DNA of 64,000 bases from NCBI RefSeq assembly GCF_001279695.1, contig NZ_LGDD01000335.1:9756-73755 (forward strand), written 5' to 3'. Shown here piece by piece: positions 1 through 64,000 of the stretch (positions are counted from its first letter, which is position 1; every line of letters starts with the position of its first letter). A model generated the notes under the pieces. That model was not told the DNA's origin, did not search any database, and worked only from the letters and a program-made list of their open reading frames with translations. The position numbers and the translations under genes were made by a program. The DNA is from Streptomyces sp. WM6378. GTDB lineage: Bacteria > Actinomycetota > Actinomycetes > Streptomycetales > Streptomycetaceae.

Positions 1-1443
1 CTCGGCGCGCTGGTCGGCACCGACCGCGCGGCCCCAACTCTGCTCGTCGTCCCCCAGCCCCGCGACCGCGACCTGCGCTTCGGCTTCCTGGCCGACCTCG
101 CCGAGGCCGTACTGCCGCACCTGGACGCGTACGCCGACGACGTCGAGCCGGTCGAGCGCTCCGAGACGGACCCGGAGACCGGCAAGAAGACCAAGGTCGA
201 GGTCGAACTGTGCGCGGACGCGCCGCAGTTGATCGTCCCGGGCCGGGCCGGCCTCGACTTCGTGCGCCTGCTCGGCCGCTCGATGCGGTTCCGCCGCACC
301 GCCGAGCAGGACCCGGACACGCCCCATCCGGCGCCGCCCCGGGTCCCGCTGCTCGGCCGCTGGTTCACGCACTACGCCGAGCGTGCCCGCACCCCCGGGG
401 CCGCGCTGCTGCTCGCCGCGACCGACCTCCTGAACCGGCACTGGGCGACCGGCCAGTCCAGCCTGGAGGACCAGCACCTGGGCGCGCTGCTCGCCTGGAT
501 CGACCCGCCCGAGGGCGAGTCGGGGGCTCAGGCGGCGCTGCGGGCCGAGCTGGCGCGGGGCGCGGACGGCCAGCTCCTTTGCCCGCCGGCCGGCCCGGCC
601 ACCGACCCGGCGTTCGACAACCGCCTGCTCGCCCCCGCCGTGGAGCGCTACGACCGGGCCCGCAAGGCGTTGCAGGCGGCCGAGGACGGGCTCGTAGCGG
701 ACGAGCGGCTCGGTCAACTGACCGTCGCGGAACGGGAGATACGGCGTCTGCTCGCGGCGCAGCTCATGCCCACCTGGGCGGCGGTGTGGCGCGCCCTGGA
801 CCTGTTGCGGGAGCTCCCCGAGGGCGAGCGGGCGGCCGCGCGCTGGACGAGCGACCGCTGGTCCTTCACCGGCCACCGGGACCGCATCACCGCGGGTGAG
901 CCGCCGCAGCCGCGCCGCGACGACGCGGTGACCGCCGCCACCAAGCTGCTGCGGCGCGAGCGCGCGCAGGCCGAGCTTGAGGCGGGCGAGGCGCTGGACG
1001 ACCCGCTCGTGATGGCGGGCCGTCGGCTCGCGGGCGAGGCGTTCACGGGCGAGGCCGTCGAGGTGACCTCGGCATGGACGGAGTCCAAGCGCCCCAGCCC
1101 GCGCCCCCTGGTCACCCTGCGCACGGACGACGCCCCGCATCTCGCCGAGGGCGCGAAGGTCTACCGCACCCTGGACGGCAAACCGCAGAAGGCCGAGTTC
1201 GTGACGTACGAACCGGAAGGCGCCCTCGTCCTGCGGATCCTGGACAAGATGGGGCGCGCCAAGGACCCGGCGCCCGGCTCCGTCCCCGAGAAGGGCGACC
1301 GGATCTGCTGGACGCTGTTCGAGCACGAGCAGCGCGGCGCCCCCAAGCTGCCCGACCCGGAAGCCACCCCGTGGACCCACGGCGGCCCGCCGGGCAGCGG
1401 CGCCGAACAGCCCGACCCGCTGACCCCCGAGGACATCCTGTGA
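1..1443 (+). CDS. Unknown protein, 5' end outside window; coupled to SF1 helicase
   Basis: The frame is open from base 1 to the TGA at 1441-1443, so at least 480 residues belong to a gene that starts upstream of the window. I do not recognise a catalytic motif. The visible part is hydrophilic, rich in Asp, Glu, Arg and Ala, with no membrane segment and a Pro-rich acidic tail. Its stop overlaps the GTG of the next gene (GTGA), so the two are almost certainly translated together. By inference this is a partner or adaptor of the downstream helicase. The internal ATG at 285 and later starts are not favoured because coding continues straight through from base 1. Confidence 0.75.
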   Translation, partial: LGALVGTDRAAPTLLVVPQPRDRDLRFGFLADLAEAVLPHLDAYADDVEPVERSETDPETGKKTKVEVELCADAPQLIVPGRAGLDFVRLLGRSMRFRRTAEQDPDTPHPAPPRVPLLGRWFTHYAERARTPGAALLLAATDLLNRHWATGQSSLEDQHLGALLAWIDPPEGESGAQAALRAELARGADGQLLCPPAGPATDPAFDNRLLAPAVERYDRARKALQAAEDGLVADERLGQLTVAEREIRRLLAAQLMPTWAAVWRALDLLRELPEGERAAARWTSDRWSFTGHRDRITAGEPPQPRRDDAVTAATKLLRRERAQAELEAGEALDDPLVMAGRRLAGEAFTGEAVEVTSAWTESKRPSPRPLVTLRTDDAPHLAEGAKVYRTLDGKPQKAEFVTYEPEGALVLRILDKMGRAKDPAPGSVPEKGDRICWTLFEHEQRGAPKLPDPEATPWTHGGPPGSGAEQPDPLTPEDIL

Positions 1444-2780
1444 CCGCCTTCGATCCGGGCGCGGCCGCGGCCTCGGCCACCGACGCGATCCTCGCCGACA
1501 CCCTGCACGGCGTCTCCCGCGGCGTCGTCGTGGACTCGCCGCCGGGCGCCGGCAAGTCCACGCTGGTGGTGCGCGCGGCCCTCGAACTGGCCGCTGCCGG
1601 GCGCCCGTTGATGGTGGTCGCGCAGACCAACTCGCAGGTCGACGACCTGGTGGTACGCCTCGCGGAAAAGGCCCCGGACCTGCCGGTCGGCCGCCTGCAC
1701 AGCAGCGACAGCGACCCGTACGACAAGGCCCTGGACGAGCTGGAGAACGTACGGAAGTCGTCGAAGGCGGGCGATCTCGCGGGCCTGGACGTGGTGATCT
1801 CGACGGCCGCGAAGTGGGCGCACGTCAAGTCCACCGACACGGGAGGGCCCTGGCGGCACGCGATCGTGGACGAGGCGTACCAGATGCGCTCCGACGCGCT
1901 GCTCGCGGTCGCCGGGCTCTTCGAGCGGGCGCTGTTCGTGGGCGATCCGGGGCAGCTCGACCCGTTCGCGATCGCCGACGCCGAGCAGTGGGCGGGGCTT
2001 TCCTACGACCCGTCGGCGAGCGCGGTCTCGACGCTGCTCGCGCACAACCCGGAGCTGCCGCAGCACCGGCTGCCCGTCTCGTGGCGGCTGCCGGCGTCGG
2101 CGGCGCCGCTGGTATCGGACGCGTTCTATCCGTTCACGCCGTTCCGCAGCGGCACCGATCACGGCGACCGGCGGCTCGCCTTCGGCGTCGCCTCGGACGG
2201 CTCGGCGCCGGACCGGGCGCTCGACGAGGCGGCCGAGTCGGGCTGGGCCCTGCTCGAACTGCCCGCCCGGCACACCCCGCGCACCGACCCGGAGGCGGTC
2301 CGCGCCGTCGCCCAGGTCGTACGCCGCCTCCTGGACCGGGGCGGGGCCGCGACCAGCGAGCGCTCGCCGGAGCCGGTCCCGCTCACGGCGGCCCGGATCG
2401 CGGTCGGCACCGCGCACCGCGACCAGGCCGCCGCGGTCCGGGCGGCGCTCGCGGAGCTTGGCGTGAGCGGGGTGGCGGTCGACACCGCGAACCGGCTGCA
2501 GGGCAGGGAGTTCGACGTGACGGTCGTCCTGCACCCGCTCTCGGGCCGCCCGGACGCGACGGCCTTCCACCTGGAGACGGGCCGCCTGTGCGTGCTGGCC
2601 TCGCGCCACCGGCACGCCTGCGTCGTGGTGTGCCGCGCGGGCGTGACGGACCTCCTGGACGACCACCCGTCGACGGAGCCGGTGCAGCTGGGCGTGACGG
2701 TGAAGTTTCCTGACGGGTGGGAGGCGAACCACGCGGTCCTGTCCCACCTGGCGGAACACCGGATCAGCTGGCAGCCGTGA
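1440..2780 (+). CDS. Superfamily 1 (Upf1/DNA2-like) helicase or AAA ATPase
   Basis: 446 residues with the SF1 helicase motifs in order: Walker A PPGAGKST near residues 34-41, Walker B VDEAYQ near 143-148, motif III GDPGQLDPF near 168, an SWRLP motif IV-like segment, NRLQGREFDVTVV (motif V) and a motif VI-like SRHRHACVVV near the C-terminus. ATP-driven unwinding or translocation on nucleic acid follows from family knowledge; the substrate is unknown. The GTG start overlaps the previous stop as GTGA, which fixes it and shows translational coupling. An upstream ATG at 1074 in the same frame lies inside the previous gene and is rejected. The protein is compact for this class, with no added nuclease domain visible. 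Confidence 0.8.
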   Translation: MTAFDPGAAAASATDAILADTLHGVSRGVVVDSPPGAGKSTLVVRAALELAAAGRPLMVVAQTNSQVDDLVVRLAEKAPDLPVGRLHSSDSDPYDKALDELENVRKSSKAGDLAGLDVVISTAAKWAHVKSTDTGGPWRHAIVDEAYQMRSDALLAVAGLFERALFVGDPGQLDPFAIADAEQWAGLSYDPSASAVSTLLAHNPELPQHRLPVSWRLPASAAPLVSDAFYPFTPFRSGTDHGDRRLAFGVASDGSAPDRALDEAAESGWALLELPARHTPRTDPEAVRAVAQVVRRLLDRGGAATSERSPEPVPLTAARIAVGTAHRDQAAAVRAALAELGVSGVAVDTANRLQGREFDVTVVLHPLSGRPDATAFHLETGRLCVLASRHRHACVVVCRAGVTDLLDDHPSTEPVQLGVTVKFPDGWEANHAVLSHLAEHRISWQP

Positions 2781-2972
2781 GCCAGGGACGGCCCCACCGC
2801 CGGACGGAGTCCGGCACGCCTCCGGAGGCGGCCAATGGACGCAGTGTCTGGCAGCCCTGAGCCGCACCGGCTCACGGCCCCGCGAAGGCCCCCTTGCGTA
2901 CGCGCGGGAGAATGGACGGTGGCCCGGGGCGCCCGGACCGTGACCGTCGAACTTGCCCCTGGGAGGACAGAC

Positions 2973-3320
2973 ATGCCGGAGCACGAGCGGAAAGAGGAGC
3001 GGCAGCGGCTCAGGCCCGCGCCGCTGCTCTTCGAGCCTTCCGAGGCCACCGCCGACCCGGAGCACTTCTTCGACCTGGAGTCCATAGAGGACCCCCGGGC
3101 GCTCCTTTCGCGCGCGACCGAGCTGGCCCTCGCCTTCCGGGCGGCGGCGGACCGGGCGGTCGAGTTCCAGGCGATCGCGGCGGCCCAGCTCGCCGACCCC
3201 CGCCGCTTCGACCGGCTCACCCCTGCCGACGTGGCGGAACGGGCCCAGTGGACCGAGGACTACGCGAAGAAGATGATCGAGTTCGGCCGCGATCTGATGC
3301 GCGCGGGAGAACTCCCCTAG
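2973..3320 (+). CDS. Small hypothetical protein
   Basis: 115 residues, acidic and probably mostly helical, with no membrane segment and no motif I recognise. The ATG at 2973 has a good ribosome site (GGGAGGA about 8 bases upstream), which is why I prefer it to an upstream in-frame ATG at 2835. It follows the helicase gene by about 190 bases and so probably has its own promoter. The function is unknown. Confidence 0.7.
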   Translation: MPEHERKEERQRLRPAPLLFEPSEATADPEHFFDLESIEDPRALLSRATELALAFRAAADRAVEFQAIAAAQLADPRRFDRLTPADVAERAQWTEDYAKKMIEFGRDLMRAGELP

Positions 3321-3468
3321 AGCATCACGACCGCCCGCACCACCCGCACCACCCCGGCCACGCGCCCCGGGCATATGCCGGGGCGCAAGATACCCCCTCC
3401 CAACCCGCCCTGTCCCGGTTTCCGCCAAGTCGCCGAACCGGAACCTGGCCAGCCGGTAGACGTAGAGC

Positions 3469-4185
3469 ATGAGCAGCGACAACGGCAGGGGCAGCGGGGT
3501 CCGGGAGACCAGGACGGGCAGCGGCCCGCTCACAGCGGTCGGCGGGCGGGGCGGACCGGCCGGGAGCGAGGACGCGTACGACATCTTCCGGGCACTGCGC
3601 GACGAGGACGACCAGCAGGTCGGCGAGGTGACCGCCGCGGGCGCCGCCTGGCTGTCGTCCGCGGCCACCCACGCGCGCAGCACCCTCTCCCTCTGGGAGG
3701 CCCGGCCGACCGCCCCCGGCGTGCTGCCCTGCGGCACGGTCTTCGACGTCGTGAACGTGCCGTCGATCTTCGGGCGCCGGATGCTCGACCGGCTGTGGGC
3801 CGAGGGGCCGGGCTCCGGGCCGGTCGCGATCCACCGCGGGCGCATGCTGCTGTTCGCCGCGCCCGGCACCGCGCAGCGGCTGCCCTCGCTCCTGGCGTGG
3901 GAGGAGTGGCACGGCGCCGAGGTCCCGGTCCCGCCGCTGCTCTGTCACGGCGCGGGCGACGCCGTCACCGTCCCGGCCCTGGTCCGCCCGCAGCGGGAGA
4001 ACACGGGGGCGGCCCGCTGGCTGGTGGCCCCCGACACCCGCCGCCCCTGGCTGCCGGGGCCCGACGTACTGCTGTGGGCCTGTGTCCGGGCGGCCAAGAA
4101 CAAGCCCACGGACCTTCCCCGGATATCGATTTTTCCTCGCGCCGATCAGGATGCTAATGTCTACGACGTCAGCAGGCGCCGCTAG
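3469..4185 (+). CDS. Bifunctional DNA primase/polymerase-like domain protein
   Basis: 238 residues. The central segment (W..RP.AP.VLPCGT.FDV, then GPVA..RGRMLLFAAPG) follows the pattern I know from Prim-Pol N-terminal domains of Streptomyces proteins annotated as bifunctional DNA primase/polymerase, but the usual zinc and acidic active-site pattern is not clear here. Activity is therefore an inference. The C-terminal 20 residues are encoded over the promoter of tRNA-Lys. The stop codon TAG at 4183-4185 lies inside the tRNA gene, an overlap of 10 bases. The ribosome site in front of the ATG is weak, so the start is uncertain. Confidence 0.65.
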   Translation: MSSDNGRGSGVRETRTGSGPLTAVGGRGGPAGSEDAYDIFRALRDEDDQQVGEVTAAGAAWLSSAATHARSTLSLWEARPTAPGVLPCGTVFDVVNVPSIFGRRMLDRLWAEGPGSGPVAIHRGRMLLFAAPGTAQRLPSLLAWEEWHGAEVPVPPLLCHGAGDAVTVPALVRPQRENTGAARWLVAPDTRRPWLPGPDVLLWACVRAAKNKPTDLPRISIFPRADQDANVYDVSRRR

Positions 4186-4249
4186 CTCAGTTGGTTAGAG
4201 CAGCTGACTCTTAATCAGCGGGTCCGGGGTTCGAGTCCCTGGCGGCGCA
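4176..4249 (+). tRNA. tRNA-Lys (CTT), copy 1
   Basis: A 74-base cloverleaf. Acceptor arms GCGCCGC and GCGGCGC pair fully, the D arm is TAGCTCAGTTGGTTAGAGC, the anticodon loop CTCTTAA gives anticodon CTT (reads AAG), the T loop has TTCGAGT, and the discriminator is A. The 3' CCA is not encoded. The first 10 bases overlap the 3' end of the upstream coding gene. A hairpin terminator follows directly. Identical copies lie at 17650 and 27533. Confidence 0.97.
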
Positions 4250-4255
4250 CAGACG

Positions 4256-4289
4256 GAAGAAGCCCCTCGCGGAAGCGGGGGGCTTCTTC
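4256..4289 (+). terminator. Terminator of tRNA-Lys copy 1
   Basis: Stem GAAGAAGCCCC..CGC with loop GGAA and a complementary right arm, just after the tRNA. Nearly the same hairpin follows copy 2 at 17730, so the duplicated unit includes the terminator. It also lies between convergent genes and may stop the protease transcript from the other side. Confidence 0.8.
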
Positions 4290-4331
4290 GTGTCCGCGGC
4301 GAGGACCGGCCGTGCCCACTGCCGGAACCGC

Positions 4332-5603
4332 TCAGTGCGAGATCTTGACCGTCCAGGCACCCGATTTCGTCCGGCCCTCGGCCTCGATCTTGATGCCCTC
4401 GCCGGGCACCGTGAACGTCTCGCCGAGCGCCACCGGCGCGTCCGCGAGCGCCGGGTACACCGACCTCTCCCAGCACGCGTCCGTGCCCGGATGGGCGTCG
4501 AGCACCTCGACCGGGCCGCCGCCGGACGCGGACCCGCTGCGGACCCGGTAGACGAGCAGTCCCTGTTTGCAGCTCGCCCGGTCCAGGCCGCCCGAGTCCC
4601 GCACCTCGATGACGATCGCACTGTCCTCGCCGGTACGCGCCACCGCGAGGCGCTTGCCGGCCGCGCCCGCCTTCGCGGGGGACGCGGACAGCGGCTCCAG
4701 GGTGAGCCTGCTCGTGCCGTCGCCGGTCACGCAGGCGACCTCCTGCCGGTCCAGCCAGCCGAGCTTCCACTTGTGCCAGCCGAACAGGTCGGGCGCCGTG
4801 CCGAACTGACTGCCCATCACATCCCAGTCGCCGACATAGGTGTCCCAGTCGCCACTCTTCCCGTCCTGGGGGCGGTGATAGAGATCCGGCAGGTCGAAGA
4901 CGTGCCCGGTCTCGTGGGCCAGCACGTTGCGGTCCGGCGGGTGGTGCTCGAAGACGGTCACGACGCGGTTGACGTCCCGCCCGTCCGCGCGCACGGGCCG
5001 GTCGAAGTTGACGACTTTCGTGGCGTCAGCGTCGACACCGGGCGCGTCCGGGTCGGCGACCAGATAGACGATGTCGTACTTCGAGAAGTCGGTGGTCGGA
5101 TCGGCCGCGCGGATCGCGTCCTGCAGATAGCGGGTGCGCTGGTCCGGGTCCCAGTCGCGCGCTATGCGGTACGAGGTCGACGCGGCCGGCATGCGCACCC
5201 AGCGCTGCTGCGGCTCGGCGTTCAGCCGGAACTTGCCGTACGAGGCCTGCTCGAAGAAGCGGCTGGTGGCGGGGAAGTAGTCGGCGGCCAGGTCCTTGGG
5301 GGTGGTGGCCGGCTTCGAGTCCGGGAAGGACAGGAAGATCATCACCGCGTTCAGGGCGCGGACCGGGCGCGGGTAGGCGGCGTTCCAGGTGTCGAGGCCG
5401 AGCGAGTGGTGGGCCTTGGTCCGGGGCAGGGCGCAGGGCACCGCGGCGTTCGCCGCGACGGCGGGACCCGACGCCAGCGAGATGGCGGCGAGCGCCGAGA
5501 GGGAGGTGAGCGCCGCCGCCGCACTGCGCAGCCGGACACGCTCCACTCCCCCGGGTGTCTGCTGACGCTGCACGTCGACCTCCGGAAGCGGGATGCGGGA
5601 CAT
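4332..5603 (-). CDS. Secreted M6-family metalloprotease
   Basis: About 423 residues from the ATG at 5603. An Ala/Ser-rich hydrophobic stretch after an Arg-containing N-region (VRLRSAAAALTSL...) reads as a Sec signal peptide, with cleavage likely near AVAANA. The zinc site HETGHVFDLPD (HExxH plus a downstream Asp) sits in the middle, followed by a Met-turn-like DVMGS segment, as in immune inhibitor A / M6 peptidases. The predicted role is extracellular peptide-bond hydrolysis. The in-frame ATG at 5675 would add 24 residues without improving the signal, so 5603 is preferred; a GTG slightly downstream is also possible. The gene is monocistronic and divergent from the c-di-GMP gene. Confidence 0.85.
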   Translation of the reverse strand: MSRIPLPEVDVQRQQTPGGVERVRLRSAAAALTSLSALAAISLASGPAVAANAAVPCALPRTKAHHSLGLDTWNAAYPRPVRALNAVMIFLSFPDSKPATTPKDLAADYFPATSRFFEQASYGKFRLNAEPQQRWVRMPAASTSYRIARDWDPDQRTRYLQDAIRAADPTTDFSKYDIVYLVADPDAPGVDADATKVVNFDRPVRADGRDVNRVVTVFEHHPPDRNVLAHETGHVFDLPDLYHRPQDGKSGDWDTYVGDWDVMGSQFGTAPDLFGWHKWKLGWLDRQEVACVTGDGTSRLTLEPLSASPAKAGAAGKRLAVARTGEDSAIVIEVRDSGGLDRASCKQGLLVYRVRSGSASGGGPVEVLDAHPGTDACWERSVYPALADAPVALGETFTVPGEGIKIEAEGRTKSGAWTVKISH

Positions 5604-5942
5604 CCCACCCACTTTGTGCAGGTTTATTAAGATATGCCCTGTTCTGCTGCCCCAGAAAGGTGAGGGGGGCGACACCCCGATGACTTACGGAAAGTCACGA
5701 CCGATCACCGAGGGCCCGAGCCCGGCCACACCCGCGCAGAAACGATCGGTCAACGATCGACCCGGAACTCCTGGTGCTCTTGATCACGACGACGAAGCTG
5801 GATCGCGCCGCGCGCCAGCCTCTATGATCGGCACACTTTCCTGCGTGGAACCGGCTCACAAGGCTGTCGTCCACCCCGGCCGAAGAACCAGAGCAACTCC
5901 GTACTACCTCTGCACAACTCGATTGCACTGCGGGAGCCAGCG
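5604..5942. promoter_or_regulatory. Divergent intergenic region between protease and c-di-GMP genes
   Basis: 339 bases without a convincing gene. The protease-proximal part (around 5620-5640) is AT-rich for this genome (TTTATTAAGATATG) and is the likely protease promoter on the minus strand. The rest must hold the promoter of the GGDEF-EAL gene, but I could not assign -35 and -10 boxes with confidence. Confidence 0.4.
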
Positions 5943-7955
5943 GTGAGCGGAACCTCCGAAGGACCGGGTCCAGCACCCGCGACCACCCGGTCGCCGATCA
6001 CAGAGCGTCATATCGACCGGCTCGGAGGCGCCCTGGCCGAGCGCCCTCCGGAACCTGCCGGAAACCCCCCGCCCAAGCATCCGCCGGAACGGACCGGCCC
6101 CGCGCCGGACTCCCCTGCGGAGCAGCCGGCGGGCCCGCTCGCCGACCGGGCCGCCGAGCTCCTGGCCGCCCTGCGGGCCGAGCGCGCCGAGCAGGCCACC
6201 CAAGCCACCGAGTACGCGATGGGGCGCAGCGCCTCCGAACTGCGCGACTACCGGGCCGCGTTCAACGCCGCCCACCTCGCGATGGCGGTCGTCGACCGCG
6301 AGGGCACCGTCGTCGCCGCCAACGACGCGCTCGCCGAACTCCTGGGCACCGACCCGGCCGCGCTGCACGAGCAGGACGCCGCCGACCTCGTCGATCTGGC
6401 CGCCGACAACCGCACCTGGCACGCCTACCGCGAGGTGCTGCGCGGCGCCCGCAACCGGTTCCGCTGCACCCGCCGCCTCAAGCACCCCGACGGGCATTCG
6501 CTCTGGGCCGAGGTCACCGTCGCGCCCGTGCCCGACAGCTCCAGCGTGCTGCTCTCGATCGCGGACATCAGCGACCGGCGCGAGCTCCAGGCGCGCCTGC
6601 GCCACCTCCAGATGCACGACCCGGTGACCCGGCTGCCCAACCGCACCCTCTTCTTCGAGCGCCTCAACTCCGCGCTCGAAGCGTCCACTTACGACGGCGG
6701 CACCGGCCGCATCGGGATCTGCTACCTCGACCTCGACGGGTTCAAGGCGGTCAACGACACGCTCGGCCACCGGGTCGGCGACCGGCTGCTCAGCGCGGTC
6801 GCGGCCCGCCTCACCGAGTGCGCCGACCAGGCCGGGTACGCGCGCAGCGGCGGGCACCTGGTGGCGCGGCTCGGCGGCGACGAGTTCGCCGTCCTGGTCG
6901 AGGACTCCACGGGCACGGAGCAGCTGGCCGAGCTCGCCCGGTCCGTACTGGAAGCCCTCCAGCAGCCGTTCGACCTGGCGGGCCAGCGCCTGTCGGTGTC
7001 GGCGTCGATCGGGGTGGTGGAGCGGGCCGGCGCCGGCACCACCGCGACCGGTCTGATGCAGGCCGCCGACACCACGCTGTACTGGGCGAAGGCCGACGGC
7101 AAGGCCCGCTGGACGCTGTTCGACCCCGAGCGCAACGCCCACCGCATGACCCGGCAGGCGCTGTCCTCCACGCTCCGGCCGGCCGTCGAGCGCGGGGAGT
7201 TCACGCTGGAGTACCAGCCGCTGGTGGGCATGGCCGACGGGGTGGTGCACGGGGTCGAGGCGCTGGTGCGCTGGAACCATCCGCAGTTCGGGATGCTCCC
7301 GCCGAATCGGTTCATCGGAATTGCTGAAGAAGACGGCTCGGTCGTCCAGCTCGGCCGCTGGGTGCTGCGCACCGCGTGCCGGCAGGCGCGGCGCTGGCAG
7401 ATCGAGCACCCGGACGTGCCGCCGGTCTTCGTCAGCGTCAACGTCGCGGTGCGCCAGGTCTGGGACTCCGACCTGGTGGCGGACGTCGCGGAGATCCTCG
7501 CGGAGACCGGGCTCCCGCCCGACCTGCTCCAGTTGGAGCTCACCGAGTCCGCGGTGATGGGCTCGGCGGGCCGCCCGCTCCAGGCCCTTCAGGCCCTGTC
7601 CGACATGGGCGTGCACATCGCGATCGACGACTTCGGCACCGGCTACTCCAACCTCGCCTACCTGAGCCGACTGCCCGTGTCCGTCCTCAAGCTGGACGGC
7701 TCGTTCGTGCGCGGTTTCCAGTACGACGAGGGCGGCGCCCACCCCAACCCGGCCGACGAGACCATCGTCGAGGCGATGGTCCAGCTCGCCCACCGGCTCG
7801 GGCTCACCGTTACCGCCGAGTGCGTGGAGACCGTCGAACAGGCCTCCCGGCTCGCCCGGATCGGCTGCGACACCGGCCAGGGCTGGCTCTACTCGCGGGC
7901 GGTCGCGCCGGACCGGATCGCCGAGATGGTCGCGCTGAGCCCGCAGAAGGTCTGA
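5943..7955 (+). CDS. PAS-GGDEF-EAL c-di-GMP turnover protein (RmdA-like)
   Basis: 670 residues with no membrane segment. An N-terminal Pro/Ala-rich region is followed by a PAS domain (about 100-215), a GGDEF domain with intact GGDEF at 311-315, and an EAL domain with intact EALVRWNH from 439 plus DDFGTGYSNL and KLDGSFV. GGDEF makes c-di-GMP from two GTP and EAL hydrolyses it to pGpG. The residues that would form the RxxD inhibitory site five residues before GGDEF are not RxxD, so product inhibition is probably absent. The domain order matches soluble Streptomyces RmdA. Start GTG 5943 has GGGAG upstream. In Streptomyces such enzymes tune development through c-di-GMP and BldD. Confidence 0.9.
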   Translation: MSGTSEGPGPAPATTRSPITERHIDRLGGALAERPPEPAGNPPPKHPPERTGPAPDSPAEQPAGPLADRAAELLAALRAERAEQATQATEYAMGRSASELRDYRAAFNAAHLAMAVVDREGTVVAANDALAELLGTDPAALHEQDAADLVDLAADNRTWHAYREVLRGARNRFRCTRRLKHPDGHSLWAEVTVAPVPDSSSVLLSIADISDRRELQARLRHLQMHDPVTRLPNRTLFFERLNSALEASTYDGGTGRIGICYLDLDGFKAVNDTLGHRVGDRLLSAVAARLTECADQAGYARSGGHLVARLGGDEFAVLVEDSTGTEQLAELARSVLEALQQPFDLAGQRLSVSASIGVVERAGAGTTATGLMQAADTTLYWAKADGKARWTLFDPERNAHRMTRQALSSTLRPAVERGEFTLEYQPLVGMADGVVHGVEALVRWNHPQFGMLPPNRFIGIAEEDGSVVQLGRWVLRTACRQARRWQIEHPDVPPVFVSVNVAVRQVWDSDLVADVAEILAETGLPPDLLQLELTESAVMGSAGRPLQALQALSDMGVHIAIDDFGTGYSNLAYLSRLPVSVLKLDGSFVRGFQYDEGGAHPNPADETIVEAMVQLAHRLGLTVTAECVETVEQASRLARIGCDTGQGWLYSRAVAPDRIAEMVALSPQKV

Positions 7956-7970
7956 GCACCGGTACGCGGA

Positions 7971-8012
7971 CGGCCGCCCCGCTCCGCCGCAGGGCGAGGA
8001 GTGGGGCGGCCG
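7971..8012. terminator. Bidirectional terminator
   Basis: Perfect 10-base arms CGGCCGCCCC (7971-7980) and GGGGCGGCCG (8003-8012) lie between two convergent genes, the c-di-GMP gene ending at 7955 and the chitinase ending at 8033. Confidence 0.75.
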
Positions 8013-8032
8013 CGTGTGCGGGGGCGCTCAGG

Positions 8033-9730
8033 TCAGCAGGCGCCGAGGTCCTGCCAGACGCCCCACTCGCCGGTGGTGCCGGGCTGCTCGCCCTGCGTCC
8101 ACCACTTGGCCTTCCAGGTGTGACCGCCGTACGAGACCTGCGTACCGCCGCCGTAGGCCGCCGCCTTGTCCCACGCGGTGGCGGTGCAGCCGCCGGGGGT
8201 CGGGGACGGGCTGTTGGTCGCGGTCGGGGTCGGCGACGGGGAGCTAGTGGCCGTCGGTGTCGGGTCCGGGGAGGAGGAGGGGGATGAGCCGACCGCGTCC
8301 ACGATCTCGCCCAGCAGCGTGGTGTTGTCGTCGAGGCCGAGCAGGCTGTACATCATGGCGCCGGCGAGGCCGCGCTGGTGGGCGTAGTCGGCGCGGGCCT
8401 GGATGGACTGCTTGTCGAGGCCCGTGAAGAACTCGCCGTCCTTGTAGAAGTACGAGGCCTTCGCGTCCGCGTCCCAGAAGGTGGTCGCCGGGTTGTCGAC
8501 GATGCCGCCGAGCTCCTTGTAGAGCGCGGTGCCCGCGACCTGGCTGGTGGGCCGGGCATTGGACGGGCCGGTCGCGGTCTGGGCGAGGCCGTTGTTGGTC
8601 GCCGGGACGCCCTTCCAGCCGCGGTAGTAGAACTCGTACCCGAGCGTGATCTTGTTGGCCGGGAAGCCACCCGCGATGCCGTAGGCCGCGTTGCCGTCGA
8701 TCCAGGAGTCGATCGCATTGGAGATCGAGTACTTCTGGGTGCCGGGCTTGATCACGTCCGTCGGGTCGTTCGCGGGCGAGACCAGCGGGGACTGGTGGTA
8801 GGTGGGCCCGGTCGCGTTCCAGGCGCCGTGCATGTCGTACGTCATGATGTTGGCGTAGTCGAGAGACGCGCCGATCTTGTCCGTCTCGATGTTCTTGATC
8901 TTGTCCTGGCCGGCCGGGAGGGCCGCCGTCAGGAGGTAGTGCTTGCCGCCGTGCGCGGCTCCGTACGCATCCAGCTGCGAGCGGAACTCGGCCAGCAGGG
9001 CGGTGTAGTTGGCCTTGTCCTCGGCGCCGTAGTGGTTGCCGAGGTGGCCGTCGGGCGAGCCCGGGTACTCCCAGTCGATGTCAATGCCGTCGAAGATCCC
9101 GGCCGCCGTTCCGGCACCGCCGTACCCGCCGTCGACCGGCAGGTTTCCGGCGATGTACTGGTTGATGCAGGAGGAGACGAACTTCTTGCGGCTGGCGTCG
9201 GTGAGGGCCGCGTCGTGGAAGTACTTGGAGTACGTCCAGCCGCCGAGAGAGATGTTGATCTTCAGCTTGGGGTACTTGGCCTTGAGCTGCTTGAACTGGT
9301 TGAAGACGCCGACGATCGGCTGGTTCCAGGTGTCGGCGACACCACTGACGCTGTCGGCGGCCGAGAACGACTTCTGGTAGTCGGCGAACGAATCGCCCGC
9401 GCCGTCACCGGCGTTGGGGTTGTTGTCGTCGCCCGCCGCCTTGTTCGCCTCGAAACAGGTGAGGTTGGTGGGGTCGATGTTGCCGAACGAGTAGTTGAGG
9501 ACGTCCAGTTTGCCCGCGATGCCGCGAGTGTCGAGGTGCTTGGGGTAGAAGGCGTTCCCGTACACGCTCCACTGGTCGTAGTACGCGATCTTCACGCCGC
9601 CCGTCGAAGGCGCGGCGCTCTGGGCGGCGGCCGCGGCGGATGCGGTGCCCAGACCCGCGAAGGCGGCCAGGGCGCCGGCGGCGAGCACGGCGGTGCTCAG
9701 GGCGGCAACAAGAGGTCTGCGGCGGTGCAA
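8033..9730 (-). CDS. Secreted GH18 chitinase with C-terminal CBM5/12-type domain
   Basis: 565 residues from the TTG at 9730, which has GGAGG six bases upstream. Signal peptide (HRRRPLVAALSTAVLAAGALAAF, split as HRRRPLVAAL plus a hydrophobic core), then a GH18 barrel with the catalytic motif DGIDIDWEYPG, SLGGWTYS and MTYDMHG, then a Ser/Pro/Thr linker, then a chitin-binding domain with AWDKAAAYGGG and HTWKAKWWT and flanking cysteines. Cleaves beta-1,4 links in chitin by substrate-assisted retention. An ATG at 9826 in the same frame is rejected because it overlaps two DasR-like sites. The LPMO at 23475 carries the same kind of site, which suggests joint control by chitin sugars. Confidence 0.93.
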   Translation of the reverse strand: MHRRRPLVAALSTAVLAAGALAAFAGLGTASAAAAAQSAAPSTGGVKIAYYDQWSVYGNAFYPKHLDTRGIAGKLDVLNYSFGNIDPTNLTCFEANKAAGDDNNPNAGDGAGDSFADYQKSFSAADSVSGVADTWNQPIVGVFNQFKQLKAKYPKLKINISLGGWTYSKYFHDAALTDASRKKFVSSCINQYIAGNLPVDGGYGGAGTAAGIFDGIDIDWEYPGSPDGHLGNHYGAEDKANYTALLAEFRSQLDAYGAAHGGKHYLLTAALPAGQDKIKNIETDKIGASLDYANIMTYDMHGAWNATGPTYHQSPLVSPANDPTDVIKPGTQKYSISNAIDSWIDGNAAYGIAGGFPANKITLGYEFYYRGWKGVPATNNGLAQTATGPSNARPTSQVAGTALYKELGGIVDNPATTFWDADAKASYFYKDGEFFTGLDKQSIQARADYAHQRGLAGAMMYSLLGLDDNTTLLGEIVDAVGSSPSSSPDPTPTATSSPSPTPTATNSPSPTPGGCTATAWDKAAAYGGGTQVSYGGHTWKAKWWTQGEQPGTTGEWGVWQDLGAC

Positions 9731-9813
9731 GACGGCCTCCGGGGGATGCGGCACAGGGGGTGCGGGTGACGGCGGTTGAGGAAGTGATAGCGATCGAATC
9801 CCGGCCGCGTCAA

Positions 9814-9842
9814 TGGTCTGAACCAAATTGAGGACTAGACCA
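9814..9842. promoter_or_regulatory. Two DasR-like (dre) 12-mers upstream of chitinase
   Basis: TGGTCTGAACCA (9814-9825) and AGGACTAGACCA (9831-9842) resemble the Streptomyces consensus TGGTCTAGACCA, known both as the paired direct repeat of chitinase promoters and as the DasR responsive element. They are separated by five bases and lie about 85-110 bases upstream of the chitinase start. Function is inferred from the match and the neighbour. Confidence 0.7.
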
Positions 9843-9999
9843 ATCGGGAGGTGAATGCGCCTGTCAGGGGCGGAGTTGAGGCGCCTCGGGCCGCCCGCAC
9901 CCGGCGATGACTGGCCAGGCGCGGCCGCGGGGGCGCCGGGGGACGGGCTGGACCAGTCCTCTCCGGTAACCCAGGTTTTACCGACGTAGCATCGGCGGC

Positions 10000-10548
10000 A
10001 TGACCGGCATCCCGACCCTCGTCCTCATCAGCGGCAGCCTGCGCGCCGCCTCCACCAACTCGGCCGTGGTCCGCACGCTCGCGGAACTGGCGGCCGGGCG
10101 CGCGAGGGCCGTCACCTACGAAGGCATGGGCGCGCTCCCCCACTTCAACCCGGACGACGACACCGAGCCGCTGCCCGCGGAAGTGGTGCGGCTGCGTGCC
10201 CTGATCGCGGACGCGGACGCGATCCTGATCTGCACCCCGGAGTACGCGGGCGACCTGCCGGGCTCCTTCAAGAACCTGCTCGACTGGACGGTGGGCGGCG
10301 TCGAGATCACGGACAAGCGGGTGGGCTGGATCAACGCGTCGGTCGCCCCGACTGGTGCGGCGGGGGCGCATGCGGCGCTGCGTACGGTGCTGGGTTACAC
10401 GGGGGCGTTCGTCGTGGACGCGGCGGCCGCCCATGTCCCGGTCCCGCGGGACGCGATCGACCCCGGCTCGGGCCTGGTCGCCGACGCGGCGGTGCGGAAC
10501 GCTCTGGCGGGGGTGGTCAGCACCCTGCTGGATGCGGAACCGGCTTGA
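10000..10548 (+). CDS. NADPH-dependent FMN reductase family protein
   Basis: 182 residues with a flavodoxin-like fold signature: N-terminal LVLISGSLRAASTNSA (FMN phosphate loop) and the family motif PEYAGDLPGSFKNLLDW near residues 85-101. Members reduce FMN, quinones or azo compounds with NAD(P)H in the cytoplasm; the substrate here is not predictable. Start ATG 10000 is the first residue of a typical family N-terminus. The gene is monocistronic. Confidence 0.85.
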   Translation: MTGIPTLVLISGSLRAASTNSAVVRTLAELAAGRARAVTYEGMGALPHFNPDDDTEPLPAEVVRLRALIADADAILICTPEYAGDLPGSFKNLLDWTVGGVEITDKRVGWINASVAPTGAAGAHAALRTVLGYTGAFVVDAAAAHVPVPRDAIDPGSGLVADAAVRNALAGVVSTLLDAEPA

Positions 10549-10845
10549 TTTGAGGGCTAGTTGGGTCCACAACCCCCCTTGCCTTTAGGAGCACGGAGGA
10601 GGAACCCGCCGCGTTCCAGAGCGAGTTGGTCCCCATGCCGCCAAGGGGCGCGGGGCTGTGACATTGTGCGGCTCCGCCGCGTGGGTGCGACCAGCCACCG
10701 GCGGGCCGCACCCGAACGACAACCTGCGGGAGCGCGGGGAACCCGGCCCAGCCCAGGGCCGGCCGGGAACAGCCGCTTCCGCACGCATTCGGTCGACCGC
10801 AGGCCGTCGTGGGCTGGTCGCGCAGTTCCCCGCGCTCCTAGGGGG
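10549..10845. repeat. Intergenic region with Streptomyces-type dispersed repeats
   Basis: 297 bases with no credible gene. It holds GGGGCGCGGGGCTGTGAC near 10645 and, in opposite orientation at 10820-10841, the CTAGGGGCGCGGGGAACT-type element found three more times in this window (12072, 21408, 37375). Open frames here are by-products of GC skew. Confidence 0.6.
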
Positions 10846-11913
10846 TCACAGCCGAGGCAACCCGTACTCGTCAGCGATCAGCTCGTAGGAGCGCACCCTC
10901 ACCTCGGGCCCATGCGCGTTGGCCGTGATCATCAGCTCATCCGCACCGGTGCGCTTCTGGAGCTCGTCCAGCCTCACCCGCACCTCCTGCGCCGTCCCGG
11001 AGACGACGTTCGCCAGCCAGCTGTCCACGAACTCCCGCTCCAGCGCACTGAACTGGTAGGACTCGGCTTCCTCCGGGGTCGGCACGAGGCCCGGTCGGCC
11101 GGTGCGCAGGCGGACCATCGAGAGCGCATTGGTCAGGGTCTGGCGCCGAGCCTCCTTCTCGTCGTCCGCCGCCAGCGCCGAGACTCCGATCAGGGCGTAC
11201 GGCGCGTCAAGGACCTGCGACGGCCGGAAGGAATCCCGGTACAGGTCCAGCGCCGGGACGGTGTTCGCCGCCGAGAAGTGGTGCGCGAAGGCGAAGGGAA
11301 GGCCGAGCGTGCCGGCCAGGCGGGCGCTGAAACCGGACGAGCCGAGCAGCCAGATCGGCGGCCGGGCCGAGGGGCCCTGCACGGGACCCGGCACCGCGTG
11401 GATGCGGGCGTACGGGTGCCCGTCGGGGAAGTCGTCGTCGAGGAAGCGGGTCAGCTCGGCGAGCTGCTGCGGGAAGTCCTCGGCGGTCTCGTTGAGCCGG
11501 TCGGTGCGGCGCAGCGCGGCGGCCGTCGCGCCGTCCGTGCCGGGCGCCCGCCCGAGCCCGAGGTCGATGCGGCCCGGGGCCATCGCCTCCAGCGTGCCGA
11601 ACTGCTCGGCGATCACCAACGGGGCGTGGTTGGGCAGCATGACACCGCCCGAACCGAGCCGGATGCGTGAGGTGTGCGCGGCGAGGTGGGCGAGGATCAC
11701 GGCTGGCGCGGACGAGGCGACGCCCGGCATGGAGTGGTGCTCGGCGACCCAGTGCCGGTGGAAGCCGCGCCGCTCGGCGAGCTGCGAGATCTCCACGCTG
11801 GTGCGCAGGGCACGGTTCGCGGTGTAACCGTTGCCGACGGTCACCAGGTCGAGTACGGACAGGGGTACGGGGGCGGTTCCGGCCGCCGTCCCACGAATCG
11901 CATCCACGTCCAC
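10846..11913 (-). CDS. LLM-class flavin-dependent oxidoreductase
   Basis: 355 residues. Luciferase-like monooxygenase family: N-terminal PLSVLDLVTVGNG, then HRHWVAEHHSMPG, RIRLGSGGVMLPNHAPL and GRIDLGLGRAPGTD are the conserved segments of bacterial alkanal monooxygenase-like proteins. Uses reduced FMN or F420; the substrate is unknown. The GTG at 11913 has GGAGG about ten bases upstream. The frame is open to an ATG at 12174, but the extra 87 residues translate a dispersed repeat and lack family similarity, so they are excluded. Confidence 0.85.
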   Translation of the reverse strand: MDVDAIRGTAAGTAPVPLSVLDLVTVGNGYTANRALRTSVEISQLAERRGFHRHWVAEHHSMPGVASSAPAVILAHLAAHTSRIRLGSGGVMLPNHAPLVIAEQFGTLEAMAPGRIDLGLGRAPGTDGATAAALRRTDRLNETAEDFPQQLAELTRFLDDDFPDGHPYARIHAVPGPVQGPSARPPIWLLGSSGFSARLAGTLGLPFAFAHHFSAANTVPALDLYRDSFRPSQVLDAPYALIGVSALAADDEKEARRQTLTNALSMVRLRTGRPGLVPTPEEAESYQFSALEREFVDSWLANVVSGTAQEVRVRLDELQKRTGADELMITANAHGPEVRVRSYELIADEYGLPRL

Positions 11914-12071
11914 CGGTCCGCGCCTCCAGCTCGTCAGGTCGTACGCGTTCTGCGTACGCGAAGCCAAACAGGAGGGTGACTCCGTTTTATTCCCGCGCCG
12001 CGAATGGCGTGGCCGGGTCACCTTGCGCTCCCGCCGGCCGCCGGTCGCGCGCGGACCGTGCGTGGCTGAGC

Positions 12072-12093
12072 GCGTAGTTCCCCGCGCTCCTAG
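12072..12093 (-). repeat. Dispersed element CTAGGGGCGCGGGGAACT (minus orientation)
   Basis: One of four near-identical 22-base copies in the window (10820, 12072, 21408, 37375). It lies between the divergent flavin oxidoreductase and amidase genes. Such GC-rich elements are common in Streptomyces intergenic DNA; no function is known to me. Confidence 0.6.
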
Positions 12094-12158
12094 CAGAGCT
12101 GGGGGCTGGCCCCGCTCGGGGAAGCCGATCCTGCCCAGCCACGTGGCCCGGCACAAAC

Positions 12159-13577
12159 ATGGGTACGACACCATTCATGACCGAGCCGAGCGAACTCTTC
12201 GACCTGACGGCACGTCAACTCCTGGCCGGCTACCGGGCAGGCACCTTCTCTCCCCTCGATGCGACCCGCTCCGTGCTGGCCCGGATCGAGGCGATCCAGC
12301 CCCGCCTCAACGCGTTCGTGCGCATCGACACCGAACCCGCCCTGGCCCAGGCCCGCGCATCCACCGGGCGGTGGCATGCCGGGGAGCCCAAGGGGCTTCT
12401 CGACGGGGTGCCGGTGTCCGTGAAGGATCTGCTCCTGCAAGCCGGCGGGCCCACGCTCAGAGGGTCCAACACGACGTCGGAACGAGGGAGTTGGAGCGAG
12501 GACGCCCCTGCCGTGGCCCGGCTGCGGGAGCACGGGGCGGTGCTGGTCGGCAAGACGACGACCCCCGAGTTCGGCTGGAAGGGCGTCACCGATTCCCCCC
12601 GCACCGGCGTCACCCGCAATCCGCACGACCCGGCGCGCACGGCGGGCGGCTCCAGCGGGGGCAGCGCGGCGGCCGTCGCGGCCGGGGCGGCGCCGCTCTC
12701 GCTCGGCACGGACGGCGGGGGCTCGATCCGCATCCCGGCCTCGTTCTGTGGGGTGTTCGGCCTCAAGCCGACGTACGGCCGGGTCCCGCTGTACCCCGCG
12801 AGCGCGTTCGGCGCCCTGTCCCACGTGGGCCCCATCGCCCGGGACGCGGCGGACGCGGCGCTGCTCCTCGATGTGATCAGCGGCGCGGACTGGCGCGACC
12901 CGACCGCCCTGGAGCCCCCGGCCCACTCGTATGCGGCGGCCCTCGCAGAAGATGCGGCGACCGGCATCAAGGGGCTGCGCATCGCCTACTCGCCCTCCTT
13001 CGGCGGGCAGGTGGCGGTGCGGCCCGCGGTAGCGGCAGCCGTGCGGGCCGCGGTGACCCGGCTCGCCGGCCTGGGTGCGCACGTGGAGGAGGCCGACCCC
13101 GACTTCGCGGACCCGGTCGACGTCTTCCACACCCTGTGGAGCGCCGGAACGGCTCACCTGGTCGACCAACTGGGCGCACGGCAAAGGGACTTGCTCGATC
13201 CGGGGCTGCGGCAGATGGCGGTGCGCGGTGCGCGGCTCTCCGCGTTGGAGCTGCTCGCCGCGCAGACGGCCCGCCTGGAGCTCGGCCGCCGGATGGCCCG
13301 CTTCCACCAGCGGTTCGACGTCCTGGTGACGCCGACGCTGCCGATCACCGCCTTCGAAGCGGGTCGGGAGGCGCCGACGGGCTCCGCCCTGCAGCGCTGG
13401 ACCGGATGGACCCCGTTCACATACCCGTTCAATCTGACCCAGCAGCCGGCGGCAACGGTCCCGGTCGGCATGGACGCGGACGGCCTTCCGATCGGCCTCC
13501 AGCTGATCGCGGCGCGCTACCGGGACGGGGTCGTGCTGCGGGCCGCCGCGGCCTTCCCGGAGCGCCCGACGGGGTGA
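12159..13577 (+). CDS. Amidase (amidase signature family)
   Basis: 472 residues. The Ser-cisSer-Lys triad is visible: Lys89 in VSVKDLLLQ, Ser in [16 protein letters not shown] (about 161-175) and the nucleophile Ser189 in [16 protein letters not shown]. Hydrolyses an amide to acid and ammonia in the cytoplasm; the substrate is not predictable. A second in-frame ATG at 12177 ([10 protein letters not shown]) is an equally good start because neither has a clear ribosome site. The product ends shortly after the conserved C-terminal [10 protein letters not shown] segment. Confidence 0.88.
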
Positions 13578-13653
13578 GCCCGACGGGCGGGCCCGGGCGG
13601 CGCCCCGAAAAATAGGGGGCATGGGCCGAGTAAAGGGGGGTAGCCGCGCCGCC

Positions 13654-14532
13654 ATGGCCCGAGCTACCTCACGCCCCAGACCCGCCATACCCAGGCGAAC
13701 CCTGCTCACCGGCACCGCCGCCGTCGCCCTCACCGGCGCCGCCGCCTGCTCCCGCGTCCCCCAGGGCGGCGCGCTGGCCCGCCTCAAGTCGCAGGACGCG
13801 GTACGCCTCGGCATCGCCGGTGAAGTCCCGTACGGGTATGTGAACGACCAGGGCGAGTTCACCGGCGAGGCCCCCGAACTCGCCAAGGTGATCTTCAAGC
13901 GGCTCGGCATCGGCCACGTACAGCCCGTGGCGACCGACTTCTCCTCGCTGATACCCGGGCTCAACTCCCAGCAGTTCGACGTCGTTTCCGCCGGGATGTA
14001 CATCAACAAGGACCGCTGCGCGCAGGTCCTGTTCGCGGACCCCGAGTACCAGATGCTGGACGCGTTCATCGTCCGCAAGGGCAACCCCAAGAACCTGCAC
14101 AGCTACGAGGACGTGGTCCGCGGCAAGGCGCGGTTCGCGACCGGCACCGGCTACGCCGAGATCGGCCACGCCACCGCCGCCGGTTACCCCGAGAGCGACA
14201 TCGTCATCCTCCAGGACCAGGTCGCGGGCCTGAACGCGGTCGAGTCGGGCCGCGTCGACGTCTTCGCCGGGACCTCGCTCACGGTGCGCGAGGTGGTGAA
14301 GAAGAGCTCGAAGGCCGAGGCCACCCAGCCGTTCGCGGCGGTCGTCGACGGCAAGAAGAAGATCGACGGCGGCGGCTTCGCCTTCCGGCCCACCGACGGC
14401 CCGCTGCGCGACGCCTTCAACACCGAGATCCACCGCATGAAGCAGAGTGGCGAGCTGTTCCGGATCCTGCGGCCGTTCGGCTTCACGCAGGCCGAGATGA
14501 CCACCCTGACCGCCAAGGAGCTGTGCCGATGA
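13654..14532 (+). CDS. ehuB: Ectoine/hydroxyectoine ABC transporter substrate-binding protein
   Basis: About 292 residues. Twin-Arg-like n-region (IPRRTLLTG), hydrophobic core and lipobox ending at Cys (GAAAC), so a lipid-anchored extracellular solute-binding protein of the polar amino acid type. The order binding protein, permease, permease, ATPase matches ehuBCDA, and GLNSQQFDVVSAGMYINKDRC fits EhuB. Captures ectoine or hydroxyectoine as osmoprotectant or nutrient. An in-frame ATG at 13621 would lengthen the n-region by 11 residues; both have poor ribosome sites. The stop overlaps ehuC as ATGA. Confidence 0.85.
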   Translation: MARATSRPRPAIPRRTLLTGTAAVALTGAAACSRVPQGGALARLKSQDAVRLGIAGEVPYGYVNDQGEFTGEAPELAKVIFKRLGIGHVQPVATDFSSLIPGLNSQQFDVVSAGMYINKDRCAQVLFADPEYQMLDAFIVRKGNPKNLHSYEDVVRGKARFATGTGYAEIGHATAAGYPESDIVILQDQVAGLNAVESGRVDVFAGTSLTVREVVKKSSKAEATQPFAAVVDGKKKIDGGGFAFRPTDGPLRDAFNTEIHRMKQSGELFRILRPFGFTQAEMTTLTAKELCR

Positions 14533-15185
14533 CGGCGGGACTGTGGCAGCACTGGGTGCTGCCGGGAATCTGGATCACGGTCCAACTGACCGTGTACAGC
14601 GCCGCGTTGGCGGCAGCTGTCGCGTTCGGCGTCGGCGTCGCCCGCACCCACCGCTCGCGCCTGGTGCGCTTCCTTGCGGCCGCGTACACGGAGATCTTCC
14701 GCGGGACCTCGGCCCTCGTCCTGATGTTCTGGCTGTTCTTCGTGCTGCCGCCGCTCGCGGGCTGGCAGCTCGTCCCGATGTGGGCGGCGGTGCTCGCGCT
14801 CGGCCTCTCCTACGGTGCGTACGGGGCGGAGATCGTGCGCGGCGCGCTGAATTCGGTGGCGCCCGCCCAGCGAGAGGCCGGCATCGCGCTGAGCTTCACA
14901 CCCTGGCAGCGGATGCGGCTCGTGCTGCTGCCGCAGGCGGTGCCGGAGATGATCCCGCCGTTCTGCAACCTGCTCGTCGAACTGCTCAAGGGGACCGCCC
15001 TGGTCTCGCTGCTCGGGGTGGGCGACGTGTCGTTCGCGGCGTACCTGGTGCGGCTCGCCACGCAGGACAGCGCGCAGATCTACTCCATCACCCTGGTCAT
15101 CTACTTCGCCCTGGCCTTCGGAATCACCCGTGGAATGAAGGCACTTGAGCGCCGCACCAAGGCGAACCTGGGGGTGGCCAAGTGA
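14529..15185 (+). CDS. ehuC: Ectoine/hydroxyectoine ABC transporter permease
   Basis: 218 residues with about five hydrophobic spans and the polar amino acid permease signature (EIFRGTSALVLMFWLFF, and the EAA loop QREAGIALSFTPWQRM). Forms the membrane channel with EhuD. ATG 14529 overlaps the ehuB stop by ATGA, and the TGA at 15183-15185 overlaps the ehuD GTG, so the operon is translationally coupled. Confidence 0.87.
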   Translation: MTAGLWQHWVLPGIWITVQLTVYSAALAAAVAFGVGVARTHRSRLVRFLAAAYTEIFRGTSALVLMFWLFFVLPPLAGWQLVPMWAAVLALGLSYGAYGAEIVRGALNSVAPAQREAGIALSFTPWQRMRLVLLPQAVPEMIPPFCNLLVELLKGTALVSLLGVGDVSFAAYLVRLATQDSAQIYSITLVIYFALAFGITRGMKALERRTKANLGVAK

Positions 15186-15832
15186 ATTGGGACTGGTCCG
15201 CGGTCTGGGACTTCATGCCGCGCTTCGGGGACGGCGTGCTCACCACGCTGCAGATCCTCGCGCTCGGCTCCCTCATCTCCTTCAGCCTGGGCCTGGTGTG
15301 GGCGCTGGCCTTCCGGTCGCCGACCCGCTTCGTGCGCTGGCCGGTCAACCTGATCACGGAGTTCATCCGCACCACCCCGCTACTGGTGCAGCTGTTCTTC
15401 CTGTTCTTCGTGCTGCCGGAGTGGGGCGTGAAGTTCTCCGCGCTGACCACCGGCGTCCTCGCCATCGGCCTGCACTACTCGACGTACACCGCGCAGGTCT
15501 ACCGGGCCGGCATCGACGCCGTGCCCAAGGGCCAGTGGGAGGCGGCGACCGCGCTGAGCCTGCCCGCGCACCGCACCTGGTTCGCGGTGATCCTGCCGCA
15601 GGCGGTCCGCCGCATCGCGCCCGCGCTCGGCAACTACGTCATCTCCATGCTGAAGGACACCCCGCTGCTCGCCGGGATCGGCGTCCTGGAGATGCTCCAG
15701 CAGTCCCGCCTGGCGGGGGCGAGCACCTTCCAGTACACCGAGCCGCTGACCGTCGTCGGCGTCGCCTTCATCCTCATCGCCTATCCGGCTTCGCTGTTCG
15801 TACGAGCCCTGGAGCGCCGCCTTGTCCGCTGA
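15182..15832 (+). CDS. ehuD: Ectoine/hydroxyectoine ABC transporter permease
   Basis: 216 residues, paralogous to EhuC: multiple hydrophobic spans, EFIRTTPLLVQLFFLFF near the N-terminal third and an EAA loop (KGQWEAATALSLPAHRTW). The GTG at 15182 overlaps the ehuC stop (GTGA). Partner of EhuC in the membrane. The 3' end overlaps the TTG start of ehuA by 11 bases. Confidence 0.87.
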   Translation: MNWDWSAVWDFMPRFGDGVLTTLQILALGSLISFSLGLVWALAFRSPTRFVRWPVNLITEFIRTTPLLVQLFFLFFVLPEWGVKFSALTTGVLAIGLHYSTYTAQVYRAGIDAVPKGQWEAATALSLPAHRTWFAVILPQAVRRIAPALGNYVISMLKDTPLLAGIGVLEMLQQSRLAGASTFQYTEPLTVVGVAFILIAYPASLFVRALERRLVR

Positions 15833-16604
15833 CACCCAGATCGACCTGCCCGTGAAGAAGCAGAGCAGCACCGAGCTGATCCGCTTCGAGAACGTCACCA
15901 AACGCTTCGGCGACAACACCGTCCTCGACGACCTCTGCTTCACCGCCCGCAAGGGCAAGCACGTCACCCTGATCGGCCCGTCGGGCTCCGGCAAGACCAC
16001 GATCCTGCGGCTGCTCATGACCCTGGAAACGCCCGACTCGGGCATCATCCAGGTCAACGGGACGCGGCTGCACCCGGCCGGCGAGAAGGAGCGCCGGGAG
16101 GCCCGCAAGAAGATCGGGATGGTCTTCCAGCAGTTCAACCTGTTCCCCAACATGAGCGTGCTGCGCAACATCACCGAGGCTCCGGTCCGGGTGCTCGGCC
16201 TCTCCCCGGACGAGGCCGAGGCGCGGGCGCGCGAGCTGCTCGACCTGGTGGGCCTGGGCGAGAAGCGCGACGCGAAGCCCGCCCAGCTGTCCGGCGGGCA
16301 GCAGCAGCGCGTCGCGATCGCGCGGGCACTGGCCATGCGCCCGCAGGTGCTGCTCCTTGACGAGGTGACCTCCGCGCTCGACCCGGAACTGGTCGCCGGC
16401 GTCCTCGACCTGCTGCGCGACATCGCCCGTACGACCGACATCACGATGCTCTGCGTCACGCACGAGATGAGCTTCGCGCGGGACATCTCGGACGAGGTGA
16501 TGATGTTCGACGCGGGCAAGGTCATCGAGTCGGGTCCGCCCGAGAAGATCTTCGGCGATCCGGAACACGAGCGTACGCGGGAGTTCCTCGGCGCAATCGC
16601 CTGA
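15822..16604 (+). CDS. ehuA: Ectoine/hydroxyectoine ABC transporter ATP-binding protein
   Basis: 260 residues. Walker A GPSGSGKTT, signature LSGGQQQRVAIARAL, Walker B VLLLDEVTSALDPEL and the switch His in CVTHEM are all intact. Energises EhuC/EhuD. The TTG start has GGAG seven bases upstream and overlaps ehuD; the first 15 or so residues are not conserved, so a GTG at 15852 is a possible alternative. Last gene of the operon. Confidence 0.88.
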   Translation: MSADTQIDLPVKKQSSTELIRFENVTKRFGDNTVLDDLCFTARKGKHVTLIGPSGSGKTTILRLLMTLETPDSGIIQVNGTRLHPAGEKERREARKKIGMVFQQFNLFPNMSVLRNITEAPVRVLGLSPDEAEARARELLDLVGLGEKRDAKPAQLSGGQQQRVAIARALAMRPQVLLLDEVTSALDPELVAGVLDLLRDIARTTDITMLCVTHEMSFARDISDEVMMFDAGKVIESGPPEKIFGDPEHERTREFLGAIA

Positions 16605-16815
16605 GCACGCGCCGTGCACGACCCTGACCTCACGTTCCGGCCATCCGAGCGCCCCCCGATCGTGACTCTGGCATATGCCACAGTGGTGCGCCCCAGCGTA
16701 TGGCCCTGGAACGCGCCATCAATCTTGTCAACACCCCCACCGGAAACGGGTCTTGGCGGCTATCGTGGAACAGCAGACCTGCCACCTTCGCAGTTCGACC
16801 TGCTAGGGGGAAACC

Positions 16816-17574
16816 GTGGCGCTGAAGCCAGAGCCGACCGCGCCGTTCCATTCGGTGCAGTACGTCCTCCGAGTCCTGGAGGCGATCTCCAGGCACGGCG
16901 GCGGTGTGACCGATGTCCAGATCGCGCGCGAGACGGGCCTCCCCACCGCCCATTTGACCTCGATGCTGCTCATGCTGCGGCGCGAGGGATACGTCGAGCA
17001 GGTGGCCGACGGTGCCTATGTGATCGGCGATTCGATGGTGCTGCTCGGCTCGGGCGCCGCCCGCCAGCAGGCCCTGGAGACCAAACTCCAGGACACCCTC
17101 ATGGCCCTGCGCGACTCGGTGGGCGCGGCCGTCTACATCAGCCGCTACATCGACGGCGAGGTCAAGATCACCCAGTACGCGGACGGGCCGACCGCACCGA
17201 AGGTGAACGAGTGGGTCGACTTCAAATCGGCGGCGCACGCGAGCGCGGTCGGCAAGTGCCTGCTGACCCAGCTCGACCAGAACGGCCGCCGCGACCACCT
17301 CTCGCGCCACAAGATCGCCCGGCTCACCTCGCGGACGATCACCAACGAGAAGGTGCTCTTCTCCAAGCTCGACAGCCAGCCGGCCACCGTGCCGGTGCTC
17401 GACCTCCAGGAGTACGCGGTGGGCACGGTCTGCGCGGCCGTCCCGCTGACCGCGGGTTCGGCCGTGGGCTGCCTGGCTCTTTCGATGCCGATCGAGCACG
17501 CCCACCGGCTGCGCGCCGCGGCCGACACCCTCAACCGCAGGGCCGCCCCGGTGGTGCTATCGCTGGCCATCTGA
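16816..17574 (+). CDS. IclR-family transcriptional regulator
   Basis: 252 residues: N-terminal winged helix (HSVQYVLRVLEAISRHGG, then ARETGLPTAHLTSML recognition helix, about 10-60) and a C-terminal effector domain (about 80-250) with DFKSAAHASAVGKCLL. Start GTG 16816 with GGGGGA upstream. Lies 210 bases after ehuA on the same strand, so it may control the ehu genes, but no operator could be defined. The effector is unknown. Confidence 0.87.
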   Translation: MALKPEPTAPFHSVQYVLRVLEAISRHGGGVTDVQIARETGLPTAHLTSMLLMLRREGYVEQVADGAYVIGDSMVLLGSGAARQQALETKLQDTLMALRDSVGAAVYISRYIDGEVKITQYADGPTAPKVNEWVDFKSAAHASAVGKCLLTQLDQNGRRDHLSRHKIARLTSRTITNEKVLFSKLDSQPATVPVLDLQEYAVGTVCAAVPLTAGSAVGCLALSMPIEHAHRLRAAADTLNRRAAPVVLSLAI

Positions 17575-17649
17575 CCGTCCCGGCGCAGCCCGGTCCCGAG
17601 GTGGTCAGAAGCACCCCGAGGGACCAGGTAGTATTTTCTCTGTCAGCAG

Positions 17650-17723
17650 GCGCCGCTAGCTCAGTTGGTTAGAGCAGCTGACTCTTAATCAGCGGGTCCG
17701 GGGTTCGAGTCCCTGGCGGCGCA
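17650..17723 (+). tRNA. tRNA-Lys (CTT), copy 2
   Basis: Identical in sequence to the copy at 4176, with the same CAG preceding it and nearly the same terminator following. A likely promoter is TCAGAA, 18 bases, TAGTAT immediately upstream. Anticodon CTT; no encoded CCA. Confidence 0.97.
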
Positions 17724-17729
17724 CAGACG

Positions 17730-17763
17730 GAGAAAGCCCCTCGCGGAAGCGGGGGGCTTTCTC
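17730..17763 (+). terminator. Terminator of tRNA-Lys copy 2
   Basis: Stem GAGAAAGCCCC / GGGGCTTTCTC with inner CGC-GGAA-GCG, differing from the copy 1 hairpin by only a few compensated bases. Confidence 0.8.
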
Positions 17764-17833
17764 GTACGTGCGGGCGGGTGCCGTGTGAGGCTGGGAGGCG
17801 TTGGATACCGCCGTTTTCCCGGAGGGACCCCGC

Positions 17834-18298
17834 ATGACCCAGACCCCGTACGCGTGGATGGGCGGTCAGGCCGCCCTGGACCGGCTGACCGAGGTGTTCT
17901 ACCGGCAGGTGCACAAGGATCCCGTCCTGGCCGAGGTCTTCGCGAACGCGGGGCCCGACCACCCCCACCACGTGGCGATCTGGCTCGCCGAAGTGTTCGG
18001 CGGCCCCGCCGAGTACAGCGCGCACCACGGCGGGCACGCCCACATGGCGAAGATGCACCTGGGCCGGGGCATCACCGAGGAGCAGCGGCGCCGCTGGATC
18101 GCCCTCCTGATGGACGCCGCCGACGAGGCGGAGCTGCCGAAGGATCCCGAGTTCCGCGCGGTCTTCGCCTACTACATCGAGTGGGGCACGCGGATGGCGC
18201 TGCTCTACTCGGGCCCGAACCCGCCCACCCCCTCCCCCGACGCCCCCGTACCGAAGTGGGGGTGGAACCAGACCCCGCCGTGGGAGCCGGGGAGCTGA
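17834..18298 (+). CDS. Group II truncated hemoglobin
   Basis: 154 residues. The 2/2 globin pattern is clear: DRLTEVFYRQVHKDPVL, then the proximal region HHVAIWLAEVFGG and H.HMAKMHLGRGI, and a conserved C-terminal YIEWGTRMALLYS. Binds heme and O2 or NO; in actinobacteria linked to oxidative or nitrosative stress. ATG 17834 has GGAGGG seven bases upstream, better than the in-frame ATG at 17801. Monocistronic. Confidence 0.9.
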   Translation: MTQTPYAWMGGQAALDRLTEVFYRQVHKDPVLAEVFANAGPDHPHHVAIWLAEVFGGPAEYSAHHGGHAHMAKMHLGRGITEEQRRRWIALLMDAADEAELPKDPEFRAVFAYYIEWGTRMALLYSGPNPPTPSPDAPVPKWGWNQTPPWEPGS

Positions 18299-18357
18299 CC
18301 CACGACAGCCGACCCACGACAGCGCGTCTCGCCGAGCGATCCAGAATTTTATACGGA

Positions 18358-18394
18358 CGTCTTAAACGCTAGTACTAGACGGGCGTTTAAGACG
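18358..18394. promoter_or_regulatory. Perfect 12-base inverted repeat, operator of the DHA2 exporter
   Basis: CGTCTTAAACGC (18358-18369) and GCGTTTAAGACG (18383-18394) are exact reverse complements, 13 bases apart (centre to centre 25). The right arm lies between the probable -35 and -10 boxes. This is typical of a TetR or MarR type repressor site. No repressor gene is adjacent. Confidence 0.8.
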
Positions 18395-18404
18395 CTCGTA
18401 CAGT
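18376..18404 (+). promoter_or_regulatory. Promoter of DHA2 exporter, probably leaderless
   Basis: -35 TAGACG (18376-18381), 17-base spacer, -10 TACAGT (18399-18404), followed six bases later by the ATG at 18411. Transcription would start at or next to the start codon, and there is no ribosome site, so the mRNA is probably leaderless. Confidence 0.55.
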
Positions 18405-18410
18405 GCTGTC

Positions 18411-19985
18411 ATGACGAACTCGACGAGCACCACAGCGAGCACCACCGGCCTCCGCGCCGGGCGCAGGGAATGGACCGCCTTCGTGGTCCTCCTGCTGCCC
18501 CTCCTCCTCGTCTCGATGGACGTCTCCGTCCTCTACTTCGCACTCCCCTCCATCAGCCGCGAGCTCGACCCCTCCGCCACCCAGCAGCTGTGGATCATCG
18601 ATGTGTACGCCTTCGCGCTCGCCGGGCTGCTGATCACGATGGGCTCGCTCGGCGACCGGATCGGCCGGCGCAAGCTGCTCCTCTTCGGTGCCGCCGCCTT
18701 CGGCGTCGCCTCGGTGACCGCCGCGTACGCCACCAGCGCCGAGATGCTCATCGCCGCACGGGCGCTGCTCGGGATCGGCGGGGCCACCCTGATGCCCTCG
18801 ACGATGGGCCTGGTCCGCAACATGTTCCGCGACGACAAGCAGCGTGGTCAGGCGATCGGCATCTGGTCCGGCGCCATGGCGGGCGGTGTCGCGCTCGGCT
18901 CGGTGATGAGCGGGATCATGCTGGAGCACCTGTGGTGGGGCTCGGTCTTCCTGATCAACGTGCCCGCGATGGTGCTGCTCCTGATCCTGGCGCCGCTGCT
19001 CGTCCCGGAGTTCAAGGACCCGGCACCCGGCAGGTTCGACCTGCTGAGCGTGCCGCTGTCGATGGGCGCGGTGCTGCCGGTGGTGTACGGCCTCAAGGAG
19101 TTCGCGGCCGACGGCTTCTCCGCACTCAGCGCGATCTGCGTCGCGGTGGGCCTCGTCCTCGGGACCGTCTTCGTACGCCGTCAGCTCACCCGGCGCGACG
19201 CGATGATCAGCCGTGAACTGTTCCGCCCGGGACGGGGGTTCGGCGCCGCGATCTCGCTCAACACCATCGCCGCGTTCGCCATGATGGGCTCGGCCTACTT
19301 CACCACCCAGTACCTCCAGTCCGTGCTCGACATGAGCACCCTGCGGGCCGCGCTGTGGAGCGTCGCCCCTTCGCTCGCCATCGGCGCCGCCGCTCCCACC
19401 GCAACTGCCGTGGCGCAGAAGGTGAACCGGGCGTACGTCATCGCGGCGGGCTTCGTGATCGGCGCCGCGGGCTACGCACTCCTGACGCTCACCGGGACCG
19501 ACTCCCTCTGGACCGTTCTCGCCGGTGCGGCGGTCATCGGCATGGGCATCGTGACGGTGATGGCCCTCGTCTCCGACATGGCGCTGGCCTCGGCCCCCGC
19601 CGAGAAGGCGGGCTCGGCGGCCTCGCTGCTCGAAACGGGGCAGGAGTTCGGCGGGGCGCTCGGCATGGCGGTGCTCGGCTCGATCGGCACCGCGGTCTAC
19701 CGCTCCGAGCTGCCGGCCTCGGCCCCGGCCGCCGCCCGCGAAACCCTGGGCGCGGCGGTCGCCGGCACCGACCGGGCCCTGGCGGGCCTCGCCCAGCAGG
19801 CCTTCGTGCACGGCATGCAGTACGCGGCGGCCGGCGGCACGCTGATCCTGGTGATCGCGGCGGTGCTTGCGGCGGGGATGCTGCGGGGTCCGGCCGCGGC
19901 GGCGAAGGCTGCGGCTCGGGTGCAGGGCGCGGACGGCGACGGCGGCGAGGTGGCCCCGGCCAGGATCGCGGAACCGGCGATGTGA
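18411..19985 (+). CDS. DHA2-family (14-TM) MFS drug exporter
   Basis: 524 residues with about 14 hydrophobic spans. MFS motif A-like GSLGDRIGRRKLLL after span 2, motif C-like GIWSGAMAGGVALGSVMSG in span 5, and an early Asp (SMDVSVLYFALP) typical of EmrB/QacA proton antiporters. Expected to expel cationic or amphipathic compounds. Strong palindromic operator at 18358 implies induction by substrate through a repressor encoded elsewhere. ATG at 18411 lies six bases after the -10 box. Confidence 0.88.
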   Translation: MTNSTSTTASTTGLRAGRREWTAFVVLLLPLLLVSMDVSVLYFALPSISRELDPSATQQLWIIDVYAFALAGLLITMGSLGDRIGRRKLLLFGAAAFGVASVTAAYATSAEMLIAARALLGIGGATLMPSTMGLVRNMFRDDKQRGQAIGIWSGAMAGGVALGSVMSGIMLEHLWWGSVFLINVPAMVLLLILAPLLVPEFKDPAPGRFDLLSVPLSMGAVLPVVYGLKEFAADGFSALSAICVAVGLVLGTVFVRRQLTRRDAMISRELFRPGRGFGAAISLNTIAAFAMMGSAYFTTQYLQSVLDMSTLRAALWSVAPSLAIGAAAPTATAVAQKVNRAYVIAAGFVIGAAGYALLTLTGTDSLWTVLAGAAVIGMGIVTVMALVSDMALASAPAEKAGSAASLLETGQEFGGALGMAVLGSIGTAVYRSELPASAPAAARETLGAAVAGTDRALAGLAQQAFVHGMQYAAAGGTLILVIAAVLAAGMLRGPAAAAKAAARVQGADGDGGEVAPARIAEPAM

Positions 19986-20019
19986 TCCCGGTACGTACGC
20001 GTACGCCCCCGTGTCACCG

Positions 20020-20055
20020 AAGGGCCGGCCATCCATCTCCCGATGGCCGGCCCTT
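20020..20055. terminator. Terminator between convergent exporter and lipase genes
   Basis: Perfect 13-base arms AAGGGCCGGCCAT (20020-20032) and ATGGCCGGCCCTT (20043-20055) with a ten-base loop. Confidence 0.85.
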
Positions 20056-20082
20056 CGGGGCCCTAGCCGAAGACGACGGGGG

Positions 20083-21042
20083 TCAACTACCCAACTCCGC
20101 AAGGACAGTTGCGGCCTGATGGTCGGCGCCGAGGCGGTTGGGGTGGAACGGGACGGCGGGCCCCGGCGGGTTGCTGGACACCGGCGTGAAGCCCTCGACC
20201 CAGCGTGTATCGGCGGCCTTGCAGATGTCGTGCCCGAGGCTTCCCCGGTACGTGTCGACGAACCGGGCCCCGCCCTCCGCCGCGGCGGAGGCGAGCATGG
20301 CGTTCAGCTCCTTGAGCCGGGCGCCGAACCAGGTCAGGTCCTCGTCGAGGATCGGCACCCGTGGATAGCAGCCGCGGTCGGTGGCGACCCCCGCCAGATA
20401 GTCGACGACCAGCACCGTGGCGTGGGGCGAGCGCTCGTGAATGCCCTCCAGTACACCGGTGATCCGCGACTTGGTGGCGGCGATCTGCTGCGACATCAGG
20501 TCCCTGTCGCCGGGCCTGGCGAACCTGGTCCGGCACGGGCCGGCGAGCGGGGCGGGCAGCGGGTTGATACAGCCGAGCACCACGCCCTCCAGCCCGGCGT
20601 CATTGCCGCCGATGCCGACGGTGACCAGGTCGGTGGTGGGGGTCAGCCGGTCGAACTGGGCCGGGTTCACGCCCTGCGACAGCAGCAGCGCCTGGCCGAC
20701 GTTCTGCGGCGCGGTCATCTCGGCGGTGGTGGCGCCACCGCAGGTCGCGTCCCGGAACGCCGCCACACCGAGCCGGGCGGCGACCTGCTTGGGGTAGTTC
20801 CAGCTGCTCTGGGCACAGCCGACGGGGGCGTAGGTGTGATCGATGCCGAGGAAGGTGACATCGGCGGACCAGGAGTCGCCGAGGGCGACGTACTCGTGGA
20901 ACCGGGGGGCTTTGTGGGCTGCCCGACCGACAGGCGCGGTACGGGACGCGGCCGTCACGGGGGCCGGGGCAGCGGGGGCGGCCGCGCCGGCGAGCAGGGT
21001 GGTGGTGAGGGCGAGGGCGGTGAGGAGGAGGCGGGGGTTCAC
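20083..21042 (-). CDS. Secreted SGNH/GDSL-family lipase or esterase
   Basis: About 319 residues. Signal peptide (LLLTALALTTTLLAGAAAPA), block I ALGDSWSAD with the catalytic Ser, an oxyanion Gly (CGGATTAEM), block III GIGGND, and the catalytic His in a C-terminal HPNRLGADH. Six cysteines fit the disulfides of the extracellular Streptomyces lipases of this family. Hydrolyses ester lipids outside the cell. The GTG at 21042 is preferred to the GTG at 21054 as its n-region is cleaner; the difference is four residues. Confidence 0.87.
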   Translation of the reverse strand: MNPRLLLTALALTTTLLAGAAAPAAPAPVTAASRTAPVGRAAHKAPRFHEYVALGDSWSADVTFLGIDHTYAPVGCAQSSWNYPKQVAARLGVAAFRDATCGGATTAEMTAPQNVGQALLLSQGVNPAQFDRLTPTTDLVTVGIGGNDAGLEGVVLGCINPLPAPLAGPCRTRFARPGDRDLMSQQIAATKSRITGVLEGIHERSPHATVLVVDYLAGVATDRGCYPRVPILDEDLTWFGARLKELNAMLASAAAEGGARFVDTYRGSLGHDICKAADTRWVEGFTPVSSNPPGPAVPFHPNRLGADHQAATVLAELGS

Positions 21043-21159
21043 GCGCCTATCCACCCATTGCGGGGCGGGGTGTCGGGGGACCCTGGCCGATGATTCACCC
21101 GGGCGCGGGATCAGGTGCGGCTGGGCCGGTCGGCTCTGCCCGCCCCGACGGGGGGCCGC

Positions 21160-21830
21160 CCTGGGGCTCCGCCCCAGGACCCCGGATCTGCGGCTCCGCC
21201 GCGCGGACTCCGGAGGCGGGGAAGAGGGAAGCCGGCTCCCTGGGGCTCCGCCCCAGACCCCGGTGGCCCCACCCCGCCCCTTCCCGAAACCCGCCGGGGG
21301 TGAAAAGGCTTCTGGGGCTCCGCCCCAGACCCCGTTCGCGCCCTAAAGGCGCTCGTCCTCAAACGCCGGACGGGCTGAAGATGCCGATCCGGGCCAGCAC
21401 CATCCTGCTAGGGGCGCGGGGAACTGCGCGCCCAGCCACGCACGGCCCGCAGCCGAACGACCCGCACGTCCAACCCCTCCGGCGGCTGAGGAGCGGGGGC
21501 GAAACCCGAGAGGAGTGCAGGGGACGAGGTCCCCGCAAGGGGTCTGGGGCGCAGCCCCAGGGCTCGGCCCTCTCCACCCCCGTCACGGGCGGGCAGGTGG
21601 GCGCAGGACGAAGCCCCCGAAGGGGTGCAGGGGACGAAGTCCCCGCAGGGGGTCTGGGGCGCAGCCCCAGGGCTCAGCCCTCTCCACCCCCGTCACGGGC
21701 GGGCAGGTGGGCAAATTCCCCGGGGTCTGGGGCGGAGCCCCAGGGGGCGGGGTTCCCAGCGCTGCGGCACGGGTGGGCGAACCCCCCGGGGCCCGGGGCG
21801 ACTGCCCGGTGGCGTCCTCCTTCGACAGCC
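21160..21830. repeat. Cluster of GC-rich dispersed and tandem repeats
   Basis: No gene of its own. Contains three copies of GGGGCTCCGCCCCAG (near 21172, 21241, 21315), a composite 118-base element (21312-21429) that recurs at 37277-37396, and two 88-base near-identical copies at 21515-21602 and 21625-21712 (period 110). The repeat block runs into the 3' end of the acyl-CoA ligase frame on the minus strand. Confidence 0.75.
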
Positions 21831-23448
21831 TCCGGTAGGACGCCGCCCCCGGCGGCCGCCACCACACCTCCCCCGCCCCCTCCCAGAACCCCTCCCGCCG
21901 CAGCACAGCCCGGTGCACCTTGTTCGTGGCCGTCACCGGAAGCCCCGGCAGCACCCTCACGAACCGCGGCGCCATCTTCGTACCCAAGTCCGGTTGGGTG
22001 GAGAGGAATTCGAGGAAGGCCGCCGGGTCGAAGCCCGGGTCGAGCCCGCCCCGCAGGGACAGTGCTGCCATCACCTGGTCGCCCGTGACCGGGTCGGGGA
22101 CCGCGTACACCGCCACCCCCGTCACCCGCTCCCACCGCGCCAGGATGTTCTCGATCATCGCCGCGGCCAGGTTCTCGCTGTCCACCCGGAGGCGGTCGTC
22201 CGCCCGGGCCGCGAAGTACAGGAAGCCTTCCGTGTCGCGGTAGAAGAGGTCGCCCGTCCAGTACCACCCGCCCCGGCGGCGTTCCGCGTCCGCGGAGGCG
22301 TTGCGCCAGTAGCCCTCGAAGGGGCTGGGCCCCCTGTTCACCAACTCCCCTATCGCGGCAGCCCCGTTGAGGAGGCGGCCCGAGTCGTCGAAGCGGGCCC
22401 GTTCGCACTCACGGCCCGACGCGTCGACCACCGCCAGGTCGCCGCCCGGCGCGGGCCTGCCTATCGCCCCCGGCGGCGTCCCCGGCGTGCGCTGGATCGC
22501 GGCCCCGCCCTCGGAGGACCCGTACCCCTCGACGAGCCGCACCCCGAACCGCTGCGCGAACCGGTCCGCGTCCACCGCCCCCGCCTCGGTCCCGAACCCG
22601 ATCCGCAACGAGTGGTCCCGGTCCTCCGCCCGCTCCGGAGTCGCGAGCAAGTACTGGATCGCCCGTCCCACGTAAGTGAAGTACGTCGCCCCGTACGCCC
22701 GCACGTCGGCCACGAACCCCGACGCCGAGAAGCGGTCCCTCAGCGCCACCGTCGCGCCCGCCGTCAGCGCCGGCGCCCAGTTCGCGATCACCGCGTTGCC
22801 GTGGAACATCGGCATGCAGATGTAGTGGACGTCGTCCCGGCCCGTCCCGAAGTGGCTCACCAGCGACTCGCCCGCCGCGGCAAGCCGGCCCTGGCTGCAG
22901 ATCGCGGCCTTGGGGGCGCCGGTCGAGCCCGAGGTGAAGTACAGGAGGAACCGGGTGGCGGGGCCGGCCGGGCCACCCACCGTCGACTCGCCCGGCTTCG
23001 CTCCCTCGTACGGCGCGAGGAGCTGCTCGTACGCCTCCGTGTCCGTCACCAGGACGCGTACGCCCGGCAGTTCGAGACCGTCGAGCAGGGGAAGGTGTAC
23101 GCGCCCGGTGACCAGGACCCGGCATTCGGTGTGCAGGATGTCCCGGGCCAGCTCGGGGCCGCGCCGGGTGGGGTTGATGCCCGCCACGGCGGCTCCGGCC
23201 AGGGCCGCCGCGCTGAGCCAGAGCGGGAATTCGGGGGTGTTGTCGAGCAGGACCCCGAGGTGCGGCTCGACACCTCGGGGCAGCAGCTCGGTCAGGAGCG
23301 CGGCGCGGGCGGCGGCGCCCGCGGCGATCTGGTGGTGGGTGAGTTCCAGATCGCCGTACCGCAGTCCGGTCCGCCCATCGCCCCACTGGCGCCGCACGTA
23401 CTCCGACACGGTCGATGCGGTCGACGCACTCTTCTTGATGGCGGTCAT
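21583..23448 (-). CDS. AMP-dependent acyl-CoA synthetase (FadD17/FATP-like), 3' end replaced by repeats
   Basis: 621 residues from the ATG at 23448. ATP-loop YFTSGSTGAPKAA, MFHGNAV, GYGSSEGG and YWTGDLFYRDTEGFLYF with downstream DDRLRVDSENL are the adenylate-forming enzyme motifs A3-A8, and TATNKVHR carries the Lys of the C-terminal subdomain. Activates a carboxylic acid to acyl-CoA through an acyl-AMP. The family-like sequence stops near RRLSKEDAT (about base 21822); the last 75-80 residues are Pro/Gly/Arg-rich translation of the repeat cluster. The natural C-terminus seems to have been overwritten or the stop lost. Confidence 0.82.
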   Translation of the reverse strand: MTAIKKSASTASTVSEYVRRQWGDGRTGLRYGDLELTHHQIAAGAAARAALLTELLPRGVEPHLGVLLDNTPEFPLWLSAAALAGAAVAGINPTRRGPELARDILHTECRVLVTGRVHLPLLDGLELPGVRVLVTDTEAYEQLLAPYEGAKPGESTVGGPAGPATRFLLYFTSGSTGAPKAAICSQGRLAAAGESLVSHFGTGRDDVHYICMPMFHGNAVIANWAPALTAGATVALRDRFSASGFVADVRAYGATYFTYVGRAIQYLLATPERAEDRDHSLRIGFGTEAGAVDADRFAQRFGVRLVEGYGSSEGGAAIQRTPGTPPGAIGRPAPGGDLAVVDASGRECERARFDDSGRLLNGAAAIGELVNRGPSPFEGYWRNASADAERRRGGWYWTGDLFYRDTEGFLYFAARADDRLRVDSENLAAAMIENILARWERVTGVAVYAVPDPVTGDQVMAALSLRGGLDPGFDPAAFLEFLSTQPDLGTKMAPRFVRVLPGLPVTATNKVHRAVLRREGFWEGAGEVWWRPPGAASYRRLSKEDATGQSPRAPGGSPTRAAALGTPPPGAPPQTPGNLPTCPPVTGVERAEPWGCAPDPLRGLRPLHPFGGFVLRPPARP

Positions 23449-23474
23449 GGCGCCGCACCGTAGTTGACGAACCG

Positions 23475-24074
23475 TCAGAACTGAACGTCCGAGCACGCGT
23501 AGAAGGCGTTTCCGGTGTCCGCGATCGTCCACACGGCCAGGATGACGTGATGGCCGGTCCGGCCGGTCGGGATCGTGCCGTCGTGCGAGAGCGTGGCCGG
23601 GGGCTGCTTCCCGCCGTACGGAACGATGAGGAACGGCTGGGTGTCGAGCGCGGCCCGGGTGAGTTTCTGGGTCGGGTCCCAGCCCTGCTTGGTGAGGTAG
23701 TAGCGGAAGTCGGTCGTGGCGTGGCGGGCGGTGAACTGCCAGCGGAACGTGTAGGTCTGACCGCCCGTCAGTTTGGTGGTGGGCCAGCCCGTGCCGCCGC
23801 GCGGATCGTCGAGCTGGGCGAACCTACTGTTGCCGCCCGCGCAGATCGTCTGGTCGGCGGGGCCCGCCGCCGGGAAGCCCTTGGGGCCCTCGACGGACTG
23901 CGGCTCCCACTGGATGTCACCGCAGTTGGTGACCGTGCCGTTGGCGCAGAGCTTCTGCCGGCTGATCGGCTGGTCGGTGTAACCGTGGCTGCTCGCGCTG
24001 CCGGTCGCGAGCAGGGACGCGCCGACGACGGCGAGCCCCACCACAGCGGCACCGAGCCGCTGCTTCTTTCGCAT
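23475..24074 (-). CDS. AA10 lytic polysaccharide monooxygenase (chitin-binding)
   Basis: 199 residues. Signal peptide followed directly by mature N-terminal His (SASS-HGYTDQPISRQ), which forms the copper histidine brace; a second brace His lies in TGRTGHHVILAVW. Conserved CANGTVTNCGDIQWEPQSVE and the C-terminal NAFYACSDVQF fit single-domain Streptomyces AA10 enzymes. Cleaves crystalline chitin (or cellulose) oxidatively and helps chitinase. ATG 24074 has AGGAG eight bases upstream. A DasR-like site about 70-85 bases upstream links it to the chitinase at 8033. Confidence 0.92.
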   Translation of the reverse strand: MRKKQRLGAAVVGLAVVGASLLATGSASSHGYTDQPISRQKLCANGTVTNCGDIQWEPQSVEGPKGFPAAGPADQTICAGGNSRFAQLDDPRGGTGWPTTKLTGGQTYTFRWQFTARHATTDFRYYLTKQGWDPTQKLTRAALDTQPFLIVPYGGKQPPATLSHDGTIPTGRTGHHVILAVWTIADTGNAFYACSDVQF

Positions 24075-24142
24075 GCTGACCACTCCTGGAGAACGTGGGG
24101 GAGTTCCTTGGATGGAGCTGCACGCGTGCGGTATGTCATGTT

Positions 24143-24158
24143 CCGGTCTAGACCAACT
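24143..24158. promoter_or_regulatory. DasR-like (dre) site upstream of LPMO
   Basis: CCGGTCTAGACCAACT contains the palindrome GGTCTAGACC and matches the published dre consensus closely. It lies upstream of the LPMO start at 24074. A putative -35/-10 pair could not be fixed. Confidence 0.75.
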
Positions 24159-24223
24159 CCCAGACTATTGACGGGAGTTGAGCGTGTCCAGGCCAAGCGC
24201 CGCATGAGATTGCGGCGCTCCCT

Positions 24224-24271
24224 CTGCGTCCCTGCGTCCCTGTGTCCCTGTGTCCCTGCGTCCCTGCGTCC
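24224..24271. repeat. Six tandem 8-mers CTGCGTCC/CTGTGTCC
   Basis: Six exact-length units: CTGCGTCC twice, CTGTGTCC twice, CTGCGTCC twice. The array abuts the stop codon (TCA at 24272) of the SPFH gene on the minus strand, so it would be transcribed as its 3' untranslated sequence. Confidence 0.85.
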
Positions 24272-25444
24272 TCAGCCGCCCTCTCCCGTCCCCCGTCCCG
24301 TGTAGAACGCCACCGTCAGGTCCTTCACCAGGGCCTTGCGCTCGTAGTCGTCGAGCTCCACCAGACCCCGCGAGGTCAGCCGGTGCACGGTGTCCTCGAC
24401 CGCGTCCACCACCGAGGTCAGCACCAGGTCGCGGTGGCGGGCGTCGATCGCCGCGACCCGCTGCCGGCGCATCGCCGCCGCCACCTCGGGCGCGTACTCG
24501 ATCCGGGTCGGCTGCGCCGAGTACAGCTCGATGCCGACCGCCTCCCCTTCCGACTTCAGCAGGCGGGTCAGCGCGTCGCCGACGGCCTCCGCGTTGCGCA
24601 GGGTGGGCGCGTCCTCGTGGAAGGCGTCGGCCGGGAGCTGCGAGAGGACCCGGACCATCGCCGCCTCCACCTGCTCGCGCAGATACCTCTCGTGGTCGGC
24701 GACGGCGAGCGCGGCCCGCGCGGTATCCCGGATCCGCCACACCACCAGGACCACCACCCGCAGCGCGGTCCCGTTCGCGTCGACCGCGCCCATCGGCTCG
24801 CTGCGCCAGTGCCGCAGCCGCAGGTCGACGCGGCGGCGCAGCAACAGCGGGCTCATCCACACCAGGCCGGTGCGCCGCACGGTCCCCCGGTAGTCGCCGA
24901 ACAGCGAGAGCACCCAGGCGTACCCGACGCGCCCGCGCCCGAGCCCGCCGAACGCGAGCACCACCACGGTCACCCCGAGCGCGAGCAGCCCCCACTGTTC
25001 GAGGCCGATCCCGTGGTACGGGTACGAGGGCAGCCGCAGCAGCACGGTCACCAGTCGGGGCAGGGCCCCGATCCGCCAGATCAGCGCCGCGCAGCCCGCG
25101 AGCGCGAGCAGCCCGGCGGCTACGGCCGCACCGCCGGGCAGCACCGGGCCCGGCCGCTCCGCGATGCGCAGGTCGACCGGGGGCGCGGGCCTGGCCGGGG
25201 CCTCGACGACCGTGCGCGCGCCCGCCTGTCTTGGGGGCCTCGCGATCGGCCGGGGGACGGCCTGATCCGCTGCGGGGACGACCCGGTTTGGCCCGGTGGC
25301 GTCGCGGAACAGCAGGTGGACCGGGATCGCGGCGGTGCTCTCGCTGCTGATCACGGTCACCCGACGCCCGGAGCCCGGCGCCGCGATGGCAGGGATCCGG
25401 GGCGGCTCGGCGCCGTCGGGCGGGGTCGGGGTGGGGGTCTGCAT
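24272..25444 (-). CDS. SPFH/Band 7 domain membrane protein
   Basis: 390 residues from the ATG at 25444 (GGAAGGAA upstream). A disordered Pro-rich N-terminal 100 residues precede two hydrophobic spans (around AAVAAGLLALAGCAALIW and WGLLALGVTVVVLAFGGL), then an SPFH core: RRTGLVWMSPLLLRRRVDLR, RVVVLVVWRIRDTARAAL and the coiled-coil-like EYAPEVAAAMRRQRVAAIDARHR. Such proteins form membrane scaffolds. The role here is unknown. Downstream 8-mer tandem repeat and upstream degenerate repeats frame the gene. Confidence 0.82.
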   Translation of the reverse strand: MQTPTPTPPDGAEPPRIPAIAAPGSGRRVTVISSESTAAIPVHLLFRDATGPNRVVPAADQAVPRPIARPPRQAGARTVVEAPARPAPPVDLRIAERPGPVLPGGAAVAAGLLALAGCAALIWRIGALPRLVTVLLRLPSYPYHGIGLEQWGLLALGVTVVVLAFGGLGRGRVGYAWVLSLFGDYRGTVRRTGLVWMSPLLLRRRVDLRLRHWRSEPMGAVDANGTALRVVVLVVWRIRDTARAALAVADHERYLREQVEAAMVRVLSQLPADAFHEDAPTLRNAEAVGDALTRLLKSEGEAVGIELYSAQPTRIEYAPEVAAAMRRQRVAAIDARHRDLVLTSVVDAVEDTVHRLTSRGLVELDDYERKALVKDLTVAFYTGRGTGEGG

Positions 25445-25457
25445 GCTCGTCGTTCCT

Positions 25458-25574
25458 TCCGTGATGCCGTCATGCCGTGATGTCGTGGTGCGGTTGTTCC
25501 GTGGTGCGGTCATTCCGTCGTGCCGTCACGGGCGTCATTCCGTGAGGCCGTCATTCCGTCGTGGCGTCCCGCCG
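25458..25574. repeat. Degenerate tandem repeat (CGTCATTCCGTCGTGC-like)
   Basis: About 117 bases made of imperfect 16-18 base units built on GTCATTCCGT and CGTGATGCCGT, between the SPFH gene and the frameshifted NlpC/P60-type gene. No open frame with coding character. Confidence 0.6.
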
Positions 25575-26140
25575 TCACGCGAAGAGCCGCCGCCAGGTCT
25601 CTGGGCCGGGGTAGCCGTCGGCCTCCGCGCCGGACCAGCCCTGGGCCCGCTGGAACGCCTCGACGTTGCGCCGGTCCTCCTCGCTCCAACGCGGTCCGGG
25701 CCCCGCGGTGTAGTACCTGCCGAACCCCTTCTTCACGAGCTGCAGACCGAGCCGGGTGACGTACGGACTGCCCTGGCCGGGCCGGAAGTAGCTGAGTCCC
25801 GGGTACGCGGGCCGCACGGCCTGCGAGCCGCCCGGAGCCGAGGCCGGAGTCGGAGCCGTACTCGGAGCCGGAGCCGTAGTCGGAGCCGAGGCCGTGGTCG
25901 GAGCCAAGGCTGTAGTCGGTGCCGGGGCCTGGGGCTGGGCCGGGGCCGCGACTTGGGACTGCGCCGGAGCAGGGACCTGCGGCTTGGCCGGGGCTGTAGC
26001 TTGGGACTGCGCCGGAGCAGGAGCCTCAGGCTTGGCCGGGGCCGGGGCCGGGACTTGGGACTGCGCCGGAGCAGGGACCTGCGGCTTGGCCGGGGCCGTA
26101 GCTTGGGACTGCGCCGGAGCAGGAGCCTCAGGCTTGGCCC
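25575..26140 (-). pseudogene. C-terminal part of frameshifted NlpC/P60-type protein (second peptidoglycan-binding domain)
   Basis: Reads in the frame two bases off the upstream part. It begins in the Pro-Ala linker repeats (PAKPQVPAPAQSQ units) and continues through an APTT-rich stretch into a domain YVTRLGLQLVKKGF...GPETWRRLF that is a clear paralogue of the peptidoglycan-binding domain encoded upstream. It has no good start of its own (a TTG at 25907 lies in the linker). Restoring five bases near 26137-26141 would join it in frame with the gene at 26128-27330. So this is the lost C-terminus of that protein rather than a separate gene. Confidence 0.8.
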
Positions 26141-26265
26141 GTAGCTTGGGACTGCGCCGGAGCAGGAGCCTCAGGCTTGGCCGGGGCCGGGACTTGGGAC
26201 TGCGCCGGAGCAGGGACCTGCGGCTTGGCCGGGGCCGGGACCTGCGGCTTGGCCGGCGCCGGGCT
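25951..26265. repeat. 45-base coding tandem repeat encoding Pro-Ala linker
   Basis: About seven units of 45 bases, of two alternating types, encode 15-residue units of the form APAKP(Q/E)(V/A)PAPAQSQ. One junction, near 26137-26141, reads TTGGCCCGTAG instead of TTGGCCGGGGCCGTAG and so is five bases short, which causes the frameshift. Confidence 0.85.
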
Positions 26266-27330
26266 CGTCCCGTCGGAGGCGATGTCCTTGCCTCCGCCCT
26301 GCACGAGCAGCGCCCAGGTCTGCGGCCCCGGGATCCCGTCGGCGCCGTCGCCGGTCCAGCCCTGCGCCTCCTGGAAGGCGCGGGTCGCGTTCAGGTCGGC
26401 CGAGGTCCAGCGCGGCCCCGGCCCCTCGCTGTAGAAGCGGCTTCCGCCGCGCAGCACCAGCATCTGGCCTAGCCGGGTGACATAGCTGTTGTCGGCACCG
26501 GGCCCGAACTGCGCGGCGCCCGGGAACGCCAGGCTCTGGACCTCCGTGGGGGTCTCAGTGACGGTCTCCGCGCCGCCACTGCCGGAGGCGAGCGCCTTGT
26601 ACCGGTAGGGCAAGTACTTGGCCGAGTTCTTCCAGTACGCGTACGGAGTGGCCTGCTTGCGGGTGCCGGGCGGGGTCTGTTCGTAGGCCGTGTAGTAGTT
26701 GTGCGTGTGGTCCGTCCAACCGCCGAAGATCACCACGTGCGAGCCCTTGTTGGGGTTGCTCGGGTTGTGGAAGAGCAGGATGTCGCCGGGCTGCAGCTCG
26801 TTGCGCGTCGTCCGCACGGCGAACTCGTCCAGGCTCCCCGTCCACTCGTTGGTGCCGAGGTTCCACGCCATCGACACATAGCCGGAACAGTCCTGCCGGT
26901 ACCCGTCCGCCCAGTACGCCTCCATGTCGTACGGGACCGACGCGGCCACCCAGGTCTTCGCCCGGTTGATGATCTCGGCCCGGGTGATCGGGCGCGGCTT
27001 GACGTGCGCGTGCGCGGGCTGGCCGGGTGCGCCGTGCAGCCCGCTGGGGCCGCCCTGCTCGGTGGGCGGCCCGGGGTCGGCGGGGATATTGGCGCCGGTT
27101 CCGCCGGGCAGCGGGACGGGGACGGCGGCAGCCGGCCCCGAGCCGCCGAGCACCACCGAGGCCGCGGTGGCCGCCACCAGCGCGCGCCGGGCGCCGCCGC
27201 TCGCCGCGGGGTGGCCGCCGTCGCGCGCCGGGAGCAGTCGCAGCCGCCGGCGGTCCGCGCAGCCGGAGCATCCGCACTCCCTCGCGGGCTCGTAGTCCTC
27301 GAACACCGGCCCCGGTGCGCTGGCCTTCAT
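26128..27330 (-). CDS. Secreted NlpC/P60-type cell-wall hydrolase, truncated by frameshift
   Basis: 400 residues from the ATG at 27330 (GAGGGGGAGC upstream). Layout: cytoplasmic N-terminus with a CGCSGC cysteine cluster (19-24), a hydrophobic span (about 49-70), a disordered Pro/Gly stretch, an NlpC/P60-like cysteine peptidase domain (about 112-275) with Cys148 in QDCSGYVSMAW and His198 in GSHVVIFGG, then a peptidoglycan-binding domain with PRWTSADLNATRAFQEAQGW. The frame ends in the linker (ATGQA then TGA at 26128). The full protein would carry a second binding domain, now out of frame. Expected role: cleavage of peptidoglycan stem peptides. Confidence 0.85.
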   Translation of the reverse strand: MKASAPGPVFEDYEPARECGCSGCADRRRLRLLPARDGGHPAASGGARRALVAATAASVVLGGSGPAAAVPVPLPGGTGANIPADPGPPTEQGGPSGLHGAPGQPAHAHVKPRPITRAEIINRAKTWVAASVPYDMEAYWADGYRQDCSGYVSMAWNLGTNEWTGSLDEFAVRTTRNELQPGDILLFHNPSNPNKGSHVVIFGGWTDHTHNYYTAYEQTPPGTRKQATPYAYWKNSAKYLPYRYKALASGSGGAETVTETPTEVQSLAFPGAAQFGPGADNSYVTRLGQMLVLRGGSRFYSEGPGPRWTSADLNATRAFQEAQGWTGDGADGIPGPQTWALLVQGGGKDIASDGTSPAPAKPQVPAPAKPQVPAPAQSQVPAPAKPEAPAPAQSQATGQA

Positions 27331-27532
27331 CCGCTCCCCCTCCCGTTCGTTCCGTTCGTTCCGCTCTAGGAGACTTCGAAGATCTTTTCCGCACTTCCGC
27401 GCGGACAGCCGTGTCGCGATTGTCATAATGAGTGGCAGTTTGACGGAACGAAAGGGATAAAACGAACATCTGACAGCGTGGCGCTGGTCAAAACCACCCT
27501 CTGGAGTCCGGTAAAGTTTTCCGGGTCAGCAG

Positions 27533-27606
27533 GCGCCGCTAGCTCAGTTGGTTAGAGCAGCTGACTCTTAATCAGCGGGTCCGGGGTTCGAGTCCCTGGC
27601 GGCGCA
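27533..27606 (+). tRNA. tRNA-Lys (CTT), copy 3
   Basis: Identical to the copies at 4176 and 17650, again preceded by GTCAGCAG. The likely promoter is TCAAAA, 18 bases, TAAAGT. The following sequence differs from copies 1 and 2, with its own terminator. Confidence 0.97.
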
Positions 27607-27613
27607 CGCACCA

Positions 27614-27648
27614 CCGAGGCCCCCTCGCCCAGCGCGAGGGGGCCTCGG
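27614..27648. terminator. Terminator of tRNA-Lys copy 3
   Basis: Perfect 15-base arms beginning CCGAGGCCCCCTCGC (27614-27628) and ending CTCGG at 27648, with a five-base loop. Confidence 0.85.
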
Positions 27649-27709
27649 TCGTTCCCGGAGTCCGGTACGACCGTCCGCGCCCGTCGCGCCCGTCGCCCCG
27701 ACGAATCGC

Positions 27710-28756
27710 TCAGCGAGAATTGCCCGCCAGAGCCAGGGCGTATTCCGGCCACCACGCGCCTGCCTGAGGGCCACCCCGGCACGGGCCGTCCGACTCCCCC
27801 GGGCGCTTCACCCAGACGTAGGCGTCGACCGGGCCGCCTCCCGCGTCCGTCGTCGGGCGTTCGCCGAGGGCCCGGCCCGGCGGGTTGCACCAGTTCTCGG
27901 CGGGGTCGCCCTGCGTATAGGGACCGTTGCCGTTGCGGCTCGTGTCGATCACGAAGTGCTTGCCGCCGACCTTCGCCGACAGGCGCTCCCCGAACTCCCG
28001 GCTCGCCCGCGTGGTCTGGAAGTTGGAGACGTTCACCGCGAATCCGTCGGCGCTCTCGATGCCCGCCCGCCGCAGCGCTCCGTCCAAGCTGCCCGGGGAG
28101 CGCCATCCCGCGTTGCCCGCGTCCACGTACACCTTCGTCGTCGGCTGCCGCTTGAGCCGCTCGACGGCGCTCTTCAGGAGCGCGTAGCGCGCCGCGTGAA
28201 ACGCCTGGGGGGTGCAGCCGTCGACGAGGTGCAGGACGGCGTCCGGTTCGAGGACGACCGTGGTGGGGCGGTCACCGATGCCCCGGGCCACCTGGTCGAC
28301 CCAGCCGCGATAGGCCTCGTCGTCGGGGGCGCCCCCCTTGGAGAACTGGCCGCAGTCGCGGTGCGGGATGTTGTAGAGGACGAGCAGCGCCGTGCGACCG
28401 GCCTTGGCGGCGGCCTCGGTGTAGCCGCGCACGACCGCCTCCGGGTCGCTCCCGGCGATCCACTCGCCCACCGGCTGCTCGGCGATCTTCCTGATGAGCG
28501 CGGCCTTCGCACCGTCACCGGCCTTCGTGTACGCGGCCAGCTGACGCGCCGCGCTGGTGTCCGGGTCCACCCAGAACCGGCCCGTGGCGGGCGGAAGCCG
28601 GGACGGTTCGGATGGTGTCGGGCTCGGGGCCGGACCCTTGCCGGCGCCGCCGCAGCCCGAAGCGAGGAGCGCCGTCGCGGCGGCCACCGCACAGGACCGC
28701 ACGCCCGGCCTGGCCCAACTACCCTGAATCCAGGCCGAGTTGTCCTGTTGGGTCAC
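27710..28756 (-). CDS. Secreted GH6 family cellulase (endoglucanase or cellobiohydrolase)
   Basis: 348 residues from the GTG at 28756. A signal peptide with lipobox-like end (ATALLASGCGG) suggests a lipoprotein or secreted enzyme, then a Pro/Ser linker and a GH6 domain. Both GH6 signatures are present: LYNIPHRDCGQFSKGG with Asp near the active site, and VVLEPDAVL with the proton-donor Asp. C-terminal NPPGRALGERPT and DAYVWVKRPGESDG complete the family pattern. Hydrolyses beta-1,4-glucan with inversion. No cellulose-binding module is fused. The same frame stays open far upstream but without homology. Confidence 0.9.
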   Translation of the reverse strand: MTQQDNSAWIQGSWARPGVRSCAVAAATALLASGCGGAGKGPAPSPTPSEPSRLPPATGRFWVDPDTSAARQLAAYTKAGDGAKAALIRKIAEQPVGEWIAGSDPEAVVRGYTEAAAKAGRTALLVLYNIPHRDCGQFSKGGAPDDEAYRGWVDQVARGIGDRPTTVVLEPDAVLHLVDGCTPQAFHAARYALLKSAVERLKRQPTTKVYVDAGNAGWRSPGSLDGALRRAGIESADGFAVNVSNFQTTRASREFGERLSAKVGGKHFVIDTSRNGNGPYTQGDPAENWCNPPGRALGERPTTDAGGGPVDAYVWVKRPGESDGPCRGGPQAGAWWPEYALALAGNSR

Positions 28757-29082
28757 GGCCCGGTCACCCCTGTCGGCTCTCAACTCAGCGTGTCGGCAAA
28801 GGGACTTGGCGTTAACTGGACCTAGGCCGGGGGCTCCGATCGGTTCTAGAGTGGGGGCGCCGCCTTTAGCCCCGGTCGCCCCACAAGCCCCCGACCGCCC
28901 TGCCGGCCTGTGTTCGGACACGGGCCCCGAACCTCCCGCGGCGGTGCCGGGCTTCTCCCGCAGCCCGTGCGCCGGCGGTCGAGGACCAGCCCGGTCGGCG
29001 GCTCCGGGGGGAGCGGGCCGTCGGCCGGGCCAGGTGCCAGGTGGCCGTCCGGGGTCCGGGCCCGGCCTCCCTCGCGGGGCGC
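28757..29082. other. Intergenic region upstream of GH6 gene; no gene seen
   Basis: 326 bases. Holds the presumed promoter of the cellulase on the minus strand near 28800-28860 and a small GCCCTGAGCGCC-type hairpin after the sortase gene. I looked for the CebR-type 14-base palindrome TGGGAGCGCTCCCA and did not find it. Confidence 0.4.
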
Positions 29083-29766
29083 TCAGGGCTTCGGCGGCTT
29101 CGCAGGGGCCGCGTCCCTCGCGTCGGTCAGATAGGCCGAGACCACCACGTTCGCGGTGTAGGCCTTCGTCCGGTGGTCGTACGTTCCGCCGCAGGTGATC
29201 AGGCGCAGCTCGGCGCGCCCGCGCCGCCGGGGGCCGTACACCTTCGCCGCGTCGAAGTGGCTGCGCGGGAAGACCTGGACGTCGTCGATGGTGAACTCGG
29301 CGACCGAGCCGTCGGTGCGGGTCACCTTGACGTGCTGGCCGGTGCGGACGGCGCTCAGGCCGTAGAACACGGCCGGCTTGCTCCGGGTGTCCACGTGCCC
29401 GACCAGGAGGGCGGCGCCCGCCTCGCCGGGACGGGTCCCGCTGCGGAACCAGCCGACCGTGCCGGGCCGGTCGTACGGCGGCGGGTCGACGGCGCCGTCG
29501 GCGTCCAGGCCGCGCGGCACGACCGGCGCGGCGACGCCTACGGAGGGGATCTCCACGCGCTGCGGCGGCGCGCCCTTCAGCGGGTCGTGCGCGGGCGGCA
29601 GCGGCACACCGAGCGGGCGGCCCACCGCCGCGATGTCGCCCGCGGTGGGCGCCGACGTAGCGCCGGAGCCACTGGAGGCGTCCCGGCCCCACAGCCACAG
29701 GCCGAGCAGCAGCACGGCCCAGGCGAGGCCCGTGATCGGCCGCCCGCTACCCCGCGCCGAGGACAT
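29083..29766 (-). CDS. Class F sortase
   Basis: 227 residues. One N-terminal membrane span (GLAWAVLLLGLWLWG), a linker, and a sortase domain (about 70-215) with catalytic His in LLVGHVDT, Cys in LRLITCGGTYD, and Arg in the last strand (HRTKAYTANVVV). A transpeptidase outside the membrane that attaches or processes surface proteins. Its ATG follows the stop of the upstream surface-protein gene by one base, so the two form an operon. Confidence 0.87.
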   Translation of the reverse strand: MSSARGSGRPITGLAWAVLLLGLWLWGRDASSGSGATSAPTAGDIAAVGRPLGVPLPPAHDPLKGAPPQRVEIPSVGVAAPVVPRGLDADGAVDPPPYDRPGTVGWFRSGTRPGEAGAALLVGHVDTRSKPAVFYGLSAVRTGQHVKVTRTDGSVAEFTIDDVQVFPRSHFDAAKVYGPRRRGRAELRLITCGGTYDHRTKAYTANVVVSAYLTDARDAAPAKPPKP

Positions 29767-29767
29767 C

Positions 29768-30340
29768 TCAGTCGCCGCCGCGCCGCCGCCGCACGCTGCG
29801 GGACGCCACGGCGACCGCCGCGACGGCCGCGAGCACGAGGCCGATCACCGCGTGCCGGGTGCCGGGGCCCTGCTCCTTGGCCTCGCCCGCGGCAACCGTC
29901 GCCGCGCCGCCGCCGCCCGCGTGCACGGGCCTGTACGGGGTGGCGTGGGAGTGCTCGCGGTCGCTGTCGTTGTCACGGCGGCCGTTGCCGTGGACGACGG
30001 TGAGGCGGCCGCTCGCCTTGCCGGAGCTGTCCTTGCAGTTGACCCAGATGTCGTAGTCGCGGTCCTGTGCGTCGGAGCGGATCCGCGCCCGGGCGAACAG
30101 GGCGCCGCCGGCGGCGGGCGAGAAGCGGGCATCCGACACGAAGGCGTCGGAGGTGCCGATCGCCTCGCGGCCGCTGCACACGCTGACGCGCAGATCCACC
30201 TCCCCACCGGGGGCCGTGGCGCTCGGGGCCACCCGCACCGATCCGTGTTGCTCGGACTCGGCCACCGCCGGGGACGCGGGCAGCACGGTCAGGGCGGCGA
30301 CCGCCGCTGCCGCACAGAGTGTGATGGGACGGATGCGCAT
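29768..30340 (-). CDS. Cell-surface protein with C-terminal membrane anchor, sortase F partner
   Basis: 190 residues from the ATG at 30340 (GGAGG upstream). Signal peptide (AAAAVAALTVLPASPAVA), an extracellular domain of about 110 residues with two cysteines, a His/Asp-rich and Gly-rich stretch, then a membrane span and Arg-rich tail (SRSVRRRRGG). No LPxTG or LAxTG motif precedes the span. Immediately upstream of and coupled to the class F sortase, so substrate or partner status is likely from context only. Confidence 0.75.
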   Translation of the reverse strand: MRIRPITLCAAAAVAALTVLPASPAVAESEQHGSVRVAPSATAPGGEVDLRVSVCSGREAIGTSDAFVSDARFSPAAGGALFARARIRSDAQDRDYDIWVNCKDSSGKASGRLTVVHGNGRRDNDSDREHSHATPYRPVHAGGGGAATVAAGEAKEQGPGTRHAVIGLVLAAVAAVAVASRSVRRRRGGD

Positions 30341-30439
30341 GGTGAACCTCCTGCATCCGAGATTCCCGCGCGGGCCCGCATTCCGCACCCCGAGGGCGTG
30401 GCGGCTGAGCCGGACGGAGGCGCCATCCGCCCGGACGGG

Positions 30440-31219
30440 TCAGATCAGTTTCACCAGGTCCGCGATCGAGTCGACGATCTTGGACGGGCGGAACGGGTAC
30501 GACTCCACGTCCTCCGGCCGGGTCAGCCCGGTCAGGACCAGGAACGTCTGCATGCCCGCCTCAAGACCGGCCAGCACGTCCGTGTCCATCCGGTCGCCGA
30601 TCATGGCGCTGGTCTCGGAGTGCGCGCCGATCGCGTTGAGGCCGGTGCGCATCATCAGCGGATTGGGCTTGCCCGCGAAGTACGGCTTCCTGCCGGTGGC
30701 CTTGGTGATCAGGGCCGCGACGGCGCCGGTGGCGGGCAGCGGGCCCTCCTGGCTCGGGCCGGTCTCGTCCGGGTTGGTGCAGATGAACCGGGCTCCGGCG
30801 TTGATCAGCCGGATCGCCTTGGTGAGCGCCTCGAAGCTGTACGTACGGGTCTCGCCCAGGACCACGTAGTCCGGCTCGTGGTCGGTCAGGACGTACCCGA
30901 TGTCGTGCAGCGCGGTGGTCAGGCCCGCCTCGCCGATGACGTACGCGGTGCCGCCGGGCCGCTGGTCGTCCAGGAACTTCGCGGTGGCGAGGGCCGAGGT
31001 CCAGATGTTCTCGACCGGCACGTCCAGGCCCATGCGCAGCAGCCGGGCGTGCAGGTCGCGCGGGGTGTAGATCGAGTTGTTGGTGAGGACGAGGAAGGGG
31101 CGGCCCGACTCCTTGAGCGTCTTGAGGAAGGCGTCCGCACCGGGGATGGGGGTGCCCTCGTGGATGAGGACACCGTCCATGTCGGTGAGCCAGGATTCGA
31201 TCGGCTTGCGCTCTGCCAT
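30440..31219 (-). CDS. HAD-IIA (NagD-like) hydrolase
   Basis: 259 residues. Motif I DMDGVLIHEG with nucleophile Asp, motif II LTNNS, the C2-type cap, motif III Lys in GKPNPLMM and motif IV GDRMDTDVLAGLEAGM are all present. A phosphatase of sugar phosphates or nucleotides. Lies 147 bases downstream of the phosphonate transporter operon on the same strand, but it is not a phosphonatase and has its own spacing, so a link is doubtful. Confidence 0.88.
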   Translation of the reverse strand: MAERKPIESWLTDMDGVLIHEGTPIPGADAFLKTLKESGRPFLVLTNNSIYTPRDLHARLLRMGLDVPVENIWTSALATAKFLDDQRPGGTAYVIGEAGLTTALHDIGYVLTDHEPDYVVLGETRTYSFEALTKAIRLINAGARFICTNPDETGPSQEGPLPATGAVAALITKATGRKPYFAGKPNPLMMRTGLNAIGAHSETSAMIGDRMDTDVLAGLEAGMQTFLVLTGLTRPEDVESYPFRPSKIVDSIADLVKLI

Positions 31220-31366
31220 GGGTGCGGACTCCTGCGTTCTGCGCGGTCTTCGCGCGCTGCTGAGCGATGAGCTGGGGACGCCGGCGCACCGCGCTGTGCG
31301 TTGCCGACGCCCCCAGCCTAGTCAGGATCCGCCGATCCCGACCTGGTCGATCACCGTCCGGACCGT

Positions 31367-32443
31367 TCAGCTTCCGGTGGCGGACTTCCAAGCGTCCACG
31401 TACGCCGGCAGGTTCTTGGAGATGTCCAGCCAGTCGGGCTGGAAGACGTCGACGCCCTGCATCAGCTTGCCGAGCGCGACCGCGTTGGCGTCGGTGGCCT
31501 TGATGTCGGTGCGGGCCGCGAAGCCGCCGCCGATCTCGCTGACCTCCTTCTGGGCCTCCTCGCTGAGCAGGTAGTCGAGGAGCTTCTTGCCGTTGGCGCT
31601 GTGCGGGGCCTTGCTGACCAGGCCGGCCGCGTACGGCAGGCCGAAGGAGGACGGCTTGGTGCCGCTCTTGGTGCCGGGGAACCAGATGCCGAGGTTCGGC
31701 ATGGTCTTGGCCTGGGCGTAGTTCATCTGCACGTCGCCGTTGGCGGCGAGCAGCTCGCCCTTGTCGACCTTGGGCGCGAGCTTGCCGGTGGAGGCGGACG
31801 GGCCGACGTTGTTGGCCTGGAGCTTGCGCAGGTACTCCATCGCGGCTTCCTTGCCGCCGAAGTCGTGCATGGCCTTGATGACGAGGGCGGTGCCGTCGCC
31901 GGCGACGCCCGGCGTGGAGTACTGGATCTTGTTCTTGTACTTGACGTCGAGGAGGTCCTCCCAGTTCTTGGGGGCCTCCGTCAGCTCCTTCTTGTTGTAG
32001 ACGAACCCGAAGTAGTTGTTGACGACCGAAGTCCACATGCCGTCGGGCGACTTGGCGCCGCCGTCCACCTTGTCCGCGCCGGCCGGTACGTACTTCTGCA
32101 GCAGCCCCTTGTCCTGGGCCTGCTGGATGAACGGCGGCAGGGTGATGAGCAGGTCGGCCTGGGTGTTGGACTTCTCGCGGACGGCGCGCTGCACCATCTC
32201 GCCGGAGCCGCCCTCGACGTACTTGACCTTGATGCCGGTCTTCGCCTCGAAGTCCTTGAAGACCTTGTCGTACCAGCCGTCGCCCTTCTCGCCCTTGAGG
32301 CCGTCGGCGCTGTAGACGGTGACGGTCTTCGCGTTCGAGTCGGCCGAGGAGTCGCCGCCGCAGGCGGACAGGGTGGCGGCGAGGACGAGGCTGCCGGTGA
32401 CGGCGGCGATCGGCTTGACTGCGGTGAAGGTGTTTCTGTGCAT
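31367..32443 (-). CDS. 2-Aminoethylphosphonate ABC transporter substrate-binding protein (PhnS-like)
   Basis: 358 residues. Lipobox LAATLSAC, then a type 2 periplasmic-binding fold of the iron/spermidine/AEP group: VTVYSADGL near the mature start, LLITLPPFIQQAQDKGLL and a C-terminal LLSEEAQKEVSEIGGG. The neighbouring phosphonatase-like and FAD oxidoreductase genes support an aminoethylphosphonate or N-alkyl derivative as ligand. Start ATG 32443 with AGGAG upstream. Last gene of a six-gene operon running from 37148 down. Confidence 0.82.
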   Translation of the reverse strand: MHRNTFTAVKPIAAVTGSLVLAATLSACGGDSSADSNAKTVTVYSADGLKGEKGDGWYDKVFKDFEAKTGIKVKYVEGGSGEMVQRAVREKSNTQADLLITLPPFIQQAQDKGLLQKYVPAGADKVDGGAKSPDGMWTSVVNNYFGFVYNKKELTEAPKNWEDLLDVKYKNKIQYSTPGVAGDGTALVIKAMHDFGGKEAAMEYLRKLQANNVGPSASTGKLAPKVDKGELLAANGDVQMNYAQAKTMPNLGIWFPGTKSGTKPSSFGLPYAAGLVSKAPHSANGKKLLDYLLSEEAQKEVSEIGGGFAARTDIKATDANAVALGKLMQGVDVFQPDWLDISKNLPAYVDAWKSATGS

Positions 32444-32471
32444 GACGTTCGGGACTCCTGAGATTCTCGGG

Positions 32472-33269
32472 TCAGCGGAAGGAGGCTTTGGTACGGATGC
32501 GGGAAACAGCGAGCAGGACGAGCAGCGTCGTCCCCATGAGCACCACGGCGACGGCCGCGCCGGTGAAGAGGGAGCCGCGGTCGGTGGCCGCGAAGATCTG
32601 CACCGGCAGCGGGGTCCAGTCCGGCGGGTAGAGCATCATGGTGGCGCTCAACTCGCCCATGGACAGGGCGAAGCAGAGGCCTGCGGCCGCGGTCAGGGAC
32701 GGCAGGAGCAGCGGCAGCTTCACCCGCCACAGCACCAGCTGCGGCCGGGCGCCCAGACTGGCGGCGGCCTGTTCGTACATCGGGTCGAGGCGCAGGATGG
32801 CAGCCGAAACCGACTGGTAGGCAAACGCCATGACAAGAACGGTGTGCGCGAGGATCACGATCCAGCGCGTCCCGTTGAGCAGTACCGGTGGCTTGGAGAA
32901 CGCGACGAGGATCGCGAGGCCGACGACCACCGACGGCACGGCGACCGGCAGCACGAACAGGGCGTCCATGAAGCGCCGTCCGCCCTTCTTCAGGGCCGCC
33001 GCGGCCAGCGCCGCCCACGAACCCACGGTCAGCGCGAGGACGCTCGCCGCGAGGGCGGTGACCAGGCTGGTGGTGAGCGCCTGGAGGGAATCTCCGGTGG
33101 TCGCCGCGCCGTAGTTGGCGGTGGTGAACCCGGACGGGAAGGCGCTCGACCAGCTGGTGGCGAACGACGCGGCCACGATGACGAGCAGCGGCAGCGCGAA
33201 GACCGGCAGGAACAGGACGAAGAAGACGGTCCAGGTGGCCCAGCGGCCGCCCCGGCTATGCACCAACAC
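32472..33269 (-). CDS. AEP ABC transporter permease 2
   Basis: 265 residues with about six membrane spans and an EAA-like loop (YEQAAASLGARPQLVLWRVKLP). The GTG start at 33269 overlaps the end of permease 1 by 14 bases, so the two are translationally coupled. A GTG at 33263 is an alternative start. Confidence 0.83.
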   Translation of the reverse strand: MLVHSRGGRWATWTVFFVLFLPVFALPLLVIVAASFATSWSSAFPSGFTTANYGAATTGDSLQALTTSLVTALAASVLALTVGSWAALAAAALKKGGRRFMDALFVLPVAVPSVVVGLAILVAFSKPPVLLNGTRWIVILAHTVLVMAFAYQSVSAAILRLDPMYEQAAASLGARPQLVLWRVKLPLLLPSLTAAAGLCFALSMGELSATMMLYPPDWTPLPVQIFAATDRGSLFTGAAVAVVLMGTTLLVLLAVSRIRTKASFR

Positions 33270-34233
33270 GACGGCTCACCACCCGGTAGAGGCCGTAGAG
33301 GCCCACGGAAATCGCGATGTTGACGACGGCGACGACACAGGCGGCCGGATAGTCCGACTCCAGGATCGCCTTGCTGTAGACGAGCATGGGGAGCGTGGTG
33401 ACCCCTTTGGCGCCGGTGAACAGCACGATGCCGAATTCGTTCAGACACATCACCAGGACCAGTGAGCCGCCCGCCGCGAGCGCGGGCAGCGCCTCGGGCA
33501 GGATCACCCGCCGTACGATCCTGGCCGGCCGCGCGCCCAGCGAGGACGCCACTTCCAGCTGGGCGGTGTCCAGTTGGGAGAACGCGGCGAGCAGCGGGCG
33601 CATCACGAAGGGCGTGAAGTACGTGATCTCCGCGAGCAGCACTCCCCAGGGCGTGGTCAGGAACTGGAAGGGCCCGCTGTGCGCGCCGGTGGCATCCGTC
33701 CACAGCCCGTTGGCCATGCCGACGGTGCCGTAGATGAACAGCAGCGCGAGCGTGATCAGGAAGGACGGGAAGGAGAGGAACACGTCGATGAACTTCGCGA
33801 CGGCCTTCCCACCGGGAAACGGCACGAACGCGATGACGAGCGCGAGCACGAACCCGAGCACGAGGCACCCGACGGTCGCGCCGACCGCGAGCCAGACGGT
33901 GGTGCCGAGCGCGTCCCGGAAGGCGGCGGAGGCGAACACGTCGGCGTAGGGCTGGAGGGAGGTGCCGCCGGAGTCGGGGGATGTGGACTGCCGCACCACC
34001 AGCGTGAGCGGGTAGAGGAAGACGGCGGCCAGTACGGCGACCGGGGGCAACGTCCATAGCAGGCTTGGCAGTTGACGCCGCCCCGAGCGCCCTGCCGGCG
34101 AGCCCAGCTGTCCGGTTCCCCGGCGCCGGGGGCTTTGCCCACCCTCCCCCAAGGTCTCGGCTCCGCTCGACCAGGGGGGACCCCCATCGCCCTGCGGGAC
34201 GTCTGCCCGAAGCCGGGGAGAGGGGCTAGCCAC
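33256..34233 (-). CDS. AEP ABC transporter permease 1, N-terminus disturbed by a repeat
   Basis: About 325 residues if started at the GTG at 34233, which overlaps the ATPase stop. Membrane spans begin at LWTLPPVAVLAAVFLYPL; the EAA loop is LEVASSLGARPARIVRRVILPEA (residues LEVASSLGARP onward). The first 60 or so residues translate a GC-rich repeat (34128-34200) and resemble no permease N-terminus. The real start may be a TTG at 34152 or the GTG at 34233; I cannot decide. The core is intact. Confidence 0.75.
   Translation of the reverse strand: MASPSPRLRADVPQGDGGPPWSSGAETLGEGGQSPRRRGTGQLGSPAGRSGRRQLPSLLWTLPPVAVLAAVFLYPLTLVVRQSTSPDSGGTSLQPYADVFASAAFRDALGTTVWLAVGATVGCLVLGFVLALVIAFVPFPGGKAVAKFIDVFLSFPSFLITLALLFIYGTVGMANGLWTDATGAHSGPFQFLTTPWGVLLAEITYFTPFVMRPLLAAFSQLDTAQLEVASSLGARPARIVRRVILPEALPALAAGGSLVLVMCLNEFGIVLFTGAKGVTTLPMLVYSKAILESDYPAACVVAVVNIAISVGLYGLYRVVSRRVGA
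34128..34200. repeat. Streptomyces-type hairpin repeat within the phn operon
   Basis: Contains CCCTCCCCCAAGG, TCGGCTCCGCTCGA and GGGGGGACCCCC, the pattern of a common Streptomyces intergenic repeat with strong self-complementarity. It sits between the ATPase and permease 1 genes, where the rest of the operon has overlapping or nearly abutting genes. Confidence 0.6.
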
Positions 34234-35305
34234 CCGACACCCCCGCACCCAGCAGCACCGCATCCTGGGGCGCGAAGTGCAGGGTCACCTCGTCACCCAG
34301 CGCCGGCGTGACCCGCAGCTCGCGGACGTCCGCCTTGATGCGCTCACCGGCTACGTCGACGTACAACCGATGGGTGGAACCCCGCCACTGCACCTCGGCG
34401 ATCCTGCCGCGCAAGGCATTGGGCCCGGGCCCGAGCCCGACCAGGTGCGGCCGCACGCACAGCGTGGCCGTCGCTCCCCAGGCGGCGTCCTCGGTCGCGA
34501 CGGACAGCTCGGTGTCCCCGAACAGCACCGACCCGGCCCCCACCCGCACCGGAAGCAGGTTCGCGTTGCCCACGAACGACGCCGTGAATTCCGTACGCGG
34601 CCGCCGGTACAGGTCCTGCGGGCTCCCGCAGTCCTGGAGGCGGGCCTTGTCCATGACGGCGATGCGGTCGGCCAGGGTGAGCGCCTCGACCTGGTCGTGG
34701 GTGACGTACAGGATGGAGACGTCCGGCAACTCCCGGTGCAGCCGGGCGAGTTCGGTCAGCATGCCGGAGCGCAGCTGCGCGTCCAGCGCGGAGAGCGGCT
34801 CGTCCAGGAGCAGGACGTCGGGCCGGATGGCGAGCGCGCGGGCGATGGCGACGCGCTGCTGCTGCCCGCCGGAGAGCTCGCGCGGGTAGCGCTTGGCGTA
34901 GGCGTCCATGCCGGTCATGGCGAGGGATTCGGCGACCCGCCCGGGGATCTGCCCCTTGGGCACCTTCTGGGCCTTCAGGCCGAACGCCACGTTGCCCTCG
35001 ACCCGCATGTGGGGGAAGAGCGCGTACTGCTGGACGACCATGCCGATGCCGCGCTGGTGGGGCGGCAGGTGGGTCACGTCGCGTTCGCCGATGAACACCC
35101 GGCCCCGCACGGGCTGGACGAACCCGGCGACGGCGCGCAGCGCGGTGGTCTTGCCGGAGCCCGAGGGTCCGAGCAGGGCCATGACCTCGCCGGGTTCGAT
35201 CGTGAGGTCGAGCGAGTCGAGGACGACGTTTCCGTGGTAGGCGACGGTGACGCCGTCGAAGCGGATGCCGCTGCGCACGGCACCCGGCCGGGCGGCGCCG
35301 CTCAC
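34226..35305 (-). CDS. AEP ABC transporter ATP-binding protein
   Basis: 359 residues. Walker A LGPSGSGKTT, Q-loop, signature LSGGQQQRVAIARAL, Walker B VLLLDEPLSALDAQL and switch His in YVTHDQVEAL, followed by a C-terminal TOBE regulatory domain (about 250-355). Energises the two permeases. Its ATG overlaps the phosphonatase-like stop as ATGA. Confidence 0.86.
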   Translation of the reverse strand: MSGAARPGAVRSGIRFDGVTVAYHGNVVLDSLDLTIEPGEVMALLGPSGSGKTTALRAVAGFVQPVRGRVFIGERDVTHLPPHQRGIGMVVQQYALFPHMRVEGNVAFGLKAQKVPKGQIPGRVAESLAMTGMDAYAKRYPRELSGGQQQRVAIARALAIRPDVLLLDEPLSALDAQLRSGMLTELARLHRELPDVSILYVTHDQVEALTLADRIAVMDKARLQDCGSPQDLYRRPRTEFTASFVGNANLLPVRVGAGSVLFGDTELSVATEDAAWGATATLCVRPHLVGLGPGPNALRGRIAEVQWRGSTHRLYVDVAGERIKADVRELRVTPALGDEVTLHFAPQDAVLLGAGVSGG

Positions 35306-36012
35306 CTTCCGGCCTCCAACTCGCTTATCAGGTCGGGGAGTTCAGCGACAGATCCGAGAACATGGGAGGCACCCGCCCCGGCGAGGGCCTCCTTGCCGTG
35401 GGCGCCGGTCAGTACGCCCGCGACGATGCCCGCCCCGGACCGTACGCCGCTGAGCATGTCGTACGAGGTGTCGCCGGCCACCGCGATGTCACGCACCGAG
35501 TCGACCGCGCCGGTGCGCAGGAAGGCGCTGAGCACCATGTCGGGGTAGGGGCGGCCGCGGCCCCCCGCGTCGGCCGGGCACAGGGTGAGCGGGACGAGGT
35601 CCTGCCAGCCGAGGGCTTTGAGGATCGCGTCCTGGGTGACACGGGCGAAGCCGGTGGAGAGGACCACGGTCCGGCCCTGGGCCGTGAGCTGCTCGATGGC
35701 CTCCCGGGCGCCCGGGACCGGCGCGATGAGCCCGCCGTCGACGAGCGTTCCGTACGCCTCCTCGAAGGCGGTGTTCGCGGTCCGCGCCTTGGCCTCGTCG
35801 CCGAAGAGGTGACGGAAGACCGAGATCTTGGACTCGCCCATGGTGGCGCGGACGTAGTCGAGCATGGTGGCGTGCTCGGCCGAGCCGGCCTCGACGCCGA
35901 GCGCCCCGGCGGCGCTCGCGAAGGCCCGCTCGACGAGGCCGCCGTCGGCGACGGTGGTGCCCGCCATGTCGAGCACGACCAGGTCGTACGCGTTCGTTGT
36001 GGTCAACTTCAC
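35302..36012 (-). CDS. Phosphonatase-like HAD hydrolase
   Basis: 236 residues from the GTG at 36012 (GGGAG upstream). HAD motif I is LDMAGTTVADGG with nucleophile Asp15, and like true phosphonoacetaldehyde hydrolase it has AGTT after the Asp. Lys62 in ATMGESKISVF lines up with the Schiff-base lysine region (MGxxK) of phosphonatase. Motif IV is AGDTSYDMLSG. Predicted to split phosphonoacetaldehyde into acetaldehyde and phosphate. Lies 14 bases after the FAD oxidoreductase and overlaps the ATPase start. The upstream in-frame ATG at 36162 is inside the neighbouring gene and rejected. Confidence 0.82.
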   Translation of the reverse strand: MKLTTTNAYDLVVLDMAGTTVADGGLVERAFASAAGALGVEAGSAEHATMLDYVRATMGESKISVFRHLFGDEAKARTANTAFEEAYGTLVDGGLIAPVPGAREAIEQLTAQGRTVVLSTGFARVTQDAILKALGWQDLVPLTLCPADAGGRGRPYPDMVLSAFLRTGAVDSVRDIAVAGDTSYDMLSGVRSGAGIVAGVLTGAHGKEALAGAGASHVLGSVAELPDLISELEAGR

Positions 36013-36026
36013 GGTGGTCAACTCCC

Positions 36027-37148
36027 TTACCAGCCCAGCTCGTTCGCGGTCTTCTCGGCGATGGCCGGGGAGCACGTCATGCCGCGTCCGCCGGGCCCGG
36101 TCACCAGCCACACCCCGTCCCGCACCTGCTGGCGGTGCACGACGCGCGAGGTGTCGGTGCACTGGGCGTAGACCCCGGCCCAGCGACGCTGGATCTTGGG
36201 CAGCGGCCGGCCGAGGAAGGACTCGACGACCCGGACGAGGTGCTCGTACGGCTCCTCCTGGACGTCGAAGGCGAAGGGGTGCTCGTACTCGTGGGTGTCG
36301 CCGATGGTCAGCCCGCCGTCGCTGCGCTGCACCATGAGGAGCTGCATCTTGTGCGCGGCGGCGGTCGGGTCCTGCGCCTGCCCGGCGTTGAGCGCGTCGA
36401 GGGCCTCGCTCGCGTAGGCCGGGTAGTAGCGGAAGCTGTCGGCGTCGGCGACGGAGGTGGTGAGCGGCTCGCCGAGCGGCGCGGTCTGCATCATCTGGAG
36501 CCGCACGCGCCGCACGGGCAGCTCGGGCACGAGCTCCCGCACGAGCCCGCCGAGCCAGGCCCCCGTGCAGAGGACGACGAAGTCGCCGCGGTGCACATCG
36601 CCGTGATCGTCCCGGACGGCGTTACCGCCGAGGACCTCACGGACTTCCCGGCCACCGAGGTAGGTGTACCTGCCGGACGTCAACAACTCGTCTTTCAGGG
36701 CGAGTTGAGCGGTGCGGGGCTCGACGGCGGCATCCCGCTCGCACCACAGGGCGGCGGCGAATTGGCCGCGCAGGGCGGGGTTGAGGGCGCGGGCCTCGTC
36801 GGCGGTGAGGAGCTTGTAGCCGCGGGCGGCGGCGTCCTCTCGGCTCAACGCGGCCTCGGCGACGGCGAGTTCGAGGTCGGTGCGCAGCGGGGTCAGCGAG
36901 CCGTTGGGGCGGAAGCCCAGCCCGGGGACGCGTTCGCCGATCCCCTCCCACAGTTCGCGGGCGCGGAGCGCGGTGTCCAGCTCCTCACCGCCCGCGCGGC
37001 CGCTGACCCATATCTGGCCGAAATTGCGGAGCGAGGCCCCGCGCGCCTCGCTCTCGCGCTCGATGTGTACGACCTCGTGGCCGCGTTCCACTGCGTGCCA
37101 GGCGTGCATGGTTCCCACCACGCCGGCTCCAACGACGATGACTCTCAC
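36027..37148 (-). CDS. FAD-dependent oxidoreductase of phosphonate clusters (TIGR03364 type)
   Basis: 373 residues from the GTG at 37148 (GAGGAG upstream). An N-terminal dinucleotide fold RVIVVGAGVVGTMHAWHAV, then SLRNFGQIWVSG, and a C-terminal GPGGRGMTCSPAIAEK match the DAO-like amine oxidase family found in aminoethylphosphonate operons. Expected to oxidise the C-N bond of AEP or N-alkyl AEP to phosphonoacetaldehyde, feeding the hydrolase downstream. First gene of the six-gene operon. Assignment of substrate is by context. Confidence 0.8.
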   Translation of the reverse strand: MRVIVVGAGVVGTMHAWHAVERGHEVVHIERESEARGASLRNFGQIWVSGRAGGEELDTALRARELWEGIGERVPGLGFRPNGSLTPLRTDLELAVAEAALSREDAAARGYKLLTADEARALNPALRGQFAAALWCERDAAVEPRTAQLALKDELLTSGRYTYLGGREVREVLGGNAVRDDHGDVHRGDFVVLCTGAWLGGLVRELVPELPVRRVRLQMMQTAPLGEPLTTSVADADSFRYYPAYASEALDALNAGQAQDPTAAAHKMQLLMVQRSDGGLTIGDTHEYEHPFAFDVQEEPYEHLVRVVESFLGRPLPKIQRRWAGVYAQCTDTSRVVHRQQVRDGVWLVTGPGGRGMTCSPAIAEKTANELGW

Positions 37149-37222
37149 GGCGGCAACGCTCCTCGGGGCGGGTGTCCCGCACCGGTCCGTACGGCAACGG
37201 GACGGTGAACGCCCTCCCAAGC

Positions 37223-37236
37223 TTGGCCTAGACCCG
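37223..37236. promoter_or_regulatory. Possible GntR/HutC-type operator of the phosphonate operon
   Basis: TTGGCCTAGACCCG contains the near-palindrome GGCCTAGACC, resembling HutC/DasR-type sites (GGTCTAGACC). It lies 75 bases upstream of the first gene of the operon, and a HutC-type GntR regulator is encoded next door. Inference only. Confidence 0.4.
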
Positions 37237-37276
37237 TTATGTTTCCGTTACCGAATGTTCTGCGGCACCGAACCTC

Positions 37277-37396
37277 CTGGGGCTCCGCCCCAGACCCCGT
37301 TCGCGCCTCAGGGGCGCTCGTCCTCAAACGCCGGACGGGCTGAAGATGCTCGGTGCTGCCCAGAACCGACCCTGCTAGGGGCGCGGGGAACTGCGC
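37277..37396. repeat. Composite dispersed repeat, second copy
   Basis: About 120 bases nearly identical to 21312-21429: CTGGGGCTCCGCCCCAGA, then CTCGTCCTCAAACGCCGG, then CTAGGGGCGCGGGGAACT, with a variable 25-30 base spacer before the last block. Lies between the GntR gene and the phosphonate operon. Nothing else gene-like is seen in 37149-37446. Confidence 0.75.
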
Positions 37397-37446
37397 AAAA
37401 GCCCCTGACGGCCCGCAGTCGAAACCCCCGCACCCCCAGCGGAGCG

Positions 37447-38274
37447 CTACCGCCCCAGGTGCGTGGTGAAGGAAAACCGGTCCCCCCGGTACAGCGTGCG
37501 AACCCTCTCCAGGGGGCCGCCACCCGCATCCCGCGAAACCCGATGGATGAGCAGCATCGGCAGCGCGGGCGGGGTGCCGATGAGCAAGGCCTCCCGGGGC
37601 GTGGCGAGCACCGTCTCGATGCGTTCGTCGACGTCCCCGAGCGTGACCCCGAGCCGGTCGCGCAGGTAGGCGTAGAAGGAGGAGTCCGGCGTGAACTCCT
37701 TGTCCAGGTCGGGCATCCGCGCCACCGCCGCGTACGTGCTCTCCAGGCCCATGCGCTCGTCGTCGGCGAGCAGAACGCGCTCCATGTGCCAGACGGGCTC
37801 GCCCCGCTCAAGCCCGGTCTCGGCGGCGAGCGCGGGCGGGCAGGGGAAACGTTCGAGGGTGATGAGGTGGCGTCCGGGCGTACGGCCCTGGCGGCGCACG
37901 CCCTCGGTGTAGCTGGCCAGCGAGAGGGGCTGTTCCAGTTTGGCGCCGGCCACCACCGTGCCCCGGCCCTGGCGGCGCAGCCTCCCTTCAAGGAGCAGCT
38001 CGCGCAGCGCCTGGCGGACGGTCTCCCGGGCGACCTCGTAGCGCAGCGCCAGGTCACGCTCGGTCGGCAGCAGGTCGCCCTCCCCCAACTCGTCGATGAG
38101 CAGGGCGACTTGGGCCTTGACGGCGTAGTACTTGGGGATGCGCCCGTGCTCCGGGATGCCGGAGCGGATGGGGGCTCCGGGGGCCTGATTCTCGGGGTAG
38201 CCGGTCAGGGAGTCGTACGGGGTGTCGCTCAGCGAGCTCAAGGAGTCGTTCAGGGCGTCGTTCGGGGTTTCCAC
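37447..38274 (-). CDS. GntR-family (HutC/UTRA) transcriptional regulator
   Basis: 275 residues from the GTG at 38274. Winged helix (about 50-110) with LLIDELGEGDLLPTERDLAL and ARETVRQALRELLLEGRLRR, and a C-terminal UTRA effector domain (LSLASYTEGVRRQGR, HMERVLLADDERMGLESTY). Such regulators sense phosphonates, amino sugars or histidine products. Position and orientation upstream of the phosphonate operon suggest it controls that operon. The N-terminal 45 residues contain degenerate DSL repeats and the start is uncertain; the open frame reaches 38343, overlapping the next gene. Confidence 0.82.
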   Translation of the reverse strand: METPNDALNDSLSSLSDTPYDSLTGYPENQAPGAPIRSGIPEHGRIPKYYAVKAQVALLIDELGEGDLLPTERDLALRYEVARETVRQALRELLLEGRLRRQGRGTVVAGAKLEQPLSLASYTEGVRRQGRTPGRHLITLERFPCPPALAAETGLERGEPVWHMERVLLADDERMGLESTYAAVARMPDLDKEFTPDSSFYAYLRDRLGVTLGDVDERIETVLATPREALLIGTPPALPMLLIHRVSRDAGGGPLERVRTLYRGDRFSFTTHLGR

Positions 38275-38323
38275 AGGGGCGATGCTCGCATGAGCACGTG
38301 AACAGCCGGGGTCGACGCCCTGC

Positions 38324-39118
38324 TCAGCGGCGGCGCCGGACACGGAACCGCCGCGGCGCGGTCACCAGGGCGCCGCCCACGAGGAGCAGTACGGCGGCGG
38401 CGAGGCCGAGGCGGGCGAGCGCGCTGCCCCGGCCGGTCTCGGCGAGCTCGGTGTCGATCTGGTGCAGGAGGTCGCCCTCGGCGACGATGTCGAAGCGGTA
38501 GTCGGCGGACTCCCCCACCCACTGGCCGTTGCTGCCGCGGCGCTGCACGATCGCGGCGTTCGCGGTGATCTGGTCGGGCACTGCGTCGGCGGTGAACCCG
38601 AGCCTTACCGGCACGGTGAGGGTCTTGCCCGCGCCGATGACGAAGCCGGGGAAGCCGTCGTCGAAGACGCCGATGTGCTCGTCCTCGTCGGTCTTGAGGA
38701 ACGTCACGGGGTGCCTGCGGCCGGTGGCCGGGTCGTCGAACTCCATCCGGAGCTGGTCGTTCTTGAGCGTGCGGTCCCGGTCGACCAGGACGAGAACGGG
38801 GTGGACGCTGTCGCAGGTCTCGTGCGAGGTGTTGGTGAGGTCGAGCGACCAGGACCGGCTGCCGCCGCCTGGGTGGTACTCGGCGGGCCCGCCGTGGATC
38901 TTCGTGTCCAGCGGGAACGCGGAGCCGGTCCGGGCGGCGCAGTAGGGCACCTTCGAGTCGAGCGGCGGGTCGACGGGCACCGCGGTGACGACCGGCTTGA
39001 GCGGCGCGACGTTGTGCCGGCCGGACGGGAACCCGCCGTCGTCGGCCGCGGCCGGCCCCGCGAGCGGGGCGATGGCGGCGGCGGCCACTGCGGTGACGAG
39101 GGCAGTGCGCAGTCGCAT
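38324..39118 (-). CDS. Surface protein with LAETG sortase E sorting signal
   Basis: 264 residues from the ATG at 39118. Signal peptide (LVTAVAAAAIAPLAGPAAA), an extracellular region with two cysteines, then LAETG followed by a membrane span (LARLGLAAAVLLLVGGALV) and Arg-rich tail. LAxTG is the motif used by Streptomyces class E sortases (as in long chaplins), so covalent attachment to peptidoglycan is likely. The extracellular domain is not recognised. A class E sortase is encoded at 48929. Confidence 0.8.
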   Translation of the reverse strand: MRLRTALVTAVAAAAIAPLAGPAAADDGGFPSGRHNVAPLKPVVTAVPVDPPLDSKVPYCAARTGSAFPLDTKIHGGPAEYHPGGGSRSWSLDLTNTSHETCDSVHPVLVLVDRDRTLKNDQLRMEFDDPATGRRHPVTFLKTDEDEHIGVFDDGFPGFVIGAGKTLTVPVRLGFTADAVPDQITANAAIVQRRGSNGQWVGESADYRFDIVAEGDLLHQIDTELAETGRGSALARLGLAAAVLLLVGGALVTAPRRFRVRRRR

Positions 39119-39350
39119 GAGGGGCCTTTGCTGCTCGCGGCGTTCGGGGCTCGGCGGCCGCTGCCCGTCCGGCGTCGGCGCCTCCCGGTCGGACCCGGTC
39201 GTGGGCCGCGAGCCTGCCACGCGTCGGCGGCCCGCCTCGCGCGCCCCGCCCGGTTACGCCCGGACACGCCGGTGAAGACCGCCCTATCAGCCCAATATCA
39301 GGCCGTCTTACGTGTGCGGTCGGGTGCGCCCCGGGCGGGGTGCGCCGGCC

Positions 39351-40466
39351 CTACGGCTGTGGATGCGCCGGCTGTGGATATGCCACATTCGCCCGCCCGA
39401 AGACGGGGACCAGGACCAGTTGGGCCGCGCCCTCCGCCACGGCGTGCGGGCCGCCCGCGGCCGGGCGGACCGGGACCTCGGGGGCGCCGCCGCGCCGGGC
39501 GCGTTCCTCGACGACCGCGGCCACTCCCCGTACGAACGTCTCCTGGTCGGCGGTGACGGTGCGGCCGCCCAGCAGGATCTCGTCGATGTCGAGCAGCCCG
39601 ACGAGGTTGGCCGCCCCCACGCCGAGGAAGCGGGCCGCGGCCGCGATGTCCCCGCGGGCGACCGCCGCCAGGCACAGCGCCTCGATGCAGCCGCGCCCGC
39701 CACAGCCGCACACCGGCCCGCCGAGCAGGATCGTCTGGTGCCCGAATTCGCCCGCTCCCGTACGGGCGCCGCGGTGCAGCGCCCCGCCGAGCACGAGCCC
39801 CGCGCCGAGTCCCGTACCGAGGTGGAGGTATGCGAAGGAGCCCGCCCGGGTGCCGGCGCGCAGGGCGAGGCCGAGGGCGGCGGCGTTGGTGTCCTTGTCC
39901 AGGAAGACCTTCCGGCCGAGCCGTTCGGCGAGTGCGTCGCGCAGCGGGAAGCCGTTCCAGTGCGGGAAGCCGGTGACGCGGTGCAGCACCCCGCTGTCGT
40001 GGTCGAGCGGGCCCGGCATGGCGACGCCGACGCCGAGCACCCGCCGCCCGCCGGTCAGCGCCTCCGCCTCGGCGGCCGCCGCCTCCACCACGCACGAGGG
40101 TTCCGCGCCGAGGTCCAGCGGCACGGTCCTGGCACCGACCAGGGTGCCCGCGAGGTCGACGAGGACTGCGGTCAGCTCGTCGCGGTCCAGGTGGAGGCCG
40201 ATGGCGTGCGCGGCGGACGGCACCAGCTTGAGCACGGTGCGCGGCTTGCCCCCGGTGGAGGCGCGGCGGCCCGCCTCGGTGGCCGTGCCCTCGTCCCGCA
40301 GCCGCGCGGTGATCTTGCTGACGGCCTGCGGGGTGAGCCCGGTGCGCTCGGCGAGCTCCAGCCTGCTGATGCCGGCCTCGCCCGCGGCCCGCAGCAGGTC
40401 GAGGACCAGCGCGGCGTTGTGGCTGCGCAGGGCCGGCAGGTTCGCACCCGTATTGCTCCTGTTCAC
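39351..40466 (-). CDS. ROK-family transcriptional regulator
   Basis: 371 residues. N-terminal winged helix (about 15-70; LELAERTGLTPQAVSKITARL) and a ROK domain with the LGVGVAMPGPLD segment, a DKDTNAAALG motif, and the zinc-binding GHQ plus CGCGGRGCIEAL cluster. Senses a sugar or sugar phosphate; catalytic kinase activity is unlikely in the HTH form. Divergent from the Gfo/Idh/MocA gene with a palindrome between them, so probably its repressor. The C-terminal PQPAHPQP tail is odd and comes from a short direct repeat. Confidence 0.86.
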   Translation of the reverse strand: MNRSNTGANLPALRSHNAALVLDLLRAAGEAGISRLELAERTGLTPQAVSKITARLRDEGTATEAGRRASTGGKPRTVLKLVPSAAHAIGLHLDRDELTAVLVDLAGTLVGARTVPLDLGAEPSCVVEAAAAEAEALTGGRRVLGVGVAMPGPLDHDSGVLHRVTGFPHWNGFPLRDALAERLGRKVFLDKDTNAAALGLALRAGTRAGSFAYLHLGTGLGAGLVLGGALHRGARTGAGEFGHQTILLGGPVCGCGGRGCIEALCLAAVARGDIAAAARFLGVGAANLVGLLDIDEILLGGRTVTADQETFVRGVAAVVEERARRGGAPEVPVRPAAGGPHAVAEGAAQLVLVPVFGRANVAYPQPAHPQP

Positions 40467-40496
40467 CGACCCATTGTCCCTCTTGCTTGCACTTTG

Positions 40497-40509
40497 GCAA
40501 CAGCGTTGC
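40497..40509. promoter_or_regulatory. Palindrome between divergent ROK regulator and oxidoreductase
   Basis: GCAAC-AGC-GTTGC, a perfect five-base inverted repeat with a three-base centre, in the 56-base divergent region, within TTGCTT and TTGCTTAAG sequences that look like promoter elements. Candidate ROK operator. Confidence 0.5.
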
Positions 40510-40522
40510 TTAAGTGGATGGC

Positions 40523-41620
40523 ATGAAGGATCCCATGAACGCTCCCCAGACCGACGGCCTCCGCGTGGGACTCGTGGGCTACGGCCTGGCGGGCTCCGTC
40601 TTCCACGCCCCGCTGATCGCCGCGACCGGCGGCCTCGTCCTCGACACGGTCGTCACCTCGAACCCCGAGCGCCAGGCGCAGGCCCGCGCCGAGCACGGCG
40701 ATTCGCTGCGCGTCGCGGCCTCGCCCGAGGAGCTGTACGACGCGGGCCTCGACCTGATCGTGATCGCCTCGCCGAACAAGACGCATGTGCCGATCGCGAC
40801 CGACGCGCTCAAGGCGGGCCTGCCGGTCGTCGTGGACAAGCCGCTGGCCGGCACCGCCGCCGAGGCGCGCGACCTGGCGGCCCTCGCCGAGGAGCGCGGC
40901 CTGCTGCTCTCCGTCTTCCAGAACCGCCGCTGGGACAACGACTTCCTGACTCTCCAGGCGCTGCTCGCGGACGGCGAGCTCGGCGAGGTCCAGCGGTTCG
41001 AGTCGCGCTTCGAGCGGTGGCGGCCACAGCCCAAGGGCGGCTGGCGCGAGTCGGGCGACCCGAGCGAGATCGGCGGGCTCCTTTACGACCTGGGCAGCCA
41101 TGTCGTCGACCAGGCGCTCGTCCTGTTCGGCCCGGCCCTGCGCGTCTACGCGGAGGCCGACGTGCGCCGCCCCGGCGCCCAGGCCGACGACGACACCTTC
41201 ATCGCGATCACGCACGCGAGCGGCGTCCGCTCGCACCTCTACGTCAGCGCGACGACGGCCCAACTCGGCCCGCGCTTCCGGGTGTTGGGCTCATCAGCAG
41301 GGTATGTGAAGTACGGCCTCGACCCCCAGGAGGCGGCCCTGCGCGAGGGCAAGCGCCCTTCGACGGAGGAGCCCTGGGGCGTGGAGCCGGAGTCGATGTG
41401 GGGCCGGGTGGGCTCGGGCGAGTCCCCCCAGACCGGCGGCGGCCGCCCGCTCCACACGGTCCCGGGCGACTACCCGGCGTACTACGCGGCGATCGCGAAG
41501 GCCCTGCGCGAGGGCGGCGAACCCCCGGTCACCGCGCACGAGGCGGCGGCCGCGCTGGACGTCCTGGAAGCGGCCCGACGCTCGGCCCGCGAAGGCGTGA
41601 CCGTGGAGCTGGCACTGTGA
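40523..41620 (+). CDS. Gfo/Idh/MocA family NAD(P)-dependent oxidoreductase
   Basis: 365 residues. Rossmann motif VGLVGYGLAGSVFHAPLI, the EKP-like segment VVVDKPLAGT with its Lys, and GGLLYDLGSHVVDQAL with the family's conserved GxxxDxxxH pattern. Oxidises a sugar or cyclitol hydroxyl; the substrate is unknown. Three in-frame starts exist (GTG 40514, ATG 40523, ATG 40535); the last has AAGGA close upstream. The stop overlaps the next gene's GTG (GTGA). Confidence 0.87.
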   Translation: MKDPMNAPQTDGLRVGLVGYGLAGSVFHAPLIAATGGLVLDTVVTSNPERQAQARAEHGDSLRVAASPEELYDAGLDLIVIASPNKTHVPIATDALKAGLPVVVDKPLAGTAAEARDLAALAEERGLLLSVFQNRRWDNDFLTLQALLADGELGEVQRFESRFERWRPQPKGGWRESGDPSEIGGLLYDLGSHVVDQALVLFGPALRVYAEADVRRPGAQADDDTFIAITHASGVRSHLYVSATTAQLGPRFRVLGSSAGYVKYGLDPQEAALREGKRPSTEEPWGVEPESMWGRVGSGESPQTGGGRPLHTVPGDYPAYYAAIAKALREGGEPPVTAHEAAAALDVLEAARRSAREGVTVELAL

Positions 41621-42129
41621 GGGCCCGGGACACGGCGGCACACCGGGAGGCGGGGGAGGGTGCCCCGGCGGCGGACAGTGTGGCCGCCCTGGAATCGGAA
41701 CAACAACGCCTGGTACTGCGGCACTTCACGTACGAGGACGCCTGGGAGCTGGGCGTGCTGCTGCGCACCCTGGCCGTGGAGCGCGAAGCCCCGATCGCGA
41801 TCGATGTACGGCACGGGGCACGACAGGTGTTCCGCTGCGCGCTGCCCGGCTCCAGCGCCGACAACGACGCCTGGATCGACCGCAAGCGCCGGGTCGCCGA
41901 ACGCTATGCGGCCCCGTCGTTCCTGGTCGGCGCCCGCTTCCGCGCGAAGGGCACGACGTTCGAGGAGTCATCTCGCCTGGATGCCAACTCCTTTGCCGCG
42001 CACGGGGGTTCGTACCCGGTGACGGTGGAGGGCGTCGGAGTCGTGGGCACGGTCACGGTGTCGGGGCTGCCCCAGGCGGAGGATCACGCGCTGGTGGTGG
42101 AGGCGCTGGGAAGGCTCAAGCAGGGCTGA
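41617..42129 (+). CDS. Heme-degrading domain (UPF0303/GlcG-like) protein
   Basis: 170 residues from the GTG at 41617 that overlaps the previous stop. After 20 variable residues comes LRHFTYEDAWELGVLLR, then PIAIDVRHGARQVFR, WIDRKRRVAERY and NSFAAHGGSYPV, the UPF0303 pattern (DUF336-related, heme-binding HbpS-like fold). Translationally coupled to the oxidoreductase; the link between the two is unexplained. Confidence 0.82.
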   Translation: MRARDTAAHREAGEGAPAADSVAALESEQQRLVLRHFTYEDAWELGVLLRTLAVEREAPIAIDVRHGARQVFRCALPGSSADNDAWIDRKRRVAERYAAPSFLVGARFRAKGTTFEESSRLDANSFAAHGGSYPVTVEGVGVVGTVTVSGLPQAEDHALVVEALGRLKQG

Positions 42130-42161
42130 GGCCGGTGCGGGGCCGCGGGGCCGCACCGGCC
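42130..42161. terminator. Bidirectional terminator
   Basis: Perfect 11-base arms GGCCGGTGCGG (42130-42140) and CCGCACCGGCC (42151-42161) between convergent genes. Confidence 0.85.
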
Positions 42162-42171
42162 TACTGAGCCG

Positions 42172-42729
42172 TCAGGCGAGCTCGGAGGTGTCGAGGTCGA
42201 AGCCGGACGGCTCGGGCAGGGCGAGCTTCGTACCGAAGGCGGCCTTGGCCACGTGCAGGTAGCGGCCGCCCTCGGGCTCCCAGTGCACGGCAGCCTCGCC
42301 CCGGTGGCGGTCGACGAGCAGATAGACCGGCAGCCCGGCCTGGGCATACGCGTCGCGCTTGTCGACCCGGTCGACTTCGGCGTCCTGCTCGCGCCCGGAT
42401 GTCACCTCCAGAACGAGGAGGACGCCCGAGGGATCTGCCCAGGAGGGCTGCCCCTTGAAATACCCGTCACGCGCAACCGCGCCGTCGGCCCTGATGCGCC
42501 CCGCCCGGTAGGCGGGAACGGCCAAGCCCCGCTCCTCGTACAGCCAGAGGCCGGGGCGCTCGGCAATGATCTGGCGCGCGATGACCCGCGCAGCCTCCGA
42601 GTGGTCGCCATCCGGAGCCGGAGTTACCAACAGCCTCCCGTTGATCAGCTCAACGTGGTAGCCCTCCGGCGCCGCGGCATCGAACGCTTCGAACTCCTCA
42701 AGCGTCATTTCGGACTGCGCAACGGTCAT
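42172..42729 (-). CDS. Uma2 family (DUF820) putative restriction-endonuclease-fold protein
   Basis: 185 residues. N-terminal MTLEEFEAFDA..PEGYHVELINGRL, then RIRADGAVAR and the nuclease-like VLLVLEVTSGREQDAEVDRVDKRDAYAQAGLPVYLLVD, matching the Uma2 PD-(D/E)xK family common in actinobacteria and cyanobacteria. Cellular role unknown. No toxin or methyltransferase partner lies nearby. Confidence 0.85.
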   Translation of the reverse strand: MTVAQSEMTLEEFEAFDAAAPEGYHVELINGRLLVTPAPDGDHSEAARVIARQIIAERPGLWLYEERGLAVPAYRAGRIRADGAVARDGYFKGQPSWADPSGVLLVLEVTSGREQDAEVDRVDKRDAYAQAGLPVYLLVDRHRGEAAVHWEPEGGRYLHVAKAAFGTKLALPEPSGFDLDTSELA

Positions 42730-42753
42730 CGTGCCCTCCTTAAGGGTTCCAGC

Positions 42754-43611
42754 CTAAGCGCCCTTCAGGGCCTGGCGCTGGCGTCCCAACCCCTCGACCT
42801 CCAGTTCTACAACATCCCCTGCCCGCAGATACGGCTTCGGCTCGGGCTGCCCCATGGCCACCCCCGCAGGGGTCCCCGTGTTGATGACGTCCCCCGGGTA
42901 CAGCGTCATGAACTGGCTGACGTAGCGGACGACCTCCGCGACGGGGAAGATCTGCTGCGCCGTGGACCCGTCCTGCTTGAGCTCCCCGTTGACCCAGAGC
43001 CTGAGCGAGAGGGCCTGCGGGTCCGGGACCTCGTCCCGGGTGACCAGCCACGGCCCGAGCGGGTTGAACGTCTCGCAGTTCTTGCCCTTGTCCCACGTGC
43101 CGCCGCGCTCGATCTGGAACTCCCGCTCGGACACGTCGTGCGAGACCGCGTACCCGGCGACGTACGCCAGCGGGTCCTCGTCGTCGCCGATGTACCGCGC
43201 GGTGCGCCCGATGACGATGGCGAGCTCGACCTCCCAGTCGGTCTTGACCGACTTGCGCGGTACGAGCACCGTGTCGTTCGGGCCGACCACCGTGTCCGCC
43301 GCCTTGAAGAAGATGACCGGCTCGGCCGGAATCGCGGCCCCGGTCTCCTCGGCGTGGTCGTGGTAGTTCAGCCCGATGCACACGACCTTGCCGATCCGCG
43401 CGACCGGCGGCCCGATGCGCGCCCCGGCGTCCTCGAACGCGGGCAGCACACCGGTGTCGGCGGCGGCCCGTATCCGGTCCAGGGCGAACTCGTCGGCGAG
43501 CAGCTCGCCGTCGATGTCCGACACCAGGCCGGACAGGTCCCGCAGGGTCCCGTCGGCGTCGAGCAGCGCCGGACGCTCTTCGCCGGCGTTGCCTGCACGC
43601 AGCAGCTTCAT
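42754..43611 (-). CDS. Fumarylacetoacetate hydrolase family protein
   Basis: 285 residues from the ATG at 43611 (GGGAG upstream). Conserved FAH core: CIGLNYHDHAEETG, PVIFFKAADTVVGPND, the metal-binding DWEVELAIVIG and GYAVSHDVSERE, and PGDVINTGTPAGVAMG. Acts as a hydrolase or isomerase on 2-oxo acids in aromatic breakdown, or as an oxaloacetate-type enzyme; the substrate is not predictable. Monocistronic. Confidence 0.87.
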   Translation of the reverse strand: MKLLRAGNAGEERPALLDADGTLRDLSGLVSDIDGELLADEFALDRIRAAADTGVLPAFEDAGARIGPPVARIGKVVCIGLNYHDHAEETGAAIPAEPVIFFKAADTVVGPNDTVLVPRKSVKTDWEVELAIVIGRTARYIGDDEDPLAYVAGYAVSHDVSEREFQIERGGTWDKGKNCETFNPLGPWLVTRDEVPDPQALSLRLWVNGELKQDGSTAQQIFPVAEVVRYVSQFMTLYPGDVINTGTPAGVAMGQPEPKPYLRAGDVVELEVEGLGRQRQALKGA

Positions 43612-43769
43612 GGTCAGTCTCCCTTGGTCGAGCCGGGCCCGGCCGATGGGTAGCGGCCATCGGAGGATCGTCCGATCCTCCAAGGAAGGCGTCCACTCCG
43701 CAAGACCCCGTTCACAAACTGGACCGTAACCAGCGTCCGGGGTGCTAAGCGCTCCTGCCTGCGGAGCCC

Positions 43770-44543
43770 TCAGGCGGCGGTCGCCAGCGCGGCCGGCGCG
43801 GGCAGCATGTCCTTGTAGAGGAAGGCCCGCTCGACGGCGGTCCAGGTGGTGCTGGTCACGACGTACAGCGCGGCCGCGAGCGGCACCACCCCGACCGTGA
43901 ACAGCGTCGCGAACGACAGCAGCGGCATGAACTTGGTCATCGCCGCCATCCCGGGCACCGCCTCCTGCCCGCCCGGCGCGACGACGGGCACCGGCGCGGC
44001 CGCCATCTGCCGCTTCATCCGCCGGTAGTTGAAGGTGGCCACGGCCGCGACGATCGCGAACAGTACGAGGTAGACCAGGCCCCGCGTCCCGAAGATCCCG
44101 CCGTCGGCGAGCGCCTGCGTCCAGTTCCCGCCGAGCGGCGCGGCGAAGAGCGTGTGGTCGAGCAGGGCGTTCGCCTTTCCGCCGATCTGCTTGCTGGAGA
44201 ACAGGTGGTAGAGCAGGAAGAACGCGGGCATCTGGAGCAGGCTGGGCAGGCAGCCCGACAGCGGCGACACCTTCTCGGCGGCATGCAGCTCCATGACCGC
44301 TTTCTGGAGCGCCTTGCTGTCCTTGCCGTGCTTCTCGCGCAGCGCCGCCATCTGCGGCCGCAACTTGGCCTGCGCCTTCTGACCACGCGCCGCCTGCCGC
44401 GACAGTGGGTGCACGGCGAGACGTACGAGAGCGGTGAAAAGCACGATCGCGGCAGCCGTCGAAGCACCGTGGAAGAGCGGTTCGAGCAGGCTCGCGAGGT
44501 GCTCGGCGAGGCTCGCGAAAGCGCTGAAAAGGGACGTGAGCAT
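43770..44543 (-). CDS. YidC/Oxa1-type membrane protein insertase (secondary paralogue)
   Basis: 257 residues, with spans at about 25-45, 100-115, 145-165 and 205-230. Family motifs: RLAVHPLSRQAARGQKAQAKLRPQM (cytoplasmic loop, quoted from RLAVHPLSRQ) and SGCLPSLLQMPAFFLLYHLF. Shorter than the main YidC, as usual for the second copy in Streptomyces. Inserts membrane proteins. The small membrane gene upstream (44650) is its usual neighbour. Confidence 0.85.
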   Translation of the reverse strand: MLTSLFSAFASLAEHLASLLEPLFHGASTAAAIVLFTALVRLAVHPLSRQAARGQKAQAKLRPQMAALREKHGKDSKALQKAVMELHAAEKVSPLSGCLPSLLQMPAFFLLYHLFSSKQIGGKANALLDHTLFAAPLGGNWTQALADGGIFGTRGLVYLVLFAIVAAVATFNYRRMKRQMAAAPVPVVAPGGQEAVPGMAAMTKFMPLLSFATLFTVGVVPLAAALYVVTSTTWTAVERAFLYKDMLPAPAALATAA

Positions 44544-44649
44544 GGGGAGGCCCTCCGGGGCGTCTCGTCAGGAATGACATGTGAGCGCACGTGAGTGACG
44601 TGCATGTCGGCGTGACGAGCCGGGAGGGGCAGAGCGTTACGAGGTGCCC

Positions 44650-44973
44650 CTACGCGGCCGTCGGGACGAGAGCCCCGGGCGCTCGGGGCCGGGGCCGCCC
44701 GGAGGCGTCGGGGTCGCGCTGCGGCAGGAAGGCGGTACGCCGTTCCCGGTCGCGGATCGCGGTACGCACCTTGGTGCGGGCCACCTGCGGCACCGCGCGC
44801 GAGGCGAGCGTCGCGCACACGGCGAGCGCGGAGCCCGCGGCGGCGGTCGCGGCGAGCGCGACGGCGGCCGAGATCATGCCGCCCTCGACCAGGACGGCCT
44901 GGGCGAGCAGGAAGAGGAAGAGACCGAGCACCGGTCGGGCAACCCGTACGGAACGCGCGATGACGCCGTCCAT
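44650..44973 (-). CDS. Small membrane protein (DUF6412-like), YidC neighbour
   Basis: 107 residues with two hydrophobic spans (VLGLFLFLLAQAVLVEGG and ISAAVALAATAAAGSALAV) and a basic Pro-rich tail. Matches in layout the small protein usually found upstream of the secondary YidC gene in Streptomyces. Function unknown. Flanked on both sides by CACTCACGTGC-type repeats. Confidence 0.7.
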   Translation of the reverse strand: MDGVIARSVRVARPVLGLFLFLLAQAVLVEGGMISAAVALAATAAAGSALAVCATLASRAVPQVARTKVRTAIRDRERRTAFLPQRDPDASGRPRPRAPGALVPTAA

Positions 44974-45008
44974 GCCGCCCTCCCTCCCTCACTCGCTCAA
45001 CTCAGTCG

Positions 45009-45078
45009 CAGTCACTCATGTGCAACCACTCACGTGCGGTCACTCATGCGCGGTCACTCATACGGAGTCGCTCATGCG
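45009..45078. repeat. Five tandem 14-base repeats
   Basis: Five units of exactly 14 bases, type CGGTCACTCATGCG, with one to four changes each (45009, 45023, 45037, 45051, 45065). Lies upstream of the DUF6412-like gene; related CACTCACGTGC sequence occurs near 44580-44610 on the other side of that gene. Could bind a regulator cooperatively or be neutral. Confidence 0.85.
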
Positions 45079-45144
45079 CTGCGGATTTCCCTCCAGCCGT
45101 TATACACGACGCTTCGGCAGGGGTCTCCACCAGAGCGGATCAGG

Positions 45145-45678
45145 TCACAGCGGCTGAATTTCGAGGGGCTGCAACAGTCGCCGGGGCGCCCGCAGCGCGC
45201 GGCTCACCGGGTCCTCGGCCGGGCCGAGCCCCGCGCCGGGCCGCATCTCGACGTCCTCGGGGTCGACCGCCCGCCCGCATGCCCGGCACTCCCCGTACGA
45301 CCCGAGCTCGGTCCCGCACTCGGCGTGGTGGAAGGTCCGCATCGGCCGCGCGTCCGGATTGAAGGCCCGCCCCCAGAGCCCGAGCGCCCGCAGCGCCGGC
45401 CACAGCGCGCGCCCCAGTTCCGTAGGCACGTACTCGTCACGCGGCGGCGACTCCTGATAGCGGCGCTTCTCCAGGACCCCGGCCTCGGTGAGCGACTGGA
45501 GGCGGGCGGCCAACACGGCCCGAGGGATCTTGAGGTGGACCAGGAAGTCGTTGTAGCGGCGCACTCCGTAGAGCGCGTCCCGCACGACGAGCAGCGTCCA
45601 GCGCTCGCCGACGATCTCCAGCGCGCGGGCGATGGAGCACTCCTGCGCGGCGTAGTCGTAGTCCTTGCCGAGAGCCAT
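45145..45678 (-). CDS. HxlR-family transcriptional regulator
   Basis: 177 residues. HxlR winged helix: CSIARALEIVGERWTLLVVRD and RYNDFLVHLKIPRAVLAARLQSL, followed by a wing RDEYVPTELGRALWPALRAL. An added C-terminal region holds HHAECGTELGSYGECRACG, four Cys/His that could bind zinc or sense redox state. Divergent from the MFS gene across a large inverted repeat, so probably its repressor. Confidence 0.87.
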   Translation of the reverse strand: MALGKDYDYAAQECSIARALEIVGERWTLLVVRDALYGVRRYNDFLVHLKIPRAVLAARLQSLTEAGVLEKRRYQESPPRDEYVPTELGRALWPALRALGLWGRAFNPDARPMRTFHHAECGTELGSYGECRACGRAVDPEDVEMRPGAGLGPAEDPVSRALRAPRRLLQPLEIQPL

Positions 45679-45699
45679 GCGTCCGAGTCTACCCGGGTG

Positions 45700-45760
45700 G
45701 GTTCACTGAACGAACCTTCAGTGCTAGGGTCGGAGAAAATGAAGGTTCATTCACTGAACC
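45700..45760. promoter_or_regulatory. Long inverted repeat and promoter between HxlR and MFS genes
   Basis: Arms 45700-45720 (GGTTCACTGAACGAACC onward) and 45740-45760 are reverse complements with two mismatches in 21 bases, spacer 19. For the MFS gene, -35 TTCACT (45702-45707), 17-base spacer and -10 TAGGGT (45725-45730) lie inside, so a bound HxlR dimer pair would block transcription. Confidence 0.75.
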
Positions 45761-45837
45761 AGCATGTGATCGGGCCGCAGACCTGACGCCCAATGCCCAC
45801 CCCCATGCCCCGTGCCCCGTGCCCCGTGAGGGAACCC

Positions 45838-47214
45838 ATGACGCAGGCAGTACGCACCACCACCACGACGCAGCCGCCCGCCCAGGCCCCCGGGACCGGC
45901 GGCCGGCCCGGCGCCACGCTCGCCGTGACCAGCGCCGCCACCGCCGTCGCGCTGATGAACTACACCGCCCCGATGCTGACGCTGCCCGGCATGACCGCGT
46001 CCTTCCACACCGCGCTTTCCGCCCAGGCCTGGCTCCTCAACGGCGCCCCGCTCGGTCTCGCCGCGCTGCTCCTGATCGCGGGCAGCCTCGCCGACGACCA
46101 CGGCCGCCGCCGCGTCTTCCTCGCCGGCACCCTCGCCCTCGGCCTCACCATGGCGCTCGGCGCCCTCGCCCCGACCACTCTGACCTTCACCCTCGCCCGC
46201 GTCGCCCAGGGCATGGCGTCCGCGGCCATCCTCGCGAGCAGCCTCGGCCTCCTGGTCGCGGCCTTCCCCGCAGGCGCCGCCCGCATCCGCGCCACCGGTG
46301 TGTGGGGCGCGTTCGTCAGCGGCGGCATAGCCCTCGGCCCGCTCCTCGCGGGCAGCCTGGCCACCCTCAACTGGCGGCTGGTGTACGGGATTCTGGCCGT
46401 CCCGGCGCTGGTCACGGCCGGGTTCGCGGTGCGCGCGCTGACCGAGTCGCGGGCCCCGCGCGGCGGCCGCCCTGACGTCCCGGCCGCGGTCACGCTGGGC
46501 CTCGCGTTCACCTCCCTGATCGGCGCGCTGACCCTGGGCCGCGACGGCTGGCTGCGCCCGGCAGTGCTCGCCCTGGTAGTGGCGGCCGCCGTCCTGACGA
46601 CCGCCTTCGTGTACGTCGAGCGCCGGGCCGCCGCCCCCATGATCGACCTTGCGCTCTTCCGCCGCGCCGAGTTCCTGGCGTCCTCGGCGGGCGCCCTGTT
46701 CACCGGCCTCTCCGTGATCGGCTTCTTCAGCTATCTGCCCGCCCTGCTCAGCCAGTCGCTCGGCACCTCGCCGATGAACGCGGCCTGGCTGTTCGTCCTG
46801 TGGTCCGGCACCGCGTTCGTGGTGGCGCTCCAGGCCAGGCGCCTGGCGGGCCGCATCGCCGCCCGCCACCAGCTGGCCATCGGCTTTGTCCTGCACGCGG
46901 CCGGAGTCCTCGCGATGCTCGGCGCCCTCGCCTCCGGCCCGCTGCTCCGCCTGCTCCCCGGCCTCCTGGTCGCGGGCATCGGCAGCGGCCTCCTGAACGC
47001 CGCGCTCCCCCGCCTCGCCGTCGAATCGGTCCCGGCCGAGCGCGCGGCGATGGGCTCGGGCGCCAACAACACGGCCCGCTACATCGGTTCGTCGGCGGGC
47101 GTCGCCCTCACGATCGCGGTGGCTCCTGCGGGCCCGAACACGGTGATCACGGTGTCGGCGGCCCTGGCGCTGGCGGCCGCGGCCCTGACGACGGCCCTGC
47201 GCTCACGCCGCTGA
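45838..47214 (+). CDS. MFS transporter (DHA2-like)
   Basis: 458 residues with 12-14 spans. MFS motif SLADDHGRRRVFL after span 2 and RVAQGMASAAILASSLGLL later. Likely an exporter of a drug or toxic compound, induced through the adjacent HxlR regulator. ATG 45838 has GAGGG upstream; the ATG at 45793 in the same frame adds 15 Pro-rich residues and is rejected. Confidence 0.86.
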   Translation: MTQAVRTTTTTQPPAQAPGTGGRPGATLAVTSAATAVALMNYTAPMLTLPGMTASFHTALSAQAWLLNGAPLGLAALLLIAGSLADDHGRRRVFLAGTLALGLTMALGALAPTTLTFTLARVAQGMASAAILASSLGLLVAAFPAGAARIRATGVWGAFVSGGIALGPLLAGSLATLNWRLVYGILAVPALVTAGFAVRALTESRAPRGGRPDVPAAVTLGLAFTSLIGALTLGRDGWLRPAVLALVVAAAVLTTAFVYVERRAAAPMIDLALFRRAEFLASSAGALFTGLSVIGFFSYLPALLSQSLGTSPMNAAWLFVLWSGTAFVVALQARRLAGRIAARHQLAIGFVLHAAGVLAMLGALASGPLLRLLPGLLVAGIGSGLLNAALPRLAVESVPAERAAMGSGANNTARYIGSSAGVALTIAVAPAGPNTVITVSAALALAAAALTTALRSRR

Positions 47215-47220
47215 GGTCGC

Positions 47221-48717
47221 TCATGCTCGCAGGGAGGCGGGCTCCTCGTCGTAGATGGGATCGCGGGCCAGCACGTCGCCCTCGACCGGCGCCTCCTTGG
47301 GCCCGAGGTACGAAAGGGCAAGCGCCACAAGGAGGTTGAGGCCGAGCGCGATGATCCCGGCATTGACTCCCCACACCGGATCGTGATCGGTGAACACGAA
47401 CCCGCACACCACCCCGACCCCGACGGCAAGCCCCGCGAGCCCGCCCACCAGAGTCAACTTCCGCCACACAAGCCCCAGAAGCAGCATCGGCAGGAGCTGT
47501 GCCATCCCCTCGTACGAGATGAGCGAGAGCCGTACGAGGGTGTTGGGCACGGTGTACGTCATGAGCAGGGCGAGCGCCCCCGCGACGACCACCACGACCT
47601 GCGAGGCGCCCTTCTGCCGCTCCCGAAGCCGGGGCACGAGCGAGAGCACACTGCGCCCCCACATCGTGCCGATGACCAGCATGAACACCGCCATCGGCAC
47701 GATCGAGGACAGCGCCGCGGCCACCCCGACGAGCCCGACGGTCCAGGCGGGCAGCGAGTCGACGACGAGCTTGAAGAGCGCGAGGTTGGAATCGGCCCCG
47801 GCAAGGCCCGGCACGACGAAGATCGCCGCCATCCCGAGCAGCATCGGCACGAAGAGCAGCACGTTGTAGGCGGGCAGCAGCATGGCGTTGCGCCGCAGGG
47901 CATCGGCGCTGCGGGCCCCGAGGTACCCGGCGACGGTCGTCGGAAAAATAACAACAGTCAGGGAGTTGAGAACAGAGGTGGTGGCGAACCACGCCTCCCC
48001 GAACGCCCCGCCGTGTCCCGGCAACGTGAGCCAGTCGCTCTTCTCGCTCACAACCCGGTCCAGGAAGTCCCCGTACCCGCCGAAGTAGTGCAGCGGCACA
48101 TAGATCGCGAGGAAGGCCAGGGTGGCGATGACGAGTACGTCCTTGAGCACGGACACCCAGGCGCTGCCGCGCAGCCCGCTGACGACCACGAACCCGGTGG
48201 TGACCGCGAAGGCGATGAAATAAGCCCAGTTGAGCGAGACGGCACCGTACGAGATGGTCGAGACGACCACGCCCATGCCGGTGATCTGCAGCTGGATGTA
48301 CGGCAGCAGGAAGACGGTCGCGAGCAGCGCGACGAGCGCTCCGACCCAGGGCCGCCCGTACCGGTGGGCCACCATGTCGGTGATCCCCACAAGCCCGTGC
48401 TTTCTTGCGTAGCACCACAACATGGGCCCGACGACATACCCCACGGCATAGCCGCACGACATGTAGGCGACCACATACAGCACCGGGGCGCCGTAGTTGT
48501 ATCCCCAGCCCGCGGCACCCAGATAGCTGAAACTGGTGTAGCTCTCGCCCGCCATGAGCACCCAGATGAACACGGTGCCCAGGCTCCGCCCGCCGACGGA
48601 CCACTCGGCGAGCCCGCCCCCGCCGCCCCCGCGGCCACGTACGGCGAAGAGCCCGAGGGCGACGGTGCCCACCATGAAAACCCCGAAGATGGTGGTGGCA
48701 ACAGCGGCACTACTCAT
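47221..48717 (-). CDS. Sodium:solute symporter (SSS family)
   Basis: 498 residues with about 13 spans. SSS features: EWSVGGRSLGTVFIWVLMAGESYTSFS (starting EWSVGGRSLG), the GWGYNYGAPVLY segment and the long C-terminal span series. Imports a carboxylate or amino acid with Na+ (pattern of monocarboxylate permeases that have a DUF3311 partner). Start overlaps the partner's end by eight bases. Confidence 0.87.
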   Translation of the reverse strand: MSSAAVATTIFGVFMVGTVALGLFAVRGRGGGGGGLAEWSVGGRSLGTVFIWVLMAGESYTSFSYLGAAGWGYNYGAPVLYVVAYMSCGYAVGYVVGPMLWCYARKHGLVGITDMVAHRYGRPWVGALVALLATVFLLPYIQLQITGMGVVVSTISYGAVSLNWAYFIAFAVTTGFVVVSGLRGSAWVSVLKDVLVIATLAFLAIYVPLHYFGGYGDFLDRVVSEKSDWLTLPGHGGAFGEAWFATTSVLNSLTVVIFPTTVAGYLGARSADALRRNAMLLPAYNVLLFVPMLLGMAAIFVVPGLAGADSNLALFKLVVDSLPAWTVGLVGVAAALSSIVPMAVFMLVIGTMWGRSVLSLVPRLRERQKGASQVVVVVAGALALLMTYTVPNTLVRLSLISYEGMAQLLPMLLLGLVWRKLTLVGGLAGLAVGVGVVCGFVFTDHDPVWGVNAGIIALGLNLLVALALSYLGPKEAPVEGDVLARDPIYDEEPASLRA

Positions 48718-48919
48718 CTCGCGCCCCCCTCATGCTCTTGTCGCCCCGCCAGGTGAACCAGATGGCGAGTGGGGTGACCAGCGTCGCGATCAGCAGCCAG
48801 AAGAAGAGGAAGGGCAGCCCGAAGACCACGGGCCGCACCTTGTTCACGAAGGACAGCGCCCCCAGATACAGCAGGTAGGGCACCCCCAGCCAGAGCACAT
48901 GAGATCGACGACGACGCAT
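48710..48919 (-). CDS. DUF3311 small membrane protein, symporter partner
   Basis: 69 residues, two spans (LWLGVPYLLYLGALSFVNK and FGLPFLFFWLLIATLVTPLA). The DUF3311 pattern VPYLLYLGA...GLPFLFFW is clear. Always found next to SSS symporters; possibly an accessory subunit. Translationally coupled to the symporter. Confidence 0.85.
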   Translation of the reverse strand: MRRRRSHVLWLGVPYLLYLGALSFVNKVRPVVFGLPFLFFWLLIATLVTPLAIWFTWRGDKSMRGARDE

Positions 48920-48928
48920 GTCCGAACG

Positions 48929-49711
48929 CTAGCGCGGACGGCTCGCCTGCAACTTGCCCCACACAACAAGCCGGTAGGTGGAGGTGAACTCGGGCGTGCA
49001 GGTGGTGAGCGTGATGTAGTGCCCGGGCGCGCTGTACCCGTACGAGGGCTTGACGTCGCTACGGGGAACGGCCGCTATGGTCCCGCTGTCGCGGGCGGAG
49101 GTCTGAGGCAGTACGGAGTCGACAACGTACGTAAAGACGGTGTCCCGAGTCTCAACAACCACCTGGTCACCGGCCTTCAACTCATTGATGTAGCGAAAGG
49201 GCTCCCCGTGGGTGTTTCGATGCCCGGCGAGCGCGAAGTTGCCTGCCTGCCCGGGCTGGGCGCTCTGCACGTAGTGCCCGACGTACCCCTTGTCGAGTAC
49301 ACCGGCCTTGCTGATCCCCTGGGCGATGGGCGCGGTGACCCCGATGCGGGGTATCCGGATGACGGCGTACGCCTGGTCACCGTGCGGGGTGATCTTCGCA
49401 CCGGAGGCGGCCTTACCCCCGGAGGGGTGAGGGGCGCCGGCGACGGGATCGTCCCCGACGGCGACCTGCTCGTCGGGCGTCGTGGAGGTCGTGGGCGTCG
49501 TGGCGGAGGCCACCGGATGAGGAGAAGCCCCCCACTCCTCCTCCAGGGAATGGACGGTGCGCCCGGCCTCGGCCCGGGCCTCCCGATTGGTCCACCAGAG
49601 CTGGTGCGCGACCAGCAGAAGCACGAGCAGCCCGAACGTCACGGCGAGCTCGGCCCCGGCCCACAGCCCCCGGGCCGCCCAAGCCCGCCGGGCGCGTCCG
49701 CCCTGCACCAT
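48929..49711 (-). CDS. Class E sortase
   Basis: 260 residues from the ATG at 49711 (AGGGA upstream). One N-terminal span (LAVTFGLLVLLLVAHQLWW), a Pro/Thr linker and a sortase E domain with catalytic His in ALAGHRNTHGEPF, Cys in TLTTCTPEF and Arg in STYRLVVWG. Attaches LAxTG proteins to the cell wall; one such protein is encoded at 38324. A GTG at 49732 is an alternative start. Confidence 0.88.
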   Translation of the reverse strand: MVQGGRARRAWAARGLWAGAELAVTFGLLVLLLVAHQLWWTNREARAEAGRTVHSLEEEWGASPHPVASATTPTTSTTPDEQVAVGDDPVAGAPHPSGGKAASGAKITPHGDQAYAVIRIPRIGVTAPIAQGISKAGVLDKGYVGHYVQSAQPGQAGNFALAGHRNTHGEPFRYINELKAGDQVVVETRDTVFTYVVDSVLPQTSARDSGTIAAVPRSDVKPSYGYSAPGHYITLTTCTPEFTSTYRLVVWGKLQASRPR

Positions 49712-49848
49712 CACCGGTATCCCTGTGCGCACGGGCGCAGGGTAGGTGCCGCCGCCACAACTCACCAGGCCCGCAACGTGACCGACTCGACCTACCAGGG
49801 CCGGAAGCGCCCTCCGCCGGGCCCCCGTACAGCAGTACGGTGTCCCTC

Positions 49849-50868
49849 ATGCGCCCCGACACGCCTGCCGATCACACTGCCGAAGCCGAGCGTCTGCTGC
49901 GCACCGCGGCGCAGTACCCGGAGGACCACGAGCCCCTGCTGCTACAGGCCGCGGCCCACCTGGAACTCGCCGGCGACCGCCCGAAGGCGACCACGCTCTA
50001 CGACCGCCTGCTGGCCTCGAAGGTGGACCACCCCCACCTGGTGAAGGCGTTCAAGGCCGCGAACCTGTGGGAGTACGGCCACGAGCCGGAGGCCCGCGCC
50101 ATCATCGAGGGCATCCGGGCGGCGGCCCCGCTGGACCCGGCGGCGTGGGAGATCGTCGCCGAGACGCTGGAGGCCCACGACGAACTGGACCTGGCCCACG
50201 CCTCCCTGACAACAGCATTGACGCTGCTGGGAGTTGGAGAGGAGGCGGTGGACATGACAGGAATCCCGTACAGCACGCAGTCATTGCTGACGACTCGTCA
50301 CCGGGTGCGCCGCCTGCTGGCCCTGCCCCACGACACGTGGGACACCCTGGCCGACGAGCTGCACACGGCGCCGATCACCCTGGACGAACTCCACGACCCG
50401 AAGCGCCTGTGGTCCCTGGGCTCGGAGGACCCGGCCGAGCTCCAGGCCGAACTGGCCCGCCTGCGAGCGGAGTTGGGCAGCTACCGGGCAGCCCTGTCCC
50501 GCCCGTTCCCGGTAGCGGTCCTGCACTGGCCGGAACCAGAATTGGACGAACTCCTGACGGCGTACCCGGAGCTCCAGTCCGAATACCCCACGCACGCGGC
50601 CCACTTGCTGGACATCGAGGCATCACTGCGCGAACTGGCGGCAGCAGGCACCCCGAACCTGGGCATCGTGACGGCAACGGTCCCCTCGTACGAGGCCTTC
50701 GCGGCATCGGAATCCTCGTCCCCGGCGAACGCGGACCTACTACCGCAGTACGCAACGACCCTGGCGGCCCGGGGCCGCGCGGTGGCGTGGCCGCCGGGGC
50801 GGGGGGCGGATTGCTGGTGCGGGTCGGGGGTCAACTATGGGGACTGCCATGGGGCCTCCGAAGTGTGA
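49849..50868 (+). CDS. TPR-like protein with C-terminal SEC-C zinc motif
   Basis: 339 residues. Helical repeats over the N-terminal half (AEAERLLRTAAQYPEDHEPLLLQAAAHLEL, quoted from AEAERLLRTAAQ; the pattern repeats around 60-115), and a C-terminal CWCGSGVNYGDCHG, the SEC-C zinc-binding motif. Binds protein partners; function unknown. The last ordinary high-GC gene before the island. Confidence 0.82.
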   Translation: MRPDTPADHTAEAERLLRTAAQYPEDHEPLLLQAAAHLELAGDRPKATTLYDRLLASKVDHPHLVKAFKAANLWEYGHEPEARAIIEGIRAAAPLDPAAWEIVAETLEAHDELDLAHASLTTALTLLGVGEEAVDMTGIPYSTQSLLTTRHRVRRLLALPHDTWDTLADELHTAPITLDELHDPKRLWSLGSEDPAELQAELARLRAELGSYRAALSRPFPVAVLHWPEPELDELLTAYPELQSEYPTHAAHLLDIEASLRELAAAGTPNLGIVTATVPSYEAFAASESSSPANADLLPQYATTLAARGRAVAWPPGRGADCWCGSGVNYGDCHGASEV

Positions 50869-50943
50869 GCATGGGCAAGTTCATTGCACTCATTGACGGC
50901 AGCAAGACCGTCAGGGAAACCGGGGTCAGAGTGGAGCGCACGC

Positions 50944-51864
50944 ATGGCACGGCTCGTCTTGCAACAGCCTGGCGAAATCTGCACGAACACAGACCTCTCG
51001 GAGCATTTGCTTCTCAGTCCAGAGGATGACTCTCAGCTGCAGTCCGTGCTCGGCTGGCTCGCCGACTTCCCCGTCGGTGAGATGTACACAGAAGCCATCG
51101 GTAATGCAGTCGACTACGTCCTGGACGGCGGTAGGACAGGACGGTTCGATCTGCTGTCACCTGAGGTTCACCCCGGCGAACGCGCTTCAGTCGGGGCAAA
51201 GTTGGAGTACGAGGTACTCCGGAGCTTCGGGCTGCCGAAGACTAAACCTCTCGACACCTTGATCAGCGATGTCCCAGTAGATATCAAGGCCACTGTCGGG
51301 GACAACTGGGCCATCCCCGCCGAGGCTCACTGCCAGCTGTGCATCTGCACACAGATACAGCTAAAGAAGAACCGTCACAGATCATGGCTAGTTCGCACGC
51401 ACCGGTCTTGGCTTTACCGAGGCCGGGGGAATAACGATGGGAAACGCGGGCTGGCTGTCCATGCCAGGGAAAACTGGAGCGTTCCTTTGTATGACTGGAC
51501 CGACCTGCCGGTGAACCCCTTGCGTTTCCTCACCGGTGACCAGGCCAGTCGAGTTCTGGCGAAGAAACCTGGCCAGATGAGACGCCTGCTGATGATGTTT
51601 GGCTACCTCGAAGGCAGAATTATTCCGCGTAGCGTCATCCTGACTGTCGGCGCAGGAAAGGATGATCCAACGCGTCGCGCTCGGGGCAAGGAGATCCGGG
51701 AGGCCGCAGCACGTGAAGGCCTTACCTTGCTGTGCGGCCAATGGGTCGAATCGCGCGAAGCAGCCGCAGCGCGCGGCATAGCTCTGGGGCCTGGAGACTG
51801 GATCGCCCTGCCGACCGACGACGGCCAGCATAATGAAAGGGATCCCGAAAGCGACTTGTTCTGA
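50944..51864 (+). CDS. NaeI-family type II restriction endonuclease
   Basis: 306 residues against 317 for NaeI. The active site is recognisable: LDTLISDVPVDIK gives Asp104, Asp113 and Lys115, with the same 9 and 2 residue spacing as NaeI Asp86-Asp95-Lys97, and Glu88 at the spacing of Glu70. ATG 50944 has GGAG seven bases upstream; a TTG at 50884 is a weaker start. NaeI cuts GCCGGC and needs two sites. The stop overlaps the vsr ATG by one base. The GC content is lower than in the flanks. Partner methyltransferase is likely the one at 52287. Confidence 0.85.
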   Translation: MARLVLQQPGEICTNTDLSEHLLLSPEDDSQLQSVLGWLADFPVGEMYTEAIGNAVDYVLDGGRTGRFDLLSPEVHPGERASVGAKLEYEVLRSFGLPKTKPLDTLISDVPVDIKATVGDNWAIPAEAHCQLCICTQIQLKKNRHRSWLVRTHRSWLYRGRGNNDGKRGLAVHARENWSVPLYDWTDLPVNPLRFLTGDQASRVLAKKPGQMRRLLMMFGYLEGRIIPRSVILTVGAGKDDPTRRARGKEIREAAAREGLTLLCGQWVESREAAAARGIALGPGDWIALPTDDGQHNERDPESDLF

Positions 51865-52352
51865 TGGAACCCGACACGCTGAGGAGCCGACAGGTGTCCG
51901 AGCCTGACGCCTGGACCCCACCGAAGGGGTCTTGGGCCTCATCTGCCGCAAGGCGCCGGAACATGCAGGCGATTCGCAGCCGTGATACCAAACCTGAGCG
52001 GCTGATCCGTCGCCTCGTCCACGCCAATGGGTTGCGCTACCGCGTAGCAGCCAAACCCTTGCCTGACCTTCGCCGGACGGCTGACATGGTCTTCCGCCCG
52101 GCGAAGGTCGCCGTCTTCATCGACGGCTGCTACTGGCACGGCTGCCCTGAGCACTACGTTCCACCCAAGACCAATTCCGGTTACTGGTCAGAGAAGGTGG
52201 CCCGGAATATGGCTCGCGACCGCGACACCGACCAACGGCTTAGCGCCGCCGGATGGCTAGTTCTTCGGTTCTGGGAGCATCAGGACTCAGACGACTGTGC
52301 TAAGGCGATCATCACAGCTGTCGAGAAGCGCCGCCGCCTTCTGCTCCGGTAG
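51864..52352 (+). CDS. vsr: Very short patch repair (Vsr) mismatch endonuclease
   Basis: 162 residues. Conserved NMQAIRSRDTKPE, catalytic Asp74 in RTADMVF and FIDGCYWHGCPEHY with His92, plus FWEHQ near the end, as in E. coli Vsr. Nicks beside T in T:G mismatches left by 5-methylcytosine deamination, so it protects the methyltransferase target sites. Starts one base inside the NaeI-family stop, so coupled. Its last 66 bases overlap the end of the convergent methyltransferase gene. Confidence 0.92.
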   Translation: MEPDTLRSRQVSEPDAWTPPKGSWASSAARRRNMQAIRSRDTKPERLIRRLVHANGLRYRVAAKPLPDLRRTADMVFRPAKVAVFIDGCYWHGCPEHYVPPKTNSGYWSEKVARNMARDRDTDQRLSAAGWLVLRFWEHQDSDDCAKAIITAVEKRRRLLLR

Positions 52353-53573
52353 CTGCCCCTCCCGGACAATCTCATCCCGCACTCGGTCGCGCTTTTCAGC
52401 AGCACGCAGGACCTTCGCAATTGCCATTCCGACTGCATGCGCAACCGGCGGAGGGAAGGCATTACCCACTTGCCGGTACTGCGCCGTCTTTCCTCCATCA
52501 AACTCCCAGTCCGCCGGGAACCCTTGAATGATCGCGGCCTGCTGGACAGTCAGCATAGGCCCCTCAGGGCGGAAAAGGTCGCGGTCGTAACTCTTCTTTC
52601 TCATGCCCGTCGCATGATCGTTGGCAACCCCCATGCCAGAGATGCCAAGTTGCCGCCAGGCGGTCTTAGCTCGACTTGGCCCGAGGTCCGCACCTCCGTG
52701 CTTCTTAGAACCTCCAACCAGAGTGGGCGCGATCCCGCCATCCTTCTTTGTCGAGGCTGCTTCCGACGCCTTGGTGATCCACGCATCAAGACGGCTCTGA
52801 GCTTCCGCCGCCAGCGTTCCACCCATGTCCAGGAATCGCTGATAGCGCTCCTTCATCGACTCCCCGAGCGCCTCGAATACACTGCAGGGCGCATCGTGAG
52901 TAGCTGTGGGCCATTCAAGTTCAAGGTCACCCAGCACGTCTCCCCGGATTGCGACCAAAATAGCGCGGGGACGGAGCTGAGGAACACCAAAATCGCTGGC
53001 TTCCAGAACTTCCCACTTGCACACCTTGTAACCAAATCCGAGGAAATTCTCTTCCACCCCGTCCTCTGGCCTCTTAGCCGTCCCTCCTTGAAGGCGCGCT
53101 TCGACATACGTGCGATAGTCTTCAAATTTGGCGTCTTTAATTCCCCGGACATTCTCAATCATCACCGCTCGGGGGTGAAGCTCGCCAACAAGCTCCAGCA
53201 TCCTCGGGAAAAGATCTCGCTCGTCGTCCTTCCCCAGCTGCTTACCCGCATGCGAGAAGGGGGGACACGGCACACCGCCAGCCAGCAGGTCGAGCTCGCC
53301 TGTGCGCAGTGGCCTACCCAGGAAACCGTGAGACTTCTTCAGCCCCGAGAGAGGCTTGAACTCGTTGACATCACCTTCGATGACATCGCAGAATTTCCTC
53401 TCCCATTCCCAACCACTCCTGTTATCAACATTATGCTGCAGAGTCTTTGCGGCATTCTTGTCAATCTCAACAAGCGCGAGATGTTTGAACCCGGCGCCGT
53501 GGAGCCCGATGGCTTGCCCGCCGGCGCCCGCGCAAATTTCGATCGACGTCAGCGTGCGTTCGCTGGAACCCAT
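52287..53573 (-). CDS. C5-cytosine DNA methyltransferase 1 (NaeI-type partner)
   Basis: 428 residues from the ATG at 53573 (GGAGGAG upstream). Motif I EICAGAGGQAIGL, motif IV GGVPCPPFS with catalytic Cys103, motif VI MIENVRG, motif VIII QLRPRA and motif X VGNAFPPPVAHAVG are present; the recognition region lies at about 240-340 and includes KKHGGADLGPSRAK. Transfers methyl from SAM to C5 of cytosine. GC is markedly low (28 of 60 bases at 53401-53460). A second related methyltransferase is encoded at 54507. Confidence 0.92.
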   Translation of the reverse strand: MGSSERTLTSIEICAGAGGQAIGLHGAGFKHLALVEIDKNAAKTLQHNVDNRSGWEWERKFCDVIEGDVNEFKPLSGLKKSHGFLGRPLRTGELDLLAGGVPCPPFSHAGKQLGKDDERDLFPRMLELVGELHPRAVMIENVRGIKDAKFEDYRTYVEARLQGGTAKRPEDGVEENFLGFGYKVCKWEVLEASDFGVPQLRPRAILVAIRGDVLGDLELEWPTATHDAPCSVFEALGESMKERYQRFLDMGGTLAAEAQSRLDAWITKASEAASTKKDGGIAPTLVGGSKKHGGADLGPSRAKTAWRQLGISGMGVANDHATGMRKKSYDRDLFRPEGPMLTVQQAAIIQGFPADWEFDGGKTAQYRQVGNAFPPPVAHAVGMAIAKVLRAAEKRDRVRDEIVREGQLPEQKAAALLDSCDDRLSTVV

Positions 53574-53587
53574 CGGCTCCTCCTGGT

Positions 53588-53624
53588 GTGGCAGATGCAG
53601 ACACGCAAGTGTCGCATCTGCCAC
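53588..53624. promoter_or_regulatory. Long inverted repeat upstream of methyltransferase 1
   Basis: GTGGCAGATGC (53588-53598) and GCATCTGCCAC (53614-53624) are exact reverse complements; inside them GACAC and GTGTC also pair, leaving a four-base loop. It lies 15 bases before the start codon, over or next to the ribosome site, so it can act as an operator in DNA or as a hairpin in the mRNA. Shares the core GCAAGTG with the palindrome at 54426. Confidence 0.75.
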
Positions 53625-53665
53625 CGACAGACTCACGATGCACGCCCTAGCACACCTGACAACAG

Positions 53666-54412
53666 TCAGCTCTCAAGCAGCTTGCGGAGATCACTCTTCA
53701 CTTCATCCCGCACGACCGCCGGAAGCTGACGGTACAGGGCCCAGGCCTTCTCGGCGGGGCTCAGTGGGCGCACGTCACCAGTCATCCAGGCCAGCAGGTC
53801 CTTCTTGTGCCGCAGGGGCAGCTCCTTCACCCGGTCCCAGACCTGCTCACGGTTCATCTGGGCGCCAGTCAGATGCCTAACCGTCTCGTTGCACCGTGCG
53901 CACTCCGTAATCAGATCCTCCGCGTTTGCCGCACTGCCCGACTTGTGCGGGCTCACGTGCCCGAGCGTGAGCCGGGCGCGCGAACCGGGATCATCCGGAT
54001 ACTCCTCCGCCGCGGCAACTCCACATCGCCTGCACATGTGCCCGTCCCGCTCATAGACAGAGCGACGCGTCCGAGCGCTGATCTGGCGGAGCCCTGCAGC
54101 CTTGTGCTCCTTTTCCCACACAGGCTGCCCGATCTTTTCCAGGCAGAGCTCATCAGGCTGGAGGCTCGGCTTATCCCGGTATGTTCTGATATCCCATCCC
54201 GCCGGGCGAAGATCGCGCATCCGCCGGTCCACCTGCTCGGCCCCCTGAATGGCGGCCCTCAGCCGCTGCTTCGAGAAGACCCCACCCTCACCAATCTCAT
54301 CACGGAGCCAGAGAGCCACCCTGACCCGGGTTCCGAGCGCCTCGTTACGCCAATCCTGATCCGACTCCGACACGGTTCCACCAATCGAAAATCCGTTTGA
54401 GATGTAGTTCAT
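53666..54412 (-). CDS. HNH endonuclease with N-terminal specificity-like domain (HNH-A)
   Basis: 248 residues. N-terminal region (about 30-100; VALWLRDEIGEGGVFSK, QVDRRMRDLRPAGWDIRT, GQPVWE) has a winged-helix-like pattern. HNH domain about 118-180 with CRRC (127-130), His152 in TLGHVSPHKSG, Asn163 and CARCN (171-175), so zinc and catalytic residues are intact. Likely cuts DNA; may be the restriction partner of one of the methyltransferases. A paralogue at 58893 has lost the His. Start ATG 54412 lacks a clear ribosome site; a GTG at 54373 is possible. Confidence 0.83.
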   Translation of the reverse strand: MNYISNGFSIGGTVSESDQDWRNEALGTRVRVALWLRDEIGEGGVFSKQRLRAAIQGAEQVDRRMRDLRPAGWDIRTYRDKPSLQPDELCLEKIGQPVWEKEHKAAGLRQISARTRRSVYERDGHMCRRCGVAAAEEYPDDPGSRARLTLGHVSPHKSGSAANAEDLITECARCNETVRHLTGAQMNREQVWDRVKELPLRHKKDLLAWMTGDVRPLSPAEKAWALYRQLPAVVRDEVKSDLRKLLES

Positions 54413-54425
54413 TCGCGGGATGACT

Positions 54426-54467
54426 CTAGCTTGCCGCCACTTGCCACGGCAAGTGGCGGCAAGCTAG
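54426..54467. promoter_or_regulatory. Perfect 20-base-arm palindrome between divergent HNH-A and methyltransferase 2
   Basis: Left arm 54426-54445 (starts CTAGCTTGCCGCCACTTG) and right arm 54448-54467 are exact reverse complements with a two-base centre. It lies 14 bases before the HNH-A start and 40 bases before the methyltransferase 2 start. A candidate two-way operator or overlapping promoter switch. Confidence 0.9.
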
Positions 54468-54506
54468 GTGATCTGTCATCCAGAGCCCCGCAACAGGAGA
54501 TACGCA

Positions 54507-55553
54507 ATGCACAGCGACCCCGGCATAGCCCCTACGCCAACAGCACCCACGTGCGTCGAGGTCTGCGCAGGGGGCGGGGGCCAAGCCCTGGGGCTGGAGC
54601 GGGCCGGCTTCGAGCACGCTTCACTGATCGAGCTTGACCAGGACGCCGTGAGAACCCTGCGCACCAACCGCCCCGAGTGGAACGTTCTTCATGCGGATGT
54701 CCGCCGCCTCACACCCAGCGACCTACACGGCAGCGGGCAGGAGGTCTCCCTGCTCTCTGCCGGCGTGCCGTGTCCGCCGTTCTCCCTGGCCGGCAAGCAA
54801 CTGGGGGCGGACGACGAACGAGATCTCTTCCCTGCCGTCCTGGAACTCGCCGCAGGCCTCCATCCCCGCGCCGTCATGATCGAGAACGTTAAGGGCATCC
54901 TGCAGACCAAGTTCACCGCCTATCGTGCGGCCGTCCTCCAGAGACTCAAAGAGCTTGGGTATGTGCCGGTCTGGCGCCTTCTCCGATCGTGTGACTACGG
55001 CGTACCCCAACTGCGCCCCCGGGCCGTTCTGATCGCTCTGCGACCTGAGCTATTGGCTCACTTCAGCTGGCCGGACCCCACCGCCTGCCCGGACACCGCA
55101 CTGAACGTGGGCCACGTTCTCTATCAATCGATGGCTTCACACGGCTGGGAACTGGCTCGCGAGTGGGCAGACGCAGCCTCTCGCATCGCTCCCACGCTCT
55201 GCGGAGGTTCCCGCAAACACGGCGGCCCTGATCTAGGACCCTCACGGGCCCGTCAGGCCTGGGCGAAACTCGGTGTCAATGGCTCAAGTCTGGCCGACGC
55301 CCCGCCTCAGCCGGGAGCCGTAATGCCGGTGAGACTTACCGTGGCTCAGATTGCACTGCTGCAGGGGTTTCCCGGTGACTGGACCTTCGTGGGCCGCAAG
55401 ACATCGGCATACCGTCAGGTCGGTAACGCCTTCCCGCCCCCAGTCGCTGAAGCAGTGGGCCGCCGCATCGCTGCAGCGCTGACCCAGGCCGACCGCGCAA
55501 CGGACGGCTGTGCTCAGACAGCGCTGCCCCAGCAGACTCTCTGGCCAGCATGA
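54507..55553 (+). CDS. C5-cytosine DNA methyltransferase 2
   Basis: 348 residues from the ATG at 54507 (GGAG seven bases upstream; an ATG at 54468 is inside the palindrome edge and rejected). Motif I EVCAGGGGQALGL, motif IV AGVPCPPFS with Cys89, motif VI MIENVKG, motif VIII QLRPRA, recognition region with RKHGGPDLGPSRARQ, motif X VGNAFPPPVAEAVG. Shorter than methyltransferase 1 but clearly the same subfamily, so the target sequences may be related. Convergent with the SNF2 gene (19-base gap). Confidence 0.92.
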   Translation: MHSDPGIAPTPTAPTCVEVCAGGGGQALGLERAGFEHASLIELDQDAVRTLRTNRPEWNVLHADVRRLTPSDLHGSGQEVSLLSAGVPCPPFSLAGKQLGADDERDLFPAVLELAAGLHPRAVMIENVKGILQTKFTAYRAAVLQRLKELGYVPVWRLLRSCDYGVPQLRPRAVLIALRPELLAHFSWPDPTACPDTALNVGHVLYQSMASHGWELAREWADAASRIAPTLCGGSRKHGGPDLGPSRARQAWAKLGVNGSSLADAPPQPGAVMPVRLTVAQIALLQGFPGDWTFVGRKTSAYRQVGNAFPPPVAEAVGRRIAAALTQADRATDGCAQTALPQQTLWPA

Positions 55554-55572
55554 CGCGGCCGCATGAGTGACT

Positions 55573-57405
55573 TCACCGGGCGGCGACAGCATCGACATGC
55601 CTAAGCAGCGCCCGAACATCCGCCATATCCATACCGGCTGCGACGGACGGTTCCTCCTCAAGATCGGCCAGCTGCTGAACGGACGGATCGTCCAGAATCT
55701 GCCCCATAAACTCCAACTTCTCTTCGAGCCGCAAAGCCACTACTTCGTCGATCGTCCCCTCGACGGCTAGCACCGTAACCCTTGTTTCCGTGCCTGGAGC
55801 GAGGCCAAGCCGGTGAATACGGTCGAGGGACTGCAAGAATCGGCCAGCCATAAAGTCACGGTCCACGTACACCGCATCGTGACAGGCATGGTGCAGGCTG
55901 ATCCCTTCACCAAGAGTGGCCGGGTTAGAGAGCAGAACATGGCAATTTGGATCCTCGCGGAAGCGCCGAAGCTGTTCCTCACGATCAGGGGTGCCACCAT
56001 GCACCACGGCAGGCTGGTAAGCAGCGAACATGCTCTCCATGGTGGTCAGACTCCGGACAAAGGTCGTCCAGACCAGGGTCTTCCGGCCCATCGCAGAATT
56101 CTCTGCAACGATGTTCAACGCTTCCTTGTATTTCGGGGACAGTTCATGCTCAGGAAGGCTTCGGAGCAGAGAAAACAGCGATTCGTTCTCCGGAACCTCA
56201 AGTGGCGGAACTCGATACGAAAGTGGTTCGTAACGGCTTCCGCCCTCCGCCAGGAGGGCGGGGCTGGTCGCAGCCATCAGCAGCCGAAGCATCGCCTTGC
56301 CGAGGGCATCAAAGTCCGCCCGCGAGGCCTCTGCCCGTGCTGTGAACCTGCCGACCAAGGCGTCATACACCTCCCGGTGCAGCGGCGGCATCTGGAGATA
56401 CCTGATCCGCGTCTGGAACGGCGGAAGGCCTAGTTCATTCTTGGTCGTACGGGTGAAGAGCGGCCGGAGCACTGTGCTCGCGTACGCCAGATCCCCACCT
56501 GCGACCGCCTGTGTTACGACACGGCGGCCATGGCCTGGCCACACAAAAGACAGGAGGTTCTCAAGGTCCCGTGCTCCGTTCGGTGCTGGCGTGCCGGTGA
56601 GGATGAGCCGACGTCGGCTGAGCGGCCCAAGAGCCATACAGGCACTCCCATAGATTCCCCGGGCACCGAGCTTCATCCGGTGCGCCTCATCGAGAATTAC
56701 CATGGAAGGTGCTGCGCGGAGCCAGGAGGCAAGCGCGGAAAGCGACTTATCCAGCCGCTCGTAGTTCACGATCAGAATCTCAGCCTGCGGGTCCGGAGCC
56801 TTCTCCATGACCACTGTGTGCGGGCGCCGTTTGAAGCAGTGCTCACTCTCGAACAGCCATGACTCATAGGCAGATTTCGGGCTGACCACCAGCAGCCGCC
56901 GAACATCCCCTCGCTCCCGCATTGCGGTGTAAACCGCGAGGCCTACCCTGGTCTTGCCGGCGCCCGGGACGCTGAAGTTGGCCCCGTGCTGCAACGAGAG
57001 CAGTTGTGCGACGTCCCGTAGCTGAAAACTCGTAAGATTCGCGCACCACTCGGCGCCAAGAGCCGCCGCAACCGCGGCATCGTCCCAGGCCGGTACCACG
57101 CCAGGCTCCTGCTGGAGACACTGCTCGGCCTGGTCAGCATCGTCGAGGACGCTGCCGACAAGTTCGGCAAGCTCGTCCTCCCATTCGACTGAATCCGGGT
57201 GTGGCCAGTCCGCGAGGACATCGATGCTCACCAGAAGGTCGTCGAGCGCCAGCTCCATGGACAGCGGCCCGCGCTGGCCACCCGAAGGAAAGCGGGCGGC
57301 GAGCCTGGCCAGCTCGCTCCGGTACGGTTCAGCCACACGCAGCACAGCTTTGGTCCTGGACACATCGAGCCCAAGCCGCAGGGACGGCTCTGTAGTCTCA
57401 GTCAT
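55573..57405 (-). CDS. SNF2-family DEAD/DEAH-box helicase/translocase
   Basis: 610 residues. After an unrecognised N-terminal 120 residues: Q-like TSFQLRDVAQLL, Walker A SVPGAGKT (145-152), VSPKSAYESW, DEAH (239-242), motif III LTGTPAPN (from 270), then a C-terminal RecA-like half with VHGGTPDREEQLRRF, LSNPATLGEGISLHHA and motif VI QSLDRIHRLG. Translocates on double-stranded DNA using ATP; no nuclease is fused. ATG 57405 overlaps the ParB-like stop (ATGA), so the two work together. Confidence 0.88.
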   Translation of the reverse strand: MTETTEPSLRLGLDVSRTKAVLRVAEPYRSELARLAARFPSGGQRGPLSMELALDDLLVSIDVLADWPHPDSVEWEDELAELVGSVLDDADQAEQCLQQEPGVVPAWDDAAVAAALGAEWCANLTSFQLRDVAQLLSLQHGANFSVPGAGKTRVGLAVYTAMRERGDVRRLLVVSPKSAYESWLFESEHCFKRRPHTVVMEKAPDPQAEILIVNYERLDKSLSALASWLRAAPSMVILDEAHRMKLGARGIYGSACMALGPLSRRRLILTGTPAPNGARDLENLLSFVWPGHGRRVVTQAVAGGDLAYASTVLRPLFTRTTKNELGLPPFQTRIRYLQMPPLHREVYDALVGRFTARAEASRADFDALGKAMLRLLMAATSPALLAEGGSRYEPLSYRVPPLEVPENESLFSLLRSLPEHELSPKYKEALNIVAENSAMGRKTLVWTTFVRSLTTMESMFAAYQPAVVHGGTPDREEQLRRFREDPNCHVLLSNPATLGEGISLHHACHDAVYVDRDFMAGRFLQSLDRIHRLGLAPGTETRVTVLAVEGTIDEVVALRLEEKLEFMGQILDDPSVQQLADLEEEPSVAAGMDMADVRALLRHVDAVAAR

Positions 57406-58814
57406 GCCTTCTCCTCGCGTACGGCTTCGAGCAGCCAGGCAACGCCGTCACCGTGCACTTCAATGCTCTGAGCGGCCGTGCGGCCGAGCTTGATCAGGGC
57501 CGCCTTGAGCTTGAGCACGGACTCGTCGAAGCCCTCCTCGTCAAGGCTCCGCGAGCCCCGCGCCAGCACGATGTCCGTGATGCACTGCTCGATGTCTTGG
57601 CAGGCATCATTGAGGCGGTCAGGGGCGGCCTGCTTGCGCTTACGTACTCGGGCGTCCTTTCCCGCCGGCTCCAGAGCGTCCTCAACCACCCTCTTCGCCT
57701 CGCCGAACACCCCAGCTGCCAGAACCTGTGCATCAGGAAGGGCGTCAGACGAGCGCACCACGGCTTTGGCCTGCAGAAGGGCATCCGTGAACGCACGAGC
57801 GGCAGCTACCTGCGGTTCGTCGGACTTTACCTCCCGGTTAATGCCAGGAATCCTGCGCCCCGAGGCAGCGGTTGGAGCGGTCTTCAGGTGCTCCGGAAGC
57901 CGGTGCTCCAGGTAACGGGTCCGGAAGTCGGCCTCGATGAGACGCACGTCAGTCTTGGAGAATTCAAGCACGATGGCCGCCAGACGGTTCTCCTTAAGGA
58001 GTTCAGCCTTCTGCCGGTCTCCCCTAGATTCCTTCCCATACGCACGGTGCACTTCGCGGAGCTTCTCCTGAGCGTCCTCAAAATCCAGCAGGCGGAGCTG
58101 CGTCTGACCGCTCTTGGAACGCTCCGTGAGGTCACGGAGGCAGGAGAGCACCCACAGATCCTGCTCAGCAGTCGTCGTCCGGATCCGGAACTCTCTTGCA
58201 ATATCGGCCAGTTGTCGTCCCATCGACAATTGTTCCTCGATCGTGAGGAGTCGGTTGATGTAGGAATACTCACGCCGAGTGTCGTGCCTCAACTGCAGTG
58301 AGAGTTCAACAGCGTTGATGTCGGCCCAGGTACACGAGTCCGGCAGTACACCCACCCGGATATTCGCAATACCGAGTTCTCGCAGTGCTACAGCGCGCGT
58401 GTTGCCGTTGACGAGAACGCCATCACGCGTGATGAGTCCTGGCTCATTCTGGCGGAAATCCCTGAGGCTCTCCTTGAGTTCCTCAAAGTCTTTGTCCCGC
58501 CTGGACGGGTCAGACGGTTCTGCCTGGAGCAGGTAGCGCAGGTAGTCCTGGCTTTCGTCACACCAAGGGTCTCCACCCAGCAGTTGGTCACGCTTCGTGT
58601 CGAAGCTGCGCTGGGCGCGGATTCGATGCGTACCCGGGTTGTAGTAGAGAGACTCCAGGGGCATGTCAATAACCTGGACAACCCGAGGCTGCTGGCGCCA
58701 CTCGACTGTCAGGGTTTCCCGAATTCCAGCCCCATCCGATGCCTCCTTGAGTCGTTGCTCGACTCGGTCCCGGTTCTCGGCGGCGAGGGGCGGCCAACCA
58801 AAATCGCTGCTCAC
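57402..58814 (-). CDS. ParB/Srx-like protein of a defence module
   Basis: 470 residues from the GTG at 58814 (AAGGAGAAC upstream). A ParB-like core: IDMPLESLYYNPGTHR (about 49-64), GLITRDGVLVNGNTRAVALRELG (quoted from DGVLVNGNTRAVALREL, 131-147) equivalent to the ParB nucleotide-binding box, and an HTH-like region (about 185-225; EEQLSMGRQLADIAREFRI). The last 200 residues are mostly helical and unrecognised. Not next to parA and not near an origin, so not a chromosome partition ParB; probably a DNA-sliding or sensing subunit that works with SNF2. Confidence 0.78.
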   Translation of the reverse strand: MSSDFGWPPLAAENRDRVEQRLKEASDGAGIRETLTVEWRQQPRVVQVIDMPLESLYYNPGTHRIRAQRSFDTKRDQLLGGDPWCDESQDYLRYLLQAEPSDPSRRDKDFEELKESLRDFRQNEPGLITRDGVLVNGNTRAVALRELGIANIRVGVLPDSCTWADINAVELSLQLRHDTRREYSYINRLLTIEEQLSMGRQLADIAREFRIRTTTAEQDLWVLSCLRDLTERSKSGQTQLRLLDFEDAQEKLREVHRAYGKESRGDRQKAELLKENRLAAIVLEFSKTDVRLIEADFRTRYLEHRLPEHLKTAPTAASGRRIPGINREVKSDEPQVAAARAFTDALLQAKAVVRSSDALPDAQVLAAGVFGEAKRVVEDALEPAGKDARVRKRKQAAPDRLNDACQDIEQCITDIVLARGSRSLDEEGFDESVLKLKAALIKLGRTAAQSIEVHGDGVAWLLEAVREEKA

Positions 58815-58853
58815 GTGCGTTCTCCTTCAGCCTGGAAACGTAATGAGGTGCAT

Positions 58854-58882
58854 GGCGGGGCCGCCGAGGAAGCAGCCCCGCC
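58854..58882 (-). terminator. Hairpin between HNH-B and ParB-like genes
   Basis: Perfect eight-base arms GGCGGGGC (58854-58861) and GCCCCGCC (58875-58882). It could attenuate transcription from HNH-B into the ParB-like/SNF2 pair and set their ratio. Confidence 0.6.
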
Positions 58883-58892
58883 CGCTCGGGGG

Positions 58893-59576
58893 TCAGACGG
58901 GAGGCAACCCGAGAGCCTCACGGACCTTGGCCCTGGAGTCCGCCGGCAGCGTCCGGAATGCGGCCCACAAGAGCTCGACCGCGCCGAATCCCCGCTTGTC
59001 CTCCGAGACCCACCCGGTGAGGAGGTTCCGCTCGATGACTCCGAGCCCGGCAACCCCGTTCAGTACCGTGGCCAGATCGGCCGACTGGCCACGCCCACCG
59101 ACACGGCAGCGGTTGCACTCCGCCACAAGCTCAATCGCCTCGCCTCCAGCCGGCTGCTTGACCACGCGGCGGGCGATGTCCAGCTGAGCCGATTCGTACG
59201 AGTCTGCATAGATTTCACCAGGGCCGATTCCGCAAGACCGGCAGAGGTGGCCGTCCCTGGCCAGCACGTCCCGCCGCTGCGTCTGCGTGATCGAGGAACC
59301 GGACTTGGTCGCCTTGCCAGGCTCCCAGACCGGTACTCCCTGCTTCACGAACCGCTGCTCGTGCTGACCAAGCGTCAGGTCTTCGCGGTGTGTATCAATC
59401 TGCCAGCCGTGATCACGCAGATCGCGGACCCGGCGGTCAGCCTGAACTACCCCGGGGAAGGCCGCCTTCACGTCCTCCTTGGTGAAGACGCTGCCCTCCC
59501 CGACAACGGTCACGAGCCACAGAGCCGCGCGCTTCATCGTGCCGTACTTCGTATCCGTCCACGACGGCAGAACCAT
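58893..59576 (-). CDS. HNH-like protein lacking catalytic His (HNH-B)
   Basis: 227 residues from the ATG at 59576. Paralogue of HNH-A: AALWLVTVVGEGSVFTK, QADRRVRDLRDHGWQIDT and GVPVWEPG align with its N-terminal domain. The zinc cysteines CRSC (112-115) and CNRC (154-157) are kept, but the segment that carries the catalytic His in HNH-A (LTLGHVSPH) reads LDIARRVVK here. So it probably binds DNA without cutting. First gene of the minus-strand module HNH-B, ParB-like, SNF2. Confidence 0.78.
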   Translation of the reverse strand: MVLPSWTDTKYGTMKRAALWLVTVVGEGSVFTKEDVKAAFPGVVQADRRVRDLRDHGWQIDTHREDLTLGQHEQRFVKQGVPVWEPGKATKSGSSITQTQRRDVLARDGHLCRSCGIGPGEIYADSYESAQLDIARRVVKQPAGGEAIELVAECNRCRVGGRGQSADLATVLNGVAGLGVIERNLLTGWVSEDKRGFGAVELLWAAFRTLPADSRAKVREALGLPPV

Positions 59577-59811
59577 CACGTTCCCCTTACGTCAGGTACC
59601 CGGGAGCCTGGGACGGAGTCCATGGATTCCGCTACCAAGAGCAGCTCCGGCAGTCCCCCAACCATTGCGCGGCCGACTGCAATTGCGCCAGGTTCTGGTG
59701 AGTTTCGAGGGGAGATGGAAAACCTCCGTGGCTTCCAGTGCGGTTGGCGGCGTGCGCACAATCGAAGGCACCCACGTCCCTCATTCCGATTCCGCACACC
59801 TAGGAGCCGCA

Positions 59812-60612
59812 GTGCAGCAAGAAGGACCGCAACCGCACTGGAAGCCTCTGCCTGGCGATCTCAGCGAAGACCGACGCCAGTTCGTGAGCTGCCTACGGGA
59901 GATCCGGGAGTGCAGCCCGCGGACACAGGCTGACATCGCACACGACGCGAGCCAGGCGGCGACCACGCTCTCCAACCACCTGAACGGAGGGCGGGTGCCT
60001 GAGCCCCAGCTCCTCATCAGCTTCTACAAGGTGGTGGAACAGGATGCCTTAGCCATAGGGGTTCAACTCCCCTACTCGGTCAGCTTCTTACTGTGCCTGC
60101 GGTCCCGCGCGTTGATGAAGCACTGCAAGTGCTGTCCGACTGGCTTTCCGGTCAGCACACCAGATCCCAGGTCGCCGGCTTTGTCTTCTGCCCGTCACGT
60201 GTGGCACAGACGGCGGCTCCGCAACGCCGCTCGCAAACAGAAGACTTCTTCGTTCCCTGCGCAGAGAAGTGCGCCGGTCCCCCTTCCTGAAGGGGACCGG
60301 CACCCCAGACGTCTTACCGACGAGGCATGGACGGATCTGGAGACGCTGACGCGCTACCTCGCCGAGGGACGGGACCGAGATGCCTCCGTTGTCCTGTGGG
60401 GTGCTGCTACAACCCTGCCTGCCGGTGATGTCCCGAGAGCCGTCGCGGCCTGCCGCTCAGCAGGCCTTGACCAAGAGGCAGAGACCATTCTCATCAACGC
60501 CGGCAAGCGTGACCCGCAGACTGTGCTGGACATTGCGGCCGCCTTCCACAACAGCCTCCGCTTCGAGGACGCCGGGCTGATACTCGCTGCCGCGTCCCGC
60601 GCCACCCAATAG
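59812..60612 (+). CDS. Helix-turn-helix (Xre-like) protein
   Basis: 266 residues from the GTG at 59812 (GGAG six bases upstream). N-terminal HTH (about 20-65): FVSCLREIRECSPRTQADIA then QAATTLSNHLNGGRVP. A basic stretch with CKCC follows, then a C-terminal helical segment (YLAEGRDRDASVVLWGAA and ACRSAGLDQEAETILINA) found in many Streptomyces HTH proteins. Divergent from HNH-B with a 235-base gap, so it may regulate the island. The frame is open upstream but the similarity starts here. Confidence 0.75.
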   Translation: MQQEGPQPHWKPLPGDLSEDRRQFVSCLREIRECSPRTQADIAHDASQAATTLSNHLNGGRVPEPQLLISFYKVVEQDALAIGVQLPYSVSFLLCLRSRALMKHCKCCPTGFPVSTPDPRSPALSSARHVWHRRRLRNAARKQKTSSFPAQRSAPVPLPEGDRHPRRLTDEAWTDLETLTRYLAEGRDRDASVVLWGAATTLPAGDVPRAVAACRSAGLDQEAETILINAGKRDPQTVLDIAAAFHNSLRFEDAGLILAAASRATQ

Positions 60613-60736
60613 GAGCCACCAGCGCGTTCGCGCCTCCTCCGGCGCGGAGGTTCCCCTTCCCGTAGGAGGGGGCCACCACGAAAGGGGCGCAGCCTCCGCG
60701 TTAGCCTCAAAGAAACCGCACTTCAGGAGGCAAACC

Positions 60737-61042
60737 ATGGCGAAGGTTCCCGCAACTGCTATCGCGGCCGGCGGGCTCATCGGGGGGTATGGGGTTGCCC
60801 GGTGGACCAAGAAGCGGCCCCTTGGTGGGGTGGCGCTGGCCGCGGCCGGGGCGCTTGCCGCTCGGCAGTGGCAGCAGGCGGCCGGGACCAAGGCTGCCGT
60901 CGGGCTCACCACTGCCTACGTCGCCGCCTTCGCCGGGTCTCACCCGCTGGCCAAGAAGGTCGGCGCCTGGCCCTCCGTTTTCGGCGTGGCCGGAGCCGTC
61001 GCCGTCGCCTCCTGGGCTGTCACCCGTAATTCCGCCGAGTAG
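60737..61042 (+). CDS. Small hydrophobic protein of unknown function
   Basis: 101 residues with GGAGG seven bases upstream of the ATG. Three weakly hydrophobic Ala/Gly-rich segments with a basic loop (ARWTKKRPLGG) suggest a membrane protein. No family recognised. High GC resumes here, so it marks the right border of the island. Confidence 0.72.
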   Translation: MAKVPATAIAAGGLIGGYGVARWTKKRPLGGVALAAAGALAARQWQQAAGTKAAVGLTTAYVAAFAGSHPLAKKVGAWPSVFGVAGAVAVASWAVTRNSAE

Positions 61043-61207
61043 AAGAGAGCCGGGAAGGAAGAAATTTCCCGACCCGCTGAACAGAGTCCGGCCCCGGGCC
61101 GTACTTAGGGGCAACTCCCCATGGTGGTCGGGCGCATGGCCGTACGGCAGGGACAGGCTTGTCGGTCATGCGCCCGATGGGTTCCAACAGGAACCCCGCC
61201 CATGCCC

Positions 61208-62548
61208 CTACCCGCCCAGCGCGTGCGACACCGTATAGATCAGCAGGCCCGCCAGGGCTCCGACCACCGTGCCGTTGATGCGGATGAACTGCAGGTCGCG
61301 GCCGATGTTCGCCTCGATCTTGCGGGACGTGTCGTTCGCGTCCCACGAGGCCACCGTGTCGGTGATGAGTGATGTGATCTCGGCACGGTAGGTCGAGACC
61401 ACATACGCCGCCGCGTCCTCCAGCCAGCCGTCCACCTTGGACTGGAGGCGGGGGTCCGTGGACAGGCGGGTGCCCAGGGAGAGCAGGGACGCCCTCGCGC
61501 GCAGGCGCAGTTCGCTGTGGTCGTCCTCCGCCGCCGCGATGATCATTGACCGTACGGAGGACCACGCCGAGGCGATGATGTCCTGGACCTCGGGGCGGGC
61601 CAGTATCTCCGACTTGAAGCGCTCCACCCTGGTCCGGGTCTCGGAGTCCGACTGGAGGTCGGCCGCGAAGTCGGCCAGGAAGCGGTCCAGGGCGCCGCGC
61701 GCCGGGTGGGCCGGCATGTCGCGCATCTCGGTTATGAAACGCAGCAGCTCCTTGTAGACGCGCTCGCCCACCTTGCGGTCCACGAAGCGCGGGGTCCAGC
61801 CGGGGGCGCCGCCCTGCACCGCGTCCATCACCGAGTCCCCGTGCAGCACCAGCCAGTCGTGGGCCCGTACGCACACCAGGTCCACGGCCTTGCGGTGGCT
61901 GCCGTCGGCGACGATCTTCTCCAGCGCCTTGCCGAGGCCCGGCGCGATTTCCGCCGCGTCCGCCCGGCGCGTGATCGCCTCGCCCACCACCGCCTGGACG
62001 TCGGAGTCCCTGAGCACCGTCAGCGCGCCGCGCAGGGCCGTGGCCAGCTCCGATGTGACCCGGTCCGCGTGCTCGGGCTCCGCGAGCCAGGTGCCCAGGC
62101 GGCGGCCGATGCCCAGGGCCTGGAGGCGGGTGCGTACGACGGCCGCCGACAGGAAGTTCTCGCCCACGAACGAGCCGAGCGTGGCACCGAACTGGTCCTT
62201 CTTGTTCTGGATGATCGCCGTGTGCGGGATGGGCAGGCCCAGCGGGCGGCGGAACAGGGCCGTCACCGCGAACCAGTCCGCCAGCGCACCCACCATGCCC
62301 GCCTCGGCCGCCGCCGCGACATATCCCGCCCACGCCCCCGCGCCCGAGCGGTCCGCCCAGGTCGCGAGGCCGAAGACCACTGCGACCACGAGCAGCAGGC
62401 CGGTCGCCATCGCCTTCATGCGGCGCACGCCCCGGCGCTTCTCCTCGTCCGCCGCCGTGTAGGCGAAGGGGGACGAGCGGGGCGTGCGCGCGGCCGTGTC
62501 CGCCTCGACCGCCACCTCGGCGTCGGGCCCCGATCTCCTGCGTTCCAT
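61208..62548 (-). CDS. DUF445 membrane protein
   Basis: 446 residues from the ATG at 62548 (GGTGGAG upstream). An N-terminal span (MATGLLLVVAVVFGLATW), then GMVGALADWFAVTALFRRPLGLPIPHTAII, quoted as ADWFAVTALFRRPLG, which is the DUF445 hallmark, a long helical middle part and a C-terminal span near INGTVVGALAGLLIYTV. Function unknown; some members are linked to cell-shape or envelope roles. Confidence 0.87.
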   Translation of the reverse strand: MERRRSGPDAEVAVEADTAARTPRSSPFAYTAADEEKRRGVRRMKAMATGLLLVVAVVFGLATWADRSGAGAWAGYVAAAAEAGMVGALADWFAVTALFRRPLGLPIPHTAIIQNKKDQFGATLGSFVGENFLSAAVVRTRLQALGIGRRLGTWLAEPEHADRVTSELATALRGALTVLRDSDVQAVVGEAITRRADAAEIAPGLGKALEKIVADGSHRKAVDLVCVRAHDWLVLHGDSVMDAVQGGAPGWTPRFVDRKVGERVYKELLRFITEMRDMPAHPARGALDRFLADFAADLQSDSETRTRVERFKSEILARPEVQDIIASAWSSVRSMIIAAAEDDHSELRLRARASLLSLGTRLSTDPRLQSKVDGWLEDAAAYVVSTYRAEITSLITDTVASWDANDTSRKIEANIGRDLQFIRINGTVVGALAGLLIYTVSHALGG

Positions 62549-62790
62549 TCGCTCCACCTGTCCGTGCGCGTCCGCACGCCCCGAACGGCTTTCTGCCGCT
62601 CGTCCCGCCCGGTCGGCCCGTGCGGCCATGACCCGTCCGCCGCTCGTCCCGTCCGGCCGTTACCGCGGCCACCATCCGTTCCGTACGACCTCTACATGAA
62701 GTACTTACGGCGCGCACGTTCAGTTCCCGTGCGCCCGTGCGACCACTCGTTCGCGTGGCCCCGCGGGCCTTCGCTCCGTACATTCGGATC

Positions 62791-64000
62791 ATGTCCATGC
62801 GGACGCTTCGGTCGCATGCCGGGCGCCTTGCCCTGCTCGCGGTGGTGGTGCTGCTCGCCGCCGCCGTCTACGCCGTGGTCGTGCCCGAGCGGGCCGGGGC
62901 GGGTTCTGATGACGGCGGCGACTGGGCCGGGACCTGGTACGCCGCTCCCGTCGGCGCCGAGCCCGGGGGCGATTCGGCCCGGACCGTACGCAATGTCCTG
63001 CACACCTCGCTCGGCGGGAGCCGGGCCCGCGTCACCGTGTCCAACCTGTTCGGGCACACCCCGCTCGACCTGCGCCACACCACGCTCGCCACCGTGGCCG
63101 ACCCCGCGCGGACCATGCGGACGCTGACCTTCCGCGGGCTCGCGCGGGTCTCCGTGCCGGCCGGCGGGGAGGTCGTCAGCGACCCGCTCGCCTTCGAGGT
63201 GCCCGCCTCGGGTGATCTTTACGTTTCCGTGTACGCGGCCGGGCCCGTCACCTGGCATCCCGGGGCGCAGCAAACCTCGTTCGTGGCCCCCGGTGACGTC
63301 GACCGCGCGGCCGATCCCGGGGTGTTTGCGCAGGTCACGAGCGCTTGGCGGTATGTCACCGCTCTCGATGTGCAGGGGCCCGGGGCCGCGGCCGGCAGCG
63401 TCGTCGTGTTCGGGGACTCCATAACCGAGGGGGTCGGGTCCACGCCGGGGGCCGATCGGCGGTGGACGGATGTGCTGGCCGGGCGGCTGCGGGGGCCGCA
63501 CGCCGCCCTCGACCCGGGTGACGGTTCGGCGCCGCGGGCCGTGCTCAATGCCGGGATCGGCGGGAACGCGCTGCTCGCGCGGTTCGCCGGGCCCAGCGGG
63601 GTCGAACGCTTCCAGCGGGATGCGCTGTCGCGGGCCGGGGTTCGTACGGTCGTTGTCGAGCTCGGGATCAACGATCTGCTCGGTGGGGAGCGGGATGCCG
63701 GCGCGCTGCTCGCGGGGATGCGGGAGTTGGTGCGGGTGGGGCATGCGCGGGGGGTGCGCGTCCTTGGCACGACGCTTTCGCCCTGCGGCGGGGTTCGGGG
63801 ATGTACGGGTTCGGTTCAGCGGGTGCGGGGTTCTGTGAATTCCGCGATTCGTGGGGGTGGGGTTTATGACGGGGTCGTCGACATAGATCGGGTTCTTCGG
63901 GATCCGTATGCGCCGCGTTCCTTGTGGGGGCCGTACGACTCTGGGGATCGGCTGCATCCCTCCGATGCGGGGTATCTGGCGATGGGGAGGGGGGTGGATC
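62791..64000 (+). CDS. Secreted SGNH/GDSL hydrolase, 3' end outside window
   Basis: The frame from ATG 62791 is open to the window edge (403 residues visible). An N-terminal span (LALLAVVVLLAAAVYAVVV) is a signal or anchor. An N-terminal beta-rich part (WAGTWYAAPVG..., TVRNVLHTSLGGSRAR, NLFGHTPLDL) precedes the SGNH domain: VVVFGDSITEGVG with the nucleophile Ser, NAGIGGNALL, ELGINDLLGG and DRLHPSDAGY with the catalytic His. The layout matches extracellular SGNH esterases of Streptomyces. The second ATG at 62797 is an alternative start. Confidence 0.85.
   Translation, partial: MSMRTLRSHAGRLALLAVVVLLAAAVYAVVVPERAGAGSDDGGDWAGTWYAAPVGAEPGGDSARTVRNVLHTSLGGSRARVTVSNLFGHTPLDLRHTTLATVADPARTMRTLTFRGLARVSVPAGGEVVSDPLAFEVPASGDLYVSVYAAGPVTWHPGAQQTSFVAPGDVDRAADPGVFAQVTSAWRYVTALDVQGPGAAAGSVVVFGDSITEGVGSTPGADRRWTDVLAGRLRGPHAALDPGDGSAPRAVLNAGIGGNALLARFAGPSGVERFQRDALSRAGVRTVVVELGINDLLGGERDAGALLAGMRELVRVGHARGVRVLGTTLSPCGGVRGCTGSVQRVRGSVNSAIRGGGVYDGVVDIDRVLRDPYAPRSLWGPYDSGDRLHPSDAGYLAMGRGVD

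Follow-up and report, generated by a model that had tools for sequence, protein, structure and literature searches.

Genes of DNA modification, restriction and translocation lie packed together in the stretch of Streptomyces sp. WM6378 DNA analysed here (the window, 64,000 nucleotides), which raises the question of whether they form several independent systems or a single one. A preliminary description had read positions 50944-60612 as an acquired island holding at least two systems: a unit of a NaeI-type enzyme, Vsr and a methyltransferase, and a second unit made of another methyltransferase (M2), two HNH proteins, a ParB-like protein (ParBL) and an SNF2 protein. The nine genes were found in the order first given, and their families were assigned by HMM search. 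Each had been credited with a nuclease, methyltransferase, helicase or DNA-binding motif; this was less secure for the HTH gene, which had no nuclease match and whose HTH match stayed below threshold (HTH_31, E 0.24; relatives reach 1e-4 and also stay under the cut-off). We propose, with a probability of roughly 45%, that the locus is one modular methylation-based restriction system with an optional second cassette, HNH1-M2. The features are as follows.

49840..50868, plus strand: SEC-C/TPR protein (PF02810), left flank and chromosomal anchor
50944..51864, plus strand: NaeI-type restriction endonuclease in an exchangeable nuclease slot (PF09126, E 1e-32; start codon ATG at 50944 in a frame open from 50884)
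51864..52352, plus strand: Vsr mismatch endonuclease (TIGR00632, 133.5 bits, cut-off 97.85)
52287..53573, minus strand: C5 DNA methyltransferase M1 (PF00145, E 1e-51; open frame to 53636; clade of Vsr-adjacent methyltransferases)
53666..54412, minus strand: HNH1, winged helix and HNH domain that retains its histidine, part of an optional cassette with M2 (PF01844 below cut-off; PADLOC REase_II, E 2e-6)
54426-54445/54448-54467, no strand: perfect 20-bp inverted repeat with a 2-nt centre between the divergent HNH1 and M2, possible operator (repeat search)
54507..55553, plus strand: C5 DNA methyltransferase M2 (PF00145, E 1e-55; open frame from 54468; separate clade with HNH1)
55573..57405, minus strand: SNF2-family ATPase, core block (PF00176, E 1e-17; GAGKT, DEAH, LTGTP and QSLDRIHR present)
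57402..58814, minus strand: ParBL, predicted ParB-CTPase fold, HTH and long helical C-terminus, core block (AF2 model, PDB matches, invariant GNxR)
58893..59579, minus strand: HNH2, winged helix and zinc HNH-like domain in which the HNH histidine is missing, core block, proposed reader (sequence comparison)
59730-59746/59830-59846, no strand: inverted repeat of 17 bp with 83 nt between its arms, in the region where HNH2 and the HTH gene diverge, possible operator (repeat search, shuffles)
59812..60612, plus strand: HTH-type protein divergent from HNH2, probable regulator (GTG start at 59812 or 59884 uncertain; HTH10 cluster; HTH_31 below cut-off)
60737..61042, plus strand: right-flank gene g60737 (with SEC-C inside the fetched stretch in 15 of the best 80 of 90 loci)

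The GC content of 50884-60612 is 62.5%, compared with a mean of 71.7% (SD 0.8%, minimum 70.0%) over 165 equal-length sliding stretches to its left, which bears out the low GC first noticed. The pair of 60-base samples originally given for it is weak evidence by itself. The SEC-C gene was present in 158 of 199 Streptomyces genomes and ParBL in only 34 of them (about one sixth of the sample); in a phylum-wide sample ParBL occurred in 3 of 396 genomes, all three Streptomyces, and is therefore rare outside this genus. For comparison we used 80 named ParBL loci, the best 80 of 90 confirmed, together with the SEC-C site of 20 genomes having SEC-C and no ParBL match. Of the best 80 loci, 15 had both flank genes inside the fetched stretch and 28 had at least one. 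Two of the 20 ParBL-negative sites were nearly empty: in L156 a relative of the next right-flank gene (frame 61208-62629) starts about 275 bp past SEC-C, and in L154 g60737 comes 1.3 kb after it. These sites and the unequal spread of SEC-C and ParBL support the acquisition of the island.

At 8 of the 20 ParBL-negative sites an unlike Vsr was found (42-59% identity), in 7 cases with a C5-methyltransferase match as well, and at nine (L157, L160-L164, L166, L167, L169) no right-flank gene was present within 16 kb. The SEC-C site is thus an acquisition hotspot, with a right border that varies between some of the genomes. The gene order of the window with both flanks recurred, mirrored as fetched, in L076 (S. 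aureoverticillatus) and L083 (S. aureocirculatus), where three further regulator-type genes (clusters c6, XRE5 and DUF397) stand between the HTH gene and g60737. The preliminary description had named an identical set at this site in all related species, at the GC of the genome, as evidence against acquisition; the order was shared by these two loci and not by all species, and the GC is low.

Comparison of the related loci demonstrated a conserved core of HNH2, ParBL and SNF2 in an operon-like row, joined by a C5 methyltransferase and Vsr. Among the best 80 of 90 loci, SNF2 lay within 120 bp of ParBL in all 80, an HNH gene upstream of ParBL on the same strand in 79, a C5 methyltransferase beside the block in 73 and Vsr in 74. 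The distances between core genes co-varied (Spearman 0.87 for ParBL-SNF2 and 0.59 for HNH-ParBL), the distance between ParBL and the SEC-C flank giving 0.39 on 21 loci. With 48 Vsr matches in 61 genomes, about 0.2% would be expected per 21 kb; Vsr was found within 6 kb in all 12 ParBL-positive genomes among the 61. Blocks with a C5 methyltransferase and Vsr were also present in Nocardia, Amycolatopsis and others.

ParBL had no meaningful match in Pfam, and its two matches to PDB sequences were judged spurious; its fold was therefore taken from an AF2 model (pLDDT 88.8). The model contains both a ParB-CTPase fold and an HTH, with KorB, Noc and ParB as PDB structural matches, and G137, N138 and R140 of the GxxR P motif are invariant in 74 of 74 sequences. 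The only match in PADLOC 2023 was a weak one to a methyltransferase model (E 1.5e-4). Assignment of ParBL as a GmrSD DUF262 protein was rejected, no DUF262 match being found at E up to 1.

HNH2 matched no HNH model and was recognised by its 37% identity to HNH1. Two HNH proteins are indeed present, as first described, but they are unequal: in all 110 core rows (80 from the named loci and 30 from the window and further genomes, several being duplicates of the same genomes) the ParBL-adjacent protein has R, K or S instead of the HNH histidine, and all 110 keep the four cysteines of the Cys4 zinc site. Weak matches to the HNH domains of Cap5 and EcoKMcrA were obtained, and PADLOC 2023 gave none at E up to 0.01. 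HNH2 is apparently a disabled restriction enzyme that has lost catalysis and may have been retained solely as a reader of DNA. A weak point of this proposal is that HNH activity can be judged from sequence only with uncertainty.

The NaeI-like protein, Vsr and M1 belong together, as previously suggested. The NaeI-like protein scored 113.7 bits against PF09126 (cut-off 25) and keeps the PD-(D/E)XK catalytic residues; over 47 NaeI-like rows, window included, the D of LDTLI is kept in 47, and the D and K of DxK in 46 and 47, respectively. The tail of M1 overlaps the Vsr gene. Three PF00145 matches in the genome exceed the cut-off: M1, M2 and a third, elsewhere, limited to model positions 2-97. 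Vsr-adjacent methyltransferases form mainly two clusters, of 40 and 29; NaeI-like as well as NgoMIV-like neighbours occur in either. We take the recognition site of NaeI to be GCCGGC. NgoMIV cuts G/CCGGC, and the GCC|CCG printed for NaeI in the available part of the same source is taken here for a misprint (PMC4081073). Because NaeI-like and NgoMIV-like enzymes adjoin the same methyltransferase clades, the mark of M1 is probably GCCGGC, and this common mark is a likely reason for nuclease exchange.

By neighbourhood comparison, HNH1-M2 is a separate cassette. HNH1 scored 18.4 against PF01844, below the cut-off of 21.4, and 9 of 11 extra HNH rows retain the HNH histidine. The M2 clade has nine members, the window and 8 of the best 80 of 90 loci, every one accompanied by an extra HNH gene and lying more than 700 bp from Vsr. 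The pairing is not strict, since one locus (L051) carries the extra HNH gene but no M2. The second unit of the preliminary description, M2 with both HNH proteins, ParBL and SNF2, could not be upheld: M2 occurs only with HNH1, and the HNH2-ParBL-SNF2 rows of relatives are accompanied by an M1-type methyltransferase and Vsr.

A parallel arrangement, X-ParBL-SNF2-DUF3883 with a C5 methyltransferase and often Vsr, was also found. Against the REase_II model PDLC03501, X gives E 3e-19 and its methyltransferase-adjacent paralogue 2e-137. ExK is present in all 120 listed members of that family, whereas X has IQK at this place in 6 of 6 and, by eye, in a seventh. The sole PDB match of X (E 1.9) was set aside. 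A methyltransferase also adjoins the diverged block in alphaproteobacterial plasmids, Lactiplantibacillus plasmids and a Streptococcus phage. Of the far relatives, the phage, Javan191, carries a candidate reader gene matching the BanI and DpnII Pfam models, together with ParBL, SNF2, a NOV_C nuclease and a C5 methyltransferase; 24 PDB matches of this candidate reader, nearly all TALE repeats, were rejected. A Lactiplantibacillus plasmid has a C5 methyltransferase, ParBL, SNF2, a MutH-type nuclease and Vsr, with no reader gene seen, and Paracoccus has the block with an N6/N4-type methyltransferase (PF01555) and a NOV_C nuclease. From these relatives, the arrangement crosses three phyla, and the ParBL-SNF2 pair is its constant part, with changing readers, nucleases and methyltransferases. 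Among viral contigs the A1 type was absent and the A4 type present once (L173).

The nuclease is exchangeable: one was recognised in 71 of the best 80 of 90 loci and none in 9, and NgoMIV-like enzymes account for 11 of the 80. DUF3883 and MutH-like nucleases occur elsewhere. Vsr itself is disfavoured as the core nuclease. The Paracoccus version, with its N6/N4-type methyltransferase, has no Vsr match in 14.5 kb, and Vsr therefore seems to go together with C5 methylation. Nor was a Vsr match obtained in the 7.8 kb of the Streptococcus phage, which has a C5 methyltransferase.

In the proposed single system, M1 would mark self DNA, probably at GCCGGC, and Vsr would repair the T:G mismatches left by deamination of 5-methylcytosine. 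HNH2, as a restriction-enzyme relative without catalysis, would only read unmarked sites, where ParBL would be loaded as an NTP-gated clamp and couple recognition to the SNF2 translocase moving along invading DNA. Cutting would fall to whichever nuclease is present: here the NaeI-like enzyme and perhaps HNH1, elsewhere DUF3883, NgoMIV-like or MutH-like proteins. HNH1-M2 would be a self-contained Type II pair inserted beside the system, and the HTH gene would probably regulate the operon. The observations beneath this scheme are gene linkage, loss of motif residues and the folds of models; its weak points are loci without a nuclease, loci without M and Vsr, and a co-variation between M and the core that is weak.

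A plain defence island is an unlikely but serious alternative, in which NaeI-Vsr-M1 and HNH1-M2 would each be an ordinary Type II system, with HNH2-ParBL-SNF2 as an unrelated third one that merely clusters with them. It agrees with the SEC-C site being a hotspot that also houses other systems, with the weak correlation of the M-ParBL distance (0.20) and with four full-flank loci among the best 80 of 90 that have the block without M or Vsr. It fits poorly with the 73 and 74 of those 80 loci in which a C5 methyltransferase and Vsr, respectively, adjoin the block, Nocardia and Amycolatopsis included, and with the methyltransferase adjoining the diverged block in plasmids and phage.

Two further readings concern ParBL. 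It is rather improbable that ParBL is a KorB-like regulator and that the block silences or remodels unmarked DNA without cutting. KorB, Noc and ParB are its closest solved folds, its named relatives among the matches listed are mostly annotated as transcriptional regulators, HNH2 lacks the HNH histidine, and five of the best 80 of 90 loci have M and Vsr with no recognised nuclease; however, 71 of the 80 have a nuclease gene, DUF3883 directly follows SNF2 in plasmid versions, and the operon head already has a separate HTH-type gene. That ParBL is itself the nuclease, a nickase of the ParB/sulfiredoxin superfamily guided by HNH2, is very improbable. It would account for loci without another nuclease, and ParB-superfamily proteins of defence loci have been proposed as nucleases in the available parts of two papers (PMC10853773, PMC12839542), but the model is that of a ParB with an HTH, and its conserved residues agree with the GxxR motif for nucleotide binding described in part of PMC12704722.

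Among known systems, the single-system reading places the locus with helicase-assisted restriction-modification, the nearest precedents found being the MORC/paraMORC neighbourhoods of 2008 (PMC2292703) and CglI. The available text on the former describes a cytosine methylase, Vsr and an HNH or RE-fold nuclease in one neighbourhood with an SF2 helicase that either is of SNF2 type or carries a DThhQXuRhFG domain; a term search of it found no 'parb-like'. Unlike those operons, the window set has an apparently inactive reader and no GHKL ATPase among its ten proteins, by HMM search or clustering; one lies nearby in 20 of the best 80 of 90 related loci. CglI/NgoAVII, in the portions of PMC5737866 and PMC4267653 consulted, likewise combine a methyltransferase, a separate endonuclease and a helicase-like ATPase for which translocation was proposed, but the CglI ATPase is of the DEAD family, whereas here there are SNF2, a ParB-like subunit, an apparently inactive reader and Vsr. 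The NaeI-like protein resembles its Type II family in exceeding the Pfam cut-off and keeping DxK, and differs in being one of several exchangeable nucleases adjoining a larger block. ParBL shares fold, HTH and GxxR P motif with ParB-CTPase-fold proteins as partly covered in PMC12704722, yet it sits beside SNF2 and a restriction-enzyme relative instead of ParA. DISARM, Zorya and Druantia are similar only in SNF2 and C5 methylase: SNF2 scored 35.4 bits against DrmD (cut-off 610) and 19.2 against ZorD (cut-off 1500), only methyltransferases among the ten window proteins matched Dru models, with DruE and other Dru proteins missing, and other components of the three systems were absent from those ten.

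We found no description of the HNH2-ParBL-SNF2 gene set in PADLOC 2023 or the open-access literature, subscription papers lying mostly outside this search. It is possible, if doubtful, that the locus represents a new restriction class, in which a catalysis-dead Type II enzyme is a methylation-sensitive reader that loads a ParB-like NTP-gated clamp, the clamp spreads and recruits SNF2, the cutter is a plug-in, and reader catalysis was lost independently in HNH and another REase family. Clamp chemistry of chromosome segregation would then serve self/non-self discrimination, dead restriction enzymes would have been turned into sensors, and the clamp fold of ParB would have a defence role beside a motor. 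It would then be testable how one unmethylated site gives rise to a long-range signal and why nucleases at one methylation mark are exchanged so readily. Such a class would explain genes present in 34 of 199 Streptomyces genomes and mostly named transcriptional regulators among the matches listed, and would be relevant to DNA-transfer barriers in antibiotic-producing actinomycetes.

The HTH10 cluster has a member in 61 of the best 80 of 90 loci. The two large inverted repeats first reported are both perfect, at 54426-54467 (20-bp arms) and 59730-59846 (17-bp arms); ten shuffles of the latter region gave at most 9, compared with its arms of 17 bp. No conserved common operator is claimed for the HNH2/HTH region; perfect inverted repeats of at least 12 were found in 9 of 81 such regions versus 2 of 810 shuffles.

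The restriction endonuclease (REase) encoded at positions 2854-3717 of L150, a stretch fetched from another genome, belongs to a family that is matched by a PADLOC REase_II model and carries the motif HDY...ELKGC. A total of 3066 relatives were found, and a Pfam search with three members of the family returned no match.

In five genomes without a match to the ParB-like protein (L160, L161, L162, L163, and L164), the chromosomal site beside the SEC-C gene carries a different Vsr, together with a pair of C5-methyltransferase matches that includes a weak one (24-30% identity).

TGTCC-containing inverted repeats were observed in the divergent promoter region upstream of HNH2, the proposed reader, in L109, L110, L112, L115, L116, L122, and L130, and represent a candidate operator of the divergent HTH gene, a probable regulator. 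In a Lactiplantibacillus plantarum plasmid (L174), a MutH-type nuclease accompanies the block of ParB-like and SNF2 genes, and the upstream reader slot is occupied, as judged by eye, by a transposase-like fragment.

The window also contains three tRNA-Lys(CTT) genes:

4176-4250, tRNA-Lys(CTT), copy 1
17650-17724, tRNA-Lys(CTT), copy 2
27533-27607, tRNA-Lys(CTT), copy 3

These copies, identical in sequence and with dissimilar flanks except for copies 1 and 2, which have 36 of 40 downstream bases in common, look like ordinary duplicates.
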